DNA from: Anaerolineales bacterium
GTDB lineage: Bacteria > Chloroflexota > Anaerolineae > Anaerolineales > Villigracilaceae
Assembly: GCA_014860745.1 (NCBI GenBank)
Contig: JACZJC010000045.1
Coordinates: forward strand, 1 to 64,000
Length of the DNA: 64,000 nucleotides
Direction of reading: 5' to 3'
In this document: in pieces, positions 1-64,000 of the stretch
How positions within the stretch are numbered: the first letter of the stretch is position 1
Layout of the letters: each line of letters starts with the position of its first letter
Program-made: the position numbers and the translations under genes
Notes under the pieces: generated by a model
What the model was told of the DNA's origin: nothing
What the model saw: only the letters and a program-made list of their open reading frames with translations
Database searches by the model: none

Positions 1-6
1 AAAAAG

Positions 7-1125
7 CTACGGACAGGAATTTGCGATCTGTTCTTCCAGCGTCGCCGCGTAGACGTGATATCCCGACCCGTCACATGCAGCACGGAAATAATAATAGGAG
101 GATGGCTGGGGATAGGCCACGGCAGTTAAAGCCTCGATGCCGGGATTGGAAATCGGTGCGGGCGGCAGGCCTGGATAAAGATAAGTATTGTAGGAAGAGT
201 CAAATTTCAAATCATCGAGGCTGAGCGGATTTGTCCACCAGGTTTGTTCAATGGGGTCATAGCCGAGGGCGTATTGGACTGTCGGGTCAGCATCCAGCTT
301 CATGCCGATGGCGAGGCGGTTGAGATACACCGAAGCGATCTGTGGGGCTTCTTCGATATGCACGGCTTCACGCTCGACAATAGAGGCAACAATTACAGCC
401 TGAAGGATCGTCAGGTTTTGGTTGGCGTAGGCAGCCTGCATATCGGTAGTGAGATGAGCGATGAAGTTACGGGCGATTGCATCGACCAATTGATCCACGG
501 TGGTTTCGCGCGGAAGGGTATAGGAATCGGGATAGAAGAATCCTTCCATCGTTGTGGGGGATGCAAAATCGAGGACTTGGGATGGAGCCTGTGCGGCGGC
601 GAGAAATGCTTTGGGTGTGATGCCCAACCCCGAGGTCGGCAATGATGCGGCGATCTCCTCCATCCGCCAGCCGGGCAGGATCACAAGAGTCGCATCGGTT
701 GGGGAAAATTTTTGCAGGGTCTGGGCAATATCAATGATGGATTGGGCCGGGCTGAGGATGAAGTCGCCTGATTGGATGGTGAGGTCGATGCCTGTGTAAA
801 CGGCGTAATCGTAGAAGGCTTGCGCGCTGGAAATTATGCCAAAGCCTTCGAGACGGTTCGCGATGGAGTTTACCGATTCGCCGGGACCGACCTCAAAGGG
901 TTGTTCCACACCATTCATATTAAAAGGTGTGGTGAGTTCATCGCCGTAAGATAGCAGGCGTGTGGAATACTCGATGCGATTCGTGATGGAAAGATGGCTT
1001 GCGGGCGGGCCGTATAAAAGCGAAGCGCGCGCGGGAAGATAATAGAGAAAAGCAAATCCGCAGCCAAGGACTGCGATGACAAAGAAGGCGAGGATGAAGT
1101 GGAGTTGATATCGGCGGAAATTCAT
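7..1125 (-). CDS. mltG: Endolytic murein transglycosylase MltG
   Basis: Membrane-bound lytic transglycosylase that cuts nascent glycan strands of peptidoglycan. The 372-residue product has one N-terminal membrane segment (about residues 10-30). A LysM-like region follows (PGESVNSIANRL near 81-92), then the YceG catalytic domain. The family motif ASIVERE places the catalytic glutamate at about E251, and the later LDADPTVQYALG and LYPGLPPAPISNPG stretches are typical of the family. Length is normal. It ends in TAG at positions 9-7, so the gene is complete. ruvX lies just upstream on the same strand; mltG and ruvX are neighbours in many bacteria. The start is the ATG at 1125, and the 118-bp gap to ruvX holds two dispersed repeats. 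Identification is firm. Confidence 0.95.
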   Translation of the reverse strand: MNFRRYQLHFILAFFVIAVLGCGFAFLYYLPARASLLYGPPASHLSITNRIEYSTRLLSYGDELTTPFNMNGVEQPFEVGPGESVNSIANRLEGFGIISSAQAFYDYAVYTGIDLTIQSGDFILSPAQSIIDIAQTLQKFSPTDATLVILPGWRMEEIAASLPTSGLGITPKAFLAAAQAPSQVLDFASPTTMEGFFYPDSYTLPRETTVDQLVDAIARNFIAHLTTDMQAAYANQNLTILQAVIVASIVEREAVHIEEAPQIASVYLNRLAIGMKLDADPTVQYALGYDPIEQTWWTNPLSLDDLKFDSSYNTYLYPGLPPAPISNPGIEALTAVAYPQPSSYYYFRAACDGSGYHVYAATLEEQIANSCP

Positions 1126-1138
1126 TTTGATTTATGAT

Positions 1139-1160
1139 ACTTCGACCAGCTCAGTACAAG
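1139..1160. repeat. Dispersed repeat, CTTCGAC-n-GCTCAGTACAAG family
   Basis: The same 22-bp sequence, with single substitutions, recurs at 14027 and 15913, and a more diverged in-frame copy lies at 62229. Here it sits 13 bp upstream of the mltG start in inverted orientation. It codes for nothing. Confidence 0.75.
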
Positions 1161-1186
1161 TTTTGAATTTGCGATTTACGATGGAT

Positions 1187-1234
1187 GGTGGTCGAGTAGT
1201 CCCGAACGAAAGTAGGGAACATATCGAGACCACG
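1187..1234. repeat. Palindromic element with GTGGTC..GAGACCAC ends
   Basis: Arms at 1188-1196 (GTGGTCGAG) and 1225-1233 (CGAGACCAC) pair with a two-base bulge. The inner arms (AGTCCC / GGGAAC) extend the hairpin. The element lies just past the ruvX stop and could fold in the ruvX-mltG transcript. No coding potential was seen. Confidence 0.6.
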
Positions 1235-1243
1235 CTTTACGCA

Positions 1244-1660
1244 TCAAGCGTTCCGTCTGGCTTCAAGATACGATTGCAAAATAACCACCGCTGCGAATTC
1301 ATCCTGATGGCCTGCGCGTTTTCTGCGGGAAACACCGAGCTCGATGCGGGCGGCGCGAGCGGTTTGGGTGCTGAAGGATTCATCCCACATTTCAATGGCG
1401 ATGGTCGTTTGATTTCTGAGTTCATCGGCAAAGCGGGAAGCGCGGCGGCCTGCGGGGTTGGGATTGCCGTCTTCGTCAAAGGATTGGCCGATGACGATCA
1501 AACCGACTTCATTTTGCATGGCAATCTCAGCAACCTGCGCCGCATCCACAAGACGTGAAACATGTTGAACGACTTTCAACGGACTGGCAATGGTGGCGGT
1601 GGGATCGCTGAGCGCGAGGCCGATCCGCTTTTCGCCGTGGTCAACAGCAAGGATTCTCAT
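1244..1660 (-). CDS. ruvX: RuvX/YqgF-type Holliday junction resolvase or pre-16S rRNA nuclease
   Basis: Small RNase H-fold nuclease of the YqgF family, 138 residues, the usual size. In this family it processes the 5' end of 16S rRNA and/or resolves recombination intermediates. The N-terminus MRILAVDHGEKRIGLALSD is the hallmark Asp-bearing first strand. IVIGQSFDEDG forms the second conserved loop, WDESFSTQTA carries the conserved Glu, and the late HQDEFAAVVILQSYL supplies the last acidic residue. All catalytic acids are present. It is followed by mltG on the same strand. Start ATG at 1660. Confidence 0.93.
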   Translation of the reverse strand: MRILAVDHGEKRIGLALSDPTATIASPLKVVQHVSRLVDAAQVAEIAMQNEVGLIVIGQSFDEDGNPNPAGRRASRFADELRNQTTIAIEMWDESFSTQTARAARIELGVSRRKRAGHQDEFAAVVILQSYLEARRNA

Positions 1661-1721
1661 AACAAATAGTGCAGACCCGCAAGAAATATCGTAACCTCTT
1701 GCAAATATTGAAGGGTTGCCC

Positions 1722-3206
1722 TTATTTAACCTCCACAGAAATGTTGAAGGGAATCAAGGGCAGCCAGGGCCACCACGAAGGGCTGAGGGCGATCTCCGGT
1801 TTTTCACGCAAGGCGAGGGCGTCAACCAATTCCGATTCAGCGCGCGCCGGGCTATGCCCGCGAATGATGGAAAAAACACCCGCTTCGCCAACATCCCGCA
1901 GGGCGACTTGTGTGGCTTCCAAATCAAAGTGAGTGACGCCGGAAGAATCTGCCAGTGGTTCGGTGAGCGGATTGAATTCCACCCCGCCGAAGGCGGAAAA
2001 CCCCTGCGGTATCGACGCGTTCAAGGTCGAAGCTGTCAATTGATTCAAATCTTCATATAAAATGTAATTCGCTGAATACTCAACCTGCATTTTCAAAACA
2101 AGCGGTGTGCCCGCCTCTCCTAGCGGCGGGAAAAAATCCTCCAGCAAAGTTTCGGTGATCTCGAAGGTATTCAACAGCAAAATATCATTCGAGCCGATCT
2201 GCGCGCGCATTTGCGATTCAGCGGAGCGGCGTAAAATTTCCAGCACTGCCTCGCGCAGTTTGGCGCGGTCTTCATCGGATGCGCCGATCATTCTCACATC
2301 CTTGCCGCCAGAAATTGGTTCCGGGTTCGTCACAGCCACGGAAAGCCCCAGCAATCCCTCCACGACAATGATCTTTTCCGCATCGATGTTTCCCTGCGAG
2401 CCGGCTTCCAGCGCTTCGATCTGCACTTCCACAATTTCATCGACACCGGCAGGCAGGCGCACATCGTTCAACGTCGCGAAGCGGATCAATCCGGCGGTGG
2501 AAACAACCGTACCGGCCGGGATTTCCACCTCATCCTGACTCAAATTCGTAAACCGCGCAATACCCTTCGCTTTCGATTGCGGCAGCGCGATCACACCCGT
2601 CAATGCCAGCGATTGTTCCGCATCCACAACGACGGATAATGTCTTTGCTGGAATATTGCCCGTCAAAGTAATGGATTCGAATGACGGACTCGCATTGACC
2701 GGAATCACGATGGATTGAATCTGCGATTCGGGATACAAGGTCACCGCCGCATGCGGGACGAATAGGCCTGCCACTGTTAAAACAGCCATTACCCCCGCTG
2801 TGAAAGTGAGCACCCGCCCAAGAAAAGATGTGCGCCAGACTGGTTCTTTTTCGTAAATGGAATCCCGCATCTGGCGCAGGTCACGGCGGGGCGGCTTGGG
2901 AATGCGCCGAGTCCTCGGAGCAGAATCAGGCCACAGTTCCTTTTGAGCCGCAGCCGTGGATTGAAAGACCGGAATGCCAAGCGACTCTGCATCCTTGCGC
3001 ACATTCATGCGGCGGGTCACCAATCCCAAATGCGCACCCAGCGAATCCGCATGACGCTGCAGGACTTTCAAATCCAACAGGCGCAGGGTGACTTTCTCGT
3101 ATTTCGGCCAGACCAGCAAAATGCGCGGCGTTTTTGCCCACGATAATTTATCGCGGACAGAAATGAGGTCATCGTGGGATTCGAGGGTGATGATTTTGGT
3201 TTTCAA
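1722..3206 (-). CDS. Membrane-anchored baseplate J-like domain protein
   Basis: 494 residues. The first ~110 form a soluble alpha/beta region (ILLVWPKYEKVTLRLLDLKVL onward). A basic, proline-rich linker follows, then a single membrane segment around 133-153. The rest is an extracytoplasmic beta-rich part with the repeat-like texture of baseplate J/gp47 proteins (GIARFTNLSQDEVEIPAGTVVST; EAGSQGNIDAEKI). Similar membrane proteins occur in Gram-positive bacteria and Chloroflexota without phage genes nearby, and no other tail genes are seen here, so a prophage is not implied. Function unknown. It sits 16 bp downstream of the cysteine desulfurase and probably shares its transcript. The family call rests on motif memory, not a search. 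Confidence 0.7.
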   Translation of the reverse strand: MKTKIITLESHDDLISVRDKLSWAKTPRILLVWPKYEKVTLRLLDLKVLQRHADSLGAHLGLVTRRMNVRKDAESLGIPVFQSTAAAQKELWPDSAPRTRRIPKPPRRDLRQMRDSIYEKEPVWRTSFLGRVLTFTAGVMAVLTVAGLFVPHAAVTLYPESQIQSIVIPVNASPSFESITLTGNIPAKTLSVVVDAEQSLALTGVIALPQSKAKGIARFTNLSQDEVEIPAGTVVSTAGLIRFATLNDVRLPAGVDEIVEVQIEALEAGSQGNIDAEKIIVVEGLLGLSVAVTNPEPISGGKDVRMIGASDEDRAKLREAVLEILRRSAESQMRAQIGSNDILLLNTFEITETLLEDFFPPLGEAGTPLVLKMQVEYSANYILYEDLNQLTASTLNASIPQGFSAFGGVEFNPLTEPLADSSGVTHFDLEATQVALRDVGEAGVFSIIRGHSPARAESELVDALALREKPEIALSPSWWPWLPLIPFNISVEVK

Positions 3207-3221
3207 GATTAAGTAGAAAGG

Positions 3222-4373
3222 TTAGCTGTGGAGCTTTCTTGCTTTCTCCACCAGGGCAGGCAAGGCATTCAAGAAAGAATCAATTTGTTCAGGTGTAGAG
3301 TCCACGCCCAAAGTAATCCGCAGGGAGCCCAAAGCCCAATCGCGCGAATAGCCCAGGGAAGTAACCACTTCACTGGGTTCCGGGTTGCCCGTTTTACAAG
3401 CGGAACCGGACGAGCAGGCAAAGCCAGCGGAATCGAGCAATTGCAAAAGCAGGTTGCCATCCACATCCTTGAAAACAAAAGAAGCGTGGTTCGGCAAACG
3501 GGTTTGTGGATGACCTGTTAATCTCGAATCGGGGATCGTTTCGAGCACATTTCCAATAATGCGATCACGCAAAGGCTGGACATGCCCCGTGCGATCCTCG
3601 CGTTCTTCTGCTGCGAGACGTAACGCCTCTGCAAAGCCGACGATCAACGGAACGTTATGCGTCCCCGCCCGGAGATTGTTTTCCTGCGCCCCGCCTGTCA
3701 TGTGCGGGACAAGCTTTGTCCCTTTGCGAATGTACAACGCTCCGACACCCTTCGGCCCGTAAAATTTGTGTCCGCCAAGTGACATCAAATCGACGCCGAG
3801 GGTTTCCACATTCACGTCCAAGTACGCAGCCGCCTGAACAGCATCTGTGTGGAAGAGGATGTTATTCTCTTTTGCGATCTTTGCCAGATCCGCTATCGGG
3901 TTGATCGTGCCGATTTCGTTATTAGCAAGCATCAGCGAGGCAAGAGCCGTATTGCTGCAAATCGCTTTGCTTAACGATTCAGGCGTAACTGCTCCATATT
4001 CATTAATATCCAACCATTCGAGCTGGAATCCATATTCCTTTTCAAGTTGCTCGGCAGTTTTACTGACAGCGTGGTGTTCTGTTTTGGCGGTCAAAATCCA
4101 CGTCTCGTTTGAAGCTTTGTGTCTTGCCATCATCGCCCCGCGCAGGGCGAGGTTATCCGCCTCGGAACCGCAGGAGGTGAAAACGATCTCGTCTGGCTGG
4201 CAATGCAAAACAGCGGCCACTTTTTCACGGGCTGCATCTATCGCAGTCTCGGCTTTTTGTCCCAGCCGGTGGATGGACGAGGGGTTTCCAAAATTCTCAC
4301 GAAAATACGGCATCATCGCGTCCAAAACGCGCTGATCAAGTGGTGTTGTGGCGGCATAATCAAGGTAGATCAT
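3222..4373 (-). CDS. Cysteine desulfurase, NifS/IscS family
   Basis: PLP enzyme that removes sulfur from cysteine as an enzyme-bound persulfide for Fe-S clusters and thiolated cofactors. The start chosen is the ATG at 4373, giving MIYLDYAATTPLD, the conserved N-terminus of the family. An upstream in-frame ATG would add 15 unconserved residues. The PLP lysine is in SLGGHKFYGPKG (K203), the cofactor histidine is in TEHHAVSK, and the catalytic cysteine is in CSSGSACKTG (about C320). Length of 383 residues is normal. No iscU, iscR or mnmA is adjacent, so its acceptor cannot be told from context; a role in tRNA thiolation is as likely as Fe-S assembly. Confidence 0.93.
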   Translation of the reverse strand: MIYLDYAATTPLDQRVLDAMMPYFRENFGNPSSIHRLGQKAETAIDAAREKVAAVLHCQPDEIVFTSCGSEADNLALRGAMMARHKASNETWILTAKTEHHAVSKTAEQLEKEYGFQLEWLDINEYGAVTPESLSKAICSNTALASLMLANNEIGTINPIADLAKIAKENNILFHTDAVQAAAYLDVNVETLGVDLMSLGGHKFYGPKGVGALYIRKGTKLVPHMTGGAQENNLRAGTHNVPLIVGFAEALRLAAEEREDRTGHVQPLRDRIIGNVLETIPDSRLTGHPQTRLPNHASFVFKDVDGNLLLQLLDSAGFACSSGSACKTGNPEPSEVVTSLGYSRDWALGSLRITLGVDSTPEQIDSFLNALPALVEKARKLHS

Positions 4374-4495
4374 GGCTGGGATTATACTGCCTAAGACCCG
4401 GCGCAATATAAAATGCAAGCAAATCCAACCGAATGATAAAATCCTGTCGGCTTCATTATGTATTCAAATTCAGGATTGCTGGATAAAATTAGGCA

Positions 4496-6139
4496 ATGAG
4501 CAGAAACTGGCTAAAAATAGCGGGCGGAACCCTCGGGGTGGGCATTCTGTTAATAATGCTTTTTGCAAATCAATTGGGACTGGACAACAACCCCGTCTGG
4601 GGCGTAAAACGGTACCTCATTTTCTTCGTCGGCCTTCTGATCCTGGCTGTTTCTGTGTTCCACCGCGAGGAAAATTTCATCGGTCAGGCATTCAACACTC
4701 ACACCGGCCAGCTTTATCTGGCTTCCGGGCTCCTCGGCGCCTTCATCCTCCTTATCTATATCTGGTTTACCTCGATCGGGTTGTGGACAGTCTGGCCCAA
4801 CGAGACCAGTTACTACGATCTGCTTGCCAGCGCCTTCCGTAACGGCGACCTTGCGCTGGGCGTAAAACCCGACCCTGCCCTTTTGACACTTGAAAATCTT
4901 TACGAGCCAGGCAGCCGTGAAGGCATTCCGATGCTATGGGATGCGACTCTATACAAAGGCAAATACTACCTGTACTGGGGACCTGCGCCGGCCCTGTTCC
5001 TTGCCATCATCAAGTTATTTTACGAAGAGCCGATTGGCGATAAAGTCATCACCTTTGCCTTTGCCGCGGGCACTCTCTTATTCACTTTTCTTCTGATCCT
5101 CGAAATTTGGAAAAGGTATTTTACCGAAATTCCCCGCTGGGCGGTGCTGGCAGGGATGGCCTTTGCGGGATTGGTCAACCCAATTCTCTTCATCCTGATC
5201 GAAGGCCGCATCTACGAAGCCGCCATTATCGCCGGACAATTCTTCCTGATCGGCGGTTTGTATTGGCTGGTCACTGGCTTCATCCGTCCATCATCCCCGC
5301 GCATCTTTATGGCTGGATTATTTTTCGCGCTGGCGGTTGGGTCGCGCACCACGTTAACCCCGGCCGTCGCAGTCCTTTCGCTCGTCCTTTTCCTTTGGGC
5401 CGTCAAATCACAGCGCGGAAAAGCCCTTCCTTTCATCACCACCTTTGCACTTCCATTGATTCTCGGCGCGGTCTGCTATGCCTGGTACAACTATGCGCGT
5501 TTTGATTCATTCACCGAATTCGGATATCGCTACCAGCTCACAAGTTACAATCTTTATGAATCTTTGGATGAAACCTTTTCGCTGTCTTACATCCCGCCCA
5601 ATGTGTACAAGACCCTATTCAACCCGCTCGAGCGGCGTGTCACCTTTCCTTATTTCTTTCCCACTCGCTGGGTGGGACCCGACTGGCTGGCAAATGGGAA
5701 TTATCCAAAATTCTATCTGCTGCTTGCCGAGGGTATTACGGGCATATTTATCGCCAGCCCATTCATGTTCTTCGCATTTCTTGCAGCGCTCAATAAAAAC
5801 AAGGATTTTCGCTGGATAGCGATCTCCCTGGCAGGTTCGGCCTTTTCGATATTTTTCATGCTGCAAATATTTTTCTTCACCACCATGCGCTACATGCTGG
5901 ACCTGATCCCAACCCTGTCCCTCCTGGCAGTTGCCGGTTTCTGGCAGGGTCTCATCCGATTTAAAGATCGTCCCATCGTTCGGCGGATTTTGATAATGGC
6001 GGGACTTGTGCTCCTGTTGTATTCAATTGCCATCAGCTTGTTGCTGCCTGTTTCGGGCCATCTCGAATCATTCCGAGTTTTTAACCCTGAGCTGCTTAAG
6101 AATATGACATGGATAATTAACAACATCATTCCAAAGTAA
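4496..6139 (+). CDS. Multipass membrane protein, GT-C glycosyltransferase-like
   Basis: 547 residues with roughly 11-13 hydrophobic segments over the whole length. It is paralogous to the gene at 8572: both have YLYWGPxPAL-type and ARxDSxxEFGxxYQL motifs in the same order and a similar acidic loop (NETSYYDLLASAFRNGD) after the third membrane segment. The topology and the early acidic luminal loop resemble GT-C-fold transferases that use lipid-linked sugars. No family signature was recognised, so this is inference. There is little 5' leader: TAAAAT ends 7 bp before the ATG. An MFS gene follows 77 bp later. Confidence 0.6.
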   Translation: MSRNWLKIAGGTLGVGILLIMLFANQLGLDNNPVWGVKRYLIFFVGLLILAVSVFHREENFIGQAFNTHTGQLYLASGLLGAFILLIYIWFTSIGLWTVWPNETSYYDLLASAFRNGDLALGVKPDPALLTLENLYEPGSREGIPMLWDATLYKGKYYLYWGPAPALFLAIIKLFYEEPIGDKVITFAFAAGTLLFTFLLILEIWKRYFTEIPRWAVLAGMAFAGLVNPILFILIEGRIYEAAIIAGQFFLIGGLYWLVTGFIRPSSPRIFMAGLFFALAVGSRTTLTPAVAVLSLVLFLWAVKSQRGKALPFITTFALPLILGAVCYAWYNYARFDSFTEFGYRYQLTSYNLYESLDETFSLSYIPPNVYKTLFNPLERRVTFPYFFPTRWVGPDWLANGNYPKFYLLLAEGITGIFIASPFMFFAFLAALNKNKDFRWIAISLAGSAFSIFFMLQIFFFTTMRYMLDLIPTLSLLAVAGFWQGLIRFKDRPIVRRILIMAGLVLLLYSIAISLLLPVSGHLESFRVFNPELLKNMTWIINNIIPK

Positions 6140-6216
6140 CGCATAGCTTACTAAAACGGGATTATGATTTTTCCAGCAATTTCAAAAAAATATGCAATTC
6201 ATAAGACAAGCAATAA

Positions 6217-7458
6217 ATGAGCAGAAAATCCATCCTCAACCATAATTTGCGCTGGTTCCTTGCGGGTATGATCTTCGCCAACATTGCGGGGCAAATGGCA
6301 TACAGCATGTTATCCCTTTACATGCTCAACCTCGGCGCAAGCGTGGCACAGGTCGGCCTGGCTTTCACATTGGCTTCGCTTGTGCCGATGGTCTTGCAGA
6401 TTTTCGGCGGCTGGCTTTCAGACACCATCGGACGTTTGCGTGTGATCGCAATCGGAAGTTCCATCGCGGTCTTTGGTTATCTCATCTTTGCATTCGCGCC
6501 CAACTGGCAGTGGGTGCTCATCGGCCTCAGCGTGGAATATGTATCCAACTCCGTTGTAGGGCCGAGTTTTGGCGCATATATTTCCGAGCAATCCTCCGAA
6601 GAATTCCGCGGACGGGTCTTCGGCATCACCTCGGGCATTTATCAAACCGTCACCGTTATCGGTCCCGCGCTGGCGGGTTTCCTCGCCTATCAATATGGCT
6701 TTCATTTGATGATGCGCGTGGCCTTTGGTTTTTACCTCACCGCCACCATCCTGCGTGTGTGGATGGCAACCAACGAACGCTTCGCTCCGAACAAGGATGC
6801 AGCCAAGCCCACCTTCAGCGGATTCAAAACCCAACTCGCCGCCATTTCCACCCTGCTCCTTGCAGGCGGCATCCTCACCTGGATCTGGGTCACAGACGCG
6901 GTTGGCGACACATCCTATAACCTCATCAGCCAGCTCTTCCCCATTTATCTTTCCGACATCGGAAAATTAAATGTGCAACAGATCGGCATCGTCAACGCAG
7001 CGATTGGCGTCACAGCCATCATCGCCGCGCCGCTGGCCGGCTCCCTTGTCGATAAATTCAGCGAGCGCGCAGCCATCATGATGGGTTTTGCCTTGAACGG
7101 CCTGGGCCTGGCCACATTATTAAACTCGAATAGCTACTCAGGCTTCATCCTCGCGATGTGTTTCTTCGGCCTCGGTTCCGGCAGCCTTATGCCCGCCTAC
7201 GAATCGCTCATCTCCAAAGTCGTACCAGAATCAAAACGCGGCATGGCCTTCGGATTCTTCGGTACCACGCTCGGCATCCTCTCCCTGCCCATGCCATGGA
7301 TCGGAGCACAACTCTGGGAACGGATTTCACCGCGAACCCCATTCTGGTTTGCGGTCGTCGCAAACTTGATCTCGATTGTCATCGCCCGTTTCAAATTTAA
7401 ACTTCGGGATTCCCAACCCGAAAAAATTCCCAGCGGCCGAATCGCGCCTCCATCTTAA
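6217..7458 (+). CDS. MFS transporter
   Basis: 413 residues with 12 predicted membrane helices. The family loop between helices 2 and 3 is present as GGWLSDTIGRLRVI, and a second copy, GSLVDKFSERAAI, lies between helices 8 and 9, as expected for two six-helix halves. VFGITSGIYQTVTVIGPALAGFL is a typical helix-5 region. The substrate cannot be told from sequence; the overall form is that of drug or metabolite exporters. It lies between two GT-C-like genes on the same strand. Start ATG at 6217 gives MSRKSILNHNLRWFL. Confidence 0.88.
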   Translation: MSRKSILNHNLRWFLAGMIFANIAGQMAYSMLSLYMLNLGASVAQVGLAFTLASLVPMVLQIFGGWLSDTIGRLRVIAIGSSIAVFGYLIFAFAPNWQWVLIGLSVEYVSNSVVGPSFGAYISEQSSEEFRGRVFGITSGIYQTVTVIGPALAGFLAYQYGFHLMMRVAFGFYLTATILRVWMATNERFAPNKDAAKPTFSGFKTQLAAISTLLLAGGILTWIWVTDAVGDTSYNLISQLFPIYLSDIGKLNVQQIGIVNAAIGVTAIIAAPLAGSLVDKFSERAAIMMGFALNGLGLATLLNSNSYSGFILAMCFFGLGSGSLMPAYESLISKVVPESKRGMAFGFFGTTLGILSLPMPWIGAQLWERISPRTPFWFAVVANLISIVIARFKFKLRDSQPEKIPSGRIAPPS

Positions 7459-7535
7459 TCTGACAGTTGATCCAGTTCCATGACCAGATTCGCATGCCCG
7501 GGCTTTTGTTGTACAATGACACCATAGGAGACATC

Positions 7536-8552
7536 ATGAGCGACTTCCTCACATTTCTCAACACCGCCGACACAGCCACCCTGACCCAAACCCAGGGTAT
7601 CACTCCTGTTCTTGCAGAGAGTATCATCGCCGCACGTCCGTTCAACTCTGTGGATGATTGCCTGAAAGTAAAAGGAATGGGCAAGACTTTATTGGCCCGT
7701 TTGCAGTCCGCAGCCGAGGCGCAGGGAAATGAATCAGAAAACAGAGCCATGATCCCCGTAGATGTTGAGGCGCCGCCTGCTTTCATCGAGAAGAGTCATC
7801 CTGCACAGGAAAATGCGAAGAAGGAGGATTCCTTTTTGTCGCGTCTTGGGCGGGCGTTCGTCAATTTCCTCCGTGCATTGGTTCGATTGATTCTTCTCGT
7901 GTTGTTGATCGGCGGCGTCGGCGCAGGCTTTTATTACGGCCTGCCCTACCTTCAAAGGACATTCATTGCGCCCGTGGAACAGAACACCTCGCAGATTGGC
8001 AGACTCGAGTCAGAAATTTTCGTTTTGCAGACTCAGTTGAATGAAATGAACACCCGCGTGGATACGTTGGAAAAATCCATTGAAGCGCACACCCTTTCGA
8101 TTAAAAAGCTGGAAGAGATGCAGGCCGCGCTCGAAACGGAAATGCGGGCCAGCAACGATCAGATTTTGGTCGACCTGAAACATGAAGTGATGATGACCCG
8201 CGCATTGGATATGCTCGCCCGCGCGCGGTTGTATCTTGCACAAAGTAATTTCGGCCTGGCAAAAGCGGATGTGCAATCGGCGCGCGATTTGCTGGCTCGA
8301 TTGCAGGCGGAAACAAACGACGAGTTGCTCATGCAGGTGATTGGCCGTTTGGACCTGGCGCTCGGCAACCTGCCAGATTTCCCCGTGGTGGCTTCGGGTG
8401 ATCTGGAAATCGCGTGGCAGGTGATGATCTCCGGCGAAAACCCCATAACCGCAACGCCTACTTTTATTTCAACTTCAACTCCTGCCGGGGCGGAGACATT
8501 CACTCCCACACCGCTCCCGCCGCCAACCATTGAGCCGACCGCAACACCGTAA
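7536..8552 (+). CDS. Helix-hairpin-helix membrane protein with coiled coil and Thr/Pro tail
   Basis: The ATG at 7536 has a good ribosome-binding site (AGGAG, 7 bp upstream) and gives MSDFLTFLNTADTATLTQ; an upstream in-frame start lacks one. Residues 1-60 form a ComEA/PsbU-like helix-hairpin-helix unit (ITPVLAESIIAARPFNSVDDC; VKGMGKTLLARL). A membrane segment lies near 113-133, a coiled coil runs through about 145-215, and a helical region follows. The last 30 residues are Thr/Pro rich (TPLPPPTIEPTATP). ComEA proteins bind DNA for uptake, but here the helix-hairpin-helix unit precedes the membrane segment, so it would be cytoplasmic and a DNA-uptake role does not follow. Function unknown. Confidence 0.65.
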   Translation: MSDFLTFLNTADTATLTQTQGITPVLAESIIAARPFNSVDDCLKVKGMGKTLLARLQSAAEAQGNESENRAMIPVDVEAPPAFIEKSHPAQENAKKEDSFLSRLGRAFVNFLRALVRLILLVLLIGGVGAGFYYGLPYLQRTFIAPVEQNTSQIGRLESEIFVLQTQLNEMNTRVDTLEKSIEAHTLSIKKLEEMQAALETEMRASNDQILVDLKHEVMMTRALDMLARARLYLAQSNFGLAKADVQSARDLLARLQAETNDELLMQVIGRLDLALGNLPDFPVVASGDLEIAWQVMISGENPITATPTFISTSTPAGAETFTPTPLPPPTIEPTATP

Positions 8553-8571
8553 ATTTTAATTTCAACATTGC

Positions 8572-10287
8572 ATGGATTTCGAACCACGGTTTGCTTCACC
8601 AGGAAAAACGGCATTGAAGATACTCTTTTTTATTTTTGGAATACTACTTATCCTCGCTGCGGTATTTGCCAAACAAATCGGCATCGATAACGACTCAGGT
8701 TGGGGAGCGGGAAGGGTATTAATTTTGGAGGCAGGGGGTCTTCTTGTTTCTGTTGGGGTTGTGATCCATTTTTTTGGAGGCTGGGCATCGCGCGTTGCAG
8801 GCAACTTCACCGCATTGATCCACGACACAATCAGCCGCCCGGTCCGCATTGCAATTGCCTCGCTGATGGCGGCGGTACTTGTACTCACTTCCTATGTATG
8901 GTTTATTCAGCTTAACCAGAGAAGTGCCGCCCAGGAATATGATTACTACATCGAACTGGCCAAAGGCTTCAAGGACGGAAACTTATACCTGGCAGATACG
9001 CCATCAGCGGCGCTGCTGGCGCTCAACAACCCGTACGACTATTTCCAGCGAAGGGAAATGAACGTCGACGATTTTCCCTGGGATGTGTCACTTTACAAAA
9101 ACAGGTTCTACATTTATTGGGGTCCTGTTCCCGCGCTCCTTGTTTCGATCCTCAGCAGGGATCAGCTTTCCCGCACAGGAGACTTTCATCTGGCGCTCGT
9201 GTTTGCCTGCGGATTATTCATTTATTCGGCATTGTTGATCGCTAATTTCTGGCATCGATCACTTCAAAATACACCTGCCTGGCTGCTTGGCTTGCTGCTA
9301 ACCGTTGTTGGAATATCCACGCCGTTGACGATCATGCTAAAGGGCGCCAAAGTATACGAAGCCGCGATCTTCGGCTGTCAATTTTTCCTCGTCGGTGGAT
9401 GCTTTTGGGCATATTCATCCTTCCACGGCGACAAGCCGGTGATATGGAAACTCGCGCTCGCCTCCGCGCACTGGGCGCTGGCCGCTGGCACCAGGATCAT
9501 AGTTCTACCGGCCGTCCTTTTTTGCGCTTTCTTCACGGTGGTTTACATCATCAAGGTTTTCAAAATCGATGCCGCCAATATGCACCTGGCTTTGTTTGCC
9601 GCAGGGACAGTGCCTCTGGCGTTGGCCGGTCTCGGCCTGGCCTGGTACAACTGGGCGCGGTATGACTCCATATTCGAATTCGGGTTGACCTACCAACTGG
9701 CAAACATTGACTACACAAATTTCCAGAACGTGTTCACGCTTCAGAGGATTCCGCAGAACCTGTCTTTGTATTTTTTTCATCCATTAAAAGTGGCTTCAAG
9801 GTTTCCGTATTTAACCCGCATCGAATATTTGCCATCGAACGACAGGCTCGCAGGTTTAATCTACATAGCGCCATATGTATTCCTCCTGCCATTGATCTCC
9901 CTGTTTCGATGGATTAATCATCTTTGGTTGTCAAAAGGGGTTTTTACGAAAGACGCGGGCGAACTCCCCTCCGAAACCTGGTTGTTTTTCACTTTGACCG
10001 GTTCCGGGCTGCTTTCCTTGGCTATCATCCTTTCTTATTATTTTGTGGCGATGCGGTTCATGGCGGATTTCATGCCCCTGCTTATGATCCTGACAACGAT
10101 CCTTATTGGCAGGGAATCTGATCGATTGAAAAATAAACCAGCGCTGACGAAAATCCTGATGATTACGGCGGCGTCACTGGCCATTGTTACCATCACAGCC
10201 AATATTCTGCTGGCTATTCCCGGCAGCGGCACCAGTTTCATGGTCAATCAACTCAATACGCTCAGCAAGTTCTTGGGGTTAAAGTAA
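8572..10287 (+). CDS. Multipass membrane protein, GT-C-like paralog of the 4496 gene
   Basis: 571 residues with about 12 membrane segments. It shares with the 4496 product the loop with [19 protein letters not shown], then [18 protein letters not shown], then [19 protein letters not shown] and [19 protein letters not shown]. The two differ mainly at the N-terminus and in the loop before the last four helices. The pair probably arose by duplication, with the MFS and helix-hairpin-helix genes now between them. A role in cell-surface glycan or lipid-linked sugar transfer is inferred from topology only. Start ATG at 8572 lies 19 bp after the previous stop. Confidence 0.6.
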
Positions 10288-10323
10288 GAACAGTGATTCG
10301 AAGCGGACTGGTCAATTTTCGGA

Positions 10324-10332
10324 TGATATAAT
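10324..10332 (+). promoter_or_regulatory. Extended -10 promoter of the phosphohexomutase gene
   Basis: TGATATAAT, a perfect extended -10 (TGn plus TATAAT), ends 31 bp before the ATG at 10364. No -35 hexamer is visible at 17 bp spacing. A strong AGGAG ribosome site lies between. Confidence 0.55.
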
Positions 10333-10363
10333 TTCGTCAGATATTTTATTAGGAGAAGCTTCC

Positions 10364-11794
10364 ATGACACAAAAAATAAAATTCGGCACCGACGGCTGGC
10401 GGGGAGTCATTGCAGAGGATTACACATTCGATAATGTGCGCCGTGCCGCGCAGGGGTTTGCATCCTACATGCTTTCGATCGGTAAAAAGGGACAGTGGAT
10501 CGTCGTCGGTCACGATATGCGCTTCAGCAGTGAACACTTCGCCGCCGCTGTTGCGGAAGTGCTGGCAGGCAACGGATTAAAGGTTTATCTCACCGACGGT
10601 GCGAGCCCCACACCCGTCATTGCTTATGCAGTGGTCGATAAAAAGGCTGCAGGCGCGGTGAATATTACTGCCAGCCACAACCCGCCCACAGACAATGGCT
10701 TCAAGGTCCGCAATGAGACAGGCGGTGCCATCGACCCCGAAGGTTTGAAACAGATCGAGGGCGGAATCCCTGATGATATCGGTACAGTTAAGCGCAAAGA
10801 TTACAAGGAAGCAGTCGCTGCGGGCGAGATCGTCAAATTCGATGCAGCCACTCCCTACATCGAACATCTCACTCGTGATGGATTAATCGACCTGCAACCG
10901 ATTAAAGATGCCGGCCTGACCGTGATGGTAGACACCATGTGGGGCAACGGCATGGGCTGGTTTCCGCGCTTGCTTGCGGGCGGCAAGACCCGCGTGATCG
11001 AAATTCACAACCACCGCAATCCATCCTTCCCTGAGATGAAGCGGCCGGAACCGATCCAACCGAACATTGACATTGGTTTGAAGGCAACTGTAGATAACAA
11101 AGCCGACGTGCTGCTCATCACGGATGGCGACGCGGATCGCTGCGGCATCGGCGATGAGAATGGCGAATTCATCAATCAATTACGTGTATTCGGACTATTA
11201 GCCTACTACCTGCTCGAAATCCGCGGAGAACGCGGCGATATTGTAAAAACCCTCTCCACAACCAATATGCTGAACAAACTTGGTGAAATTTACGGCGTCC
11301 CAGTCCATGAGACGGGCGTGGGATTCAAATACGTTGCCCCAAAGATGACCGAAACCAACGCCCTCATCGGCGGCGAGGAATCGGGCGGCTATGCCTTCCG
11401 TGGAAACGTCCCCGAACGCGATGGGATTCTGGCTGGCTTGTACATGCTCGACTTCATGGTGAAGACCGGCAAAAAGCCTACTGAATTGCTCAAAGATTTG
11501 TTCGCCAAAGTGGGCGGTGAATATTTCTACGACCGCGTGGATAGTCCCTTTAGCGGCGATCCTGATGCCCGCAAAAAGATCATCATGGATAATAATCCCA
11601 AGACCCTAGGCGGTTTGAAAGTGACCGAGCTTGTCACCGTGGACGGTTTCCAATTCAAACTCGAAGACGGCGGCTGGATGTTGATCCGCTTCTCCGGTAC
11701 GGAACCGATTCTGCGTGTTTACACAGAGACCCGCCACAAGGACAAGGTGAGAGGGATTTTGGAAGATGGTTTGAAGGTGGCGGGGATTAAGTAA
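10364..11794 (+). CDS. Phosphoglucomutase/phosphomannomutase family protein
   Basis: Alpha-D-phosphohexomutase, 476 residues, with all four active-site loops. They are the phosphoserine loop ITASHNPP (Ser104), the metal loop TDGDADRCG (Asp254, 256, 258), the sugar loop [12 protein letters not shown], and the phosphate loop [14 protein letters not shown]. It interconverts hexose 1- and 6-phosphates. Glucose versus mannose or glucosamine substrate cannot be decided, although GEESGG with FGTDGWRG at the start fits the glucose/mannose subgroup. It is a single-gene unit with its own extended -10 promoter and a terminator at 11814. It may supply sugar nucleotides for surface glycans, in keeping with the nearby GT-C-like genes (inference). 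Confidence 0.92.
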
Positions 11795-11813
11795 AGAGTT
11801 ATGAGGAAAAAGT

Positions 11814-11851
11814 AAAAAGGTGACGGGCTTTAAATGGCTGTCACCTTTTTT
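11814..11851. terminator. Bidirectional intrinsic terminator between convergent genes
   Basis: AAAAAGGTGAC at 11814-11824 pairs with GTCACCTTTTT at 11840-11850. There are T runs on both strands, so it serves the mutase gene (+) and the exported protein gene (-). Confidence 0.85.
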
Positions 11852-11852
11852 G

Positions 11853-13256
11853 TTAATTTCTGTTCTTCAAAACCAACGCAATACCAAATAAAGCAGGTAA
11901 CAAATACGCGCTTCCGCATAGAGGATTAGGCGCAGAAACGGGCTCGGGAGTATTTACACCCATTGAATATGTTGGTGATGGGGATGTCACAGTTGGCGCA
12001 AAAGTTGGGGTTGCCTCCACAACCCAGGGCGTAGGCGGAGGCGGAGTAGCAGTCAGGCCCAAAAACACAAAGTTGTCCCCATCCAATAAAACCGTTTCTG
12101 GAACTGAATAACTGATCTCAGTCAATAAATCTTTGGCTTGCTGGTTGTTTGGGTCAAGCACAAGGGCTGTTTGAAGTTTCATCAAAATGACCGGCAATAT
12201 TCCCTGCGAGTCCCCTTTACCACTCATGTAAATATCAAAATAATAATGCGACCACAGCAGGTCGGCATAGCCGTATTGCCAGAGTGAATCTTTAGGCAAA
12301 AGAGCTAGGCATCTTTCATAAGCGCTCCTGCTCAACTCGAACAATTCGCGCCCGGCAGGGTCGTCGCGCAAATATCCCTTCGACATGCGCGCGATCTCCT
12401 TGTACGCCTTCGCAAGCCGGCCCCAGGCTTCGCCATCCTCTGGGTTTGTTGTGACCGCATTCGTCTCCTTCAAAACGGATTCCCACAACGAAGGCGTGAC
12501 AACCATTACCTGAATGTTATTTTCCGCAGTGGGTTCCAGATCCTCAAAACGCCAGCGGATTTCTTTCCCGTTCAAGCCTCCGCCTGCAGTTGTTGTACCG
12601 TACCCGGATTCGCCGCTGATCCAAATATTTTGTTCGCCCGCCTCGTACGGCAGGCGAACAATGATTTCTGCAGAACCGATGGTTCCCTTCCAACCTGCGC
12701 CCGTTTCAAGGATGTATTTGAAGACCTCGTACGGATAATATCCAAACCCATTAACAGTGTAAGCGACCTCGATCTTCACATCCTGCGAAGATGGAAAACC
12801 CACATCAAACACTGCCCACGGAATCTCGTCCCGCTCCTGATAGGAAAATTCAGTGTTGAAGAAGGGCTGGTTCTCTCGTTTCGTCTGGATAGTTTTTCCA
12901 TCTACTTTCACCATAATGGATGCGATTTCGGGAAAATTACCAAATCCGTCTGAATTACCGTTGAAGAACGAGAGCGGGAATCGCACCTGCATTTTCTCTT
13001 CATCGGCCCCAAGGTTTCGCATCGTGAAAACAGCCTCGGTTTTTGCCATGGCTTCGCGTGGATTGGCCGGGTCTTTGAAGATGGTCATGGTCACCGTCTC
13101 TGCCAGCATGCGGACCTGGGTGGATTCATTCCCGGGGATCAGGCTCGTGCCCGGAGGCGCTTCCGGCGGGGCAACATCCGCGTGGACGGTTTTTGGCGGA
13201 AAAGCGGAAATAAGTATCAAAGCAAACACACAAAAAATGATGGGTTTTCTAAGCAT
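11853..13256 (-). CDS. Exported protein with C-terminal sorting-like tail
   Basis: The ATG at 13256 is preceded by GAGG and starts a clear signal peptide (MLRKPIIFCVFALILISAF, cleaved near VHA-DV). An upstream start would spoil it. The mature part has a beta-rich N-terminal domain (TVTMTIFKD; FTMRNLGADEEKMQVRFP) and a helical repeat-like region (WGRLAKAYKEIA; ELFELSRSAYERCLALLP) that reads as TPR. A Thr/Pro stalk (PPPPTPWVVEATPTFAP) follows, then the tail NPLCGSAYLLPALFGIALVLKNRN: a Cys-Gly-Ser motif, a hydrophobic helix and basic residues. That tripartite end resembles CTERM-type sorting signals. Function unknown; it is likely surface exposed. Confidence 0.6.
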   Translation of the reverse strand: MLRKPIIFCVFALILISAFPPKTVHADVAPPEAPPGTSLIPGNESTQVRMLAETVTMTIFKDPANPREAMAKTEAVFTMRNLGADEEKMQVRFPLSFFNGNSDGFGNFPEIASIMVKVDGKTIQTKRENQPFFNTEFSYQERDEIPWAVFDVGFPSSQDVKIEVAYTVNGFGYYPYEVFKYILETGAGWKGTIGSAEIIVRLPYEAGEQNIWISGESGYGTTTAGGGLNGKEIRWRFEDLEPTAENNIQVMVVTPSLWESVLKETNAVTTNPEDGEAWGRLAKAYKEIARMSKGYLRDDPAGRELFELSRSAYERCLALLPKDSLWQYGYADLLWSHYYFDIYMSGKGDSQGILPVILMKLQTALVLDPNNQQAKDLLTEISYSVPETVLLDGDNFVFLGLTATPPPPTPWVVEATPTFAPTVTSPSPTYSMGVNTPEPVSAPNPLCGSAYLLPALFGIALVLKNRN

Positions 13257-13350
13257 ATTAACCTCATAGTATTTTTTATTTACTATACAAGCATATAAAT
13301 CATATGTCAATTCGCGCAATAGTACCAACCAAAAGCGGTATAATTTGGTG

Positions 13351-13666
13351 ATGGACTTTGGAAATGAAATAATTTACAAGTTTGAATGGGATGAGAATAA
13401 AGCAAGCATCAACCTGACAAAGCACGAAGTCAGTTTTGATGAAGGTAAAACCATATTTACCGATCCATTTCTTGTTACCTTTCCCGATGAAGAACATTCA
13501 GAGAAAGAAGAGCGCTTTATTGGCATAGGCACATCAAAAAATAAAAAGATTCTATTAGTCGTCCATTTGGAAAAGCAATTAACAACAAACAATATCTTAA
13601 ATTCGTATTATCAGTTGCCGAAAAGCGACACTATCGGAAAGAAAATTATATGAAAAAGGCGAATAA
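13351..13666 (+). pseudogene. BrnT-family (DUF497) toxin gene with a +1 frameshift
   Basis: The frame from the ATG at 13351 starts like BrnT RNases (YKFEWDENKASINLTKHEVSF; a DPFLVTFPDEEHSEKEERFIGIG segment; LLVVHLE), then runs to an unrelated end at 13653. In the next frame, beginning at about position 13601, the expected BrnT C-terminus appears as IRIISCRKATLSERKLYEKGE and stops at 13666. Removing one A from the AAA run at about 13599-13601 joins the two exactly (NNIL to IRIIS). So the toxin is broken by a single-base insertion, or the base is a sequencing error. The restored stop would overlap the antitoxin start at 13650, which is the usual TA arrangement. A TATAAT lies directly upstream (13341-13346 region). 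Confidence 0.75.
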
Positions 13667-13991
13667 TATCAACCCAGAAGAATACGACGACGGCATGCTT
13701 CCTGAATATGATTTCAAGGGAAAGAAGGGCGTGCGTGGAAAGTATTATCGAAGCCTACAAAAAGGATACACGGTTCACATTCACAACGAAGACGGGACGA
13801 CCACTATTCAACATTTTGGCCCTACGATCACATTGGACACTGACGTAGCTGCCTACTTTCCCGACTCCGAAAGCGTCAACAAAGCTTTGCGGACTTTGAT
13901 CCTGCTTGTTCCTGATAAGAAAGTCGGTGAAAAGAAAGCAAAATACAAAGTCAGCAAAAAGCCTGCAAAGAAAATCGCCGCCAAAAAATAG
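13650..13991 (+). CDS. Antitoxin partner of the BrnT-like toxin
   Basis: 113 residues. The N-terminal half (EYDDGMLPEYDFKGKKGVRGKYYRSL) and the segment YFPDSESVNKALRTLI match antitoxins found next to BrnT or similar RNases. The C-terminus is a lysine-rich tail (KKAKYKVSKKPAKKIAAKK), unusual for BrnA. The ATG overlaps the restored toxin frame by 17 bp, implying translational coupling. It probably neutralises the toxin and represses the operon. Since the toxin frame is broken, this gene may now be an orphan. The stop codon lies in the loop of the terminator hairpin that follows. Confidence 0.6.
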   Translation: MKKANNINPEEYDDGMLPEYDFKGKKGVRGKYYRSLQKGYTVHIHNEDGTTTIQHFGPTITLDTDVAAYFPDSESVNKALRTLILLVPDKKVGEKKAKYKVSKKPAKKIAAKK

Positions 13992-14001
13992 GCGGCGTTT
14001 T
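13976..14001 (+). terminator. Intrinsic terminator of the BrnT/BrnA-type operon
   Basis: CGCCGCC (13976-13982) pairs with GGCGGCG (13991-13997) and is followed by TTTT. The stem overlaps the last codons of the antitoxin gene. Confidence 0.75.
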
Positions 14002-14026
14002 CATCCTTTATCCTTCATAATTCATC

Positions 14027-14057
14027 ACTTCGACAAGCTCAGCACAAGCCTTTCCCC
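14027..14057. repeat. Dispersed CTTCGAC repeat abutting the tatD start
   Basis: Same 30-bp sequence as 15913-15942, including the 3' extension GCCTTTCCC that ends directly at the ATG in both places. It replaces any Shine-Dalgarno sequence of the tatD gene. Confidence 0.75.
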
Positions 14058-14879
14058 ATGCATCTCACCGACACCCACTGCCACCTCGATTACAACAAAT
14101 TCGACTCCGACCGCGCGGAGGTGATTCAACGTGCGAATGATGCAGGGTTGGTTCGGCTGCTCGTGCCGGGACTCCACCACAGGTCCAGTAAAGAGGCGGT
14201 ACGGTTGGCAGAGTCAAATCCGAGTGTTTATGCGGCGGTTGGGTTCCATCCAACCGATTTGGAGGAATTCTCCGAAAACACTTTTCAAGAAGTAAAAGAA
14301 TTGGCGAGTCATCCAAAGGTAGTTGCCATCGGCGAGATCGGCATTGATTATTACTGGGTGAAGGAAAGCGGCAAGCGCGCTTTTCAACGGGATGCTTTGA
14401 AACAGCAGCTCGCCTTCGCAAAGGAAATCGACAAACCGGTTGTGATTCACATGCGCGAGGAAAATGACGCCTGGTTCGGCGAGGCGTCCGTTGACCTTAT
14501 GAAAATTCTGGAAGAATGGCAAAGCAGTTTACAGGGGCAGCTCGCTGAAAAACCCGGTGTATTGCATTCCTTCAATGGGAATCTTGAAACCGCACAAAAG
14601 GCGCTGGCGATCAATTTTTACATCGGCGTGACCGGCCCCGTAACCTATAAAAATGCGGAGGATAAGCGCGAAATAATAAGACAGTTGCCACTTGACAAAA
14701 TCCTGATCGAAACAGACTCTCCGTTTCTTGCTCCCGTGCCGTTTCGTGGCAAAAGAAACGAACCTGCCTTTGTTCATCATATTGCTGATAAAATAGCAGA
14801 AATCCATTCCAAAAGCCCTGCGGAGATCGCTGCTATTACAACCGCCAACGCGGCGCAGCTCTTTGCATGGGGAGACTGA
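14058..14879 (+). CDS. tatD: TatD-family metal-dependent DNase
   Basis: TIM-barrel amidohydrolase-fold nuclease, 273 residues. The metal motif DTHCHLDYNKF opens the protein (HxH), GEIGIDYYW supplies the bridging Glu, PVVIHMRE and GVLHSFNG the next His ligands, and LIETDSPFLAPVPFRGKRNEP the last Asp plus the family signature. TatD proteins are 3'-5' exonucleases that act on single-stranded or damaged DNA. A short insertion (REENDAWFGEASVDLMKIL) lies after the third metal motif. The stop at 14879 is one base from the next gene's start. No Shine-Dalgarno: a dispersed repeat abuts the ATG. Confidence 0.92.
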   Translation: MHLTDTHCHLDYNKFDSDRAEVIQRANDAGLVRLLVPGLHHRSSKEAVRLAESNPSVYAAVGFHPTDLEEFSENTFQEVKELASHPKVVAIGEIGIDYYWVKESGKRAFQRDALKQQLAFAKEIDKPVVIHMREENDAWFGEASVDLMKILEEWQSSLQGQLAEKPGVLHSFNGNLETAQKALAINFYIGVTGPVTYKNAEDKREIIRQLPLDKILIETDSPFLAPVPFRGKRNEPAFVHHIADKIAEIHSKSPAEIAAITTANAAQLFAWGD

Positions 14880-14880
14880 T

Positions 14881-15846
14881 TTGAGCGCGGTAACTTTCCT
14901 TTCACCAGTAACAGAAGAAATCAAACTCGTTGAAGAACGAATGCGGGCCCAGGCGGACGAATCTCATCCCGACCTGCGCGCTGCTCTGGAGCATTTGCTT
15001 GCGGCGGGAGGAAAACGCATCCGTCCAACCCTCGGCCTGCTCGTTGGAAATATTCTGGGCGCGCCGCTGGAAAAACTCGTCACCCTCGGTGCAGCTGTGG
15101 AACTGCTTCACACGGCCACTCTGGTGCATGATGACTTGATCGACGGCGCGCTGCTTCGCCGCGGCATGGCCACTCTCAATGCGCGCTGGTCGCCGCCTGC
15201 CACTGTGTTGACAGGCGATTATCTTTTTGCGCGAGCCGCAAAACTCGCCGCTGAAACCGACCACCTGCCGCTGATGAAATTATTTTCTGAAACACTGGCG
15301 GTCATCGTCAACGGCGAACTGACTCAGATGTTCACCTCACGCGGCCTCATCAGCCGCGACAATTATTACAAACGCATCTATGCCAAAACCGCTTCCCTGT
15401 TTGAAATGACTTCGCGCGCCGCGGCCATGGTCAGCCCTGCCAGCGAAGAAACAATCGAATCTATGCGCGATTTTGGATATCAGATCGGCGTGGCCTTCCA
15501 GATCGTGGATGACATCCTTGACTTTACCGGGGACCAAAACGCTGTGGGCAAACCGCTCGGCTCGGACCTGTTGAATGGTCTGGTGACCCTGCCGGCGATT
15601 TACTACGCGGAGGCCAATCCGAACGACGCCGACATACTGTCATTACCCAACGGCGGCTGGACCAATAACGACAACATGACCCGCCTCGTGGATAATATCC
15701 GCGCGAGCAACGCCGCCCAGCAAGCCATGCTCGAAGCCGAACAAAATGTAGACCGCGCCCTCAGCAGACTCGACGCGATGGAACCCTGTGCCGAACGCGA
15801 AGCGCTGGAAAACCTCGCCAAATATATTGTCGATAGAAAGGTTTAG
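14881..15846 (+). CDS. Polyprenyl (all-trans) diphosphate synthase
   Basis: Isoprenoid chain-elongating prenyltransferase of about 321 residues. The TTG at 14881 is chosen because GGGGAG sits 6 bp upstream, and a TTG six codons earlier lies within tatD. Both Asp-rich motifs are intact: DDLID at about 84-88 (FARM) within HTATLVHDDLIDGALLRRG, and QIVDDILDFTGD (SARM). AAGGKRIRPTL binds diphosphate. It likely makes the side chain of menaquinone or an undecaprenyl-type carrier. Chain length cannot be read with confidence. It is translationally coupled to tatD. Confidence 0.92.
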   Translation: MSAVTFLSPVTEEIKLVEERMRAQADESHPDLRAALEHLLAAGGKRIRPTLGLLVGNILGAPLEKLVTLGAAVELLHTATLVHDDLIDGALLRRGMATLNARWSPPATVLTGDYLFARAAKLAAETDHLPLMKLFSETLAVIVNGELTQMFTSRGLISRDNYYKRIYAKTASLFEMTSRAAAMVSPASEETIESMRDFGYQIGVAFQIVDDILDFTGDQNAVGKPLGSDLLNGLVTLPAIYYAEANPNDADILSLPNGGWTNNDNMTRLVDNIRASNAAQQAMLEAEQNVDRALSRLDAMEPCAEREALENLAKYIVDRKV

Positions 15847-15912
15847 TTTTGTAGTTCGATAGTTTGTAGTTTCCGAATTGCCCTTCTTCCTCATTCATCC
15901 TTCCAAATCCAT

Positions 15913-15942
15913 ACTTCGACAAGCTCAGTACAAGCCTTTCCC
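15913..15942. repeat. Dispersed CTTCGACAAGCTCAG repeat abutting the yceD start
   Basis: Near-identical to the copy at 14027-14057. Its 3' end is one base from the ATG at 15944, exactly as at tatD. Confidence 0.75.
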
Positions 15943-15943
15943 T

Positions 15944-16450
15944 ATGCCCAGTCCTAAAAAACCATTCCGCTTTAACGTCGGCTTCATCATCCATGAAGAA
16001 GTCGGCTATAACCACGACTTTCCCTTCGCGTTCGACGACATCAAACTCGAAGACCTTGAACTTCGCTACCTGGAAGGGATTGCCAATGTCGGCAAAACCC
16101 CGCAGGGATTGATCCTGCAGGGAGATTTCTCCGCCGAGACCACCCTCAACTGTGTGCGCTGCCTGACGGATTTCGACCACGAACTCGATTGGTCCTTCAC
16201 CGAACTATATGCCTTCGACCAACGCTCTGAAACCGAGGAAGGTCTGCTTATTCCCGATGACGCGCATCTTGATATTGCGGAAATGCTGCGCGAATACGCC
16301 TTACTTGAGGTACCCATCAGCCCAGTCTGCAAACCTAATTGCAAGGGACTATGCCCCGAGTGCGGCCAGAACCTGAACGAGAAAGACTGCGGTCATCGGC
16401 CCGAACAATCTGATTCCCCTTTTGCAAAACTCAAAGACCTGTTGAAATAA
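15944..16450 (+). CDS. YceD/DUF177 family protein
   Basis: 168 residues from the ATG at 15944 (MPSPKKPFRFNVGF); an upstream in-frame start would translate the repeat. The DUF177 core LNCVRCLTDFDHELDW is followed by PVCKPNCKGLCPECGQNLNEKDCGH, a four-Cys zinc-ribbon-like end typical of the family. DUF177 proteins are linked to 23S rRNA maturation, and their genes usually sit directly before rpmF (ribosomal protein L32). No rpmF follows here; the next 260 bp hold a repeat and a gene remnant. A dispersed repeat takes the place of the ribosome site. Confidence 0.85.
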   Translation: MPSPKKPFRFNVGFIIHEEVGYNHDFPFAFDDIKLEDLELRYLEGIANVGKTPQGLILQGDFSAETTLNCVRCLTDFDHELDWSFTELYAFDQRSETEEGLLIPDDAHLDIAEMLREYALLEVPISPVCKPNCKGLCPECGQNLNEKDCGHRPEQSDSPFAKLKDLLK

Positions 16451-16486
16451 GAAGGCTCTTGGGTTTGGTGGATAAACCCTTTTTGG

Positions 16487-16571
16487 ACACGGATTAGACG
16501 GACAACACAGAGAACCACGGAATTTTTCTAGGTTTTTTCCGTGAAAATCAGTCAATCCGTGTTATCCGTGT
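16487..16571. repeat. Imperfect palindrome, ACACGGAT family
   Basis: The outer arms ACACGGAT..CGGA (16487-16502) and TCCG..ATCCGTGT (16555-16571) and the inner arms CACGGAA (16516-16522) and TTCCGTG (16537-16543) fold into a long interrupted hairpin. The sequence is CGTGT/CCGT-rich and non-coding. The stop codon of the response-regulator remnant falls in its right arm. Confidence 0.6.
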
Positions 16572-16702
16572 ACTGCCCCATTACTTCTTTCTCTGCTGAA
16601 AGCGTTTGTAAACCCGCTTCCACATCTCCGAATCTCCGACGGATTTTCGGGTTTTGTCATTTGATTCATCGGCTCGTCATCTATAACAAGAACGCGTGCC
16701 AT
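16562..16702 (-). pseudogene. Truncated response regulator receiver domain
   Basis: An excellent ribosome site (GGAGG, 5 bp before ATG at 16702) leads into MARVLVIDDEPMN, the exact opening of a receiver domain with its acidic pair. After about 15 residues the similarity stops, and the frame runs 31 more codons to a stop inside the ACACGGAT palindrome. The start codon is 15 bp past the hybrid kinase stop on the same strand, so a response regulator probably once followed the kinase. Only its first strand remains. A second frame here (GDVEAGLQTLSAEKEV) reads like more receiver sequence, which would add a frameshift. Confidence 0.6.
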
Positions 16703-16716
16703 GGGGACCTCCACGG

Positions 16717-19700
16717 TCAGGCGTGCTGGGTCAGGTATTCCTGTACTCGAACAGCCTCAATATCGATTTGAGCGATAAATGGCTGTGCGTCCAGGATCTT
16801 TTCGCGCTTGCAGATCTCCTCTACATGAGAGGCAAGCTCAGCAAGGAAGGTCGCATCGAAGTTGAGCGATACTCCTTTGAGCGTGTGAGCATGGCGGGCC
16901 AGTCGGTTTATATCTCCGTCCGTGAAAGCCGATTTAATCTCCTGGACCCTTTCCGGCAGATGATCGCGAAAGTCCCTGCACATTTCAAGCATGAAATCGC
17001 GGTCTCCATCGAAGCGCACCAGGGCGGCGGTCAAGTCTACGGGAAGCTTGGGGGGAGTGAATGTTGGGGCGGGTGGAGCAGGCCTATCGGTCAGGGATGA
17101 AGCGGGCGCAGCCTCTTCCCCAAATAATCCATCATCCATATCCAAAGCAAAATTTTGCGAGTCAAACAAGACGGCCTGGGGCTTGCCTGGCGTTTCCTTG
17201 CTTTGATCCTCCGCAGTCTCCAGCCAGCGGTCCAAAACATTGTAGAGGATGCGGGATTCGATGGGCTTGGTGATGTAATCGTCCATGCCGGCGTCCAGGC
17301 ATTTTTCGCGGTCACCTTTCATGGCGTGAGCCGTCATGGCGATGATGGGAATATGGGTGTTGTGGGCAATCTCCCAATCGCGGATCTTTCGGGTGGCTTC
17401 ATACCCGTCAAGCTCCGGCATTTGCACATCCATCAGCACAGCGCTGTAACCGCCGGAAGAAATCTTTTCAAAAGCAAGTTGTCCGTTTTCGACCACATCC
17501 ACAGAATAGCCCGCCTTTTGCAGAATGACAACGGCAAGTTTTTGGTTGATGGGATTATCCTCCGCAAGCAGAATACGTTTTCCGCCGGCACGTTTTTCAG
17601 CGATGAGGTGGCGTGTAACAAGACCCGCATCTGTTTCAGGTACGCGGCTAAGCACGGCTTGCAAAGCCTCGAACAACATGAGTTGTTTGACGGGTTTGAG
17701 CAAATATCCGGAGCACCCCAGCGCCTCAAGACGGATGGCATCGCCGCGTTTTCCCATGGAGGTGAGGATGACGATCTTTACATCTCTTACAAGCGAGTCG
17801 CTCTTTATCGTGCGGGCGGTTTGTTCGCCATCCATGCCCGGCATTTGCATATCGAGCAGGACAACATCATACGGGTCGTCCTCACGGGCAGCCTTGTGAA
17901 GCATTTCGATTCCCTTCGCGCCACTGGCTGCCATGTCGATGCGGCAGCCAAAGCCTTCCACCATTTTGGAGAGAACGAGGCGGTTTGTCTGGTTGTCGTC
18001 CACACCCAGGATGCGCGCCTTGCTCATATCGGTTTCAAGGGCTGATGGCTGTATATCCGTTTGAGGCGCTGATTCGACCTTCTCGAAGGCGATGTCGAAC
18101 CAAAATTCGCTGCCGACCCCTGGATCGCTCTTTAATCCGATCGTGCCTTGCATGGCTTCGACCAGTTGCCGTGAAATGGTAAGCCCGAGGCCGGAGCCGC
18201 CATATTTGCGGGTGGTGGAACCATCCGCCTGGGTGAAACGCTCGAAGATGGCAGCCTGCCGCTCATGGGGGATTCCGATGCCGGTATCCTGCACCGAAAA
18301 ATGGATATGGGTATGGGTCGGTGTTTCTTTGATGGCCTCGGCGCGGATTACGATCTCTCCCTGATGGGTGAACTTGATCGCATTTCCAACCAGGTTGGTT
18401 AAAATCTGACGCAGGCGTCCTGCATCTCCGCGAAGGGTGTGGGCAATGTCCGGATGCACAAGGCAAACAAGTTCGAGGCCTTTGTCCTGTGCGCGTTTGG
18501 CCAGAGTGTAGCCCACATCTTCGATGGCATTGCGCAGGCTGAAGTTGATGGCTTCGAGATCGAGCTTGCCCGCTTCTATCTTCGAGAAATCCAGAATATC
18601 GTTCAAGAGGGAAAGCAATGCTTCCGCGCTCTTTAGGGAGGTCTGGAGATAATCCTGCTGTTCGGAGGTAAGCGGCGTATCGAGAGCGAGTTCCAACATG
18701 CCGATAACCCCGTTCATGGGGGTGCGGATCTCATGGCTCATGTTGGCGAGGAATTCGCTCTTGGAACGATTGGCCTGCTCCGCCTCTTTTTGGGCGCGGA
18801 CGATTTCGGAAATGTCGTGGTACAGCGCAAACGCGCCCAACCTCTCCCCTGCAACGATGACCGGCACGCCAAAGATCTCCACATCCACCAAAGACCCATC
18901 CTTACGGCGGCGTTTCGAGAAGGCATGGATGGAAGTTGTCATCACCTGCTGGGTGTAGCTGGCCGCTTCCTGGAGGCTTTCCTTCGTTGTAATCAAGGTG
19001 TCGAGGTTTACCCCAACAACCTCGGCGCTCTTATATCCATAAAGATGTTCAAAGGCCGGGTTGATCGAAACGATCTTTTCCTCATTATCCAAAACGACAA
19101 CTGCCACCGGGCTGTTGCTGACCAGAGATTCGAAATATTGTTTCTGACGGGTCGTTTCCATTTCGATCCGTTTGCGCTCGGTGATGTCGCGTGCGACCCA
19201 AACCACCCTATCCTCCTGCATCGGCGAGATCGTACCTGAAAACCACACCAACTGGCCGGCAATCTCCAGCGAATATTCCACTTGTGCTATTTTTTGAGTA
19301 TCAAGAACCGTTTGGATGTTCCCCAATAATGTCCCAGCCTCCTCTTTGGGGAAGACATCCCCCAAGGTTTTTCCGATCAGGTCTTCGGGAGGCCGGATCA
19401 ACAAATCCGAGCGGGTCGGCGCCACGCTGACGTATCTTCCATTGCGGTCATAGACGATGACGACATCGCTCATCCCGGCAAAGAGTGCGCGCATTTGGAC
19501 CTCGGAGGCGCTGAGGGCTTCCAACGTTTTTTTTCTTTCAGTACTATCGTGCAGGATGATCAAATTTTGCGTCTCGACCCCCTTCACCTGAAGGGCATGG
19601 AAGGACAAATCATAATTTCGTTTGAGCCAGGTAAATTCGGTCTTCCCGGATTTTTGAATTTCCAGAAAATCCTCCCCCAAAACCGAGGCAAGCGGACTAC

Positions 19701-20082
19701 CGATCAAATTGGAGAATCTAATGTTCAGCCGGTCGGCAACGGCATAATTACAGCGAAGGATTTTATTGTCCTCGTCCACAACAAGAATCAGGTCGGAAAA
19801 CGAATCGAAGATCACCTCCCATTCCTTCTTGGACCGATCGATGGCTGTGCTCAAACTGCGCTGCACCCCGATCAGCCCGGCCATGAGACCCATCACAATG
19901 GGGGCCAGGTCCAGAACATAAACGACGGGCGTCGTCCTGTGCAGGTAGGAAAATGACCAGAGAGTAAAAGGCAGGTTTTGCCTTTCGAATTCAAGCCAGG
20001 TACCCAAAGCCAAAAATAGGAACCCCCCAAGCACCCCAACGAGACCGAATAGATATGGTGCGCGGCTTTTATACCAGTTCAT
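16717..20082 (-). CDS. Hybrid sensor histidine kinase, PAS3-HisKA-HATPase-REC2-Hpt
   Basis: 1121 residues, BarA-like layout. Two membrane segments (about 10-30 and 52-74) with a short loop are followed by three PAS domains (about 86-190, 195-305, 315-430). The HisKA phosphoacceptor is His450 in [15 protein letters not shown]. The ATPase has [17 protein letters not shown] and [10 protein letters not shown]. Two receivers have Asp744 ([10 protein letters not shown]) and Asp885 ([10 protein letters not shown]), and the C-terminal phosphotransfer domain has His1066 in ARHAHTLKG. All phosphorelay residues are intact. The first receiver opens with VDDN rather than the usual acidic cluster plus Lys pattern, but looks functional. 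The output regulator is unknown; only a remnant follows. Confidence 0.95.
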
Positions 20083-20084
20083 GG

Positions 20085-20099
20085 ATACCTCCGAGGTAT
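20085..20099 (-). promoter_or_regulatory. Palindrome over the ribosome site of the hybrid kinase gene
   Basis: ATACCTC-C-GAGGTAT is a perfect 7-bp inverted repeat with a one-base centre. On the minus strand it contains the GGAGG ribosome site of the kinase gene, so it could mask translation initiation or act as an operator. Confidence 0.45.
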
Positions 20100-20134
20100 G
20101 AAAGGATCGGCTGCCAGGTCAAATCCTGATTTTC

Positions 20135-20143
20135 AGTATATCA
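20135..20143 (-). promoter_or_regulatory. Extended -10 promoter of the hybrid kinase gene
   Basis: On the minus strand the sequence is TGATATACT, a TGn-extended -10 about 50 bp before the start codon. No -35 hexamer is evident. The remainder of the 310-bp gap (20083-20392) shows no gene. Confidence 0.45.
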
Positions 20144-20392
20144 TCAGCAAAATTGACAGTATCTTACAATTTAATAACGTATTGATGGTGGGGTTCCCCG
20201 CATTGACAGACGTCTGCCCTAGTGACTCGCAGCAAGCCCACCTTGCCATCCGCCCGAGGACATAGTAAACTAGCGCCCATGAACTTCAAACCTGCCTTTC
20301 CAATGGTGACAATGACCATGGCCATGCGAATGTGGATGTTAAACTACCCAGTTTTGCGACAAGAAACCAATAAACATTTCAAATAGGCACCG

Positions 20393-21394
20393 ATGTCTGA
20401 GTCTTCTGAAGGTCCAGTATTTCTTCTTGGTGCAGGCGCCTCAAAGGATGCGTTCTTCCCTTTGGTTAAAGACATTACAGATATTGAATATCTGCGCTTT
20501 CTTGAAAATGGCATCAAATACGTTGACAAGCACAGAGACAATATAGTTAGTTCTGCTGTCATAGAAATGTGTCAATCTTTCACTAATAACGACAGATCCT
20601 TTGAACTGGCTCTATATGAATCCTTTAGGGATCAAGACAAAACAACCTACAACAGACTCCTCGAATATTATGAGTTCGTTCTTTTTACAGCAGAAACGTA
20701 CTCGGGGATGGTTCCTACTTACGGTGCTCCAACTGGTTCTATTATGGATTATGGCGTGGGGCATTATTTTCTTTTCTCAGAATTTCTCAAATCATTACCT
20801 AGCGCCACTGTCATATCTTTCAATCACGATCTCTCCCTTGAACATGGCTCAGAATGGAAAGGATTCACTTACGGAGGTATTCATTCTCATCTTCATGCAA
20901 TTAATGGGGATAGTATCAAATTTGGAAATACTTTTACATATCTCAAGCTACATGGCAGTTTTAATTTTATATATTGCGAAAAATGTGAGACGATCACCTA
21001 CAGTAGCGATTATCTCTGGTCAATAAAATTTCCTTGCCCGAATTGTGGGGCAAATACTCATCCATGGTATGTGCCACCTTTGAAAAAAAAAGATTACAAG
21101 CCTTTTGCTACTTTGTGGAAAGATGCGGCTACTGCATTGAAACAAACAAACCTGATAATGATAATAGGCTACTCGTTTCCGGACTATGATGAAGAGGCAC
21201 GAAGGCTGCTTACAGAAAACTTAAACCCAGACGCCTGGATTGTTTTGATAGACACAAATCCCTTAGCTATATGTAAGAAATTAGCATCACTGCCAAATCC
21301 CAGAAAACATTATTTCGAGGTTGGTTTTCGTGATTTCATGGTCGGATTAGAAACGAATCTTGATGCACTCGATTACTTGGGAAATACCTTCTAA
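20393..21394 (+). CDS. SIR2-like NADase-type protein, possible defence effector
   Basis: 333 residues of SIR2 fold. The dinucleotide loop is LLGAGASKDA (13-17), the catalytic pair is Asn144 in ISFNHD and His187 in YLKLHGSFN, and a zinc site is formed by C195/C198 and C215/C218. IMIIGYSFPDYDEEARRLL is the late motif shared by the SIR2_2 subgroup. That subgroup occurs in anti-phage systems that deplete NAD+ (Thoeris ThsA-type, DSR, SIR2-HerA). Here no partner domain or HerA is fused or adjacent, but two TIR genes lie 5 kb away. A deacylase role is less likely because the loops match the SIR2_2 pattern. The A/T-richer codon use differs from neighbouring genes, which suggests transfer. Confidence 0.75.
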   Translation: MSESSEGPVFLLGAGASKDAFFPLVKDITDIEYLRFLENGIKYVDKHRDNIVSSAVIEMCQSFTNNDRSFELALYESFRDQDKTTYNRLLEYYEFVLFTAETYSGMVPTYGAPTGSIMDYGVGHYFLFSEFLKSLPSATVISFNHDLSLEHGSEWKGFTYGGIHSHLHAINGDSIKFGNTFTYLKLHGSFNFIYCEKCETITYSSDYLWSIKFPCPNCGANTHPWYVPPLKKKDYKPFATLWKDAATALKQTNLIMIIGYSFPDYDEEARRLLTENLNPDAWIVLIDTNPLAICKKLASLPNPRKHYFEVGFRDFMVGLETNLDALDYLGNTF

Positions 21395-21406
21395 TCGGAG
21401 CATACA

Positions 21407-21435
21407 TTGACAACTCATTCCCTCAGATGTAAACT
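21407..21435 (+). promoter_or_regulatory. Sigma-70-type promoter upstream of the metG leader
   Basis: TTGACA (21407-21412), 17-bp spacer, TAAACT (21430-21435). The same -35/-10 pair and spacing recur at the toxin-antitoxin promoter at 23660. Confidence 0.6.
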
Positions 21436-21546
21436 AATATTCATGAACACAAAATCTTCATCGATAATGCAAATATCCATTCAAATGGAAATGTTCTGCC
21501 GCGCCGAGTGGAAAGCACGTTAGGTTTACACACCTGAAAGAAAACG

Positions 21547-21574
21547 GGCTGTCCATTTCGCGGACGGCCTTTTT
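21547..21574 (+). terminator. Terminator hairpin in the metG leader, possible attenuator
   Basis: GGCTGTCC pairs with GGACGGCC (one G-U pair), loop ATTTCGC, then TTTTT. It lies about 110 bp after the 21407 promoter and 150 bp before metG. Two weaker hairpins lie between, one at about 21468-21499 and one at AGGTTTACACACCT. It could instead just terminate the SIR2 transcript. Confidence 0.65.
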
Positions 21575-21592
21575 GTTTGCAAGAGCCGAAAC

Positions 21593-21692
21593 TCGATATT
21601 CGGGAATCGAGAATCGGAAATCGGTTGTAGGTTTCAAAAGTCCTCCAATCATTAAGCCGAATTGCGAATATCGAATAACGATTCCCGATTTC
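21593..21692. repeat. Imperfect inverted repeat upstream of metG
   Basis: Left arm at 21593-21624 (TCGATATTCGGGAATCG then GAATCGGAAATCGG) and right arm at 21664-21692 (GCGAATATCGAATAACG then ATTCCCGATTTCC). The arms are mutually complementary in blocks. The repeat fills the space between the leader terminator and the metG ribosome site. Confidence 0.55.
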
Positions 21693-21724
21693 CTTTTCAC
21701 AAGTTCCGAAAAACGGAGTTCATA

Positions 21725-23638
21725 ATGAACGAGAATATCCTTATTGCCATCGCCTGGCCATACTCAAACGCCGAGATCCATGTCGGGAATATCACGGGCT
21801 CCCATTTGCCCGGTGACATTGTTGCGCGCTACCATCGCCTGAAAGGGAATAAAGTCCTCGTGGTATCGGGGACGGATTCACATGGCACGCCCGTTGTCAT
21901 CGCTGCGGACAAGGAAGGCAAACCTGTAGAGGAAGTCTACAAAAAATATCACGATTCCTTTATCGAAGTCTTCAAAGGCTACGGCATCACCTACGATATG
22001 TTCACGACCACGCACAGCGAGAACCACTTCAAGGTCTCGCAAGCCATGTTCCTTGCCTTGCAAAAGAACGGATTTCTTTTCAAGCAGTTCAGCAAACAAT
22101 GGTACTCCCCCAGCGCGGACAAGTTCCTGCCTGACCGCTATGTGGAAGGGACTTGCTACATCTGTGGTTTCGAGTATGCGCGTTCTGATCAATGTGATAA
22201 CTGCGGCAACGTGCTCGAACCCGAAAAGTTGATCAATCCGCGCGCCAAGACTGGCGACGGTGCGCTCGAATTGCGTGACACCGAACATTTTTATCTCGAT
22301 CTTTCCAAGCTTGAGCCTGATGTGAAAAACTTTTTGCAGGAACGCGCCCCGCACATGCGCGACACCGTCATCGGCGAGTCGCTGCGCAAGATTGAAAGCG
22401 AAGGTCTCAAAGCCCGCTCCATCACACGCGACCTTGATTGGGGCATTCCCGTTCCCGTCGAAGGCTGGACGGAAGCAGGCAAGCGCATTTACGTTTGGTT
22501 CGAAGCAGTCATCGGCTACCTCTCCGCCCCAATTGAGTGGAGTCAGGTATCAGGTCAGAAAGATGCGTGGCGCGATTGGTGGACGAATCCCAAAGCGAAG
22601 CAATTCCACTTCATCGGCAAGGACAACATCTTCTTCCACACATCGCAATGGCCCGCTGAATTGATGGGCGCGGGAAGCGCGTTCATGGAAATCTTCGAAC
22701 CCGCCCTCTCCCCCGACCCCTCTCCCAGTGGGAGAGGGGAGACAGGGGTTAAATTGACCCTGCCGTATGATGTGCCCGCCAATCAGTTCATGAACCTCGA
22801 AGGCAAAAAGATCAGCGGCTCGGGTAATTGGGGCGTGTGGGGACTCGACGCTTTGACGCGCTTCGACCCCGATGCCCTGCGTTATTACCTGACCGTCAAC
22901 ATGCCTGAAGCAAAGGACAGCGATTGGGATTGGGCCGAGTTCGTGGCGCGCAACAACAACGAACTGGTGGCCACATGGGGTAACCTTGCGAATCGCGTGC
23001 TGGCATTTTGTTACAAGAATTGGGATGGGCATGTGCCATCATTGGAAGATATGGGTAGGGGCGGGGTCATCCCGCCCGAGGGTGCAAATGGAGAAAAGGG
23101 CACGGAGACCGCGCCCCTAAGGCCTGCCGATCTTGAATTGTTGAAGACCATCGAAAATGGATTCAACACTGTGGGCGCGGAACTCGAAGCCGTGCGCCTG
23201 CGCTCTGCACTAAGCGAAACGATGAAACTCGCCACCGTGGTCAATCAATATCTAGATGTCAACGCGCCGTGGTCCGCCATCAAAGTGGATAAAGACGGTG
23301 CATCGAAGACAGTCTACACCGCGCTCAAAGCCATCGACTCGCTCAAGATCATGTTCGCCCCCTTCCTGCCCTTCACCTGCGAAAAACTGCACGGCTTCTT
23401 CAACTACGAGACTCCGCTCTTCGGGGAGCAATACACCGAGACGGTGAAAGACTCGCTCGGTGAGCATACGGTGTTGAGATATCGTGATGTCAGTAGGGGC
23501 GAATCAATGACTCGCCCCTACATTGCCTGGAAACCCAGCGAGTTGCAGCCTGGGAAGAAGTTGAATCAGCCAGCGCCATTATTCAAGAAACTAGACGAAA
23601 GCGTTATTGAAGAAGAGAGGGCGAGATTGGGGAAGTAG
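21725..23638 (+). CDS. metG: Methionyl-tRNA synthetase carrying three in-frame repeat insertions
   Basis: Class I synthetase charging tRNA-Met, 637 residues from the ATG at 21725 (RBS CGGAG); an upstream in-frame start is unlikely. The HIGH motif is HVGN (18-21), the zinc knuckle is CYICGFEYARSDQCDNC (about 139-160), and the KMSKS loop reads KKISGSGNW (about 360), with Gly in place of the second Lys. WGNLANRVLAF starts the anticodon-binding domain. The C-terminal EMAP-type tRNA-binding domain is absent. Three palindromic repeats lie in frame, encoding PALSPDPSPSGRGETG (about 327-342), GRGGVIPPEGANGEKG (about 443-465) and SRGESMTRPYIA (about 589-600). The first two lie just before and after the KISGS module. 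Translation through them is uninterrupted. Confidence 0.93.
   Translation: MNENILIAIAWPYSNAEIHVGNITGSHLPGDIVARYHRLKGNKVLVVSGTDSHGTPVVIAADKEGKPVEEVYKKYHDSFIEVFKGYGITYDMFTTTHSENHFKVSQAMFLALQKNGFLFKQFSKQWYSPSADKFLPDRYVEGTCYICGFEYARSDQCDNCGNVLEPEKLINPRAKTGDGALELRDTEHFYLDLSKLEPDVKNFLQERAPHMRDTVIGESLRKIESEGLKARSITRDLDWGIPVPVEGWTEAGKRIYVWFEAVIGYLSAPIEWSQVSGQKDAWRDWWTNPKAKQFHFIGKDNIFFHTSQWPAELMGAGSAFMEIFEPALSPDPSPSGRGETGVKLTLPYDVPANQFMNLEGKKISGSGNWGVWGLDALTRFDPDALRYYLTVNMPEAKDSDWDWAEFVARNNNELVATWGNLANRVLAFCYKNWDGHVPSLEDMGRGGVIPPEGANGEKGTETAPLRPADLELLKTIENGFNTVGAELEAVRLRSALSETMKLATVVNQYLDVNAPWSAIKVDKDGASKTVYTALKAIDSLKIMFAPFLPFTCEKLHGFFNYETPLFGEQYTETVKDSLGEHTVLRYRDVSRGESMTRPYIAWKPSELQPGKKLNQPAPLFKKLDESVIEEERARLGK
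22701..22750. repeat. Palindrome CCCCTCTCCCAGTGGGAGAGGGG family inside metG
   Basis: The core is at 22717-22739, a near-perfect inverted repeat (CCCCTCTCCCA / TGGGAGAGGGG), with flanks CCCTCTCCCCCGA and AGACAGGGG typical of this dispersed family. Its frame has no stop and adds a Pro/Ser/Gly-rich stretch to MetRS. Confidence 0.8.
23056..23119. repeat. Compound palindrome TAGGGGCG..CGCCCCTA inside metG
   Basis: The outer arms TAGGGGCG (23056-23063) and CGCCCCTA (23112-23119) are perfect. An inner hairpin CGGGGTCATCCCG follows the left arm, and GGGCACGGAGACCGCGCCCC precedes the right end. It is in frame, with no stop. Confidence 0.75.
23493..23521. repeat. Palindrome GTAGGGGCGAATCA family inside metG
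   Basis: GTAGGGGCGAATCA, a one-base centre, then TGACTCGCCCCTAC: 13 of 14 positions complementary. It is in frame near the C-terminus of MetRS and shares the GTAGGGGCG arm with the 23056 element. Confidence 0.8.
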
Positions 23639-23659
23639 GGAAAAGGAATGAATGTTCTA

Positions 23660-23688
23660 TTGACATAGTAATCCTACAATGCTAAACT
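23660..23688 (+). promoter_or_regulatory. Promoter of the HigB/HigA-type operon
   Basis: TTGACA (23660-23665), 17-bp spacer, TAAACT (23683-23688), followed by the start codon 29 bp later with GAGG in between. Confidence 0.65.
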
Positions 23689-23690
23689 AT

Positions 23691-23706
23691 ATAGCATATA
23701 TACTAT
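23691..23706 (+). promoter_or_regulatory. Likely operator of the toxin-antitoxin operon
   Basis: ATAG-C-ATATAT-A-CTAT is an imperfect palindrome (ATAG-n-ATATAT-n-CTAT) just after the -10 box. The XRE antitoxin encoded downstream is a plausible autorepressor binding here. Confidence 0.45.
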
Positions 23707-23717
23707 AAAAGAGGTTT

Positions 23718-24083
23718 ATGGGGTCGCTAAAATGGGTTGTTGAATTTTATAAGAAAGCCAACGGGAGATGCCCAATGGAGGAGTTTCTTGATGACCTTGA
23801 GAATGAAGAGAAAGTATTCATTAGAAGGTCTATTCAACGACTCGAAGAATATGGCTATGAACTCAAACGACCTCACGCTGCCCCACTGCGTGATCATATT
23901 ATGGAATTGAGAAAAAAGACTCATCAAGGAAGTATTCGCTTGCTTTATTTCTTCTTCGATGGAGAAAAATTTATAATAACTCATGGTTTCAAGAAAAAAT
24001 CAGATAAAGTGCCTGACAGCGAAATCGATAAAGCAATTGAATTTAGAAAAGACTACCTTGAGAGAATCAAGAGGAAATCATGA
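23718..24083 (+). CDS. RelE/HigB-like toxin (phage Gp49-like family)
   Basis: 121 residues of the RelE-superfamily Gp49/HigB type: KWVVEFYKKANGRCPMEEFLDDL at the start, then LEEYGYELKRPHAAPLRDHIMELR, then GSIRLLYFFFDGEKFIITHGFKKKSDKVPDSEIDKAIEFRKDYL. The FKKK-S-K-P segment near the end is the signature of these mRNA interferases. They cut mRNA on the ribosome until bound by the antitoxin. The antitoxin ATG overlaps the stop by 4 bp. The gene is A/T-richer than its surroundings, as is common for mobile TA modules. It has its own promoter and operator upstream. Confidence 0.88.
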   Translation: MGSLKWVVEFYKKANGRCPMEEFLDDLENEEKVFIRRSIQRLEEYGYELKRPHAAPLRDHIMELRKKTHQGSIRLLYFFFDGEKFIITHGFKKKSDKVPDSEIDKAIEFRKDYLERIKRKS

Positions 24084-24487
24084 ACTACAAAGATTATTTT
24101 AAGAAACTCGAAGAAAATCCTGAGTATCAGGAAGCCGAACAAAAGTTCAAATTAATTCTTGACTTAGCAGATGACATCCTAAGACTACGAATGGAAAAAG
24201 GCTGGTCTCAAGCCGAACTTGCTGAACGCGCAGGCACAAAACAAGCAAACATATCTCGTCTCGAAAGTGGCTTGAGCAATCCTTCAGTTAATTTCCTGCA
24301 GAAGGTAGCAAAAGCTCTGGACACTGAAATATCCATTCGATTCCAAGAACCACTCTTTTTCGCTATTAATAATTCCATCCAAGCAGATTTTCATGAGCAG
24401 AAATCAATACAAATACTCAACTGGCCGAAACCTGAAAACATTTCAAGCAATAGTGCTGCAAATAAAATTGTATTAGGATCATTTTAG
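24080..24487 (+). CDS. XRE-family antitoxin
   Basis: 135 residues. The N-terminal helix region contacts the toxin in relatives. A clear helix-turn-helix follows (RLRMEKGWSQAELAERAGTKQANISRLESGLSNPSVNFLQKVAKAL, about 37-82). The last ~45 residues are an extension not seen in short HigA proteins (FHEQKSIQILNWPKPENI) and may be a toxin-binding or unrelated tail. It probably neutralises the upstream toxin and represses the shared promoter. The 4-bp overlap couples their translation. Confidence 0.88.
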   Translation: MNYKDYFKKLEENPEYQEAEQKFKLILDLADDILRLRMEKGWSQAELAERAGTKQANISRLESGLSNPSVNFLQKVAKALDTEISIRFQEPLFFAINNSIQADFHEQKSIQILNWPKPENISSNSAANKIVLGSF

Positions 24488-24503
24488 TGCGAAGGAATTA
24501 AAT

Positions 24504-24938
24504 ATGATTGATCATGTGTGGACTGTACTTTGCTCCCGATCTGTAATTGACATTGAAACCAACAATGTCAGTATTCAAGATGTAATTGAACAGCTTAATA
24601 TTCCAGGCGACCCTAAACCAGATGGCTTGTTGGCGATTCCTTTTGAAATCATTTCGTTATGGGCAAGGTCAGAGTCTAAGATGCCTAAGCAAGGTTTAGA
24701 GAGAATTACTTTTATCACGCCATCAGAAAAATCAACAATTGTCGCAGAATCGCCTATTGATTTATCCACAGCAGAACGGCAGAGAAACAGAATCAAGTTT
24801 CCTGGCTTGCCAATTGCCGAAGAAGGTCGACATTACTTTCAGATAGAATATAAACAAGACGATGATAGTGAATGGATAAAAGCAACCGCTCTTCCCATTT
24901 CTATTCAGTTTGATCACAAACATACTCCAATGCCGTGA
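24504..24938 (+). CDS. Uncharacterised protein, resembles DUF6941 family
   Basis: 144 residues, soluble, no membrane segment. The opening (HVWTVLCSRSVIDIETNNVSIQDVIEQL) is like the DUF6941 group, in which a Cys-x-x-x-ID-x-(E/D)-T-N pattern begins a beta-sandwich. Resemblance is from memory only. It starts 17 bp after the antitoxin with GGAATTAAAT before the ATG, so it is probably co-transcribed and ends at a strong terminator. Such proteins often turn up beside defence and TA genes, but no activity is known to me. Confidence 0.5.
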   Translation: MIDHVWTVLCSRSVIDIETNNVSIQDVIEQLNIPGDPKPDGLLAIPFEIISLWARSESKMPKQGLERITFITPSEKSTIVAESPIDLSTAERQRNRIKFPGLPIAEEGRHYFQIEYKQDDDSEWIKATALPISIQFDHKHTPMP

Positions 24939-24947
24939 AATAAAAAA

Positions 24948-24982
24948 ATCAAAACTGGACCACTAAACGGTCCAGTTTTGAT
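24948..24982. terminator. Bidirectional terminator after the TA operon
   Basis: ATCAAAACTGGACC (24948-24961) pairs perfectly with GGTCCAGTTTTGAT (24969-24982). A and T runs on both sides make it usable in both directions. Confidence 0.85.
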
Positions 24983-25054
24983 TTAGATAAGTTTTTCTTC
25001 ATCCAGCAAGGGATCAATCCAGCCTTCGGCGTTAAGTCGCTGGTAGAGTTCGCG
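24983..25054 (-). pseudogene. TIR gene fragment (remnant 1)
   Basis: In the minus frame the sequence reads RELYQRLNAEGWIDPLLDEEKLI then a stop next to the terminator. This is nearly identical in DNA to positions 20-45 of the two intact TIR genes upstream. No start codon or upstream part remains. It lies 33 bp past the stop of the 25088 TIR gene and appears to be a partial duplicate of the TIR 5' region. Confidence 0.75.
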
Positions 25055-25087
25055 AAGATGATAGCGCAAAATTATTAGCAACTCGAT

Positions 25088-26158
25088 TTACATCTTTGCA
25101 AATCCCAACTTTTGCTTAAGATTTTCTCTGACCTGTTCGTGAACTCTTCGAGTATTTTCCAATTCACTAGATAATTCTCCCATAATTCTAATTGCTTCAT
25201 CGGCAGCAGTCGACATAATGGGTGTTCCATTTTCCCAACTATTTAGATCATTCTTTGATTTTTTAATAATTTCCTCCCTGGTCTTCATTAGTGGAAGACC
25301 TTTCTCAATAGTATTTACGACCCAAAGAATAATAACTGCGTTCGCGGCGTCAACGGGCCAATCTTCTATTGCAGGCAAAATTGACTGATAATATGCACTA
25401 GTAGATTTAGACAGAAGTGAAATTTGCTTTTCAAGCTTTATTGTCAGACTTCTGAGTTCATTACCTGTTTTGTCTAAGATAGATAATCCTCTTTTTATAT
25501 TCGAAGATTTCGGTTTACCTAGCGATTTCAATTTCAAATAGTTTTTCTTTGCGAGCTCATAAAACTCATCATGAGTAGTGTAAACATTGATCATAATATC
25601 TGCCAGTAATTCTAAATTGGTTGTTGCAATATTGAAGAATTCATTCACCTTTGGGTTTTCTATCTTATCCATATTATTCTTAATGTTTTCTTGACCCAAA
25701 TCATCTACATCGAACGAACTTAAAGATTTACTTTTTAATTGTAAGCTTTCTAACAAACGAGCATAACCACTATTTCTCTTTATTTTAGGAAAAAAATCAA
25801 TGTAGTGAAAATTTCTCAAAGACCGTGGCAATATGCAATCGTCGGCTCGCAACGGGATAATAAAGATTGTCCCTTCTGGCTTTTCCCCAGCGATATTTAG
25901 AACAAATCGCAATTCTTTCTGAACATATCCTTCTTTTGTTAATGAACCTTTTGACAAACACACGATCACCACATCAGCGGCTTCCACAGCTTTCTCAATT
26001 TCCATATTCCAATCCTGCCCGGGGAGAAGTTTTTTTTCGTCCAGCCAGGGATCAATCCAGCCCTCGGCGTTGAGTCGCTGGTAGAGTTCGCGGACAACAG
26101 CTTTGTCTTGCGAGGCATAGCAGAGGAAAACACTGAGTTTGCGATCAGTGGTGGGCAT
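25088..26158 (-). CDS. TIR-domain protein with helical C-terminal region
   Basis: 356 residues from the ATG at 26158; a TTG 12 bp earlier is possible. The TIR domain (about 6-140) has LSVFLCYASQDKAVVRELY, IDPWLDEKKLLPGQDW and a putative NADase glutamate at Glu82 in GYVQKELR. The first ~85 residues are nearly identical to the neighbour at 26172, but the remainder is unrelated: a long helical, coiled region with no membrane segment (KIENPKVNEFFNIATTNLELLAD onward). Bacterial TIR proteins act as NAD+ hydrolases or signal-making enzymes in anti-phage defence. The base composition of the C-terminal half is much A/T-richer than that of the TIR half. Confidence 0.82.
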   Translation of the reverse strand: MPTTDRKLSVFLCYASQDKAVVRELYQRLNAEGWIDPWLDEKKLLPGQDWNMEIEKAVEAADVVIVCLSKGSLTKEGYVQKELRFVLNIAGEKPEGTIFIIPLRADDCILPRSLRNFHYIDFFPKIKRNSGYARLLESLQLKSKSLSSFDVDDLGQENIKNNMDKIENPKVNEFFNIATTNLELLADIMINVYTTHDEFYELAKKNYLKLKSLGKPKSSNIKRGLSILDKTGNELRSLTIKLEKQISLLSKSTSAYYQSILPAIEDWPVDAANAVIILWVVNTIEKGLPLMKTREEIIKKSKNDLNSWENGTPIMSTAADEAIRIMGELSSELENTRRVHEQVRENLKQKLGFAKM

Positions 26159-26171
26159 GCGTACTTTCAAA

Positions 26172-27176
26172 TCATAAATCCATTACCATCAACACAATTG
26201 TAATTACGCTTATGATGGCGATAGGACCGGCAGAGTAGAAAGAAGGGTAAATATCAAAGGCATTCAAAGTCGCTTTGACGCCAAGGATCAAAAGAAACAA
26301 AGCCAGGGATATGGACGAATAAAAAACCGGCCTTTTAGGAGCGCGAGCCGTCACAATCGCCGATCCGCAGGATATCAATGCAACAATTCCCTCAAAAATC
26401 TCGCTAGCAGGACTGTCGGATATGTTATTTAAAGCATGAACACCCACAAACAGGATCGTTGAAATCTTGAATATAGAACCAGGCGGTATCTGCTTTCGGA
26501 TGACGAGAAATATCCCTGCCAATATTGAGAATATCCCCATCATTAATTGGTTGGTTGAATCGGAAGAGGTTAGGACATACAGTGCCGCCAATGAAAAATA
26601 AAGGATCAGGGGAATCGTTCCAGCGGTGTCCACTGTGCCTGTTCCCTTAGCCGAAACCAAATCAACCAGCCTTGCGTACATGCTTTTCGCCGGTGGTTTT
26701 ATTTTCTCCCTTGTTTCTTGAGCAGCTTCCGTTTGAGGATACAACTGTTGAAAACGAATATTCAAAGATTGCCGCAAGCGCTGATAAACCTGTTCGCGGC
26801 GTTCCACCGGGAAATAATCAACGTACTGTCTGGCGCGCAAGCGGCGGGGAATTTCACAATCTTCCAGCCGCAATGGAATGACAAAGATCGTTTCCTCGGG
26901 TTTTTCAAGAGCAATATCCAATACCTTGCGTAATTCCTTCTGGATATATCCCTCTTTTGTCATTGAGCCATTCGAAAGGGAAACGATTACCGCGTCAGCA
27001 GCTTCCACGGCTTTCTCGATCTCCAAATCCCAATCCTGACCTGGAAGGAGTTTCTCTTCGTCCAGCCAGGGATCAATCCAGCCCTCGGCGTTGAGTCGCT
27101 GGTATAGTTCGCGGACAATGGGCTTGTCCTGCGAGGAGTGGCAGAGGAAAACGCGGATTTTGCGGGTTTCGGTCAT
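26172..27176 (-). CDS. TIR-domain protein with C-terminal membrane domain
   Basis: 334 residues. The N-terminal TIR domain (KIRVFLCHSSQDKPIVRELY; LPGQDWDLEIEKAVEAADAVIV; catalytic candidate Glu81 in GYIQKELR) extends to about 140 and ends with QYVDYFPVERREQVYQRL. A linker leads to 5-6 hydrophobic helices (about 190-334) with a very short cytoplasmic end (VMDL). The TIR module is thus tethered to the membrane. It is followed 13 bp later by the second TIR gene, so they form an operon. The promoter region (CCTTGTGAAGGTCAAATTATAA) is duplicated 280 bp upstream in front of a decayed copy. Confidence 0.85.
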   Translation of the reverse strand: MTETRKIRVFLCHSSQDKPIVRELYQRLNAEGWIDPWLDEEKLLPGQDWDLEIEKAVEAADAVIVSLSNGSMTKEGYIQKELRKVLDIALEKPEETIFVIPLRLEDCEIPRRLRARQYVDYFPVERREQVYQRLRQSLNIRFQQLYPQTEAAQETREKIKPPAKSMYARLVDLVSAKGTGTVDTAGTIPLILYFSLAALYVLTSSDSTNQLMMGIFSILAGIFLVIRKQIPPGSIFKISTILFVGVHALNNISDSPASEIFEGIVALISCGSAIVTARAPKRPVFYSSISLALFLLILGVKATLNAFDIYPSFYSAGPIAIISVITIVLMVMDL

Positions 27177-27207
27177 TGGGGTGTCCCTATTTCCTTGTGA
27201 AGGTCAA

Positions 27208-27213
27208 ATTATA
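27208..27213 (-). promoter_or_regulatory. -10 box of the TIR operon
   Basis: TATAAT on the minus strand, about 32 bp before the ATG at 27176. An equivalent box with the same flanks occurs at 27491-27496 in front of the TIR remnant. Confidence 0.45.
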
Positions 27214-27234
27214 AAGCAAATGAGGGTGAAGAGG

Positions 27235-27341
27235 GTGCGTCGCATATCATCCCCGCATGGGGGCCAGACTTAATGAGATTCTGCCTGCCCGTAGATTCTT
27301 CTCCTTGATCAGGAAAATCCAGCCCGTCTGGTGCGACGCAC
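27235..27341. mobile_element. MITE-like element with perfect 10-bp inverted ends
   Basis: GTGCGTCGCA (27235-27244) and TGCGACGCAC (27332-27341) are perfect inverted repeats enclosing 87 bp without an ORF. The right end sits at the exact point where the 27309-27458 TIR remnant loses similarity to intact TIR genes, within about 12 bp. No target-site duplication was confirmed. Confidence 0.5.
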
Positions 27342-27458
27342 TCCGGGCGCAGCATCAATCCAGCCTTCGGCGTTGAGTCGCTGGTAGAGTTCGCGGACAA
27401 CAGCTTTGTCTTGCGAGGAATGACAGAGAAAGACATGGATTTTGTGGGTTTCGGTCAT
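27309..27458 (-). pseudogene. TIR gene fragment (remnant 2)
   Basis: Starts at ATG 27458 as MTETHKIHVFLCHSSQDKAV and continues VRELYQRLNAEGWID, matching the intact TIR proteins. At codon 36 it departs into AAPGVRRTRRAGFS and stops. The upstream leader is also a copy of the intact gene's leader. The rest of the 398-bp gap 27177-27574 holds only this remnant, the MITE-like element and promoters. Confidence 0.78.
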
Positions 27459-27574
27459 TGGGGATAGCCCCAGTTCCTTGTGATGGTCAAATTATAAGGC
27501 AGAATTTCTCCATGACCGCGATTCCGGCTTCACTATTCAGGGAGAATCTTCTATAATCCAACTCTGGCAGAATC

Positions 27575-28051
27575 ATGAAAAATACATCAGCCTGGCAATA
27601 TGCAAAAATCTTGCTCGGGGTCTTTCTAACAGCCATTATGACATCCTCCACCCCTTTGTTTAAATCAGAACCAGATTGCAGCGCATCTGATGGACAGACG
27701 GTTGTGAAATGGAAGGATCTCTACTATATTCCCTGCAAACGTTCCTGGGTCGGATTCTGTCTCTGGCCGATCCGCCGCAAACATTACACGTACAAAGTAA
27801 CCATCACCGCGGGTATTCCTGTGCGTGATGAAAGGGGAAAAGTAGTTTTAATTGCCAGTGGGAAAAGAAAGAATTGGGAAGTCTACGACTCAACAGCCTG
27901 GAATGCCCTTGAAAATATCCCCCGAAAAAAGAATCGGTTTTTAGGATATGAGCCAATTGCAGACAACGAATATGTCGTCATCGTTGAAACGCGATACGTA
28001 TTATTCAATGATGTCGAATCATCGCTGCGAATTTGCACACAAATGCATTGA
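27575..28051 (+). CDS. Small exported or membrane-anchored protein of unknown function
   Basis: 158 residues. The N-terminus MKNTSAWQYAKILLGVFLTAIMTSSTPLF looks like a signal peptide or anchor. The remainder is a basic, beta-rich domain with Cys residues (EPDCSASDGQ; YYIPCKRSWVGFCLWP) that could form disulfides, followed by TYKVTITAGIPVRDERGKVVL. I do not recognise the family. A TATAAT lies at 27552-27557, 18 bp before the ATG. It is a single gene facing away from the TIR operon. Confidence 0.55.
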   Translation: MKNTSAWQYAKILLGVFLTAIMTSSTPLFKSEPDCSASDGQTVVKWKDLYYIPCKRSWVGFCLWPIRRKHYTYKVTITAGIPVRDERGKVVLIASGKRKNWEVYDSTAWNALENIPRKKNRFLGYEPIADNEYVVIVETRYVLFNDVESSLRICTQMH

Positions 28052-28210
28052 CCTTGAGGGAATTTCGGTCATGGGCAGCAACCTTTAATCCAATAATGAG
28101 CAAATTTTACGGCAGAAATTAATTCGATTTATTTCCCTACTCTGGTAGGGTGTGTTTTTCCAAAACGTCCTTTATAAAGAAGATAACCTACAACTTACAA
28201 GGAGCTTCAA

Positions 28211-29410
28211 ATGACCACTGTGAAAGCCGAAATCCTAGTCCATGCCCCTTTGAAATTTGCCTACCGCGCCTTCACCAATTCCACTTCGATGCGGGAGTGG
28301 CTATGCGATGTAGCCACGGTGGAACCGCACCCAAATGGACGGATGTATATGTGGTGGCGCGGAGATTTCTACTCCAGTGGGCATTTCCTTGAATTGGAAG
28401 AGAATAAACGAGTGAAATTCCGCTGGTTCTCGAATATCGATCCCGCCCCCACGGAAGTGACGCTGTCGTTCACAGAGAAAGGCAACAGCGCAGGCATCCT
28501 GCTCGAGCACGAGGTGCCAGCTGACGGGTCGTGGAAAGAGGCGGCGGAAAGTTTCCGTCAAAACTGGGTGGAGAGTCTTGAGAATCTAAAATCCGTTTTG
28601 GAGACGGGCATCGATCTGCGAATCGCGAACCGCCCGATGCTCGGGATTGTGCCTGGCGATTTCACAGAAGAACAGGCTGTCATGCTGGGCGTGCCCGTTC
28701 GTGAAGGTCTGCGGATCGACGGAACGGTGGAAGGTATGGGCGCGCACGAAGCGGGGATTCAAAAAAATGATGTGCTGGTGGGAATGGCGGGCAAACCGAT
28801 TACCAGTGATTTCAACAGTCTGCCGACCGCCATCGAAGGTAAAAAAGGCGGCGACAAGATCGAAGTTGTTTTCTATCGCGGTGCGGAAAAGAAAACCGTC
28901 ACAATGGAATTGAGCAAACGTCCAATGCCCGAAGTGCCGTTCGACCCTGCTGAACTGGCTGGGCGCGCCCGCGAAATGTTCGCTCCTGCCATGGTGGAAT
29001 TGGAAAAATGTTTCGAGGGATACAGTGACGAGCAGGCCATGCAGCGTCCCGAACCGCATGAGTGGAGCGCGCTGGAGGTTGTAGCGCATCTTGTTCACGG
29101 AGAACGAGGCAATATGAGCTTGCTCACCAGCCTGATCGATGGCTACGAACTCACCACGGATGGATTCGGAACAAATGTCACTGCGCAAGTGGAGGCGACA
29201 GTGAAAGTCAATCCATCCATCAAACAGATGTTCGCTGAACTTCACCGCGCTGTAAATGAACTGCTTGCCTACACCGCCTTGATCCCCGCCGAATTTACCG
29301 CCAACAAAGGCAGCTTTTACCGATTCGGATTCAACCTATTGCAGCCTAATTTCCATATCACATCCCACCTGCCTCAGATCCGCCACGCGCTCGAAGCGGC
29401 AAAGAAGTAA
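28211..29410 (+). CDS. Three-domain protein SRPBCC-PDZ-DinB
   Basis: 399 residues in three parts. Residues 1-140 form an AHSA1/SRPBCC ligand-binding fold (EILVHAPLKFAYRAFTNSTSMREWLCD; HFLELEENKRVKFRW). Residues 150-245 form a PDZ domain (MLGIVPGDFTEEQ; GMGAHEAGIQKNDVLVGMAGKPI; GDKIEVVFYRGAEKKTVTMEL). Residues 255-399 are a DinB/YfiT-like four-helix bundle (EWSALEVVAHLVHGERGNM with the candidate metal His). Each domain alone is common; this order in one chain is unusual. No membrane segment or signal, so it is cytoplasmic. A good AAGGAG site precedes the ATG. Function unknown, possibly a ligand-responsive scaffold or thiol-dependent enzyme (inference). Confidence 0.75.
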   Translation: MTTVKAEILVHAPLKFAYRAFTNSTSMREWLCDVATVEPHPNGRMYMWWRGDFYSSGHFLELEENKRVKFRWFSNIDPAPTEVTLSFTEKGNSAGILLEHEVPADGSWKEAAESFRQNWVESLENLKSVLETGIDLRIANRPMLGIVPGDFTEEQAVMLGVPVREGLRIDGTVEGMGAHEAGIQKNDVLVGMAGKPITSDFNSLPTAIEGKKGGDKIEVVFYRGAEKKTVTMELSKRPMPEVPFDPAELAGRAREMFAPAMVELEKCFEGYSDEQAMQRPEPHEWSALEVVAHLVHGERGNMSLLTSLIDGYELTTDGFGTNVTAQVEATVKVNPSIKQMFAELHRAVNELLAYTALIPAEFTANKGSFYRFGFNLLQPNFHITSHLPQIRHALEAAKK

Positions 29411-29414
29411 TACC

Positions 29415-29446
29415 AAAACGGACAGTCCTGAGGCTGTCCGTTTTTT
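29415..29446 (+). terminator. Intrinsic terminator after the SRPBCC-PDZ-DinB gene
   Basis: AAAACGGACAG pairs with CTGTCCGTTTT, loop TCCTGAGG, followed by TTTTTTG. It also lies just past the stop of the convergent nucleosidase gene. Confidence 0.85.
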
Positions 29447-29456
29447 GTACAGGGCT

Positions 29457-30137
29457 TTATAAATTAACCTTGCTCAACCAATCCGGCAATTGATGGAATA
29501 ATTTGCGCATCACAACTTTGGTTCGGTCATGGAACAGTTCGAGGTTGCCATAAGCTTCTCCCCCATCGCCGCCCACAAGGTCTGAGACGGCTCGCAGGAT
29601 GAGTAGGCGGGTTTTATTTTTATTTGCCACCCAGGCAATTGCGCCCGATTCCCAGTCCGCGGCGACTGCGTTATATTTTTCGATCAGCATGGGGATATCT
29701 TCCACGACGATATCCCGGTCGGCAGAGACGAGGAGTCCGCGCGAGATGGGATGAGGCAGATTATTCGGCAGCCAGCTCAGGTCGAGGGAGGAGGCGTAAT
29801 GCTGAATAGCTTCAGCTCCATCTCCCATCTGCTCGACGATGTCATAGACAAGGGTTTGTTCCACGAGGATGACGGTCCCTGTTTCAATGCGTCCGTCAAA
29901 TCCGCCGCAGGTGCCAAGGTTGATGAGCAGGTCGGGGTTGAAATGGTCGATGACATATTGTGCGGTGGCCGCGGCGGAAATCTTCCCCCAGCCGCCAAGA
30001 AAGACCGTCAAGGGCCACACATCCAATTTTAGGTTTGCAAATTCACCATAGGGTGAATGTTGGATTTCAAGGTTCGGGTAAAGTTCCTTCACTACGCGCC
30101 ACTCCGCATTGGCGGAAATAATCACAACGATCTTCAT
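29457..30137 (-). CDS. 5'-methylthioadenosine/SAH nucleosidase-like protein
   Basis: 226 residues of the PNP/UDP phosphorylase superfamily. Its hallmarks are LTVFLGGWGKISAAATAQYVID, DLLINLGTCGGFDGRIETGTVIL, the purine/ribose-site segment AVAADWESGAIAWVA, and the catalytic Asp in ILRAVSDLVGG. MTAN proteins usually read MEMEGAA where this has ADWESGA, so the substrate may differ (futalosine or another nucleoside). The start overlaps the end of the CinA-type gene by 4 bp, indicating one transcript. Intracellular salvage of nucleoside products is the likely role. Confidence 0.8.
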   Translation of the reverse strand: MKIVVIISANAEWRVVKELYPNLEIQHSPYGEFANLKLDVWPLTVFLGGWGKISAAATAQYVIDHFNPDLLINLGTCGGFDGRIETGTVILVEQTLVYDIVEQMGDGAEAIQHYASSLDLSWLPNNLPHPISRGLLVSADRDIVVEDIPMLIEKYNAVAADWESGAIAWVANKNKTRLLILRAVSDLVGGDGGEAYGNLELFHDRTKVVMRKLFHQLPDWLSKVNL

Positions 30138-30619
30138 GAAAGTTTTTCCTCCAGATAGTCGATGATAAATTGCAGCGCGGCCTCGGACGAATATTGCTTG
30201 TTCTGCTCGCGATCACCATCCCACAGGAAGTGTCGAGCCCATTCGCCGCTCGAAGTGGAAAGCCCAATCCAGGTGGTGCCGACTGGTTTCTCCGGGGTGC
30301 CGCCTGCGGGTCCCGCAATGCCGCTGACTGAAAGGGCAATATCTGCATCGAATAGTTTCCGCGCGCCGCGCGCCATTTCCAGCACTGTTTCCCGGCTGAC
30401 GGCTCCGTGCGAGTTCAACGTCTCCCACAATACGCCGAGCAACGCGGCTTTGGCTTCGTAGGAATAGGCGATCACTCCACCGGTAAAATACGCGGACGAC
30501 CCAGCCATGTTTGTGATGCGGTGTGAAACCAGCCCGCCTGTGCAGGATTCGGCTGTGGAAAGTTTCAAGCCCCGTTTTTCTAAATACCCATGCAGTTTGT
30601 TTTCAAGTTCAGTGGACAT
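30134..30619 (-). CDS. CinA C-terminal-type nicotinamide-nucleotide amidohydrolase
   Basis: 161 residues, the free-standing C-terminal domain of CinA (PncC). This family deamidates NMN to nicotinate mononucleotide in NAD recycling. Diagnostic stretches are LSTAESCTGGLVSHRITNMAGSS, YFTGGVIAYSYEAKAALLGV, and VSGIAGPAGGTPEKPVGTTWIGL, containing the active-site Ser and Lys region. The N-terminal MoaB-like domain of full CinA is absent, as in many species. The stop overlaps the nucleosidase start (ATGA). Confidence 0.92.
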   Translation of the reverse strand: MSTELENKLHGYLEKRGLKLSTAESCTGGLVSHRITNMAGSSAYFTGGVIAYSYEAKAALLGVLWETLNSHGAVSRETVLEMARGARKLFDADIALSVSGIAGPAGGTPEKPVGTTWIGLSTSSGEWARHFLWDGDREQNKQYSSEAALQFIIDYLEEKLS

Positions 30620-30657
30620 TAATTTCTCCTCGCAATTCGGTGAATTATACTATCGGG

Positions 30658-30663
30658 TATAAT
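30658..30663 (+). promoter_or_regulatory. -10 box placing the kinase mRNA start at its start codon
   Basis: TATAAT ends 6 bp before the ATG at 30670, so transcription would start at or next to the start codon and give a leaderless message. No -35 is evident. Confidence 0.45.
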
Positions 30664-30669
30664 CTGCCA

Positions 30670-32697
30670 ATGCCATTATGGACCGGTAAGACCATCAATC
30701 ATGTAAAAATCGGAGAGATGATCGCTCGCGGCGGCATGGCCGAAGTATATGTGGGTGAGCACATCTCTCTTAATCGCAAAGTAGCGGTAAAAATCATGCG
30801 CGACCACGTGGATGGGGACCCTGAAACACGGATGCGCTTCGAACGCGAAGCGCGCGTGGTGGCAAGCCTGCGGCACCCCAACATCATTCAAATGTATGAT
30901 TACGACCTGGTGGAAGGTCAGCCCTGCCTCATCATGGAATTGGTGGAAGGCGCCTCTCTTGGGGGCTATCTCAAAGCGCTGCACAAAAGAGGGGAAAAGC
31001 TTCCAATGAGCACGATTGCGGGCCTTCTCTCGGCGCTCGCCTCCGCCATCGATTACGCCCACACTCAAAACATCATCCACCGGGATATCAAACCTGCAAA
31101 CGTGCTGCTTCGTTCGACAGTAGGGCAAGTGGATATCGAGAAGCCCCTTGCCGGGGATGTAGAACCGGTTCTTACCGACTTTGGGCTGGTTCGCCTGCTC
31201 GATACATCCATCCAAACCTCGACAGGCACCGTCTCCGGTACGCCCGCCTACATGAGTCCCGAACAGGCGCGCGGCGACAGAGTGGACCGGAAAACCGATA
31301 TCTACTCGCTTGGCGTACTGCTTTATGAAATGCTCGCTGGCGCAGTTCCCTTCGAAGCCGAGTCCTCCTTCGGCATTTTGATGAAGCACCTGAATGAACC
31401 CCCTCCCCCCATTGCTGGAATCTCAGCCGGCCTCCAAAACGTCATCAACCGCGCGCTCTCCAAAGACCCATCGCTGCGTTACGAAACCGCCAGGGAACTT
31501 GCGGATGAATTCAACGCGGTCTTCAACGGCCAGACCATCTCGATAGCCACGATGGATTCATTGAAAAAATTGGAGGAGCAAAAGGCGGAAGCAAAACCAA
31601 GGCCATCTTTTCCCTTCGCTTGGGTCGGCGCCGGCATACTGGTCATCCTGCTTGGAATTTCTTATTTAATTTTTCGTCTGCCTGCATTGACCTCGATTGG
31701 CGAAAATCAACCGGTTGGGCGTATCTCCTATTTGGACTTTAATGCTGTGATGGACAAAGCCACCATCAACCTTTCGGGGCTGCCCACACCGGATCCGGGC
31801 ACGCATTATGAGGGGTGGTTTCTTGCGGAAGGCGGAGAGGTGCGCCGGAATGTGGGTGCAATTTCCATGCGAGATGGCGGAGAAGGACAGCTGATTTTTA
31901 TCAATCCGGCCAAGGGAAATATCCTTTCGTCGTTCGACCAGTTCGAGGTCACGCTTGAATCGGATAACGATCCCAGCCCGCAGGAGCCTTCCGGAGAAGT
32001 CATCGCTTCTTCTGTTTTTCCCCCGCTTGCTCTTGTCCATGTGCGGCATGTGCTTGTATCCTTCCACGGCGCTCCGAAGGGGGAGGCATTGATTCAAGGA
32101 TTATGGTATTCCGCGGACGGCATTGATAATTCCGTAATTGCGTTGAATCAGGCATTGAAGGACAATGACGAGGAAAAATTTCGATTGAAAAACGAGGAGA
32201 TCATCAATCAACTCGTTGGGAGCGCGAATACGGAGAGATACCGGGATTGGAATGAGAACGGTATTATCGACGATACAGGAGATGGATACGGCCTGCTGGG
32301 GAACGGCCCGGACGGCGGGCTGGGTTATATTCCAACAGCAATAAGCCACGCGCAATTTGCAGCGGAATCCGCGGATGCAACGGACAACATTCAATTACAC
32401 AGCGAGCATGTCGTCCTCAGCATCGAGAATATGCGCGGCTGGTCGGAGCAACTTCTTGAAAAGGCATTGCAATTGGAAGAGATGCCCTTCGGCAGTGAGA
32501 TGGAGCCGCTGGCGCTCGAAATGCAAACGCTCTCGAACCAGATCCTCTTCGGCGTGGATACCAACGGCAATGAGCTGATCGAGCCAATCGTCGGGGAGGG
32601 CGGCGGCGACACGGCCTACGAACATGCGTATTACATGGCCGAGATGCCGCTGCTGACGGGCGGGCACCGCATCCCGCCACCTGCCGTAAACAAATAA
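30670..32697 (+). CDS. Membrane Ser/Thr protein kinase with extracellular domain
   Basis: 675 residues from the ATG at 30670 (MPLWTGKTINHVKIGEM). The Hanks-type kinase domain spans about 10-265: glycine loop IARGGMAEVYVGEH, VAVKIM (Lys41), catalytic HRDIKPANVLLR (Asp139), LTDFGLVR, and activation segment ending GTPAYMSPEQARGD. A membrane helix lies near 316-334. The outer 340 residues contain an anti-sigma-K-like fold region (PVGRISYLDFNAVMDKATINLSGLP with GTHYEGWFL) and then a helical part (TDNIQLHSEHVVLSIENMRGW). PASTA repeats are absent, so it is not a PknB-type cell-wall sensor. It likely senses an external cue and phosphorylates cytoplasmic proteins. Confidence 0.9.
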   Translation: MPLWTGKTINHVKIGEMIARGGMAEVYVGEHISLNRKVAVKIMRDHVDGDPETRMRFEREARVVASLRHPNIIQMYDYDLVEGQPCLIMELVEGASLGGYLKALHKRGEKLPMSTIAGLLSALASAIDYAHTQNIIHRDIKPANVLLRSTVGQVDIEKPLAGDVEPVLTDFGLVRLLDTSIQTSTGTVSGTPAYMSPEQARGDRVDRKTDIYSLGVLLYEMLAGAVPFEAESSFGILMKHLNEPPPPIAGISAGLQNVINRALSKDPSLRYETARELADEFNAVFNGQTISIATMDSLKKLEEQKAEAKPRPSFPFAWVGAGILVILLGISYLIFRLPALTSIGENQPVGRISYLDFNAVMDKATINLSGLPTPDPGTHYEGWFLAEGGEVRRNVGAISMRDGGEGQLIFINPAKGNILSSFDQFEVTLESDNDPSPQEPSGEVIASSVFPPLALVHVRHVLVSFHGAPKGEALIQGLWYSADGIDNSVIALNQALKDNDEEKFRLKNEEIINQLVGSANTERYRDWNENGIIDDTGDGYGLLGNGPDGGLGYIPTAISHAQFAAESADATDNIQLHSEHVVLSIENMRGWSEQLLEKALQLEEMPFGSEMEPLALEMQTLSNQILFGVDTNGNELIEPIVGEGGGDTAYEHAYYMAEMPLLTGGHRIPPPAVNK

Positions 32698-32699
32698 AA

Positions 32700-32722
32700 A
32701 TGCCTCCCGAAATCGGGAGGCA
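32700..32722. terminator. Bidirectional terminator between kinase and Yip1 genes
   Basis: ATGCCTCCCGA and TCGGGAGGCAT are perfectly complementary around a two-base centre, with A and T runs outside. It separates two convergent genes. Confidence 0.85.
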
Positions 32723-32743
32723 TTTTTCTGAAACAAATACAAT

Positions 32744-33490
32744 CTATGGGGCAAGCTGCAAATCCTGGAAAACGCTGTTGATCGCAGGACCTAAAATGGA
32801 CATGCCCGCGAAAACAATGCAACAACAGAAGATAAAGATCACAAGCCCGGGGATGAACACCGAACCGATCGCGGGACCCCATCCAAACCGATTCACTCCC
32901 TTCACCGCCATTACCTGAAGCACGACTGCATAGATGCTCAAGCCCAATGAAACAATTCCAAAACATGCGCCGACGTAGGGAATCGCAGTCAGCAGCGCCA
33001 GCACCGATGAAACCAGGGTGAACGGGACAGTAATCGCTGCGGTTGCGTAGGCGAGTTTATCGAAGGTCCCTATACCGCCGAACATCTTGGCGATCCATTG
33101 GACGATGGCCGTACCGAGCGCAAAGAAAAGCACAGAGACCAGGCCAGCCACAGGTGAAAGGCAAATGCTTGTAATTAAGGATACTCCAGCAGAAGCCACA
33201 TCCCCGCTGCCGCCGGCAGGCATATACTGCTCCAAACCGGGGATCGTCAATTGGGGCGAGGTTCCTGTCGCCGCATAGATGGCCTGTAAGATCGCCTGGA
33301 AGATTCCAGAAACAGTCCCTGCAATAAAGACCCAAATGAAAGCGGTCTTCGATACTGCCTGCGGACCTTCGGTGAGTTCAACGAAGGTCTGTTCATTGGG
33401 CTTGGTGACAGCCTTCATCCAAACTTGCATCCAGCCCGCGGGGCCAGGCTTGGATTCCATCATGGGCGCGTTCGAGGGCATTTGTTCCAT
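32744..33490 (-). CDS. Yip1-domain membrane protein
   Basis: 248 residues. The N-terminus is soluble and proline-rich (MEQMPSNAPMMESKPGPAGW), then comes WMKAVTKPNEQTFVELTEGP, the segment that leads into the first helix in Yip1 proteins. Five or six helices follow, with short loops (LSPVAGLVSVLFFALGTAIVQWIAKMFGGIGTF; AYATAAITVPFTLVSSVLALLTAIPYVG). AAGGAG precedes the ATG. Bacterial Yip1 proteins have no settled function. Its 3' end shares a terminator with the kinase gene. Confidence 0.75.
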   Translation of the reverse strand: MEQMPSNAPMMESKPGPAGWMQVWMKAVTKPNEQTFVELTEGPQAVSKTAFIWVFIAGTVSGIFQAILQAIYAATGTSPQLTIPGLEQYMPAGGSGDVASAGVSLITSICLSPVAGLVSVLFFALGTAIVQWIAKMFGGIGTFDKLAYATAAITVPFTLVSSVLALLTAIPYVGACFGIVSLGLSIYAVVLQVMAVKGVNRFGWGPAIGSVFIPGLVIFIFCCCIVFAGMSILGPAINSVFQDLQLAP

Positions 33491-33557
33491 TTCACATTCT
33501 CCTTTTGATAAATGGTTTACTCAATTGTACATCGTCACTTCAAAAAGTCCAACACTG

Positions 33558-34910
33558 TTATTTTTTCGCAACCTTGTCCGTAATCTCCAGCGCCTTATCC
33601 AAAATATCCATGCCTTCCTGTAACTGCTCCTCCGTGATGATCAACGGCGGGATGATCAACACCGTATGCCAGTGCGTGTACAAAAACAAGCCGTTATCCA
33701 GGCAGTATTTTCGCAGAGCAATCATCTCCGCCGACGACCCATTCCACAGCGCCATCGGTTCCTTCGTTTTTCGATCCTTGACCAGTTCGATGATGCCGAA
33801 CAAACCGATATTGCGGACTTCGCCAATGGAGGGATGCGCCTCACCAAGATCAGTCAACATTCGCCTCAAGACTCCGCCCATGTCTGCCGCGTGCTCGACG
33901 ATTTTATCCTCCCTCATAGCATGGATATTCGCCACAGCCGCCGCCAAAGAAATGGGATGCGAGGTATACGTCAACCCGCTTTCAAAGGCATGTTCATCGA
34001 AAGCCGCCGCGATTTCAGGTTTCATCGCCACCGCCCCCAACGGCGCATACGCGGAGGTGAGACCTTTGGCCATCGTGATGATATCTGGAATCACATCCCA
34101 ATGTTCAATGGCAAACATTTTTCCCGTACGGCCGAATCCGCTCATCACTTCGTCACAGATCATGACGATGCCGTATTTGTCACACAAGGCGCGCACGCCC
34201 TGCATGTATCCCTGCGGCGGGATGAGAATGCCGTTCGTCCCTGTAACAGTTTCCAGCAGGACGGCGGCGATGGATTCAGGTCCTTCGTAAAGAATGATCT
34301 CCTCGAGGTGATTTAAATAATCGCGCGCGAACTCCTGTTCCGAAATATCAGGATTCGTACGATGAAAAGTTGAACGATACCGATACGGGTCGAGGAAATG
34401 GACCACGCCTGTCATCAAGTTCGGTTCCCACGCCACACGGCGCGGATCGCCCGTCGCTGCCATGGCTCCAGCGGACGCGCCGTGATAAGAGCGATAGCGT
34501 GACAATATTTTGTGCCGCTTTGTATATCCGCGCGCCAGCTTGATGGCGTTTTCGTTCGCGTCCGCGCCGCCGAGGGTGAAGAGTACTTTACTCAACGCGC
34601 CTTTGGGTGTGACCTCTGCCACAGTTTTGCTTGCAATCGCGCGGATTTTCGTAGTCATGCCTGGCGCGGCGTAAGGCAGTTCCGCCGCCTGATCCTGCAT
34701 GGCTTTGATCACGCGCTCGTCGCCGTGACCGATATTCACGCACATTGTCATGGAGTTGAAGTCGAGATAGCGTTTATCGTCCACATCCCAGAAGTACACG
34801 CCTTTGGCGTGTTTGACAGCGATGGGGTTTACTTTGGCTTGCGCAGACCAGGTCCAAAAGACATGTTCTTTGGAAAGCGGGAGAATTTCATCATCAGGGA
34901 GATCAAACAT
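33558..34910 (-). CDS. Class III aminotransferase (taurine/omega-amino acid type)
   Basis: 450 residues, PLP fold type I. Asp253 in VMICDEVMSGFGRTGKM binds the pyridine nitrogen and Lys282 in TMAKGLTSAYAPLGAV forms the Schiff base. SRYRSYHGASAGAMAATGDPRR and FESGLTYTSHPISLAAAVANI are group signatures. The opening (EHVFWTWSAQAKVNPIAVKHAKGVYFWD) resembles taurine-pyruvate aminotransferases, so an omega-amino acid such as taurine is the best guess, not proven. No sulfoacetaldehyde gene is nearby. It is a single gene facing a divergently transcribed kinase-like gene. Confidence 0.82.
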   Translation of the reverse strand: MFDLPDDEILPLSKEHVFWTWSAQAKVNPIAVKHAKGVYFWDVDDKRYLDFNSMTMCVNIGHGDERVIKAMQDQAAELPYAAPGMTTKIRAIASKTVAEVTPKGALSKVLFTLGGADANENAIKLARGYTKRHKILSRYRSYHGASAGAMAATGDPRRVAWEPNLMTGVVHFLDPYRYRSTFHRTNPDISEQEFARDYLNHLEEIILYEGPESIAAVLLETVTGTNGILIPPQGYMQGVRALCDKYGIVMICDEVMSGFGRTGKMFAIEHWDVIPDIITMAKGLTSAYAPLGAVAMKPEIAAAFDEHAFESGLTYTSHPISLAAAVANIHAMREDKIVEHAADMGGVLRRMLTDLGEAHPSIGEVRNIGLFGIIELVKDRKTKEPMALWNGSSAEMIALRKYCLDNGLFLYTHWHTVLIIPPLIITEEQLQEGMDILDKALEITDKVAKK

Positions 34911-34971
34911 GGGGCCTCATTTACGATTTTGGATTTACGATTTCAGATTGACAAATTATACTCCTCGAAAT

Positions 34972-35532
34972 ATGAACCGATTTCCATATAAAAGAATCGT
35001 CGTTATTGGCACGACCTCATCGGGCAAGTCCACTTTGGCAAAAGGAATTTCGGAAAAATTCAACCTGGATTTTATTGAACTGGATGCATTGCATTGGGAG
35101 CCAAATTGGAGGGAAGCAGATATCGAGGTGTTTCGAAAGCGCGTCGAAACAGCGCTCCGTTCAACAGGATGGGTGGTGGCGGGGAATTATCATGTCGTGC
35201 GGGACCTGGTCTGGCCACAGGCGCAGGCTGTCATCTGGCTGGACTATCCCCTCCCCATCGTCTTCTGGCGGATGCTTACCCGCACCATCCGCCGCGCAGT
35301 GATGCGGGAGGAATTATGGAATGGCAACCGTGAATCATTTTGGATACACCTGAAATTATGGTCACAGGATTCGTTATTCAACTGGTTGTTCAAAACCTAT
35401 TGGCGGCGCAAACGTGAAACCCCATCTCTTCTCAATCTCCCAGAACATAGGCATTTGGCATTAATTCAATTCAAACATCCTCGCGAAGCGGAGGAATGGT
35501 TAAACTCAACTGCCCCGAAAGGGAAAGCGTGA
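34972..35532 (+). CDS. Small P-loop kinase-like protein (FlaR/topology-modulation type)
   Basis: 186 residues from the ATG at 34972; a longer reading frame upstream lies in the promoter region of the divergent gene. Walker A is IVVIGTTSSGKST (residues 9-21). DFIELDALHWEPNWREADIEVF is the signature of the adenylate-kinase-like group once annotated as DNA topology modulation (FlaR). VVAGNYHVVRDLVWPQAQAVIWLDYPLPIVFWR is the matching middle part. The actual substrate of this group is unclear; shikimate-kinase-like phosphotransfer is possible. Tail-to-tail with the next membrane protein gene. Confidence 0.78.
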   Translation: MNRFPYKRIVVIGTTSSGKSTLAKGISEKFNLDFIELDALHWEPNWREADIEVFRKRVETALRSTGWVVAGNYHVVRDLVWPQAQAVIWLDYPLPIVFWRMLTRTIRRAVMREELWNGNRESFWIHLKLWSQDSLFNWLFKTYWRRKRETPSLLNLPEHRHLALIQFKHPREAEEWLNSTAPKGKA

Positions 35533-35533
35533 T

Positions 35534-36046
35534 CTATTTTCTAAACCATGCAATGATTTGCGTTAATCCAAGTAAAGTTACACCCAACAGAAAATTTCCC
35601 CACTCTGAAGTCCATTGCCTCCACCAGAGAATAAACATGGATGCAACCAGCAGTCCGCCCAACGCCAGCAGACTGACGCGGGCAAGATGGCGGCGTTCCA
35701 TTCCTTTTGCATCCTCCCTCGCGGCCAGGAAGTGCATTTTTGACCGCAGCTCTGTCATGTCCCAGGCGAATAATGCAAAGATCGCACCGCTGAACATCCA
35801 ACCGATCGGAAAACTTAACCACAAACCAATTATCGCAAACAAGAGGGAAAGGAATAAAGCCACTGGCGATACCCACCTCCAGCCCCGCCACGGAGAAATG
35901 AGCCATAACGCACCAAATGCGATCATCCAGCGCGGAATGACGACGAGCCCCATGCCTGCATATCCCCAGGCCAGCGAACCGATACTGATGATTATGCTCG
36001 ATACAAGTGCCAATCCAGTCAATGCCACCTCCGCAACCTTCGCCAA
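35534..36046 (-). CDS. Four-helix membrane protein, paralog of the 36660 gene
   Basis: 170 residues with five hydrophobic segments. The middle signature FSGAIFALFAWDMTELRSKMHFLA and the later ERRHLARVSLLALGGLLVA align with LAGVIFSLLAWDLTRFFQRLQ and ERAHFMRLALVVGLSLLG in the product of the gene at 36660. The two are duplicates about 1 kb apart on the same strand, with the DUF309 gene between on the other strand. Family not recognised. It overlaps neither neighbour; the stop is one base past the small kinase stop. Confidence 0.6.
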   Translation of the reverse strand: MAKVAEVALTGLALVSSIIISIGSLAWGYAGMGLVVIPRWMIAFGALWLISPWRGWRWVSPVALFLSLLFAIIGLWLSFPIGWMFSGAIFALFAWDMTELRSKMHFLAAREDAKGMERRHLARVSLLALGGLLVASMFILWWRQWTSEWGNFLLGVTLLGLTQIIAWFRK

Positions 36047-36072
36047 ATTCTACCATTGGAGAATAAGCCGCA

Positions 36073-36081
36073 TGATATACT
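36073..36081 (+). promoter_or_regulatory. Extended -10 promoter of the DUF309 gene
   Basis: TGATATACT, TGn-extended -10, 28 bp before the ATG at 36110. Confidence 0.45.
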
Positions 36082-36109
36082 GCCGAATGAAAAGAATGAA
36101 GGACAAAGG

Positions 36110-36619
36110 ATGAATGCTTCACATGAATGTATGGGCGCTTTGCACCCACAAGCCATCGAGGGCATGAAATTGTTCAACGAGAGAAAATTCTTCGAGGCGC
36201 ATGAAGAGCTGGAAACGGCATGGAAGCATGAAACGGGCACCGTGCGCGAGTTATATCGCGGAATTTTGCAAATCGCAGTCACCTATCTGCACATCACGCG
36301 TGGAAATTATGACGGGGCGGTCAAGGTGTATGGACGAAGTTTGAAATGGCTGAAAGATTGGCCCGATGTTTGCAGGGGAATTCAAGTAAAGAAATTTCGC
36401 GACGACGCAAATTTGGTGATGATTGAATTGGAGGGATTGGGGAAGGAAAATATCGGCACGTTCGACATCTCATTGTTCAAGCCGATCCAGTGGAGTGAAA
36501 AAAAGACCTGGATCTGTGACCGCTGCGGCGGCAATATGAATGAAACGAACTGTAAAGTCACCTGTCCAAATTGCGGGAACCGCTTCGATTGCTCGGATCT
36601 GAATATTTATTTTGATTGA
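36110..36619 (+). CDS. DUF309 protein with C-terminal zinc ribbon
   Basis: 169 residues from the ATG at 36110, preceded by AAGGACAAAGG; an in-frame ATG at 36056 lies upstream of the likely promoter. The DUF309 core is MKLFNERKFFEAHEELETAWKHETGTVRELYRGILQIAVTYLHITRGN, a helical bundle with the conserved E-x-H-E motif. The last 35 residues add a two-pair Cys ribbon (ICDRCGGNMNETNCKVTCPNCGNRF) that most DUF309 proteins lack. DUF309 proteins are uncharacterised; the ribbon may bind zinc and nucleic acid or protein. Confidence 0.75.
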   Translation: MNASHECMGALHPQAIEGMKLFNERKFFEAHEELETAWKHETGTVRELYRGILQIAVTYLHITRGNYDGAVKVYGRSLKWLKDWPDVCRGIQVKKFRDDANLVMIELEGLGKENIGTFDISLFKPIQWSEKKTWICDRCGGNMNETNCKVTCPNCGNRFDCSDLNIYFD

Positions 36620-36659
36620 AATAAACCATCACCCTAACCCCTTAATCTCAGAGGATGGG

Positions 36660-37154
36660 TCACTCATGGCTTCGCAGACGATAGACCAGCGCGCTGATTC
36701 CCCAAACCCCTAAAAGGGCCAGAACTGCGGCTGAACCAAATGTCAGGGTGACGTGTATGCGGGCCGCAGCAAAATACCCCAATAAACTCAAGCCCACCAC
36801 AAGGGCAAGGCGCATAAAATGCGCGCGTTCCGCTTTGCCGGCATCCTGTGTGCTGTTCGTCATTTGAAGACGTTGAAAAAAGCGGGTCAAATCCCAGGCG
36901 AGCAGGGAAAAGATCACCCCTGCCAGGGTCAACACAGGCGAAACTCCGGCCCAAAGGCAGGCAAGGGAAATAACATTGAAGACCGCAAATAATAATCCGC
37001 TGTACCGAAACAACCTCCGTGCAAAGAGGACGATCCATACAAGACCCGCGAGCAAAACGGTCACCGCTGAAGAGACATGCATCGCGGCAACCAGACCGAA
37101 GGCCAGCGCGCCAGCGCCGGCAATGATCGAAGTATAAATAAGATATCGAGTCAT
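36660..37154 (-). CDS. Small membrane protein of the MoxR/DUF58 operon
   Basis: 164 residues from the ATG at 37154, which overlaps the DUF58 stop (ATGA); longer frames upstream are inside DUF58. Five hydrophobic segments. Shared motif with the 35534 product (SLLAWDLTRF; AERAHFMRLALV). It closes the five-gene minus-strand operon. No known function. Confidence 0.6.
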   Translation of the reverse strand: MTRYLIYTSIIAGAGALAFGLVAAMHVSSAVTVLLAGLVWIVLFARRLFRYSGLLFAVFNVISLACLWAGVSPVLTLAGVIFSLLAWDLTRFFQRLQMTNSTQDAGKAERAHFMRLALVVGLSLLGYFAAARIHVTLTFGSAAVLALLGVWGISALVYRLRSHE

Positions 37155-38449
37155 TTTCGCCCCACTCCGCGTCCACGCTGGATGGCGTGCAAAAATGCAG
37201 CCGGGCGGCTCAACGAGGCGCGCACTGCCTGCTCGAAAGGCTTTGACACATCCCAATTAACGACCTGCACACCCCTATGGCGAAGGTCCCGCAGCAGCAC
37301 TTCGCGTTGAAGCCTGGCGATGCGGGCCGCCAGTTTCACCGATGGATTTTCGCCAAGTCCACGAGCTTCGAAAGAGACCGGGTCTGGGCTGATGACCAGC
37401 AGTTGATATCCACGGGCATGCAATTTGGAAAGCAGTTCCATTTCCCCTCCGCCGAGCGGACTGATAAGGATGATCTGTGAGTTTGGGGGAAATAACCTGC
37501 GTGGAACGATCAAGGTTTTGAAATTATGGGTTTCGCCCGTTTCCGCCAGGGCGAGGTCCTGCATGATTCGTTCGCGTTGATATTTGCCGTAACCGGGGGA
37601 AGTCCACTTATTGCGTTTGCCATAGATGAATAAACCGACCCGATTCCCTTCCGCCAATAAAGAAGACGCAACTGCGACTGCGGCAAGAACAGAATCTTCA
37701 AAGATCGAGCGTCCGCCGCTGAAATCATTTACGCGCCGCCTGCCGTCCAGCACGATGCCAACGTCCGCAACCCGCTCCTGCTCATATTCGTTCGAGAAAA
37801 GCACCTCGCCCTGTCTGGCGGAAACACGCCAGTTGATATGATGCGGTGAATCCCCTGCGTGATATTCACGCAGGCCGAAAAACTCAATGCCCGTTCCGCC
37901 CTGATGTGCAGGAATCACTCCGGAGTAAACGCGAGTCTCACGGGGTTGAATGGCAATGTGTCGGATGCGGGAAACCGGGGGCAGGATGAGCAACTGTCCG
38001 CGTGTGGGAAGAGCCGCGCGCTTCACTATCAATCCCAAACGATCCTCGGCAATCACTTGGATTTCGTCAAAGTAATGACTCCCCCGTCTCCCTCGCACGG
38101 TGTAAGACCACGAAATGCTTTCGCTGGCAGGGATACTGACCAACCGACTCGATGCGCCTTCGATAGTTTTTAGAAATGCAGGCAGCGGATCGTGAAGCAA
38201 AACCTGCTCCAGGGAATTGCCATGATTTATGACCTTTATCTCCACCATGACCGTTTCGCCGGGCGCGATTCTTTCCGCGCTGATGGTTCGCTCGGCGGTC
38301 AGACGGAGTTCCTCCGGCCCGCGCCATAAACCTGCAAGCAAATACAAAACCAAAGGCAGCGCCAATGCCACCATCGCCCCGTTCAACGTGGCAAGACCAG
38401 CGAGAACGATGAGATAGATGAGCGCAGCCAGCAACGCAATGCGGCTCAT
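37151..38449 (-). CDS. DUF58 / von Willebrand A-like membrane protein
   Basis: 432 residues from the ATG at 38449, which overlaps the MoxR stop (TAATG). Two N-terminal helices (ALLAALIYLIVLAGLATLNGAMVALALPLVLYLLAGLW) lead to a DUF11-like beta region (TVMVEIKVINHGNSLEQVLLHDPLP). The DUF58 signature follows (GTGIEFFGLREYHAGDSPHHINWRVSARQGEVLFSNEYEQER), then a VWA-like part with VGIVLDGRR. DUF58 proteins pair with MoxR AAA ATPases, which are thought to remodel or insert metal into VWA partners. Its position directly after MoxR fits. Confidence 0.88.
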   Translation of the reverse strand: MSRIALLAALIYLIVLAGLATLNGAMVALALPLVLYLLAGLWRGPEELRLTAERTISAERIAPGETVMVEIKVINHGNSLEQVLLHDPLPAFLKTIEGASSRLVSIPASESISWSYTVRGRRGSHYFDEIQVIAEDRLGLIVKRAALPTRGQLLILPPVSRIRHIAIQPRETRVYSGVIPAHQGGTGIEFFGLREYHAGDSPHHINWRVSARQGEVLFSNEYEQERVADVGIVLDGRRRVNDFSGGRSIFEDSVLAAVAVASSLLAEGNRVGLFIYGKRNKWTSPGYGKYQRERIMQDLALAETGETHNFKTLIVPRRLFPPNSQIILISPLGGGEMELLSKLHARGYQLLVISPDPVSFEARGLGENPSVKLAARIARLQREVLLRDLRHRGVQVVNWDVSKPFEQAVRASLSRPAAFLHAIQRGRGVGRK

Positions 38450-39411
38450 TACGCTCCTGCAACCACCGGCACGGCAACTTTTCGGAAAACGTCGTTGATG
38501 ACTTCGCCGGTAATATCCCGCGCCACCCAATATTCCGGCAGGAGGATGATGCGGTGCGAAAGGATTGGAGTCGAAAATCGCTTGATGTCGTCGGGCAAGA
38601 TAAAATCACGGCCATTCAACGCCGCATGAGCCCGCGCCATTTTCAGGAAGGCCAGCGATGCGCGCGGACTTGCACCCACTGCCACGCGGCGGTCGTTGCG
38701 GGTTTCATGCACGAGGCAGGCAATGTATTCTTCGAGGTCGGAATCCACATGCACAGCCTCAACCAATGCGCGCATCTTCAACAGCTTTGCAGCAGAAGTG
38801 ACTGGCTTCAATTCCACTTCATCCTGCCGACGTGTGTGGCGGCGGTTCAATATTTCCTTTTCTTCCGACACATCGGGGTAACCGATCGAAAGCTTCAGCA
38901 TGAAACGATCAAGTTGTGCTTCGGGCAAAGGAAACGTACCTTCATATTCGATCGGGTTTTGAGTTGCCATCACCAAAAAAGGATCAGGCAATACCATGCT
39001 CTCGCCTTCAAGAGTCACTTGTCCTTCCTGCATGGCTTCGAGCAAAGCCGATTGGGTCTTCGGCGAAGCGCGGTTGATTTCATCCGCGAGCACGATGTTG
39101 GAAAAGATCGGTCCCCGCCGAAGTTGAAAACGATTATGTGCGCGGTCCAAAACATAACTGCCGGTTATATCGCCAGGCAAAAGGTCCGGCGTGAATTGAA
39201 TACGCTTGAAATCGAGTCCCAGTACGGCGGCGAAGGAACGCGCGATCAGGGTCTTTCCCAGCCCGGGATAATCTTCCAACAGCACATGGCCGCCCGCCAG
39301 CACCGCAGACATGATCAACTCCAGCACACCGCGTTTGCCAACCACTGCGCGCTCCACTTCGTCCATCACTTTTTTTGCGGTTACTGCAACATCGTTTACT
39401 TTACCGGTCAT
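38449..39411 (-). CDS. MoxR-family AAA ATPase
   Basis: 320 residues from the ATG at 39411 with GGAG 7 bp upstream. Walker A GLGKT (residues 50-54 in LLEDYPGLGKTLIARSF), Walker B SNIVLADEINRASPKTQSALLEAMQEGQV, sensor 1 LVMATQNPIEYEGTFPLPEAQLDRFM, and sensor 2 ASPRASLAFLKMARAHAAL. This is the typical MRP/MoxR chaperone-like ATPase. The start lies 11 bp inside the upstream gene and the stop overlaps the DUF58 start, so the cluster is tightly coupled. Confidence 0.95.
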   Translation of the reverse strand: MTGKVNDVAVTAKKVMDEVERAVVGKRGVLELIMSAVLAGGHVLLEDYPGLGKTLIARSFAAVLGLDFKRIQFTPDLLPGDITGSYVLDRAHNRFQLRRGPIFSNIVLADEINRASPKTQSALLEAMQEGQVTLEGESMVLPDPFLVMATQNPIEYEGTFPLPEAQLDRFMLKLSIGYPDVSEEKEILNRRHTRRQDEVELKPVTSAAKLLKMRALVEAVHVDSDLEEYIACLVHETRNDRRVAVGASPRASLAFLKMARAHAALNGRDFILPDDIKRFSTPILSHRIILLPEYWVARDITGEVINDVFRKVAVPVVAGA

Positions 39412-39991
39412 GTCTGATCTCCATTTGCTCTTCAAGATAATCCACTACTTGCTCCAACTCGATGTCAAGCGGCGTGTCCGCCTTCTTTAGCAGCAACCCA
39501 TCCGGCGCGTAATCTGCATAGGATGTATTGATTCCCGCATCTAAAAAAGCCTGGACCCTGTCCGATGGCGGCGGGATTCGGTTCGAGGTCCCGCGTGAAG
39601 CGGTTTGCAAAATCGTCTGCTGGACTTTGCCAAGCAGGTTCGCGATCTGCCATTTGAAATAGATTCCGCGATGCCGCTCCTCGATCCATTCCGCCATCGC
39701 CTCCACCGGACCGATCACCGGGTCGGCCATCTCCGGGCTTGATTCCTCCCGAAAGCGTTTCCCGTAAAAACTTCCCACGGCAATGTATAAAATCAGGAGC
39801 ACCAAAAACAACCACAGCACCTGTTGAGGAATTGTCCTGCCCATAAGATTCAACGTCCACACCATGTATGCAGCAGCACGGATGATTACGCCCGATATCA
39901 CATGGCGCGCGGGATACACCAAAACCGCGATAAGTATTAATAACAACCCGGAAAGAAGCGGCTTCCAGAATTTTACGGTTTCGATTCGCAT
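39401..39991 (-). CDS. Membrane protein of the MoxR operon
   Basis: 196 residues from the ATG at 39991, 19 bp inside the previous gene; a TTG at 40015 is an alternative. Two hydrophobic helices (PLLSGLLLILIAVLVYPARHVISGVIIRAAAYMVW; VLWLFLVLLILYIAVGSFYG) lead to a cytoplasmic part rich in charged residues (EWIEERHRGIYFKWQIANLLGKVQQTIL). I do not recognise a family. It occupies the slot between the DUF4129 gene and MoxR, where similar operons often carry an uncharacterised membrane protein. Confidence 0.65.
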   Translation of the reverse strand: MRIETVKFWKPLLSGLLLILIAVLVYPARHVISGVIIRAAAYMVWTLNLMGRTIPQQVLWLFLVLLILYIAVGSFYGKRFREESSPEMADPVIGPVEAMAEWIEERHRGIYFKWQIANLLGKVQQTILQTASRGTSNRIPPPSDRVQAFLDAGINTSYADYAPDGLLLKKADTPLDIELEQVVDYLEEQMEIRHDR

Positions 39992-40836
39992 GCTGTCAGA
40001 ATGCTGGTCAGGCAATTCTTCGCCTCCTTGATTTCATCGGCGCTGACGTTTTCGCCCCCATAGCGGACGCGTTCGAAAACCCGCGTCAACCCGTGCACGG
40101 CATCACCCGGCAGCCCCGCACGTTCGAGCCTTTCAGCAAATTCAGCAGGAGTCATTGCCGCATCACGGACAAGTCCGCGATGCTCATTCACCGCCGCGTT
40201 CATCCTCGAATAACAACGGATAATGGCATTTCTAGATTCCTTGTTTTTTGAAAGGTCGCTCAATGTGGAACGGGCTATTTCGGCAAGCTCCCCCAAACCG
40301 GCTTTTGGCTGAAACCATTTGTCCACAAAGCGGTTGAACAGGATAATGGCAACCGCGGCAACCGCAATGACAATCACGAACGTGATCAACAATTCCCATT
40401 GCGAGGTGACCTGCGGCTGAGTGAATTGAGGCAGTTCTGCATTCGATCCGGGCGCAGGAGTTAGCGAGTCATCCCCTTCGAACAAGGTCGGGTTATTTCG
40501 GGCAAGCTGGTTGACAACCAGCATGACGATAAATGTGAAGGCGAAAAAGCGCAGGATCATCGGAAGCAATCCTTTGCTGGTCTGCGGGCGGACGGGACCG
40601 AGCATGGCCAGGAACAAAAGAATGAACATGCCGATCACAAAATAACGGAACCACGAAAACTGAGGCGTATTCCCCGGGTTGGCTGAATCTGAAAGCCGAA
40701 ATAAGTTATCGAACCTGACCATGTTTGGCTGGTCAAATTCCATACCGCTTAGCCCCGCCGCCAGGACAACCAGAACGACCAAGGAAACGAACGCCAGCAG
40801 GATGATCCAAACTTTTCCGTTCGAGATTAATTTCAT
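39973..40836 (-). CDS. DUF4129 membrane protein
   Basis: 287 residues. Four hydrophobic helices (about 8-28, 65-82, 90-110, 148-166) frame an extracellular loop. The C-terminal cytoplasmic domain is DUF4129 (RNAIIRCYSRMNAAVNEHRGLVRDAAMTPAEFAERLERAGLPGDAVHGLTRVFERVRYGG). DUF4129 domains usually sit at the C-terminus of transglutaminase-like proteins in MoxR/DUF58 operons. Here the transglutaminase domain is missing and the domain is on a small membrane protein. It is first in the operon, 113 bp from the divergent fabL gene. Confidence 0.8.
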   Translation of the reverse strand: MKLISNGKVWIILLAFVSLVVLVVLAAGLSGMEFDQPNMVRFDNLFRLSDSANPGNTPQFSWFRYFVIGMFILLFLAMLGPVRPQTSKGLLPMILRFFAFTFIVMLVVNQLARNNPTLFEGDDSLTPAPGSNAELPQFTQPQVTSQWELLITFVIVIAVAAVAIILFNRFVDKWFQPKAGLGELAEIARSTLSDLSKNKESRNAIIRCYSRMNAAVNEHRGLVRDAAMTPAEFAERLERAGLPGDAVHGLTRVFERVRYGGENVSADEIKEAKNCLTSILTACESKP

Positions 40837-40912
40837 AAGTTATCTGAGTTATTTTACCAAGAACCCGTTTGGAAGCTGACCGCCTGTAGGAGGGTTTTTC
40901 CCACAGACACTC

Positions 40913-40921
40913 TGGTATACT
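40913..40921 (+). promoter_or_regulatory. Extended -10 promoter of the fabL-like gene
   Basis: TGGTATACT, TGn-extended -10, 28 bp before the ATG at 40950. A GGAAAAG ribosome site is between. Confidence 0.5.
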
Positions 40922-40949
40922 GCCAATCAAAAATCAGGAAAAGAATCCC

Positions 40950-41720
40950 ATGTCCACTTTTATCAACAAAATTGCCCTCGTTACGGGTTCGGGACGGGGC
41001 ATCGGCAAGGCGATTGCCATGCATTTCGCGAGACATGGCGCGGATGTGGTGGTTAATTTCTTCCGCAACCGCGCTCCTGCCGAAGAGACGGCACATGAAA
41101 TTGAAAAACTCGGGCGCCGCGCCTTGCTTGTCAAAGCGGACATGGGTGACCTCGACGACCTTAACCGTCTCTTCGATGAAGCAGAAAAGGAGTTCGGCGG
41201 GTTGGATATTCTCGTTCATAATGCGGCTTCGGGCTACAACCGCCCCGCGATGGAACAAAAACCCAAGGGCTGGGATTGGACGATGAACATCAATGCCCGC
41301 GCCTTGCTTTTCTTGTCACAGCGTGCTGCGACTCTCATGGAAAAACGCGGCGGCGGGAAAATTGTCAGCATTTCGAGCGCGGGGTCCGTCCGTGTGCTGC
41401 CGGATTATGTCGTGGTTGGCGCGAGCAAGGCGGCATTGGAGTCCCTCACGCGCTACCTGGGTGTGGAGTTAATTTCGAAGGGAATCAATGTCAATGCCGT
41501 GTCACCAGGCGTGGTGGAGACGGATGCGCTTCATCATTTCGCCTCGATGGGCAACCAGGATGTCATCCTGCAAAAGTTCATCGCGCAGGTTCCAGCGGGT
41601 CGGCTCATCACACCTGAGGAAGTTGCAGAGGTGGTCGCATTTTTATGTTCCCCGCCCGCATCCATGATCGTGGGTCAAACGATTGTGGTGGATGGCGGTT
41701 ATACTTTGCCCATCTCATAG
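40950..41720 (+). CDS. fabL: Enoyl-ACP reductase, FabL-like SDR
   Basis: 256 residues, short-chain dehydrogenase fold. The cofactor loop is TGSGRGIGK (12-20) and the catalytic Tyr153 and Lys160 lie in YVVVGASKAALESLTRYLGVEL. The stretch VHNAASGYNRPAMEQKPKGWDWTMNINARALLF followed by KIVSISSAGSVRVLPDY matches the distinctive Bacillus FabL pattern (NAASG-x-RP-x-ME; HWDWTMNINAKALLF). FabL reduces enoyl-ACP with NADPH in fatty acid elongation and is resistant to triclosan-type inhibition. An ordinary SDR of other function remains possible because no fab genes are adjacent. Confidence 0.8.
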   Translation: MSTFINKIALVTGSGRGIGKAIAMHFARHGADVVVNFFRNRAPAEETAHEIEKLGRRALLVKADMGDLDDLNRLFDEAEKEFGGLDILVHNAASGYNRPAMEQKPKGWDWTMNINARALLFLSQRAATLMEKRGGGKIVSISSAGSVRVLPDYVVVGASKAALESLTRYLGVELISKGINVNAVSPGVVETDALHHFASMGNQDVILQKFIAQVPAGRLITPEEVAEVVAFLCSPPASMIVGQTIVVDGGYTLPIS

Positions 41721-41808
41721 CAAGCGTGCCCCTTCAGGATTATTGTGGTTTCTTTTCTTATTGGGCGGGTTGCTCCTACTTATATGAAATAAATTTAGTC
41801 AGGTGAAT

Positions 41809-42564
41809 ATGTCTCTCTTTCAAATTCCTCCCCCCACTCGTTTCGACCTGCGCTTTTCCATCGTAGGGATCCCTGTGCGCGTCCATCCACTTTTTTGGTT
41901 GATCGCCGTTTTATTTGGAGCCTCCTCCAACAGCATTCCCGGTCTGCTGATTTGGGTGATCGCCATCTTCATTTCCATCCTTATCCACGAATTGGGGCAC
42001 GCGCTCGCCATGCGCCGCCATGGACAGGGCTCGCAGATCATTCTGCATTTTGCGGGCGGGCTGACCATCCCCGAGTCCATGGCCTGGGGCGGCGGATATG
42101 CAAGTGTGGCGATCACGGCGAATCAGCAAATTTTCATTTCACTGGCTGGACCGTTTGCAGGGTTTCTACTTGCGACATTGCTCCTTGTGGTTTCTGCCTT
42201 GCTGGGCGGGACGATCATCCCTAACTTTGTACTTGGCATCATTCCCTTTCCCATCGTTTTCCTGCCGATCGGCGAACTTGCAACAACCTTTGTTATGAGC
42301 ATGCTCTGGGTGAATATTTTTTGGGGCATCGTCAACCTCATGCCTGTCAACCCATTGGATGGCGGCACCGTGGCCCGCAATATTTTGATTCAATATGACC
42401 CTTGGAATGGCGTGCGAACCTCTCTCTGGCTTTCCGTCATTACAGGTGCACTTATCGCTATCGCAGGCTTCGTCTTCCTCCGCAGCACTTACATGGCCTT
42501 CCTTTTTGGGCTGCTGGCGTTTCAAAGTTATCAAGCCTTGCAGGCAGGGTCAGGAAGAGGATAA
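41809..42564 (+). CDS. Site-2 protease family M50 membrane metalloprotease
   Basis: 251 residues from the ATG at 41809; a GTG two codons earlier is the alternative. HELGH (His60, Glu61, His64) in ISILIHELGHALAMRRHGQGSQ gives the zinc and catalytic residues. NPLDGG in NLMPVNPLDGGTVARNI gives the third ligand Asp. Six hydrophobic helices; no PDZ domain, so this is the compact group that often lacks an assigned substrate. Intramembrane cleavage of a signal peptide remnant or anti-sigma factor is a general family role; the target here is unknown. Confidence 0.88.
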   Translation: MSLFQIPPPTRFDLRFSIVGIPVRVHPLFWLIAVLFGASSNSIPGLLIWVIAIFISILIHELGHALAMRRHGQGSQIILHFAGGLTIPESMAWGGGYASVAITANQQIFISLAGPFAGFLLATLLLVVSALLGGTIIPNFVLGIIPFPIVFLPIGELATTFVMSMLWVNIFWGIVNLMPVNPLDGGTVARNILIQYDPWNGVRTSLWLSVITGALIAIAGFVFLRSTYMAFLFGLLAFQSYQALQAGSGRG

Positions 42565-42589
42565 TAGTTTTCTGCTGCATAAACGGCGA

Positions 42590-42620
42590 ACAAAAATTCA
42601 CCCAAGCGAGTGAATTTTTG
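42590..42620 (+). terminator. Intrinsic terminator after the site-2 protease gene
   Basis: CAAAAATTCAC and GTGAATTTTTG pair around the loop CCAAGCGA, with a T run in the right arm. Confidence 0.75.
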
Positions 42621-42729
42621 TTAACCCTATTACGGAACCGGTCAATACGAGAATGAAATTGCCTGGCTGAAAAAACCCTGCAGCGTATTCGAAAACTTCC
42701 CGCGATGGAAATGCCAAAGGCATAAAATT

Positions 42730-42762
42730 AAATTGCTCCGTGCTGGCAGGACGGAGCAATTT
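42730..42762 (-). terminator. Terminator after the sulfatase gene
   Basis: AAATTGCTCCGT (42730-42741) and ACGGAGCAATTT (42751-42762) are perfect arms. On the minus strand the stem is followed by T-rich sequence. Confidence 0.75.
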
Positions 42763-42769
42763 TCGTAAA

Positions 42770-44092
42770 TTATTTTCTGGGTTCTTTTTCGGTTTGCAGG
42801 ATTTCCTTTAGTTCCCGAATCTTCGCCTGATATTCCTCGGCATTGATCATGTTGTTCATTTCAAAAGGGTCAATGGAAAGGTCGTAAAATTCGGAAAGGT
42901 CATCTTCGGTTTCGATATAAATATATTGCCCGGTATGGATCGCGGACCAGTAGCCGCGGTCAGGCCAGGCTTCAAGCAGGAGGCAGGTGCGCCAATCTGC
43001 CGTTCCCTTGAGCAAAGAGAGGAGCGAAAGCCCATCCACAGAATCTGGCATTTTTGTTTCGGAAAGTTCATAAAGTGTAGGCGCAATATCGATATTGGCC
43101 ACGAGGCGGTCTTCGGTGTACGGCTCGGGAATCAACGGTGGATATCGAATCGCAAATGGGACTTTTACCGATTCTTCGTAGGCCGTGCTCTTCGAATCCA
43201 TGCGGTGTTCGCCCCAATGTTTACCGTTATCGGAAATAAATATGACGACGGTATTATCCATCTCGCCTGTGGCTTCCAATTTATCGATGACCTCTTTGAT
43301 GGAACGATCCAGCGAAGTGAGGGTTAAAATTTGCCTGCGGCGGATGTTGTCAATGGTGACCATGTCTTCCTCTGTGAGGAGCGGCTTATTTGCAATAGAC
43401 AGAGGTTTATCTGAAATATCGGCTTCATTGTAATTTTCGGGGCGATGGGGAGGCAGGTCCTGGTAAAGTCCTTTGTCTTCCTCAGCAGGGGTAAACGGAG
43501 CATGCGGCGCATTTGGCGAAAAGATCAAAAGAAAAGGTTTTCTTTGGCTGGCGGCTTGATCCAGGAATTCGTTGGCATAGTCCTTAAGTAAATAAGTGAT
43601 ATAGCCGCTATGTTTGGACCAGTCCCCATTTATGTTCAGGTCCGGGTCGTAATAGGACGGGATGGTACCGCCCCAAAAAGAGACCCAGTAATCGTATTCC
43701 GGTCTTTCGCTTCCATCCCAGGAATTCAGGTACTTGCCCACCAGGCCGGTGTAGTATCCGTTTTTATGCATATCCTCCACGACAGTTTTGTAATTTAGTT
43801 TATCTTCATTTACGTAGACCTCATGGTTGTGGGCGTACATCCCTGTGAGGATGCTGGCACGGCTTGGACAGCAAAAAGGGGTTGTTATATATCCATGGGA
43901 AAATGTAACCCCCTCGTCAAAAATCATCTGCTGGGTGTTCGGCATGTATTGCATTGTGTCGAAGCGTTGATCGTCTGTGATAATGATGAGAAAGTTGGGG
44001 CGCTGGTCGTTGATGCGCGGCAGTGCTTGGCAGGATTGCAGCACGAAAGACACTAGTGCAGCAAGGAAAATTATGCGTTTACTTATCCGCAT
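42770..44092 (-). CDS. Sulfatase, predicted lipoprotein
   Basis: 440 residues. Signal with lipobox LQSC (Cys21). The arylsulfatase fold starts with NFLIIITDDQRFDTMQYMP (metal Asp pair). Cys74 in the CxPSR motif (CCPSR) is the residue converted to formylglycine, so it would need a maturase encoded elsewhere. The downstream metal motif FISDNGKHWGEHR is present with Lys-His instead of the usual xx-LG. SPNAPHAPFTPAEEDKGLY is a typical middle segment. Likely cleaves sulfate esters from polysaccharides or glycosaminoglycan-like material outside the membrane. It is a single gene with its own terminator. Confidence 0.88.
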   Translation of the reverse strand: MRISKRIIFLAALVSFVLQSCQALPRINDQRPNFLIIITDDQRFDTMQYMPNTQQMIFDEGVTFSHGYITTPFCCPSRASILTGMYAHNHEVYVNEDKLNYKTVVEDMHKNGYYTGLVGKYLNSWDGSERPEYDYWVSFWGGTIPSYYDPDLNINGDWSKHSGYITYLLKDYANEFLDQAASQRKPFLLIFSPNAPHAPFTPAEEDKGLYQDLPPHRPENYNEADISDKPLSIANKPLLTEEDMVTIDNIRRRQILTLTSLDRSIKEVIDKLEATGEMDNTVVIFISDNGKHWGEHRMDSKSTAYEESVKVPFAIRYPPLIPEPYTEDRLVANIDIAPTLYELSETKMPDSVDGLSLLSLLKGTADWRTCLLLEAWPDRGYWSAIHTGQYIYIETEDDLSEFYDLSIDPFEMNNMINAEEYQAKIRELKEILQTEKEPRK

Positions 44093-44150
44093 TGATCACT
44101 CCTTTTTGTGGGAATTGAATTTTATTGTACCCCAGGGAATTAAATCGAAA

Positions 44151-44176
44151 GCCGCCGTCATAAAATTGACGGCGGC
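44151..44176 (-). terminator. Terminator between the 44193 gene and the sulfatase gene
   Basis: GCCGCCGTCA (44151-44160) and TGACGGCGGC (44167-44176) form a perfect 10-bp stem, followed on the minus strand by TTTCGATTTAATT. Confidence 0.7.
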
Positions 44177-44192
44177 TCATTATCATAAAAAT

Positions 44193-44693
44193 CTATGCCA
44201 CCTTGCGGGTACCGGGTTTCCTTTTCGGTTTTGGAGACTCGACCTCCGCGGGGGCGGGAAGTTCATCCACGGGCTGATCGACTGGTTGCGGAAGAACAGG
44301 CGCGGGAGAGGGGGCGGGAACGGGCTGTCCATTCAAGCGGGCGAAATATTCCTTTACGCTCAAGTCATTGTAAAAGATCAGGGACAGGATGCCAACAACC
44401 ATCGAAAAAAGGTTGCCCATCATGAAGGTTAAAATCTCAAATATGGCAATCGACGGGGAAGGCTGAACAGGCTGTGGCTGCGCACTTAAAAGTTTCGCCG
44501 CGTAAACGATCTCGAATACACCTAGGATGGTGGGAAGGATCGTGATCGGCAGGCAGACCACACCGATGATGGTGCCCAACGCAGTGGCAGAGGCGACAAA
44601 TCCCCAAAATAGATTTATGATGCCACTGGTAAGAATCATCACGGCGATGGCGGTTACCAGGCCGGGTTTTTGTTGAAAATTGGGTGCGTTCAT
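44193..44693 (-). CDS. Small membrane protein with Pro-rich tail
   Basis: 166 residues, AAGGAG before the ATG at 44693. Three hydrophobic segments (about 14-36, 40-58 and 84-105) are followed by a SHOCT-like short stretch (LSVKEYFARLNGQ) and a Pro/Lys-rich C-terminus (PAPSPAPVLPQPVDQPVDE; KPKRKPGTRKVA). No family recognised with confidence. Located between the sulfatase and the SRP RNA-adjacent membrane proteins, with terminators on both sides, so probably a single-gene unit. Confidence 0.6.
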   Translation of the reverse strand: MNAPNFQQKPGLVTAIAVMILTSGIINLFWGFVASATALGTIIGVVCLPITILPTILGVFEIVYAAKLLSAQPQPVQPSPSIAIFEILTFMMGNLFSMVVGILSLIFYNDLSVKEYFARLNGQPVPAPSPAPVLPQPVDQPVDELPAPAEVESPKPKRKPGTRKVA

Positions 44694-44754
44694 TCGATAC
44701 TCCTTATTTTTTTCTTCAAGATATAACGAACGAAGGCGGATTTGGTTGCAGAGG

Positions 44755-45651
44755 CTAGGGTTGTTGAAATGTAAGCAGCAAACTGCCGGGATAATTTACA
44801 CCATTAGGGTCGGTGCAGGTGGGAGCGATGATGTTAGGAACGGAGGTCCCGCCTTCCACAACGCGGATGCTGTAAATGGTACCGGGTTGCATGGCAAAGT
44901 CTGCGTATCCATCCCCAAGCTCAGGCTTGAATCCGGTAAAGAAGCGATCCTCACCCTGACTCCATGTGACGATGATCTCGATGCCTGCAATTTGATTGCG
45001 GCGTGAATCCATCAACACAAATTGCAACAAAGCGGATTTCGAGCCGGGTGTGCAAACCGTATCCTGCCCAACGAGGGCAAACGAGGCGCTGGGGCCGAAG
45101 GTGGGCGTAAAGGTCGGGCGGGGAGCAATCGTCTCTATTGCGGCCGGGGTGATGGGGGTTTGTTCGAAAAGGATTGTTGGAAAAGGAGTCGGAGTTGCTT
45201 CGATGTTTCCTGTATCGTTTGTTTGTGTCTGTGTCAACAGAGCTGTGGGAAGGTCTTGCGGGGTATTGAGAATTGTAAATCCTGTGGGAGTCGGCAGAGT
45301 GGCAAAGCCTTGATTCAAGTCTGTTGCAAGCTGTGCAAGGGGGCGGACTTTTTCGAAGGGTTCGCCGGAGGCAAGCATCCGCTGGGCTTGAGCGCTAAGT
45401 TCACCAACCGGGTTTCCGTCCCCAAGCAAGTTGAGGCGGGCACGGGCGCGGGCCAGATCATGGGTGGATTCGTAGGAGGCGGCAATGACAACACGGTATT
45501 GATCCTTGAAGTCTGCGCGCAGGATGGCGGGGTTTGCATCCACGTAGGTAACAGGGGAAAGAAACCAGGAGTAAACAAGACCAAGTCCAAGTCCGATGAG
45601 AAGCGCGAGGATTATCTGCAAAGTCTGGCTGCGGAAGTCGGGTCGGCTCAT
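44755..45651 (-). CDS. Membrane-anchored exported protein with Thr/Pro linker
   Basis: 298 residues. The N-terminus (MSRPDFRSQTLQIILALLIGLGLGLVYSWFLSPVTYVDANPAILRADFKDQYRVVIA) is homologous to the upstream small gene. About 40-110 form a helical domain (ASYESTHDLARARARLNLLGDGNPVGEL), then a long Thr/Pro linker (EATPTPFPTILFEQTPITP) and a C-terminal beta domain with two Cys (CTPGSKSALLQFVLMD; IAPTCTDPNGVNY). Probably an anchored envelope protein. It starts within the last 4 bp of the upstream gene. Function unknown. Confidence 0.6.
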   Translation of the reverse strand: MSRPDFRSQTLQIILALLIGLGLGLVYSWFLSPVTYVDANPAILRADFKDQYRVVIAASYESTHDLARARARLNLLGDGNPVGELSAQAQRMLASGEPFEKVRPLAQLATDLNQGFATLPTPTGFTILNTPQDLPTALLTQTQTNDTGNIEATPTPFPTILFEQTPITPAAIETIAPRPTFTPTFGPSASFALVGQDTVCTPGSKSALLQFVLMDSRRNQIAGIEIIVTWSQGEDRFFTGFKPELGDGYADFAMQPGTIYSIRVVEGGTSVPNIIAPTCTDPNGVNYPGSLLLTFQQP

Positions 45652-46007
45652 GGGCTGTTGATCCCCTGCGGCTGGTAGGTCTGCATGGCAGTTAATAGGT
45701 TTTGCAGGGCCTGGATCTCATTGGGTGTAAATTCATTATTGCTGGCATATTCCAGCATTGAAGTGGTAATGAGCGCCGGGGATTCACTCCCGATCACGGC
45801 AAGCCGGCGGGCGGCTGTTTCGGCATCCACATCCTTTTGGTAGGCTTCCGCCACCATCAGCACATAGTCGGCACGATAATCCTCCCTCAAAATATTCGGC
45901 GGAACATCCGTATATTCAATCGGGTCGATGACCCAGCCGTATACGAGTCCCAACACAATCCCGAGGATAAGTGCAATGGCGGGTTTTATTAAGTTCGAAG
46001 ATTTCAT
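45648..46007 (-). CDS. Small membrane-anchored protein, short paralog of the 44755 product
   Basis: 119 residues. One membrane helix (PAIALILGIVLGLVYGWVIDPIEYTD), then the same helical domain as the downstream gene (NILREDYRADYVLMVAEAYQKDVDAETAARRLAVIG). It ends where the longer paralog continues into its Thr/Pro linker. The 4-bp overlap shows the two are co-translated, and the pair probably interact. It lies directly downstream of the SRP RNA terminator. Confidence 0.6.
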   Translation of the reverse strand: MKSSNLIKPAIALILGIVLGLVYGWVIDPIEYTDVPPNILREDYRADYVLMVAEAYQKDVDAETAARRLAVIGSESPALITTSMLEYASNNEFTPNEIQALQNLLTAMQTYQPQGINSP

Positions 46008-46020
46008 GCTGAAATTATAA

Positions 46021-46042
46021 ACAAAAAGAGGGTTCCCTCTTT
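46021..46042 (-). terminator. Intrinsic terminator of the SRP RNA gene
   Basis: On the minus strand, AAAGAGGG-AA-CCCTCTTT (46042-46025) is followed by TTTTTGT, 8 bp past the RNA end. Confidence 0.85.
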
Positions 46043-46050
46043 AAAAATAT

Positions 46051-46152
46051 CCGGGCAGGCGACCGGCGGCACCCAAAGACTCTTCCTTACCGTTGCTATC
46101 TTTCGATCCTGGCGGGGTTCGAAAGGCTTTGCCGCGCCGGGCCTGCCCGGAC
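46051..46152 (-). ncRNA. ffs: Signal recognition particle RNA (4.5S type)
   Basis: The minus-strand RNA has a closing stem CCGGGCAGGC (46150-46141) with GCCTGCCCGG (46060-46051) and the conserved apical domain GCCAGGATCGAAAGATAGC followed by AGCAACGGTAAGGA. That domain corresponds to the Ffh-binding asymmetric and symmetric loops of bacterial SRP RNA. About 100 nt, the short form without an Alu domain. A near-consensus promoter and an intrinsic terminator bracket it. Confidence 0.9.
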
Positions 46153-46159
46153 GGATGCT

Positions 46160-46188
46160 AGGATACTCTAATTGAAGGGCAGTGTCAA
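46160..46188 (-). promoter_or_regulatory. Strong sigma-70-type promoter of the SRP RNA gene
   Basis: On the minus strand, TTGACA (46188-46183), 17-bp spacer, TATCCT (46165-46160), then the RNA start about 8 bp later. Confidence 0.8.
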
Positions 46189-46205
46189 ATCATGACGAAA
46201 AATGA

Positions 46206-47588
46206 TCATGGGGATTCTTTTTCCACCACCGAAAGGAATACATCGACAAGTTTGGGGTCGAAGAGTTTCCCCGCGTTTTCACGGAGATATAAAATAACAT
46301 CCTCACGGGGTAATTTTTTCCGATAGGGACGGTCAGTGCTGAGTGCGTCCCACACATCCACGACCGCGAACAACCGCGCAATCAGGGGAATATCTTCGCC
46401 TTTCAAACCGTGCGGATATCCGCTTCCGTCCCACCGTTCGTGATGATAAAACGGGATCTCAAGTGCGCGGTGCAGGTACGAAATCGGGGAGAGCATGTCG
46501 TAGGCGTACATGGGATGCTTGCGCATTTTTTCCCATTCGCCTTCATCGAGGGGGCCGGGTTTTTGTAAAATTTCATCGGGAATCGCCATCTTACCCATGT
46601 CATGCAGCAATGCGCCGCGCCGAATATGGGAAAGTTCCTCTTCACTAAACCCAAGTGTCGATGCCACTTTAAGGGTTAATTCCGTCACCCGCTGGGTATG
46701 GCCTTCCGTTTCACGGTCCCGCAGGTCAAGAGCGCGCACCCAGCCTTCGATGGTTTTTTCGTATGCTTCCCTGAGGTGATCATGGGCATCCTGGAGGGCT
46801 TTCTCAGCTTTTTTTCGTTCGGTGATATCACGCGATGCGGTTTGTATTTCGAGAACCGTGCCAGTCTTGCGGTCCAGCACGGCGCGGGCTGATGTTTCCA
46901 GCCAGATGTAATTTCCATCCTTGTGCAGGGCACGGTAGGCGATTGTATACGTAACGTCAAGCGATTTTCCGTTGAATAACCCACTTACCTGCGGGCGGTC
47001 TGTTTCGTGAACAATGTCAAAAATGATGGTTCCAGTCAGTTCTTCCAGGGTGTAGCCAAGAATGGTTTCACAGGCCGGAGAAACATATAAAACCCGGCCA
47101 TCGGTTGCGAGACGGGAGATCATGTCGCTGGCGTTTTCAGCCAGCAGGCGGAATTGCGCTTCGCTCTCGAGCAGGGCTTTTTGCATGCGGATGCGTTCTG
47201 CCCGGGCCGCCCAATGTTCGATCGCGCGCTCGGCAAGGTGGGGCATATCCAACATGGATTCCGGGGATTTAACAACGTAATCCAACGCACCGGATTTCAA
47301 GGCTTCCACAGCGATGCGTTCATTGCCGTAACTTGTCATTAGAATGATCGGGGTGGCAAGAGGGTCGTGATGGTCCGGGAGTAATTCCATGCTTTCGCCG
47401 TCGGGCAGGCGCCAGTCCGCGATAATGAGCGCCGGTTCCTCAACAAGCATTTGCGCGCGAGCCTCGGTCAGTGACTTGACACGCTTAATTTGTACGTGGG
47501 AATTCTGGTCTTCAAAAGCACGTTGGATCAATTCCGCATGGGGGTCTTCATCTTCAATCAGTAATATTTTGATCGTCTCGTTTGACAT
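46206..47588 (-). CDS. Response regulator with PAS and HD-GYP domains
   Basis: 460 residues: receiver (about 6-125, phosphoacceptor Asp58 in LIIADWRLPDGES), PAS with PAC (about 145-275: ASDMISRLATDGRVLYVSPACETILGYTLEEL), and HD-GYP (about 285-458: ALLHDMGKMAIPDEIL; HHERWDGSGYPHGLKGEDIPLIARL). HD-GYP domains hydrolyse cyclic-di-GMP; the HD and GYP (here SGYPHGL) residues are intact. It starts 5 bp after the single-domain response regulator on the same strand, so they likely form an operon, downstream of which is the SRP RNA gene. Confidence 0.93.
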   Translation of the reverse strand: MSNETIKILLIEDEDPHAELIQRAFEDQNSHVQIKRVKSLTEARAQMLVEEPALIIADWRLPDGESMELLPDHHDPLATPIILMTSYGNERIAVEALKSGALDYVVKSPESMLDMPHLAERAIEHWAARAERIRMQKALLESEAQFRLLAENASDMISRLATDGRVLYVSPACETILGYTLEELTGTIIFDIVHETDRPQVSGLFNGKSLDVTYTIAYRALHKDGNYIWLETSARAVLDRKTGTVLEIQTASRDITERKKAEKALQDAHDHLREAYEKTIEGWVRALDLRDRETEGHTQRVTELTLKVASTLGFSEEELSHIRRGALLHDMGKMAIPDEILQKPGPLDEGEWEKMRKHPMYAYDMLSPISYLHRALEIPFYHHERWDGSGYPHGLKGEDIPLIARLFAVVDVWDALSTDRPYRKKLPREDVILYLRENAGKLFDPKLVDVFLSVVEKESP

Positions 47589-47593
47589 TTCAC

Positions 47594-48037
47594 TTAAACA
47601 CGGGGGTGTGTATTCCAGCCAAGCCAGTAAAAACCGAGGTCATTCATGAGTTTGCTGAATTCTTCAAACCCGACAGGTTTTACGAGATAGCTGTTGACGT
47701 GGTTTCCATAAGCCTGTGCCACATCCTTTTCCGCTTCAGAGGTGGTGAGGATGATCACAGGGATTTGCTTCAGTTGCTCTTCTTCCTTTATGATGCGGAG
47801 GACTTCAAGGCCGTCCACGCGGGGCAGACGCAGATCGAGCAGGATCATATGAGGGCGGGGGCTCGAGGCGGGATCTTCATGTCCGTTCCGTCGGAACAGG
47901 TAATCCAGGGCAGCCTGCCCGTCCCGAAAGTGCTGGATTCTGTTGGCAATGCGATGATCCTCCAAGGTGCGTATCACCAATTCGGCGTGATCGGCATTAT
48001 CTTCGACGAGCATAACAAGCACAGGTTCACCCATCAT
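47594..48037 (-). CDS. Single-domain response regulator, Rcp1-like
   Basis: 147 residues. Asp68 in HMILLDLRLPRVDG is the phosphoacceptor, EDN at 12-14 the acidic pocket, Thr in ILTTSE and Lys in YLVKPVGFEEF complete the site. The long loop between the first strands and the extra YLFRRNGHEDPASS segment match Rcp1-like regulators that pair with phytochromes or PAS kinases. AAGGAG precedes the ATG. No cognate kinase is adjacent; the hybrid kinase is 27 kb away. Confidence 0.92.
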   Translation of the reverse strand: MMGEPVLVMLVEDNADHAELVIRTLEDHRIANRIQHFRDGQAALDYLFRRNGHEDPASSPRPHMILLDLRLPRVDGLEVLRIIKEEEQLKQIPVIILTTSEAEKDVAQAYGNHVNSYLVKPVGFEEFSKLMNDLGFYWLGWNTHPRV

Positions 48038-48174
48038 TGCGTTCTCCTTTTGCCAATCGGTGTATTGTAAACGATTTAGTCGGCCAAGTATAACATTTCA
48101 ACATAGGTTCCCTGATGCCCTGAGGATGGACTGCAAATACATCAAATCGCTTGAGGGAATCGCCTGTGGGAACG

Positions 48175-48183
48175 TGATATAAT
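48175..48183 (+). promoter_or_regulatory. Extended -10 promoter of the STAS operon
   Basis: TGATATAAT, 45 bp before the ATG at 48229. Serves the partner-switching genes that follow. Confidence 0.5.
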
Positions 48184-48228
48184 CCCGCCATTAGCAAGAA
48201 AATCCATCATGTTTGTGAAGGAGAGATT

Positions 48229-48564
48229 ATGGAAATCACCACCCAGGTATTCAAACATTGTGATTTGTTCAAAGTCAAGGGACGGGTTGACAGCGCCACC
48301 GCTCCCGATTTTTCAAAAGCGCTGGAAAAAGCCAATAATGATGGAAAATTCAAGATCGTGGTGGATATGAGCGAACTGGAATACATGTCCAGCGCAGGGT
48401 TTCGCGCCCTGCTTGCCACCCAGAGGAATTGTAAACGTTACAACCGCGGCGAACTGGTGTTGGTGGGCGTACCCGTACGCATCCACGAAGCGCTGGAACT
48501 GGCCGGTTTCACCGAACTCTTCAAAACCTTCGATGATCCCATCGAAGCCGTCGGAAGTTTTTAA
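48229..48564 (+). CDS. Anti-sigma factor antagonist, STAS domain
   Basis: 111 residues, a complete STAS domain (FKVKGRVDSATAPDFSKALEKAN; KIVVDMSELEYMSSAGFRALLATQRNCKRYN). The candidate phosphoserine is Ser55 in MSSAG. In partner switching the unphosphorylated form binds the RsbW-like kinase and frees its sigma factor or other target. The next two genes encode the kinase and a SpoIIE-type phosphatase, so the module is self-contained except for a sigma factor, which is not in the window. GAAGGAGAG site before the ATG. Confidence 0.92.
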   Translation: MEITTQVFKHCDLFKVKGRVDSATAPDFSKALEKANNDGKFKIVVDMSELEYMSSAGFRALLATQRNCKRYNRGELVLVGVPVRIHEALELAGFTELFKTFDDPIEAVGSF

Positions 48565-48650
48565 GGACCCCCCAGGCGCGTCCTTGGAAAATGAAATATG
48601 ACATGCCGCTTCTTCTTTTTTAAGATGGAAGCGGCATAAAGTTTTTATTT

Positions 48651-49061
48651 ATGACACATACAACGTTCCCAGCCAGGTTTGAATTTTTGGATGAGATTCG
48701 CGACCTTGTCGCGGCTGTCGCCCGCGAGGGCGGCTTTTCAGACAAGGACATCTACTCCCTGCAGCTTGCGGCAGACGAGGCCGCATCCAACATCATCGAA
48801 CATGCCTACGCAGGCGTTTCCGACGCCTCCCTCGATGTCACCTGCGACCTGCTGGCGGACAAACTGGTCATCACCATGCGCGATACCGGCGTACCTTTCG
48901 ACCCTTCCCTGGTTAAACAACCCAACTTAAAAGCAGACCTGTCAGAACGCCAGATCGGGGGGCTTGGCTTATACCTCATGCGAAAGCTTATGGACGACGT
49001 CCGCTACGAATCAAATTCGAAAACGGGCAACCTTCTCACAATGATCAAGCGCAGGGGATAA
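48651..49061 (+). CDS. RsbW-like serine kinase (HATPase_c)
   Basis: 136 residues, GHKL ATPase of the anti-sigma type. The N box is LQLAADEAASNIIEHAYAG, the G1 box is VITMRDTGVPFDP, and the G2-like segment is ERQIGGLGLYLMRKLMDDVRYE. It should phosphorylate the STAS protein and, if it has a sigma partner, sequester it. The start is TTTTTATT-ATG at 48651, 87 bp after the STAS gene; the phosphatase gene begins 5 bp after its stop. Confidence 0.9.
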   Translation: MTHTTFPARFEFLDEIRDLVAAVAREGGFSDKDIYSLQLAADEAASNIIEHAYAGVSDASLDVTCDLLADKLVITMRDTGVPFDPSLVKQPNLKADLSERQIGGLGLYLMRKLMDDVRYESNSKTGNLLTMIKRRG

Positions 49062-49066
49062 CACCC

Positions 49067-52000
49067 ATGAACACCGCAAATCGAGAAGCATGGGACTGGC
49101 GGCAACTTGCCAGCATGGGGGAAAATCTGCTTAACAAAAATTCACTTGGCGCACAACAGGACGGAATTATTACCATGGCCAACCGCCTGATCGAAGGCAA
49201 GGTGGACGTATGGCTGAACGAAAAGGTATTCCGCCTGCCGGATTGGAAGGATGGATTCACCTTCCCTTCCCAGCCCATATTGGAAGGGATGAAGCAGGCG
49301 GTCAAGACAAAAAAATCGTACATCAAACAGGAGAAGACAAAAAACGCCTCCCCCGCAACCCTGGCTGCGGTTCCGCTCGAAGACCATGGGATTACGCTGG
49401 GAGCGCTCCAGGTCACCCGCCCCAAAGGCCCATCCTTTACTGCCGAAGAACTGAACCAGCTTGAAGGTCTCGCACAGATCGTGGCCGTCGGCCTGATCGC
49501 ATCGCATCGTTCCGAAGTGGAACAGTTCCGCCTGCGGCAACTCAACCTTGTGCGCGAAGTAAGCACCCAGATTGCGAATGTCCTCGATATGGATGAGCTA
49601 TCCGCCCGTGTGACGAAGTTAATTCAAAAAACCTTCAATTATTATTATGTCGCCATCTTTACATTAAAGCCGAATTCCAATGCTCTTCGTTTCCGCTCCA
49701 GCGCAGTTGCCCCCCGCAAGGAAAAAAAGAAAGCCTCGATCGCCCTGGAAGTGGAAATCGGTCAGGGATTGATCGGGGAAGCCGCACAACATGGGGAGCA
49801 AATCGTCTGCGACGACGTTCAAGCCGATCCCCGTTACCGCTTCATCGACAGTCTGCCCGAGACAAAATCCGAAGTTGTCATCCCGCTCAAAATCGAAGAC
49901 CGTGTGCTCGGCGTGCTGGATGTGCAAAGCAACCAGAAGAGCGCCTTCCACCCGAATGACCTGCTCATCCTTCACGCGCTGGCGGATAATATTGCCCGCG
50001 CTGCGGAAAGTGCACGACTGTACAGCGGTTTACGCCGCCGTGCCGACCAGCTTACCCTCGTCTCTGAAGTCAGCAAAAGCGTCACTTCCACCCTCGACCT
50101 TTCGCAATTGATGCGCGATGCTGCTTCGTTGATCCATGAAAAGTTTGGGTATCCCCATGTTTCATTGTTTACCGTCCATCCAAACCGTCGATTGATCGTT
50201 TATGAAGCTGGCAGCGGGAAACGCAGCAAAAAATTGGAAGGCTTTTCAATTTCATTGGATGATCAAAAAGGCATTATGCCCTGGGTGGCAAGGAATGGAA
50301 GGACTTTGCTGGCGAATGATGTTTTAAAAGACGAGCGTTATATCCACTCGCCATTGCCTCCCAAAAATACCCAATCCGAATTGTGTGTGCCGCTCATCTA
50401 TAACGAGAACGTAATCGGCCTGCTGGATATTCAATCGGATAAACTCAATGCCTTCAAAGAAGACGACCAGATCATGTTCGAAGCCGTGGCCGATACGATG
50501 GCAGCCGCCATCCGCAATGCGGATTTGTACCGTTCAGAGCAATGGCGCAGGCAAGTCGCTGACAGCCTGCGGGAGGTGGCAGGCCTGATTTCAGATAATG
50601 TCGGTGTGGATGAAGTCCTCGAAACCATTCTTTCCGAGCTGGATCGGAACCTGCCAATCGATGTTTCCGCGATCTGGCTGCTGCAGGACGGCGAGCTTTG
50701 CCTTTCTGCGGTGCATGGCATCGATGCGGGTCAATTGGAGAATGTTTGCATCACCAACCCGGATGCAACCTATGCCATGGCAGAAGCCCTTGTTTCTGAA
50801 AATCCAATCATCCGCCGCGCGGATGAACCGAGCTGGCCTGCTGGATTGGCGGCGGGATATGACAACAACTATTCATCGATAGCAGCGCCCTTGCGTGTGG
50901 GAGACCGTGCCTTGGGAGTGCTGACACTCGCTCATCACACCTCAGGACGGTACGGTCACGAAGCGCAGGACATCACCACAACATTTGCAAGCTATGCCGC
51001 CGTGGCCATTGAAAATGCGCGCCTGTATGATTCCGCACAGGAACAGGCGTACGCCTCCGCGGCTTTGTTGCAGGTGGCGCAGGCCGTCGTCAGCTTGAGT
51101 GACCTCGATGAAATATTAAGTTCCATCACGCGCATTATGCCGATCCTGGTCGGAGTAAAACGCGTCGCGTTATACCGCTGGGACTCGGAACGCATGTCAT
51201 TCACCGCTTCTCACGAATACGGTTTCTCTGAAAATGAAGAAGCGATCATGACAGAAAAGGAATTTCCGGAGGGCGTGTTCCCCTTGCTTGAGTTTGCGAA
51301 GGAACAGAACCGTCTGGTGACACATGCGCTCAAGCCAAACGCGGCACCCAATTCCTGGCTGAGAATCAGGCCGCAGGTCCAGCATGAAACGGATTTGATG
51401 AATGCAGACCGCCTCTTGATGGCGGTGCCCCTTTCCATCAAAAGTGATACATTCGGCATCATGTTGATCGAAGAGACGGAGAATGGCCGCCGCTTCCGCT
51501 CGCGCCGCATCGAAATCATCAACGGGATTGCGCAGCAGGCCGCGCTTGCAATTCAGAATGATCTCCTGCAACAGGAAATGGTGGTGCGCGAACGCCTCCA
51601 AACCGAAGTTCAACTGGCGCGCCAGATCCAACAGACTTTCATCCCGCAATTTTTACCGCAACACCCTGCCTGGCAGTTTGCCGCCCGCTGGCGCACGGCG
51701 CGTCAGGTTGGCGGTGATTTTTACGATGTGATCGAACTTCCAAATAAAAAGCTGGGCATCTTTATTGCGGATGTAGCGGATAAAGGCATGCCTGCCGCCC
51801 TGTTCATGGCGCTCACGCGGACGTTGATCCGCGCAGCTGTGATCGAAACTGCCTCTCCTGTTGAGGCTCTACGCCGTGTGAATGATTTGCTGCTGCCCGA
51901 TACGCAGCAAGGCATGTTCGTTACGGCAGTGTATGGCGAATTGGATACAGAACATGGACAGTTCACTTATGTGAATGCGGGGCATAATCCGCCGTTCTGG

Positions 52001-52318
52001 GTGAAGACAAATGGTGAAGTCGAAAAACTTTCGCGCACTGCCATTGCGCTTGGTGTGATGGAACAGCCCAACATGCAGGAGCATTCCATATCCCTGGGAA
52101 TGGGCGATACGCTGCTGCTTTACACGGACGGGTTGACCGAGGCCTTTTCCATTGACGGAAGACTCTTTGGAGAGGGGCGATTAATGGAAGCGTTGAAGTC
52201 TGCGCCCGCTCATACGGCAGATGAAGTGTTGATTGCGGTGGAAGAACATCTAAATGAATTTATCGACACTGTTCCATTGGGGGACGATCTCACCATGCTG
52301 GCGGTCAGGATGCTCTAA
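49067..52318 (+). CDS. GAF-repeat SpoIIE-family protein phosphatase
   Basis: 1083 residues. After an N-terminal GAF-like unit (about 20-155), three more GAF domains follow (about 165-330: ELSARVTKLIQKTFNYYYVAIFTLK; 340-500: DLSQLMRDAASLIHEKFGYPHVSLF; 520-680), then another at about 690-860 (DLDEILSSITRIMPILVGVKRVALYRW), so five sensory units in all. The SpoIIE/PP2C domain (about 880-1083) has metal residues in GGDFYDV, FIADVADKGMPAALFMA and GDDLTMLA. It should dephosphorylate the STAS protein in response to ligand or redox input through the GAFs. No membrane segment, so it is cytoplasmic. It overlaps no neighbour but sits in the same operon. Confidence 0.93.
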   Translation: MNTANREAWDWRQLASMGENLLNKNSLGAQQDGIITMANRLIEGKVDVWLNEKVFRLPDWKDGFTFPSQPILEGMKQAVKTKKSYIKQEKTKNASPATLAAVPLEDHGITLGALQVTRPKGPSFTAEELNQLEGLAQIVAVGLIASHRSEVEQFRLRQLNLVREVSTQIANVLDMDELSARVTKLIQKTFNYYYVAIFTLKPNSNALRFRSSAVAPRKEKKKASIALEVEIGQGLIGEAAQHGEQIVCDDVQADPRYRFIDSLPETKSEVVIPLKIEDRVLGVLDVQSNQKSAFHPNDLLILHALADNIARAAESARLYSGLRRRADQLTLVSEVSKSVTSTLDLSQLMRDAASLIHEKFGYPHVSLFTVHPNRRLIVYEAGSGKRSKKLEGFSISLDDQKGIMPWVARNGRTLLANDVLKDERYIHSPLPPKNTQSELCVPLIYNENVIGLLDIQSDKLNAFKEDDQIMFEAVADTMAAAIRNADLYRSEQWRRQVADSLREVAGLISDNVGVDEVLETILSELDRNLPIDVSAIWLLQDGELCLSAVHGIDAGQLENVCITNPDATYAMAEALVSENPIIRRADEPSWPAGLAAGYDNNYSSIAAPLRVGDRALGVLTLAHHTSGRYGHEAQDITTTFASYAAVAIENARLYDSAQEQAYASAALLQVAQAVVSLSDLDEILSSITRIMPILVGVKRVALYRWDSERMSFTASHEYGFSENEEAIMTEKEFPEGVFPLLEFAKEQNRLVTHALKPNAAPNSWLRIRPQVQHETDLMNADRLLMAVPLSIKSDTFGIMLIEETENGRRFRSRRIEIINGIAQQAALAIQNDLLQQEMVVRERLQTEVQLARQIQQTFIPQFLPQHPAWQFAARWRTARQVGGDFYDVIELPNKKLGIFIADVADKGMPAALFMALTRTLIRAAVIETASPVEALRRVNDLLLPDTQQGMFVTAVYGELDTEHGQFTYVNAGHNPPFWVKTNGEVEKLSRTAIALGVMEQPNMQEHSISLGMGDTLLLYTDGLTEAFSIDGRLFGEGRLMEALKSAPAHTADEVLIAVEEHLNEFIDTVPLGDDLTMLAVRML

Positions 52319-52331
52319 GGGTTTTCTGGAG

Positions 52332-52498
52332 TTCGGAAGTTCATAGGACAGTCTACTTCCGAAACGCAAAAGTAGAACTTTTGCACTCCAAGTATTTTGG
52401 CAATGTCACATTTCAAAAAATGATGGCATGGAAGCCGCAAGTTCCCTGGACAGGCTACTTGCGGGTACCACGTTACGATCCAGAAGTAGAACTTCTGG
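52332..52498. repeat. Cluster of four palindromes built on AAGTAGA..AACTT
   Basis: Four inverted repeats: 52332-52363 (TTCGGAAGT / ACTTCCGAA), 52366-52384 (GCAAAAGT-AGA-ACTTTTGC), 52435-52464 (CCGCAAGT / ACTTGCGG) and 52480-52498 (CCAGAAGT-AGA-ACTTCTGG). The inner AAGT/ACTT is constant while the outer bases vary in a compensated way. Copies alternate in orientation, and the 52366 and 52480 copies share the 3' tail ACTCCAA. The 399-bp gap holds nothing else recognised until the lipoprotein gene. Confidence 0.75.
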
Positions 52499-52717
52499 AC
52501 TCCAAAGCGCGCAGGATGACATAAAAAAGCGAGGTGAGCGAAAAAGTCTGGTAATTTTTCTTGGAATTGCATGGGAACTTTTTTATTACCTTGGGCGTCA
52601 GAATTTCTCATGATTGTCATAATCCACACACCCATGACCAAGGTACCTTCCACATTACGAACATATGAAGTATCCTTGCGAAAATTTTCAACCAGAGGAG
52701 AAAAGGAGAATAATCTA

Positions 52718-53401
52718 ATGAAATCACAATATCGAATGCTATTTGCTTTTGCGGCCTTATTAATGAGCGTCAGCCTGGCCTGTGCGGCTTTGTCACCAGC
52801 TGAACCTACCGCTGTTCCGACAATTCCGCCTCCCCCAACCAACGTGCCGTTGCCAACATCAGATGCAGCATTGCCAGTTCCTGGCGGACCTTCCAACCCG
52901 GCCGGCGGACCTGCTGGCAATCCCCAGACCAGCGGCAGCAGTTCGGAAATGGTCACCTTTGTGGATGAGAACGACCTGCTCGCCTTCGAACTGCCCGGTG
53001 ACTGGTTTTATGAGCATAATACGGGCGACTATCTCTATGTAGATACATTCACATCTCCGGATGAAACCTCCGCGAAGATCGAAAGTCTGGTCTACAATGA
53101 TGGAACGCCATTTGTCAAAAGTCAAAATGGTCAGTTCGCCTTGTACCTGCTGAATACTTATTACAGTTACACCGGCAAAGTCGGCGACATTCGCGTGCTT
53201 GGCGACCAGATCATGAACGACGGCTCGGAACGTCTTGAATGGACTTCCAAAGGCGGCGGCTACTCAGGCTACTCCTATTTTGAAATTCGCGGCGACGACC
53301 GCAAGACCTTCCTCATGTTCACGGTCTGGTACATCAACGATGTGGACCAGGATACACTGGATGTTGTCAACAACGCAGTCAATACCTACTACATCCCGTA
53401 A
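52718..53401 (+). CDS. Probable lipoprotein with Thr/Pro stalk
   Basis: 227 residues from the ATG at 52718 (AGGAG 9 bp upstream). The signal peptide ends at Cys22 (SLAC), a likely lipidation site. A Pro/Ser/Gly-rich stalk (SPAEPTAVPTIPPPPTNVPL to GGPAGNPQTSGSSS) occupies about 25-75. The globular domain (VTFVDENDLLAFELPGDWFYEHNTGDYLYVDTF) reads as a PsbP-like or sensory beta domain to the C-terminus. A single gene with its own terminator. Function unknown. Confidence 0.65.
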   Translation: MKSQYRMLFAFAALLMSVSLACAALSPAEPTAVPTIPPPPTNVPLPTSDAALPVPGGPSNPAGGPAGNPQTSGSSSEMVTFVDENDLLAFELPGDWFYEHNTGDYLYVDTFTSPDETSAKIESLVYNDGTPFVKSQNGQFALYLLNTYYSYTGKVGDIRVLGDQIMNDGSERLEWTSKGGGYSGYSYFEIRGDDRKTFLMFTVWYINDVDQDTLDVVNNAVNTYYIP

Positions 53402-53420
53402 TCGGGCGCTCAACTCCATC

Positions 53421-53452
53421 ACGCGGCTTCTCTTCGGGAGGCCGCGTTTTTG
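53421..53452 (+). terminator. Intrinsic terminator after the lipoprotein gene
   Basis: ACGCGGC pairs with GCCGCGT, loop TTCTCTTCGGGAG, followed by TTTTT. Confidence 0.7.
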
Positions 53453-53495
53453 ATTCCATTGGTTAATCTTAATCCAAGTCTCGCATTATATCCTT

Positions 53496-53504
53496 TGTTA
53501 TAAT
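53496..53504 (+). promoter_or_regulatory. Extended -10 promoter of the 2-oxoacid dehydrogenase operon
   Basis: TGTTATAAT, 29 bp before the ATG at 53534, with a CAGGAGAGAG ribosome site between. Confidence 0.5.
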
Positions 53505-53533
53505 CCCCCCAACCAAAACTCAGGAGAGAGTAG

Positions 53534-55948
53534 ATGCCCAAAAAGAAGGGTACGATTGCGCTTCCCCTTGAAAAAGACGAGATCATAAAGGATTACCGCC
53601 TCGCCTATCAAAGCAGGCAGGCTTCGCTTATCGGTAGAAGAGAAGTCCTCAGCGGCAAGGCAAAGTTCGGAATCTTCGGCGATGGCAAGGAGATTGCCCA
53701 GCTTGCCATTGCGCGCGCGTTTCGCAAAGGCGACTGGCGCTCCGGATATTATCGCGACCAAACCTGGATGTTCATGCTCGGCGTGATGAGCATCCAGGAA
53801 TTTTTTGCGCAATTGTACGCCCATGCCGATATCACATACGACCCCGCCAGCGGCGGACGCCAAATGAACGCGCACTTTGCAACAAGGCATTTATATCCCA
53901 ATGGCACGTGGCGTCCGCAAACACAGTTGTATAACACCGCCTCGGATGTTTCGCCTACGGGGGCGCAAATGCCGCGCGCGGTGGGGCTTGCCTATGCTTC
54001 GGTCTTATATCGCAAAGTGAAGGAGCTTCAAGACCAGAAAGATTTTTCGATCAATGGCGATGAAGTAACCTTTGCAACCATCGGCAATGCCTCCACAGCG
54101 GAGGGATTGTTTTGGGAATCGGTAAATGCCATCGGTGTGCTCAAAGCCCCCGCCATCATTACCATATATGATGACGGGTACGGCATTTCCGTCCCCAATC
54201 AATTTCAAATGGTCAAGGAAAACATCGGCACGTTGCTCAAAGGCTTCGAGCGTGACTTGGAAGCGCCGCCTGAAACCATTGAGCGCGGCTTCGACCACTA
54301 CACCGTCCGCGGCTGGGATTACCCCGCCCTGCTTGAAACCTATCTCAGCGCCACCGAGATCGCCCGCGAATATCACATCCCAGCATTGGTGCATGTTATC
54401 GATGTGACCCAGCCGCAGGGTCATTCCACATCTGGCAGTCACGAACGATACAAAACCCCAGAGCGGCTCAAATGGGAGGAGGAATTCGACGGCATCAAAA
54501 AAATGCGCACCTGGATGATAGACAACCGCATCATTTCCGCGCCCGAGCTTGATGCTCTCGAAAAGGCAGACTACAAAGCTGTGGAGGGATTCCGCAAAAC
54601 CGCATGGGACACGTACCTCTCCCCCATCACCGAAGAGCGCAGCCAGGTGATGGACGTGCTCGAAGAGATCGCCAGTTCATCAAACCATGCATCAGAGTTG
54701 AGATTGCTAAAAGACCGGCTGGCAAGCCTCCCTTCGTATACGAGGCGTGACATCCACACGATCGCGCATGAAGCGTTGCGAATCCTCAGAGATGAATCGA
54801 ATCCCACGAAACAAGTCCTGATCCAATGGAAACACGAAAACGATCAATTGAACGTGGAACGATACGGCTCGCATTTGTATTCGGGCACGGCAATGAAAGT
54901 GGATGAAGTTAAGCCCGTGTATGCAGACTCCTCCCCGACGATGTTTGGCTTCGAGGTTGTTAATGCCGCGTTCGATGCTGCGCTTGCCCGTGAGCCAAGG
55001 CTGATAGCATTTGGCGAGGACGTTGGCAAACTCGGTGATGTGAACCAGGGCTTCAAAGGGATGCAGGAAAAATATGGCGCGATGCGCGTGACAGATACGG
55101 GCATTCGCGAAGCGACGATTTTGGGGCAGGCAATCGGCCTTGCCATGCGCGGGCTGAGACCCATCGCTGAAATCCAGTATCTTGATTATGTTTTATATGC
55201 CTTGCAAACCATGAGCGATGATCTGGCGACCCTGCACTGGCGCACCGCAGGCGGACAAAAAGCGCCTGTCATTGTTCGCACGCGCGGACATCGACTCGAA
55301 GGCATATGGCACGCAGGTTCGCCCATGTCCGGAATCTTGAATTTGGTACGCGGGGTCTATGTTTTAGTTCCGCGAGACATGACCCGTGCCGCGGGCTTTT
55401 ACAACACCTTGTTGAAAGCAGACGAACCCGCGATTGTTGTTGAGGTGTTGAATGGTTATCGCGTGAAAGAACGCCTGCCTGAAAACATCGGCGAAATCAC
55501 ATTGCCGCTTGGCGTGCCGGAGACTATTCGTGAAGGGAAGGACGTGACCATCGTCACCTATGGCGCATGCTGCCGTGTGGTGATGGATGCCGCCGAAAAG
55601 TTAGTCAAAGCGGGGATCGATGTGGAAGTCATCGATGTCCAATCCCTGATGCCGTTCGATATTCACGGAAAGATCGTTGAATCGCTTAAGAAAACGAACA
55701 GAATTCTATTTGTTGATGAAGATGTTCCCGGCGGCGCGACCGCTTATATGATGCAGGAAGTTATCGAGAAGCAGGGCGGTTATTTCCATTTGGACTCTCC
55801 CGCCCGCACATTATCCGCCAAGGCGCATCGCCCTGCTTATGGCTCGGATGGAGATTATTGGTCAAAGCCCAATCCTGAAACGGTGTTTGATGCGGTGTAT
55901 GAGATGATGAATGAAGTAGACCCTGCGGCGTATCCTTTATTTAGTTGA
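53534..55948 (+). CDS. 2-oxoacid dehydrogenase E1, fused alpha and beta subunits
   Basis: 804 residues, TPP-dependent decarboxylase of the branched-chain (2-oxoisovalerate) type. The alpha part (about 1-375) carries the TPP motif GDEVTFATIGNASTAEGLFWESVNAIGVL and ITIYDDGYGISVPN. The beta part (about 470-800) carries AFGEDVGKLGDVNQGFKGM, YGAMRVTDTGIREATILGQAIGLAMRGLRPIAEIQYLDY and FVDEDVPGGATAYMMQEV. The two subunits, usually separate genes, are joined by a 90-residue linker. Its last four codons (LFS-stop) lie in the left arm of the element at 55943. E2 and E3 genes follow, so this is a complete complex. Confidence 0.93.
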   Translation: MPKKKGTIALPLEKDEIIKDYRLAYQSRQASLIGRREVLSGKAKFGIFGDGKEIAQLAIARAFRKGDWRSGYYRDQTWMFMLGVMSIQEFFAQLYAHADITYDPASGGRQMNAHFATRHLYPNGTWRPQTQLYNTASDVSPTGAQMPRAVGLAYASVLYRKVKELQDQKDFSINGDEVTFATIGNASTAEGLFWESVNAIGVLKAPAIITIYDDGYGISVPNQFQMVKENIGTLLKGFERDLEAPPETIERGFDHYTVRGWDYPALLETYLSATEIAREYHIPALVHVIDVTQPQGHSTSGSHERYKTPERLKWEEEFDGIKKMRTWMIDNRIISAPELDALEKADYKAVEGFRKTAWDTYLSPITEERSQVMDVLEEIASSSNHASELRLLKDRLASLPSYTRRDIHTIAHEALRILRDESNPTKQVLIQWKHENDQLNVERYGSHLYSGTAMKVDEVKPVYADSSPTMFGFEVVNAAFDAALAREPRLIAFGEDVGKLGDVNQGFKGMQEKYGAMRVTDTGIREATILGQAIGLAMRGLRPIAEIQYLDYVLYALQTMSDDLATLHWRTAGGQKAPVIVRTRGHRLEGIWHAGSPMSGILNLVRGVYVLVPRDMTRAAGFYNTLLKADEPAIVVEVLNGYRVKERLPENIGEITLPLGVPETIREGKDVTIVTYGACCRVVMDAAEKLVKAGIDVEVIDVQSLMPFDIHGKIVESLKKTNRILFVDEDVPGGATAYMMQEVIEKQGGYFHLDSPARTLSAKAHRPAYGSDGDYWSKPNPETVFDAVYEMMNEVDPAAYPLFS

Positions 55949-56380
55949 TAGTTGGCGGTTGGTAGTTGACAGCAGTGAGGTTTTATGGAAAAAGAAAAGG
56001 TTTCGGCAAAGAATTATCGAGAGTTGATTGTTTGGCAGGATGCGATCAAAATAGCAAAGGCGGTTTATCAATTGACGGGTAAATTTCCGAAACAAGAGAC
56101 CTATGCGCTCGGAGACCAACTTCGCCGTGCCGCTGTTTCAGTTTCATCCAATATAGCAGAAGGCCAGGCAAGAAAATCCCCTGGTGATTTCCGCAGGTTT
56201 TTGCATATTTCACTCGGTTCATTGGCAGAAGTGGATACACAATTGGTTTTGGCTCAAGAATTTGGATATCTAAGCAAGGAAGATGTCGACCCAATGGATG
56301 AACAGATTCGAAATTTACGCAAAAAACTTTACGCGCTCATTAACACTTTGCCACCAACCACCAACCGTTAACCACCAACT
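55943..56380. mobile_element. S23 gene cassette bracketed by complementary arms
   Basis: Left arm 55943-55969 (AGTTGATAGTTGGCGGTTGG then TAGTTGA) and right arm 56354-56380 are inverted repeats; all mismatches are transitions. The cassette contains the S23 four-helix gene and nothing else. The E1 stop lies in the left arm and the S23 stop in the right arm. The same arm pair recurs inside the E2 gene at 56646. Confidence 0.6.
55985..56371 (+). CDS. Four-helix bundle protein, 23S rRNA intervening-sequence (S23) family
   Basis: 128 residues of the S23/four-helix family: NYRELIVWQDAIKIAKAVYQLTGKFP, then QLRRAAVSVSSNIAEGQARKSPGDFRRFLHISLGSLAEVDTQLVLAQEFGYLS. The best-known members are encoded in sequences inserted in 23S rRNA genes, but many stand alone, as here. 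Their function is not settled. It stands between E1 and E2 of a metabolic operon, flanked by complementary arms. Its last residues (PPTTNR) are encoded by the right arm. There is a possible effect on E2 expression, since it is in the same transcript. Confidence 0.9.
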   Translation: MEKEKVSAKNYRELIVWQDAIKIAKAVYQLTGKFPKQETYALGDQLRRAAVSVSSNIAEGQARKSPGDFRRFLHISLGSLAEVDTQLVLAQEFGYLSKEDVDPMDEQIRNLRKKLYALINTLPPTTNR

Positions 56381-56389
56381 GGAGATATT

Positions 56390-57622
56390 ATGGCGACAAA
56401 AGTATTTGTTCCGAGATTAGGCGAAGGCGTGGATGAAGTCACCGTTACAAAATGGCTCAAGCAGGAGGGCGACTCGATTAAAGAGTTGGAACCTTTGCTC
56501 GAAGTCAACACCGATAAAGTGGATACTGAAATCCCTGCCCCTGCGACGGGAACGGTTTTGAAAATCATCACACAAGAAGGGATTGCCGCGAAGGTGGGGG
56601 AATTGCTCGCAATCATAGGTCAGCCTGGTGAATCGATTGACAGTGGACAGTTGGCGGTTGGCAGCAGTGCATCATCGCAAAAGGCTACTACAACACCCGC
56701 TGTTCAAGCACTGCCTCAAACCACCAACCACCAACCGCCCGCCACCAACCGAGACCTTGGCTTCATCTCTCCCGTCGTGGCAAAGATAGCCGCCGAGCAT
56801 GGCGTGGACTTGTCTCAAGTTAATGGATCGGGGTTGAATGGACGAATTACGAAGAACGATGTGCTGGCATTTGTTGAAGGTAAAAGGTCGCAGGTTACAA
56901 GTCAAAAAACACAACCCGCAAACCTTCAACCTTCCAACCTGCAACCTGGAACACTCATCAAACACACCACCATCCGCAAACAGATCGCCGCGCACATGGT
57001 CGAGTCGAAGCACACCTCACCGCATGTGTTGACTGTAATGGAAGCGGACATGTCCCATGTTGCAAAGCATCGTGCCGCGAACAAAGCCGCTTTTGAGCGG
57101 GATGGAGTCAACCTTACATTCACGGCATATTTCTTGTCTGCCATTGTGGCAGGGCTAAAAGCCTACCCGCAGACCAACTCCTCATGGACAGATGAAGGAC
57201 TGCTGGTCCATAAAAATATAAATCTGGGAATGGCAGTCTCCCTCAGCGAGGAAGGCCTGATTGTGCCGGTCATCAAAAACGCGGATAATCTTTCGTTATT
57301 GGCAATGGCGCGCACAGTCAACGACCTTGCGAATCGCGCCCGCAACAAAAAACTTCAACCCGATGAAGTAAAAGGCGGCACATTCACGCTGACGAATCAC
57401 GGCGTAAGCGGATCGTTGTTCGCCTTCCCGGTCATCAACCAGCCGCAGGCGGGTATTCTCGGGGTTGGGGCGATGCAAAAGCGTGTGGTTGTTATCGACG
57501 ATGCGATTGCCATCCGTCCGATGGTGTACATGTCCTTTGTGTTCGACCACCGCATCCTCGACGGCGCTTCCGCCGATTGGTTCCTGGCGAAGGTCAAAGA
57601 GACTCTGGAAAATTGGGCATAA
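56390..57622 (+). CDS. 2-oxoacid dehydrogenase E2 (dihydrolipoamide acyltransferase)
   Basis: 410 residues. The lipoyl domain has the lipoylated Lys43 in EVNTDKVDTEIPAPATG. The peripheral subunit-binding domain is at about 124-160 (FISPVVAKIAAEHGVDLSQVNGSGLNGRITKNDV). The catalytic domain at about 190-410 has His387 and Asp391 in FDHRILDGASADWF. Both flexible linkers consist of repeat-derived sequence: 56646-56750 gives an Ala/Thr/Pro-rich linker (QALPQTTNHQPPATNR), and 56885-56947 gives a Gln/Pro/Asn-rich one (TQPANLQPSNLQPG). It transfers branched-chain or other acyl groups to CoA. Confidence 0.93.
   Translation: MATKVFVPRLGEGVDEVTVTKWLKQEGDSIKELEPLLEVNTDKVDTEIPAPATGTVLKIITQEGIAAKVGELLAIIGQPGESIDSGQLAVGSSASSQKATTTPAVQALPQTTNHQPPATNRDLGFISPVVAKIAAEHGVDLSQVNGSGLNGRITKNDVLAFVEGKRSQVTSQKTQPANLQPSNLQPGTLIKHTTIRKQIAAHMVESKHTSPHVLTVMEADMSHVAKHRAANKAAFERDGVNLTFTAYFLSAIVAGLKAYPQTNSSWTDEGLLVHKNINLGMAVSLSEEGLIVPVIKNADNLSLLAMARTVNDLANRARNKKLQPDEVKGGTFTLTNHGVSGSLFAFPVINQPQAGILGVGAMQKRVVVIDDAIAIRPMVYMSFVFDHRILDGASADWFLAKVKETLENWA
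56646..56750. repeat. Repeat with the S23-cassette arms, in frame in the first E2 linker
   Basis: Left arm 56646-56663 (GACAGTTGGCGGTTGGCA) and right arm 56721-56750 (CCACCAACCACCAACCGCCC then GCCACCAACC). Both match the arms flanking the S23 gene, including the CAGCAGTG that follows the left arm. They enclose 57 bp, in frame with E2. Confidence 0.7.
56885..56947. repeat. AGGTYGCAGGTT palindrome, in frame in the second E2 linker
   Basis: Left arm AGGTCGCAGGTTACAAG (56885-56901) and right arm CTTCCAACCTGCAACCT (56931-56947) are complementary at 14 of 17 positions. It encodes the Gln/Pro/Asn-rich linker between the subunit-binding and catalytic domains of E2. Confidence 0.65.
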
Positions 57623-57651
57623 TTAATAAACGTGTTGCAAGAGGAAGAAAC

Positions 57652-58128
57652 ATGAAAGAAAAACAAAAAGACAGCCCTGAAATCAATAAGAATATTCACC
57701 CGCCCTTCGTGGCATTGTTCTATATCGCTCTGGCCATGATATTGCAAAGATTTGTCCCGATCTCATTTTATGTCTCCCCCGCTGGAAGGTATATTGGCCT
57801 TGGCATGACGTTTCTCGGTTTCATACTTGGCGTGGGGGCTTATCTTGAATTCCGCAAGGCGCGTACAACGCTCGACCCGCATGGCTCGGTCAAGTCATTG
57901 GTGACAGGCGGGGTGTATCGCCTCACGCGTAACCCGATCTATCTGGGCTTCTTTTTGATGGTTGTCGGCTTTCCGCTCAATTATGGTTCATGGTGGGGCA
58001 TCGTCGCTGCGCCTGTCTTCGCCACGACTCTGAGCCGTCTCGTAATCGAGAAGGAAGAGGCCTATCTGGAGAAAAAATTCAAAGAGCAGTACACAGGCTA
58101 CAGGTCCAGGGTGAGGCGCTGGATTTAA
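57652..58128 (+). CDS. Isoprenylcysteine methyltransferase-like membrane protein
   Basis: 158 residues from the ATG at 57652 (AGAGGAAGAAAC before it). Four hydrophobic helices and the ICMT/PEMT signature: DPHGSVKSLVTGGVYRLTRNPIYLGFFLMVVGFPLNYGSWWG and LVIEKEEAYLEKKFKEQYTGYRSRVRRWI, in which RNP, the E-E pair and the final YxxYxxRVxRW are conserved. Members methylate small molecules or lipids using SAM. It is in the dehydrogenase operon by position, 29 bp after E2, without an obvious metabolic link. Confidence 0.85.
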   Translation: MKEKQKDSPEINKNIHPPFVALFYIALAMILQRFVPISFYVSPAGRYIGLGMTFLGFILGVGAYLEFRKARTTLDPHGSVKSLVTGGVYRLTRNPIYLGFFLMVVGFPLNYGSWWGIVAAPVFATTLSRLVIEKEEAYLEKKFKEQYTGYRSRVRRWI

Positions 58129-58211
58129 TTTCCAAGGCGGCGGAAGTCGCCTTTTTTCTTTCGCTTGCAAATTAGAACAAATGTACATATAATATTCCAG
58201 AGGAGATTCCC

Positions 58212-58880
58212 ATGTCCATCCAAACATCTGAAATCGAATTGAAGGTGAATGATAAACAAGCCAAAGCATATCTTGCAAACGGCGGCGGACCCGGTGTTTT
58301 GCTTCTGCATGCGTGGTGGGGATTGAAGCCGTTCTTCAAACAAGTCTGCGACCGCCTCGCCGAGCAGGGATTTACCGTCCTCGCGCCGGACCTGCGAAAT
58401 GGGCAGATCGCAAAGACTATTGAAGAAGCCAAAGAGTTGATGGAAAAAAGCGATGGTGAATTTATTGGCGCAACGGTGATGACGGCAAAAGATTATTTAC
58501 GAGACCTGGTAAAAGGAAATAAGATTGGCGCAGTTGGGTTTTCCATGGGCGCGGCATGGGCGCTGATCGCCGCGACATCCAAACCCGAGCAATTTGGGGC
58601 GATTGTTCTTTTCTACGGAAATGAAGGCGTGGACTATGGAAAAGTCACCGCCAAAGTGATGGGGCATTACAGTGATGACGATGAATGGGAGCCGAATGAA
58701 TTCGTGGAAAACACATTCGCCGAATTTAAGAAAGCGGGCGTGGATGCGACGCTTCACATCTACCCGGGAGTTGCCCACTGGTTCGTTGAAGAGGATCGCC
58801 CCGAATATGACCCCGCTGCCGCGCAGTTGGCATGGAATCGGACGTTCGAGTTCCTAAGTATGTCATTGCGAGCCGCGTAG
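58212..58880 (+). CDS. Dienelactone hydrolase family protein
   Basis: 222 residues, alpha/beta hydrolase. The nucleophile motif is GFSMGAAW with Ser111, where classical dienelactone hydrolases have Cys. The acid is in MGHYSDDDEWEPN and the catalytic His in IYPGVAHWFVEEDRPEYDPAAAQLAW. The last residues (SMSLRAA) are encoded by the first bases of the palindromic element at 58860, whose left arm supplies them and the stop at 58880. A hydrolase with unknown ester or lactone substrate. A hairpin terminator and lpdA follow. Confidence 0.85.
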   Translation: MSIQTSEIELKVNDKQAKAYLANGGGPGVLLLHAWWGLKPFFKQVCDRLAEQGFTVLAPDLRNGQIAKTIEEAKELMEKSDGEFIGATVMTAKDYLRDLVKGNKIGAVGFSMGAAWALIAATSKPEQFGAIVLFYGNEGVDYGKVTAKVMGHYSDDDEWEPNEFVENTFAEFKKAGVDATLHIYPGVAHWFVEEDRPEYDPAAAQLAWNRTFEFLSMSLRAA

Positions 58881-58942
58881 CGGCGAAGCAATCTCCTCGC
58901 CAAAGTTTGGATTGCTTCGGGCTAACGCCCTCGCAATGACAT
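58860..58942. repeat. Palindromic element ATGTCATTGCGAG..CTCGCAATGACAT
   Basis: The 13-bp ends are perfectly complementary (58860-58872, 58930-58942). Inner arms GCGAAGCAATC and GATTGCTTCG extend the fold. The left end is coding in the hydrolase gene, and the rest lies between it and lpdA. Confidence 0.85.
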
Positions 58943-58944
58943 GG

Positions 58945-58979
58945 AAAAGGTTAAGGGTATAATCCCCTTAACCTTTTTA
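58945..58979 (+). terminator. Hairpin between the hydrolase gene and lpdA
   Basis: AAAAGGTTAAGGG and CCCTTAACCTTTT are perfect arms followed by TATTTTA. The loop reads TATAAT, which could also serve as a -10 box for lpdA, 41 bp before its ATG; no -35 is visible. Confidence 0.65.
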
Positions 58980-58998
58980 TTTTAGGAGAATATTTCTC

Positions 58999-60399
58999 AT
59001 GGCAGAAAATTTTGATGTGGTTGTGATCGGCGCAGGACCCGCGGGATATGTGGCCGCGATCCGTGCCGCGCAGCTAAAACAGAAAGTGGCGATCGTGGAC
59101 AAGCAATGGATGGGCGGCGTATGCTTGAATGTGGGCTGTATCCCCTCCAAATCCCTGCTCAAAAACGCGGAAGTAGCTCACACCCTGCGCGAACGCGGCA
59201 AAGACTTCGGCTTCTCCTTTGACAACCTGAAACTGGATTACAGCGTGGCGGTCAAACGCTCGCGCCAGAATTCAGACCGCCTGACCAAAGGTGTTGGTTT
59301 TTTGATGAAGAAGAACAATATCGCCGTGTTCATGGGCGAAGCGAAGTTCAAGGCAAAAGATACAGTCAATGTAACTGACAAAGACGGCAAAGTCACCGAA
59401 CTCAAAGCAAAGAACATCATCGTCGCTACAGGCGCGAGCGCCATGGTTCCGCCCGTATGGAAAGTGGACGGCGAAAAAGTGGTCACGTATTGGGAAGCGA
59501 TCTTGCAGGACAAGCTCCCCAAGTCGGTGATTGTCATCGGCTCGGGAGCGATCGGCGTGGAATTTTCCACCATCTGGAGCGCGTACGGTGTGGATGTGAC
59601 CATCGTCGAAATGCTGCCGCGTGTTGTTCCGCTTGAAGATGAAGAAGTATCAAAGGAACTCGAAAAGGAATTCAAGAAACGCGGTATTAAGATTATGACC
59701 AGCCACAAGGTTGAATCTGTGGAAGCAACCAAGACAGGCGTGAAGGTTAAAGTGTCAGCGGAAGGAAAAGAAACAATACTGGAAGCAGACCAGGCGTTGG
59801 TAGCGATCGGGTTCCGTCCCAACTCGAAGGGACTCGGCCTTGAAGAAGCCGGTGTAAAGATCAACGAGCGCGGGTTTGTCGAAATCAACGAAAAGATGCA
59901 GACGAATGTGCCTGGCATTTGGGCCGTCGGCGATGTGACCGGCAAACTCATGTTGGCACACGTTGGCTCAGCAATGGGCATTGTCTGCGCCGAAAATATA
60001 GCAGGCGCGGAAACGATCACCCTGGATTACGAAATGATGCCGCGCGCCACGTATTCGTATCCGCAGGTCGCTTCATTTGGTCTCACCGAAACGCAGGCAA
60101 AGGAACGCGGGCACGAGATCAAGATCGGACGTTTCCCCTTCCAGCCGAACGGCAAGGCACTTGGCATGGGCGATTACATGGGCTTCGTGAAGATCGTGGT
60201 CGATGCGAAATATGGAGAAATTTTAGGCGCGCACATGATCGGCCCCGAAGTGACCGAACTCCTCCCCGAACTCACTCTCGCGCGCATGATGGAATTAACT
60301 CCGCATGAGATTGCACGCAATGTCCACGCGCACCCGACGCTTTCCGAAGCAATCATGGAAGCGGCACATGGCGCGAGCGGGACGCCCATACATATCTAA
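58999..60399 (+). CDS. lpdA: Dihydrolipoyl dehydrogenase (E3)
   Basis: 466 residues, FAD-dependent disulfide oxidoreductase that reoxidises the lipoyl groups of E2. FAD site VIGAGPAGYVAA, redox disulfide in GGVCLNVGCIPSKS, NAD site VIGSGAIGVEFSTIWSAYGVDVTIVE, central FAD contact GIWAVGDVTGKLMLAH, and the C-terminal catalytic His-Glu in HAHPTLSEAIMEA. All residues are intact. It completes the E1-E2-E3 set, apparently with its own promoter region or read-through from the operon. AGGAG precedes the ATG. Confidence 0.97.
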   Translation: MAENFDVVVIGAGPAGYVAAIRAAQLKQKVAIVDKQWMGGVCLNVGCIPSKSLLKNAEVAHTLRERGKDFGFSFDNLKLDYSVAVKRSRQNSDRLTKGVGFLMKKNNIAVFMGEAKFKAKDTVNVTDKDGKVTELKAKNIIVATGASAMVPPVWKVDGEKVVTYWEAILQDKLPKSVIVIGSGAIGVEFSTIWSAYGVDVTIVEMLPRVVPLEDEEVSKELEKEFKKRGIKIMTSHKVESVEATKTGVKVKVSAEGKETILEADQALVAIGFRPNSKGLGLEEAGVKINERGFVEINEKMQTNVPGIWAVGDVTGKLMLAHVGSAMGIVCAENIAGAETITLDYEMMPRATYSYPQVASFGLTETQAKERGHEIKIGRFPFQPNGKALGMGDYMGFVKIVVDAKYGEILGAHMIGPEVTELLPELTLARMMELTPHEIARNVHAHPTLSEAIMEAAHGASGTPIHI

Positions 60400-60404
60400 G
60401 ACGA

Positions 60405-60440
60405 AGACCTCCGATGCTCACTCTCGGAGGTCTTTTTTTT
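60405..60440 (+). terminator. Intrinsic terminator after lpdA
   Basis: AGACCTCCGA (60405-60414) pairs with TCGGAGGTCT (60424-60433), followed by eight T. Confidence 0.9.
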
Positions 60441-60590
60441 CACGGCGCGTAAAGAGGGAACTTGCCTTGATACATGAACCTTTCCTGCCTTGCTTCAATG
60501 AGCAACCATCGAATATTGTGTCGCCGCTATAAGTAGTTCCTCCGTTCATTGGTGGAAAAGACAATTTAGCCACAAATTTGTCTGTACAAC

Positions 60591-60619
60591 TTGATATTTT
60601 CGAAAGAATGTGCTATTAA
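60591..60619 (+). promoter_or_regulatory. Promoter of the metallo-beta-lactamase gene
   Basis: TTGATA (60591-60596), 17-bp spacer ending in TGC, TATTAA (60614-60619). A long A/T-rich leader of about 80 bp follows. The preceding 150 bp show nothing recognisable. Confidence 0.5.
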
Positions 60620-60699
60620 CAATCCACACAAATTATCAGGGCTTTTGCATGGAGTAAGGGTAGGAAATCTTTGGAAAAGTCACTAAGAAGGTAAGGCAT

Positions 60700-61527
60700 A
60701 TGCACCGCGAACGAGTATCCGAAAATGTATTTTGGTTCCAAAGTGAAGTCTACGCCCAGGTAACCGCCGGCGTCATCGTCGGCCCGCAATGGGCAGTGGT
60801 CATCGACACCCTCGCCCTCCCCGAAGAAACGCTGGGAATGCGCGAGTTCATCGAACATGAACTGGGCGTTCAAGTTCGCTATGTCATCAATACCCATTAC
60901 CACGCTGACCATACCTGGGGCAATTGCTTCTTTCCCGGGGCAACCGTCATCGGCCATGAAAAATGCAGGGAATATTTGATCACCAAGGGCATTCCTTCCC
61001 TGGAGGGATCCCGCAAACAGGATGCAAATCTGCGGCAGGTAAAGATCGTTCCCCCCCACTTGACGTTTGCTTCCGGTGAAATGGCCATGCGCGTCGGGAA
61101 AAAGAATCTGATCATCGCCCCCGCCTTCGGCCACAGCGACGACGGCATCTCCGTGCTGGTGGAGGAAGACCGCGTGCTTTTTGCCGGTGACGCCTTCATG
61201 CCCCTCCCCTATGTCGTAGATGGCAACGTGGACGATATGCTCGCCTCCGTCAAAAAGATCGGGCGCATGGGGCTGGAAAATATCATCCAGGGACATGGCG
61301 ATATCATCCTGCGCGGCGAAATCGATGCGGCGGTGAAGGAAAACTTGAACTACCTCAACAACATCAAGAAGATCGTCAAATCTGCGGGCAAGCGCAAGAA
61401 CGTGGATGAATTTCTCGAAGAGATCACTATCGAGGAATGCGGCAAGAGCCGCGTCTACCTCGGCGGTCTGGCAGAAACGCTGCACCGCCGCAACCTGCGC
61501 GCGCTGCAGCGCCAGTTGAACGGATAA
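60700..61527 (+). CDS. Metallo-beta-lactamase fold hydrolase
   Basis: 275 residues. Metal motif NTHYHADHTWGN (His66, His68, Asp70, His71), then GHSDDGISVLVEEDRVLFAGD with the bridging Asp, and a late His in IIQGHGDIIL. The remaining C-terminal ~70 residues (KENLNYLNNIKKIVKSAGKRKNVDEFLEEITIEECGKS) form a helical cap. The family covers glyoxalase II, lactonases and many others; substrate cannot be told. A Zn-dependent or di-iron hydrolase is expected. GAAGGT precedes the ATG at 60700. Confidence 0.85.
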   Translation: MHRERVSENVFWFQSEVYAQVTAGVIVGPQWAVVIDTLALPEETLGMREFIEHELGVQVRYVINTHYHADHTWGNCFFPGATVIGHEKCREYLITKGIPSLEGSRKQDANLRQVKIVPPHLTFASGEMAMRVGKKNLIIAPAFGHSDDGISVLVEEDRVLFAGDAFMPLPYVVDGNVDDMLASVKKIGRMGLENIIQGHGDIILRGEIDAAVKENLNYLNNIKKIVKSAGKRKNVDEFLEEITIEECGKSRVYLGGLAETLHRRNLRALQRQLNG

Positions 61528-61640
61528 TTTTCCTTCATTAATCTGCTCTTTACCAAAAACCCTTATAAAAAGGGACATTTGTATTTCAGGTCACATTGAA
61601 ATACGAGGGAAAATCGTATCTGTGAAAACAGGAAAACAAT

Positions 61641-63959
61641 ATGATGATTGCCTTAACCACACTTTCCGTCTTTGGGGCAGCGTTGGTTGCTCCCTTATTC
61701 TTCCGCAATAAAAACAAACTGGCAAGCTGGCTGATCGCCCTGCTGCCGCTCGGAATAACCATCTACTTCGCAAGCCTGCTGCCGCGTGCTGCAGCGGAAA
61801 ACCCTGAAACCTTTTCGTTCAACTGGGCAAGAGAATTTGGCGCAAACTTCTCCTTTCGCGCTGATAGTTTGAGCCTGCTCTTTGCCATGCTTATCAGCGG
61901 TGTTGGCACACTGGTTGTCATTTACGCGGGCGGCTATCTTGGCAAAAACCCCAACATCGGACGCTTTTACGCCTGGCTCTTCATCTTCATGGGCGCCATG
62001 CTCGGCGTGGCGCTTTCAGACAACCTGCTCCTGCTCTTCATCTTCTGGGAATTGACAAGCCTCAGTTCCTACGTGCTCATCGGTTTTGAGCACGAAAAGG
62101 AATCCGCGCGTGCAGCCGCTTTGCAAGCCTTGCTGGTGACAGGCGGCGGCGGATTGGCGATGCTGGCAGGTATTATCCTGCTCGGGCAAATTAGCGGGAC
62201 TCTGGAAATCTCCGCGCTTCTTTCCAACACTTCGACTTCGCTCAGTGCAGGCGGGACGGCTGTTCAATCCCACCCATTGTTTATTCCTGCACTGATTCTG
62301 ATTCTGCTGGGGGCGTTCACCAAGTCGGCTCAATTCCCCTTCCATTTCTGGCTTCCAAACGCCATGGCAGCTCCCACTCCCGTCAGTGCGTATTTGCATT
62401 CGGCGACGATGGTCAAGGCGGGAGTTTATTTGCTTGCCCGCCTGCATCCCATTCTTGGCGGCAATGACATCTGGCTATACACTGTCAGCGGTGTGGGGCT
62501 GATCACCATGCTGGTCGGCAGTTATCTCTCTTTTTCCCAAACCGACTTAAAACGTCTGCTGGCATATTCCACCCTGGGCGCGCTCGGCACGATGACCATG
62601 CTCATCGGCTTGGGGACTCCGCTCGCGCTGAAGGCGGCGGTGGTTCTCTTATTTGCTCACGCGCTTTATAAGGGCGCGTTGTTTCTCGTCGCTGGCGCAA
62701 TCGACCACGAAACGGGAACCCGCGATGTGACCCAACTTGGCGGCTTGTTCCGTGCCCTGCCCATCACGGGGACGGCGGCAGGCATCAGCGCGCTTTCGAT
62801 GGCGGGACTTCCCCCGCTCTTTGGCTTTATTGCCAAAGAAGTTGTTTACGAAACGGGTCTCGAATTCAATCCCTGGCTGATGGCAGCGATCATCTTCATG
62901 GGGCTTTCCACCGTTTTCGTAGCAGGAGTGGTGGGCATGGGTCCATTTTTTGGCAAACTCACCGAATCCCCCAAAAAGCCGCATGAAGCGCCGCTCAGCA
63001 TGTGGCTGGGACCAATATTGCTGACCGCGCTCAGTCTGTTGGCGGGATTCTTTCCCAGCGGAATCTCAAACCTGATCGTCAGCCCGGCAGTTTCCAGCGT
63101 GGCGGGCGAAGCGGTTAAAGTCAAGCTGGCGTTGTGGCACGGAGTCAATACCGCTTTCCTATTAAGTATTGCAACCGTTATCGCGGGTATCCTTTTATTT
63201 TCAATTAGAAATTCCCTGCGAGGCGTCCTGCAAAAGATTGAGTGGAAATGGGGTCCCGCTTATTTTTATACTCTTTCGCTCGATGGAATGAACGCCCTCG
63301 CGCGCGCGCAAACCCGCTTTCTGCAAAGCGGAACCCTGCGCAATTACATCCTGATCATTATTTTGTGCGTGACGCTTGGCGGCGGCTACTCGCTGTTTCG
63401 CATCGGCGGCTTCGATATCCTGCCGCAGCATATCTCGGATGTGAAATTTTATGAAGCAGCAATTGCGGCATTGATCCTCGGTGCGGCGATTGCTGCAGTG
63501 ACGTCGTCGTCCCGGTTGGGAGCGATTGCGGCGCTTGGCGCAGCAGGAATAGGCGTGGCGTTGATCTTCCTGCAATTTGGCGCGCCTGATCTGGCAATTA
63601 CCCAGTTTGCCATTGAAGCATTGACGGTGATCCTGTTTGTGCTGGCTTTTTATCACCTGCCGAAATTCACGCAGCTCAGTTCGCCGCGCGCGCGCATCCG
63701 CGACGCGGTTATTGCGCTGTTTACAGGTGCATTGATGACAATGCTGGTACTGGCCGCAGTGGGTGTTCATATTTCCGATTCTATTTCAACATTTTTTGTA
63801 GAGAACTCCCTGCCGCTGGCGCACGGGCGCAACATTGTCAACGTGATTTTGGTGGACTTCCGCGGCATGGATACAATGGGCGAGATCACTGTGCTGGGTA
63901 TTGCAGGAATTGGGGTGTATGCCTTGCTTAAATTTCGCAGGAAGAAAGGACGGGAATAA
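61641..63959 (+). CDS. mrpA: Mrp-type Na+/H+ antiporter subunit A
   Basis: 772 residues with about 20 membrane helices. The proton-channel core matches NuoL/Mrp[66 protein letters not shown] with the channel Lys, SLFSQTDLK-type and [23 protein letters not shown]. The C-terminus has an MbhD/DUF4040-like unit ([26 protein letters not shown]) and an MbhE-like end ([31 protein letters not shown]), the usual MrpA form with a D-like tail. An in-frame repeat copy encodes TSTSLSAGG at about residues 196-205. The next gene starts within the stop (TAATG). Confidence 0.9.
62229..62255. repeat. CTTCGAC-n-GCTCAG repeat inside mrpA
   Basis: CTTCGACTTCGCTCAGTGCA is a diverged copy of the repeat found upstream of mltG, tatD and yceD. 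It falls in the loop after about helix 6 of MrpA and is in frame. Confidence 0.65.
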
Positions 63960-64000
63960 TGAAAATCGATTCTCTTATCCTGCGGACGATGGTCCGTTAC
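63959..64000 (+). CDS. mrpB: Start of the next mrp gene (MrpB), cut by the window end
   Basis: ATG at 63959 overlaps the mrpA stop. The 14 codons present read [14 protein letters not shown], the usual opening of MnhB/MrpB proteins (a short soluble lead into the first helix). The rest lies outside the window. Confidence 0.65.
   Translation, partial: MKIDSLILRTMVRY

Follow-up and report, generated by a model that had tools for sequence, protein, structure and literature searches.

How does the gene of an essential enzyme come to carry three palindromes within its reading frame? The question is raised by metG (positions 21725–23638, forward strand, ATG at 21725) in the window, by which we mean the whole stretch of 64,000 nucleotides of Anaerolineales DNA that was analysed. 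The product, a methionyl-tRNA synthetase (MetRS) of 637 amino acids, matches Pfam tRNA-synt_1g with 435.8 bits and Anticodon_3 with 52.8 bits. An earlier inspection of the letters, here called the sequence-only reading, had claimed three palindromes in this frame without a stop codon, and they are present as claimed. The genome to which the window belongs comprises 4.32 million bases in 82 contigs, with a completeness of 98.24. Its second metG-like match, one of 27% on contig C56, was identified as leuS and, because of this, the decorated metG is most likely the only MetRS gene of the genome and would then have to function.

The three elements lie on the forward strand of metG and measure 50, 66 and 29 nucleotides. 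Element 1 (22701–22750, residues 326–342), a nested palindrome, belongs to the CCCTCACCCC/CCCCTCTCCC family and encodes a peptide containing PALSPDPSPSGRGETG. Its inner hairpin, CCCCTCTCCC-AGT-GGGAGAGGGG, is exact (22717–22739, arm 11, loop 1). Element 2 (residues 444–465) consists of two head-to-head hairpins and is better bounded at 23055–23120 than at 23056–23119 as first proposed; the original limits of the other two elements stand. GTAG (23055–23058) is at the foot of a 19-nucleotide hairpin (23059–23077), and beyond a linker comes the second hairpin (23098–23116) followed by CTAA, where relatives have CTAC. Two REPs in opposite orientation, a short linker and outermost GTAG and CTA(A/C) make this a BIME-like arrangement. 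Element 3 (23493–23521, residues 590–599) reads GTAGGGGCG...CGCCCCTAC, one palindrome in which a single pair is mismatched, and encodes a peptide that contains SRGESMTRPY. Here too GTAG (23493–23496) is at the hairpin foot, and the far end is CTAC. Between sites 1 and 2 lies the KISGS signature loop (22808–22822, forward strand, residues 362–366), as had been noted; it is unaltered, and K362, I363, S364, G365 and S366 are invariant in an alignment of 54 MetRS sequences.

Elements 2 and 3, each with a GTAG tag and a hairpin, are REP-like and element 1 is a member of a separate family of nested palindromes, which agrees with the original view that two unrelated families are involved. We considered element 1 as a REP and rejected the assignment, since inspection by eye of the other 16 places where the CCTCTCCC family occurs showed no common GTAG/CGTC tag. 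The position of elements 2 and 3 inside metG departs from the extragenic location that characterizes GTAG REPs; it is nevertheless compatible with REP membership, intragenic members being described in the accessible text of PMC3733652.

An AlphaFold2 model of the enzyme (54 sequences) has a mean pLDDT of 82.6. Values fall below 50 within the inserts, at residues 332–338, 449–454, 456–459 and 592–596, and in the loop of the KMSKS region, 364–371. The three inserts are thus predicted as low-confidence loops, in line with the suggestion that the insertions occupy loops. The best match in the PDB is Pyrococcus abyssi MetRS (1rqg; Z 36.4, 559 residues, RMSD 2.4), the sequence of which is without most of the site 1 and site 2 segments; site 3 is outside the alignment.

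Are the segments absent from related enzymes? MetRS was found in all 61 genomes searched, 37 of which, the window's own included, belong to one genus. From 30 same-genus sequences and 80 further loci, less 21 duplicates and three with stops (L056, L078 and L125), 86 distinct MetRS were assembled; L120 and L121, being incomplete, were left out before the tree was built. The long allele occurs in four of the 86 genes at site 1 and in 13 at site 2. At sites 1 to 3 the window has 27, 35 and 22 residues where the commonest allele has 14, 15 and 14, net gains of 13, 20 and 8 residues in place of the 16, 22 and 11 first proposed. Most relatives are without the segments, and the alternative of ordinary conserved protein sequence failed on this comparison.

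Clean insertion into today's common allele was considered and dropped, as the net gains of 39, 60 and 24 nucleotides differ from the lengths of the elements. Insertion accompanied by a loss of sequence at the borders suits these gains better. A 13-residue allele of site 2 does exist (in L098 and L111, for example), and against that allele clean insertion of element 2 is possible.

In the 86 aligned genes every insert is free of stops and keeps the frame, the three stop-bearing loci having been excluded beforehand. Translational bypass of the inserts, which like their excision from the mRNA is an alternative to reading them through, would not call for such intact frames. The likeness to Rickettsia palindromic elements that the sequence-only reading had drawn, as repeats inserted in frame in a protein gene, is borne out for the metG elements.

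Two further observations concern metG among relatives. A fourth MetRS loop, near residue 279, has inserts in L023 (genome G001, peptide ARVEPGRN) and in L056. In L056 (3001–5600) and L078 (3001–5553) short ORFs come after a metG frame that looks intact, and behind these the 3′ end of metG occurs once more, which is what an insertion near the end of the gene accompanied by a duplication might leave.

The palindromes at the three sites are not a product of chance. At site 3 a palindrome of at least 9 bp with no more than one mismatch is present in 24 of 84 MetRS; random segments of the same length from the same genes reach this criterion in 42 of 3625 cases. A site-3 loop of nine residues or fewer is found in 36 of the 84, none of these with a palindrome, and 24 of the 48 longer loops are also without one. 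Exact inverted repeats (arm at least 9, loop at most 8) in the 86 genes number 15 at site 3, two at site 2, one at site 1 and one everywhere else. Synonymous shuffles (mean of five) give 0.4, 0.2, none and 3.4, respectively. One of the two exact hairpins at site 2, that of G035, is in an allele of normal length.

The same loops contain unlike elements in different relatives. At site 1 the window has the CCTCTCCC type, while G001 and G008 have a CCTTCTCCC relative, as does L052 when judged by its peptide. The two-hairpin element of site 2 is present in five of 86 MetRS (G000, which is the window's genome, G019, G022, L052 and L057), with a diverged version in L060 and likely remnants in G013, G026 and L086. 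In G023 this loop has a different GTAG-like palindrome and in G002 a TTCGAC-type repeat. Stems at site 3 include GGGCGAGTC, GGGCAAGTT, GGACAAATT, GTCGGACT and GGGCGAGAT, and TTCGAC-type repeats occur there as well. Within one clade (L090, G017, G036) there are three different site-3 palindromes, with an offset of two bases between the one in G017 and the one in G036, and element 2 is present in G022 with none in its sister G016. On a quick tree built without the insert columns, with 26 of 81 inner branches weakly supported, the minimum numbers of state changes are 3, 9 and 20 for sites 1, 2 and 3; such counts are blind to gain versus loss, and gene conversion between species would inflate them.

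Related sequences are dispersed in the window's genome. Family 1 (CCTCTCCC, the family of element 1) is at 17 distinct places (24 matches, some counted on both strands), 11 of them inside Pfam-supported reading frames, metG included. Two of the remainder are outside ORFs (L281, L288) and four are unclear (L002, L280, L285, L286). The ten further hosts, named in part after Pfam entries, are a Radical SAM protein, two MalT-like regulators, queG, two ABC proteins and amino-acid-kinase-fold, kynureninase, alpha-amylase and PEP-synthase-like proteins; among the 11 Pfam-supported hosts, metG and queG were compared with relatives. In the two MalT-like regulators (L004 and L006, contig C24) the CCTCTCCC element is at an identical position (VSEWVAAL-...-VRVAWLSLDE) and, because of this identity, it may be older than the duplication that gave the two genes.

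The GTAGGGGCG...CGCCCCTAC pattern of element 3 is at six places, against one for the pattern read backwards. The six inner stems all differ, four being fully self-complementary and two having one mismatch. A second copy of the whole of element 2 was not found in this genome; its first half (23–24 bases) has matches at three other places, and GTAGGGGCGGGGTCA is common to metG site 2 and alaS. The description of all three palindromes as dispersed repeats stands for the first and may hold for the third, whose related copies are few and differ in their stems; it does not extend to element 2 as a whole. A looser GTAGG...CCTAC pattern gives 23 matches in the genome against 489 for the reversed control CATCC-N14..40-GGATG. 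GTAG-like elements lie inside alaS, leuS, a methylmalonyl-CoA mutase and a TPR protein, and some others are extragenic. A sample of 464 kb (the window and 20 other stretches) contains 51 hairpins with arms of at least 10, of which 14 are wholly in ORFs, 26 wholly outside and 11 straddle an ORF border; many of the 26 are A/T-rich at their ends, in the manner of terminators.

Is metG special? We compared valS, alaS and leuS, taking 30 loci each from among the 41, 32 and 41 matches listed, a sample in which the window's own valS is not included. Exact hairpins number 25 in insertion loops against five in conserved columns, excluding seven that are ahead of the likely start. The valS loop KYM..-EFIPV has three residues in 16 of 30 loci; the other loci include ones with a CCTCTCCC, a GACTTCCGAAGTC or a GTAG element in this loop. 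Near column 611 of alaS an identical element is found in six of 30 loci, perhaps a single event, and the loops of leuS contain several different elements over the 30 loci. In queA the loop can be excised from 19 of 30 genes and has an exact hairpin in three of the 30 (L349, L292, L315). Many loops of queA and queG contain what looks by eye like simple-repeat sequence. For queG, a loop could be excised from 15 of 25 loci, in L367 at the wrong place; the window's genome has a CCTCTCCC element there and relatives have different sequence. The loops of these relatives come close in length to the filled loop, so that in queG the element has taken the place of existing sequence. In-frame palindromes are therefore not special to metG, with valS, alaS and leuS alike in this respect and queA and queG partly so. 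The earlier focus on metG was in consequence too narrow, the more so as other palindromes occupy the same loops in relatives.

The sequence GTAGG-N17-CCTAC was sought in 12 genomes and gave 95 places, against 127 for the reversed control. Seventy-five of the 95, from 10 genomes, were analysed. In 60 of these at least seven of the eight inner pairs are complementary, which the pattern did not demand, and 42 of the 60 are distinct up to strand; each of the eight inner pairs varies among several kinds of standard pair. It is this inner complementarity that makes the case for a class of palindromes and not the match counts, since the reversed control, which was compared by its number of matches, is as common or commoner. 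Forty GTAG palindromes were considered with their flanks, from 40 stretches picked out of the 75 places (two stretches have no palindrome, two have two each, and L322 and L326 are the same gene). Seventeen are in ORFs, 14 of them in the GTA frame and three in the second of the two open frames; by definition the TAG frame is unavailable within an ORF, and its absence among the 17 is uninformative. Several of those outside ORFs supply a TAG stop to a neighbouring gene, at L311 on both sides.

The stem differences from copy to copy suggest a step that copies one arm onto the other, the alternative being selection for the hairpin. We put forward, as a tentative and rather doubtful extension, that the 27-bp GTAGG...CCTAC palindromes of these Anaerolineales form a class with fixed ends and free, self-matched stems that spreads and renews itself by arm copying, the exposed loops of essential enzymes serving as standing landing sites. 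If this were true, the amino-acid sequence of such loops would be dictated by a process at the level of DNA rather than by selection on the protein.

What then is the best explanation of the three segments? We think it likely that they are insertions of short, mobile palindromic elements, kept where a loop tolerates them in frame. The observed basis is the extra sequence relative to kin, the related elements elsewhere, the open frame, the recurrence of unlike families and the low-confidence loops. Weighing against it are the failure to tie any enzyme of movement to the elements, the lack of a second whole copy of element 2, the net gains that differ from the element lengths, the replacement in queG, the 24 longer site-3 loops in which no palindrome occurs and the low pLDDT of the KMSKS-region loop as well. 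Palindromic elements would insert at many places in the genome, with small losses of sequence at the insertion borders. Where an element entered an exposed loop in a stop-free frame it would be tolerated and kept, and the remainder would be purged by selection. Elements within metG would be transcribed and translated as part of MetRS, the decorated enzyme remaining functional and the insertions neutral. Because each enzyme offers few such loops, the same ones would repeatedly take in an element, lose it and take in another, the family varying from species to species. Movement of the GTAG type may be due to a transposase of the RAYT or IS200 kind.

A different explanation is that mRNA hairpins, or the loops that the inserts add to the protein, are selected as useful, for example in pausing, stability or regulation. 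Selection of this sort would account for stems that differ and yet remain near-perfect, as at the 60 of 75 places described above. It sits poorly with an erratic presence between sister species, with unlike families in one loop, with the apparent simple-repeat filling of many queA and queG loops and with the large share of MetRS in which the site-3 loop has nine residues or fewer. We regard it as improbable.

Could template switching on imperfect repeats instead have created the palindromes where they stand, with no mobile insertion? L098 has GTTGG...CCAAC where its sister L111 has GTAGG, a difference that such a process might produce, and it would also fit the six inner stems, four of them perfect, at the GTAGGGGCG...CGCCCCTAC sites and the lack of a second whole copy of element 2 in the genome. 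An origin in place leaves little room for family 1 at 17 places or for GTAGGGGCGGGGTCA in both metG and alaS, and we give it a slim chance. That these are ordinary variable loops with DNA palindromic by chance or composition is very improbable; the three sites are length-variable loops anyway, but the shuffles and random segments contradict the idea unless the alignment is wrong throughout, as does the likeness to dispersed repeats.

Returning to insertion of mobile elements, is there an enzyme to move them? BIMEs, or REPINs, consist of paired REPs, and RAYT is the presumed agent of their movement. Element 2 resembles them in being a REP and an inverted REP joined by a short linker; it differs in lying inside a reading frame, and no RAYT with matching REPs was found here. 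Likewise no REPtron, a RAYT gene flanked by the same REPs, was found in the genome or in the genus loci examined. A RAYT-like gene (L018, 971–1812) matches NF047646 with 29.6 bits, under the cut-off of 80. It lies between 30-base inverted repeats, has a GTAG palindrome and an ACPEPVEG peptide (TTCGAC type by eye) inside its frame, and its flanks have no GTAG palindromes. Pfam Y1_Tnp has two matches in the genome, an IS200/IS605 transposase (L144, 80.4 bits) and one in a frame of 552 amino acids. Among 30 genus loci with Y1_Tnp, drawn from a longer list, none has a pair of GTAG palindromes around the gene (inverted repeats with arms of at least 12), with the proviso that in nine of the 30 no transposase frame was found by motif. 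One of these loci, L132, has a single GTAG palindrome about 1.3 kb away.

Palindromes within genes have been described before. Intragenic GTAG/CGTC REPs, with tRNA synthetases among their hosts, and GTAG repeats in Chloroflexi were published in 2013 (PMC3733652). In the accessible text of that paper the REPs, like those considered here, have a GTAG tag and a hairpin, are single or paired and lie in frame within ORFs, and the TAG of the tag is often the stop codon of a neighbour. The same text notes a single instance, recB of two Xanthomonas, in which the REPs differ while their position is about the same. The present data differ from this in that metG (at three sites), valS and leuS have unlike elements in one loop over many species, and in that the 27-bp elements are palindromic end to end, with GTAG paired to CTAC.

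Rickettsia palindromic elements are likewise palindromic repeats in frame in housekeeping genes and tolerated there. By their description in PMC10969869 they are about 150 bp long with a conserved peptide, whereas the elements considered here are 27–66 bp, and different families of them give unlike peptides at one site. The coding palindromes of Nematomorpha mitochondria (PMC6649704, as far as accessible) are also translated inverted repeats with arms that change together; they are mitochondrial, reach 284 bp and are described as distinct from other coding hairpins. Our literature search, with most subscription journals outside its scope, turned up no description of unlike palindromes that recur within a genus in one and the same loop. 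Palindromes in frame are thus already known, and what is new is the reuse of one loop by unlike families in many species. The original claim of novelty is partly wrong, since intragenic repeats with tRNA synthetases among the hosts, and GTAG repeats in Chloroflexi, have been in print since 2013 (PMC3733652).

Mobile palindromes in frame had been known in Rickettsia and in a small number of genomes rich in REPs. The many species of one order considered here show a given loop of one essential enzyme without an element, with one, with an eroded one or with one of another family in its stead. This provides a natural experiment on the survival of selfish DNA in coding sequence, on how loops gain sequence and on the concerted evolution of arms. 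Such loops can also mislead alignments and annotation.

Other repeats are present in the window. Immediately 5′ of metG, at 21587–21710, are simple repeats of the type AATATCGAATAACG / GGGAATCGAGAATCGG, and in the window's genome, as in some relatives, the queA loop is made up of units that to the eye resemble them. Diverged direct repeats of up to 300 nucleotides, 77% alike, occupy 24986–27501 together with four copies of a 69-nucleotide unit; the ORF under or beside them reads like what we take to be a TIR-domain protein. Repeats ACTTCGAC(A/C)AGCTCAG at 1137–1160, 14025–14048 and 15911–15934 are of the TTCGAC type, which is also found in coding loops of relatives.
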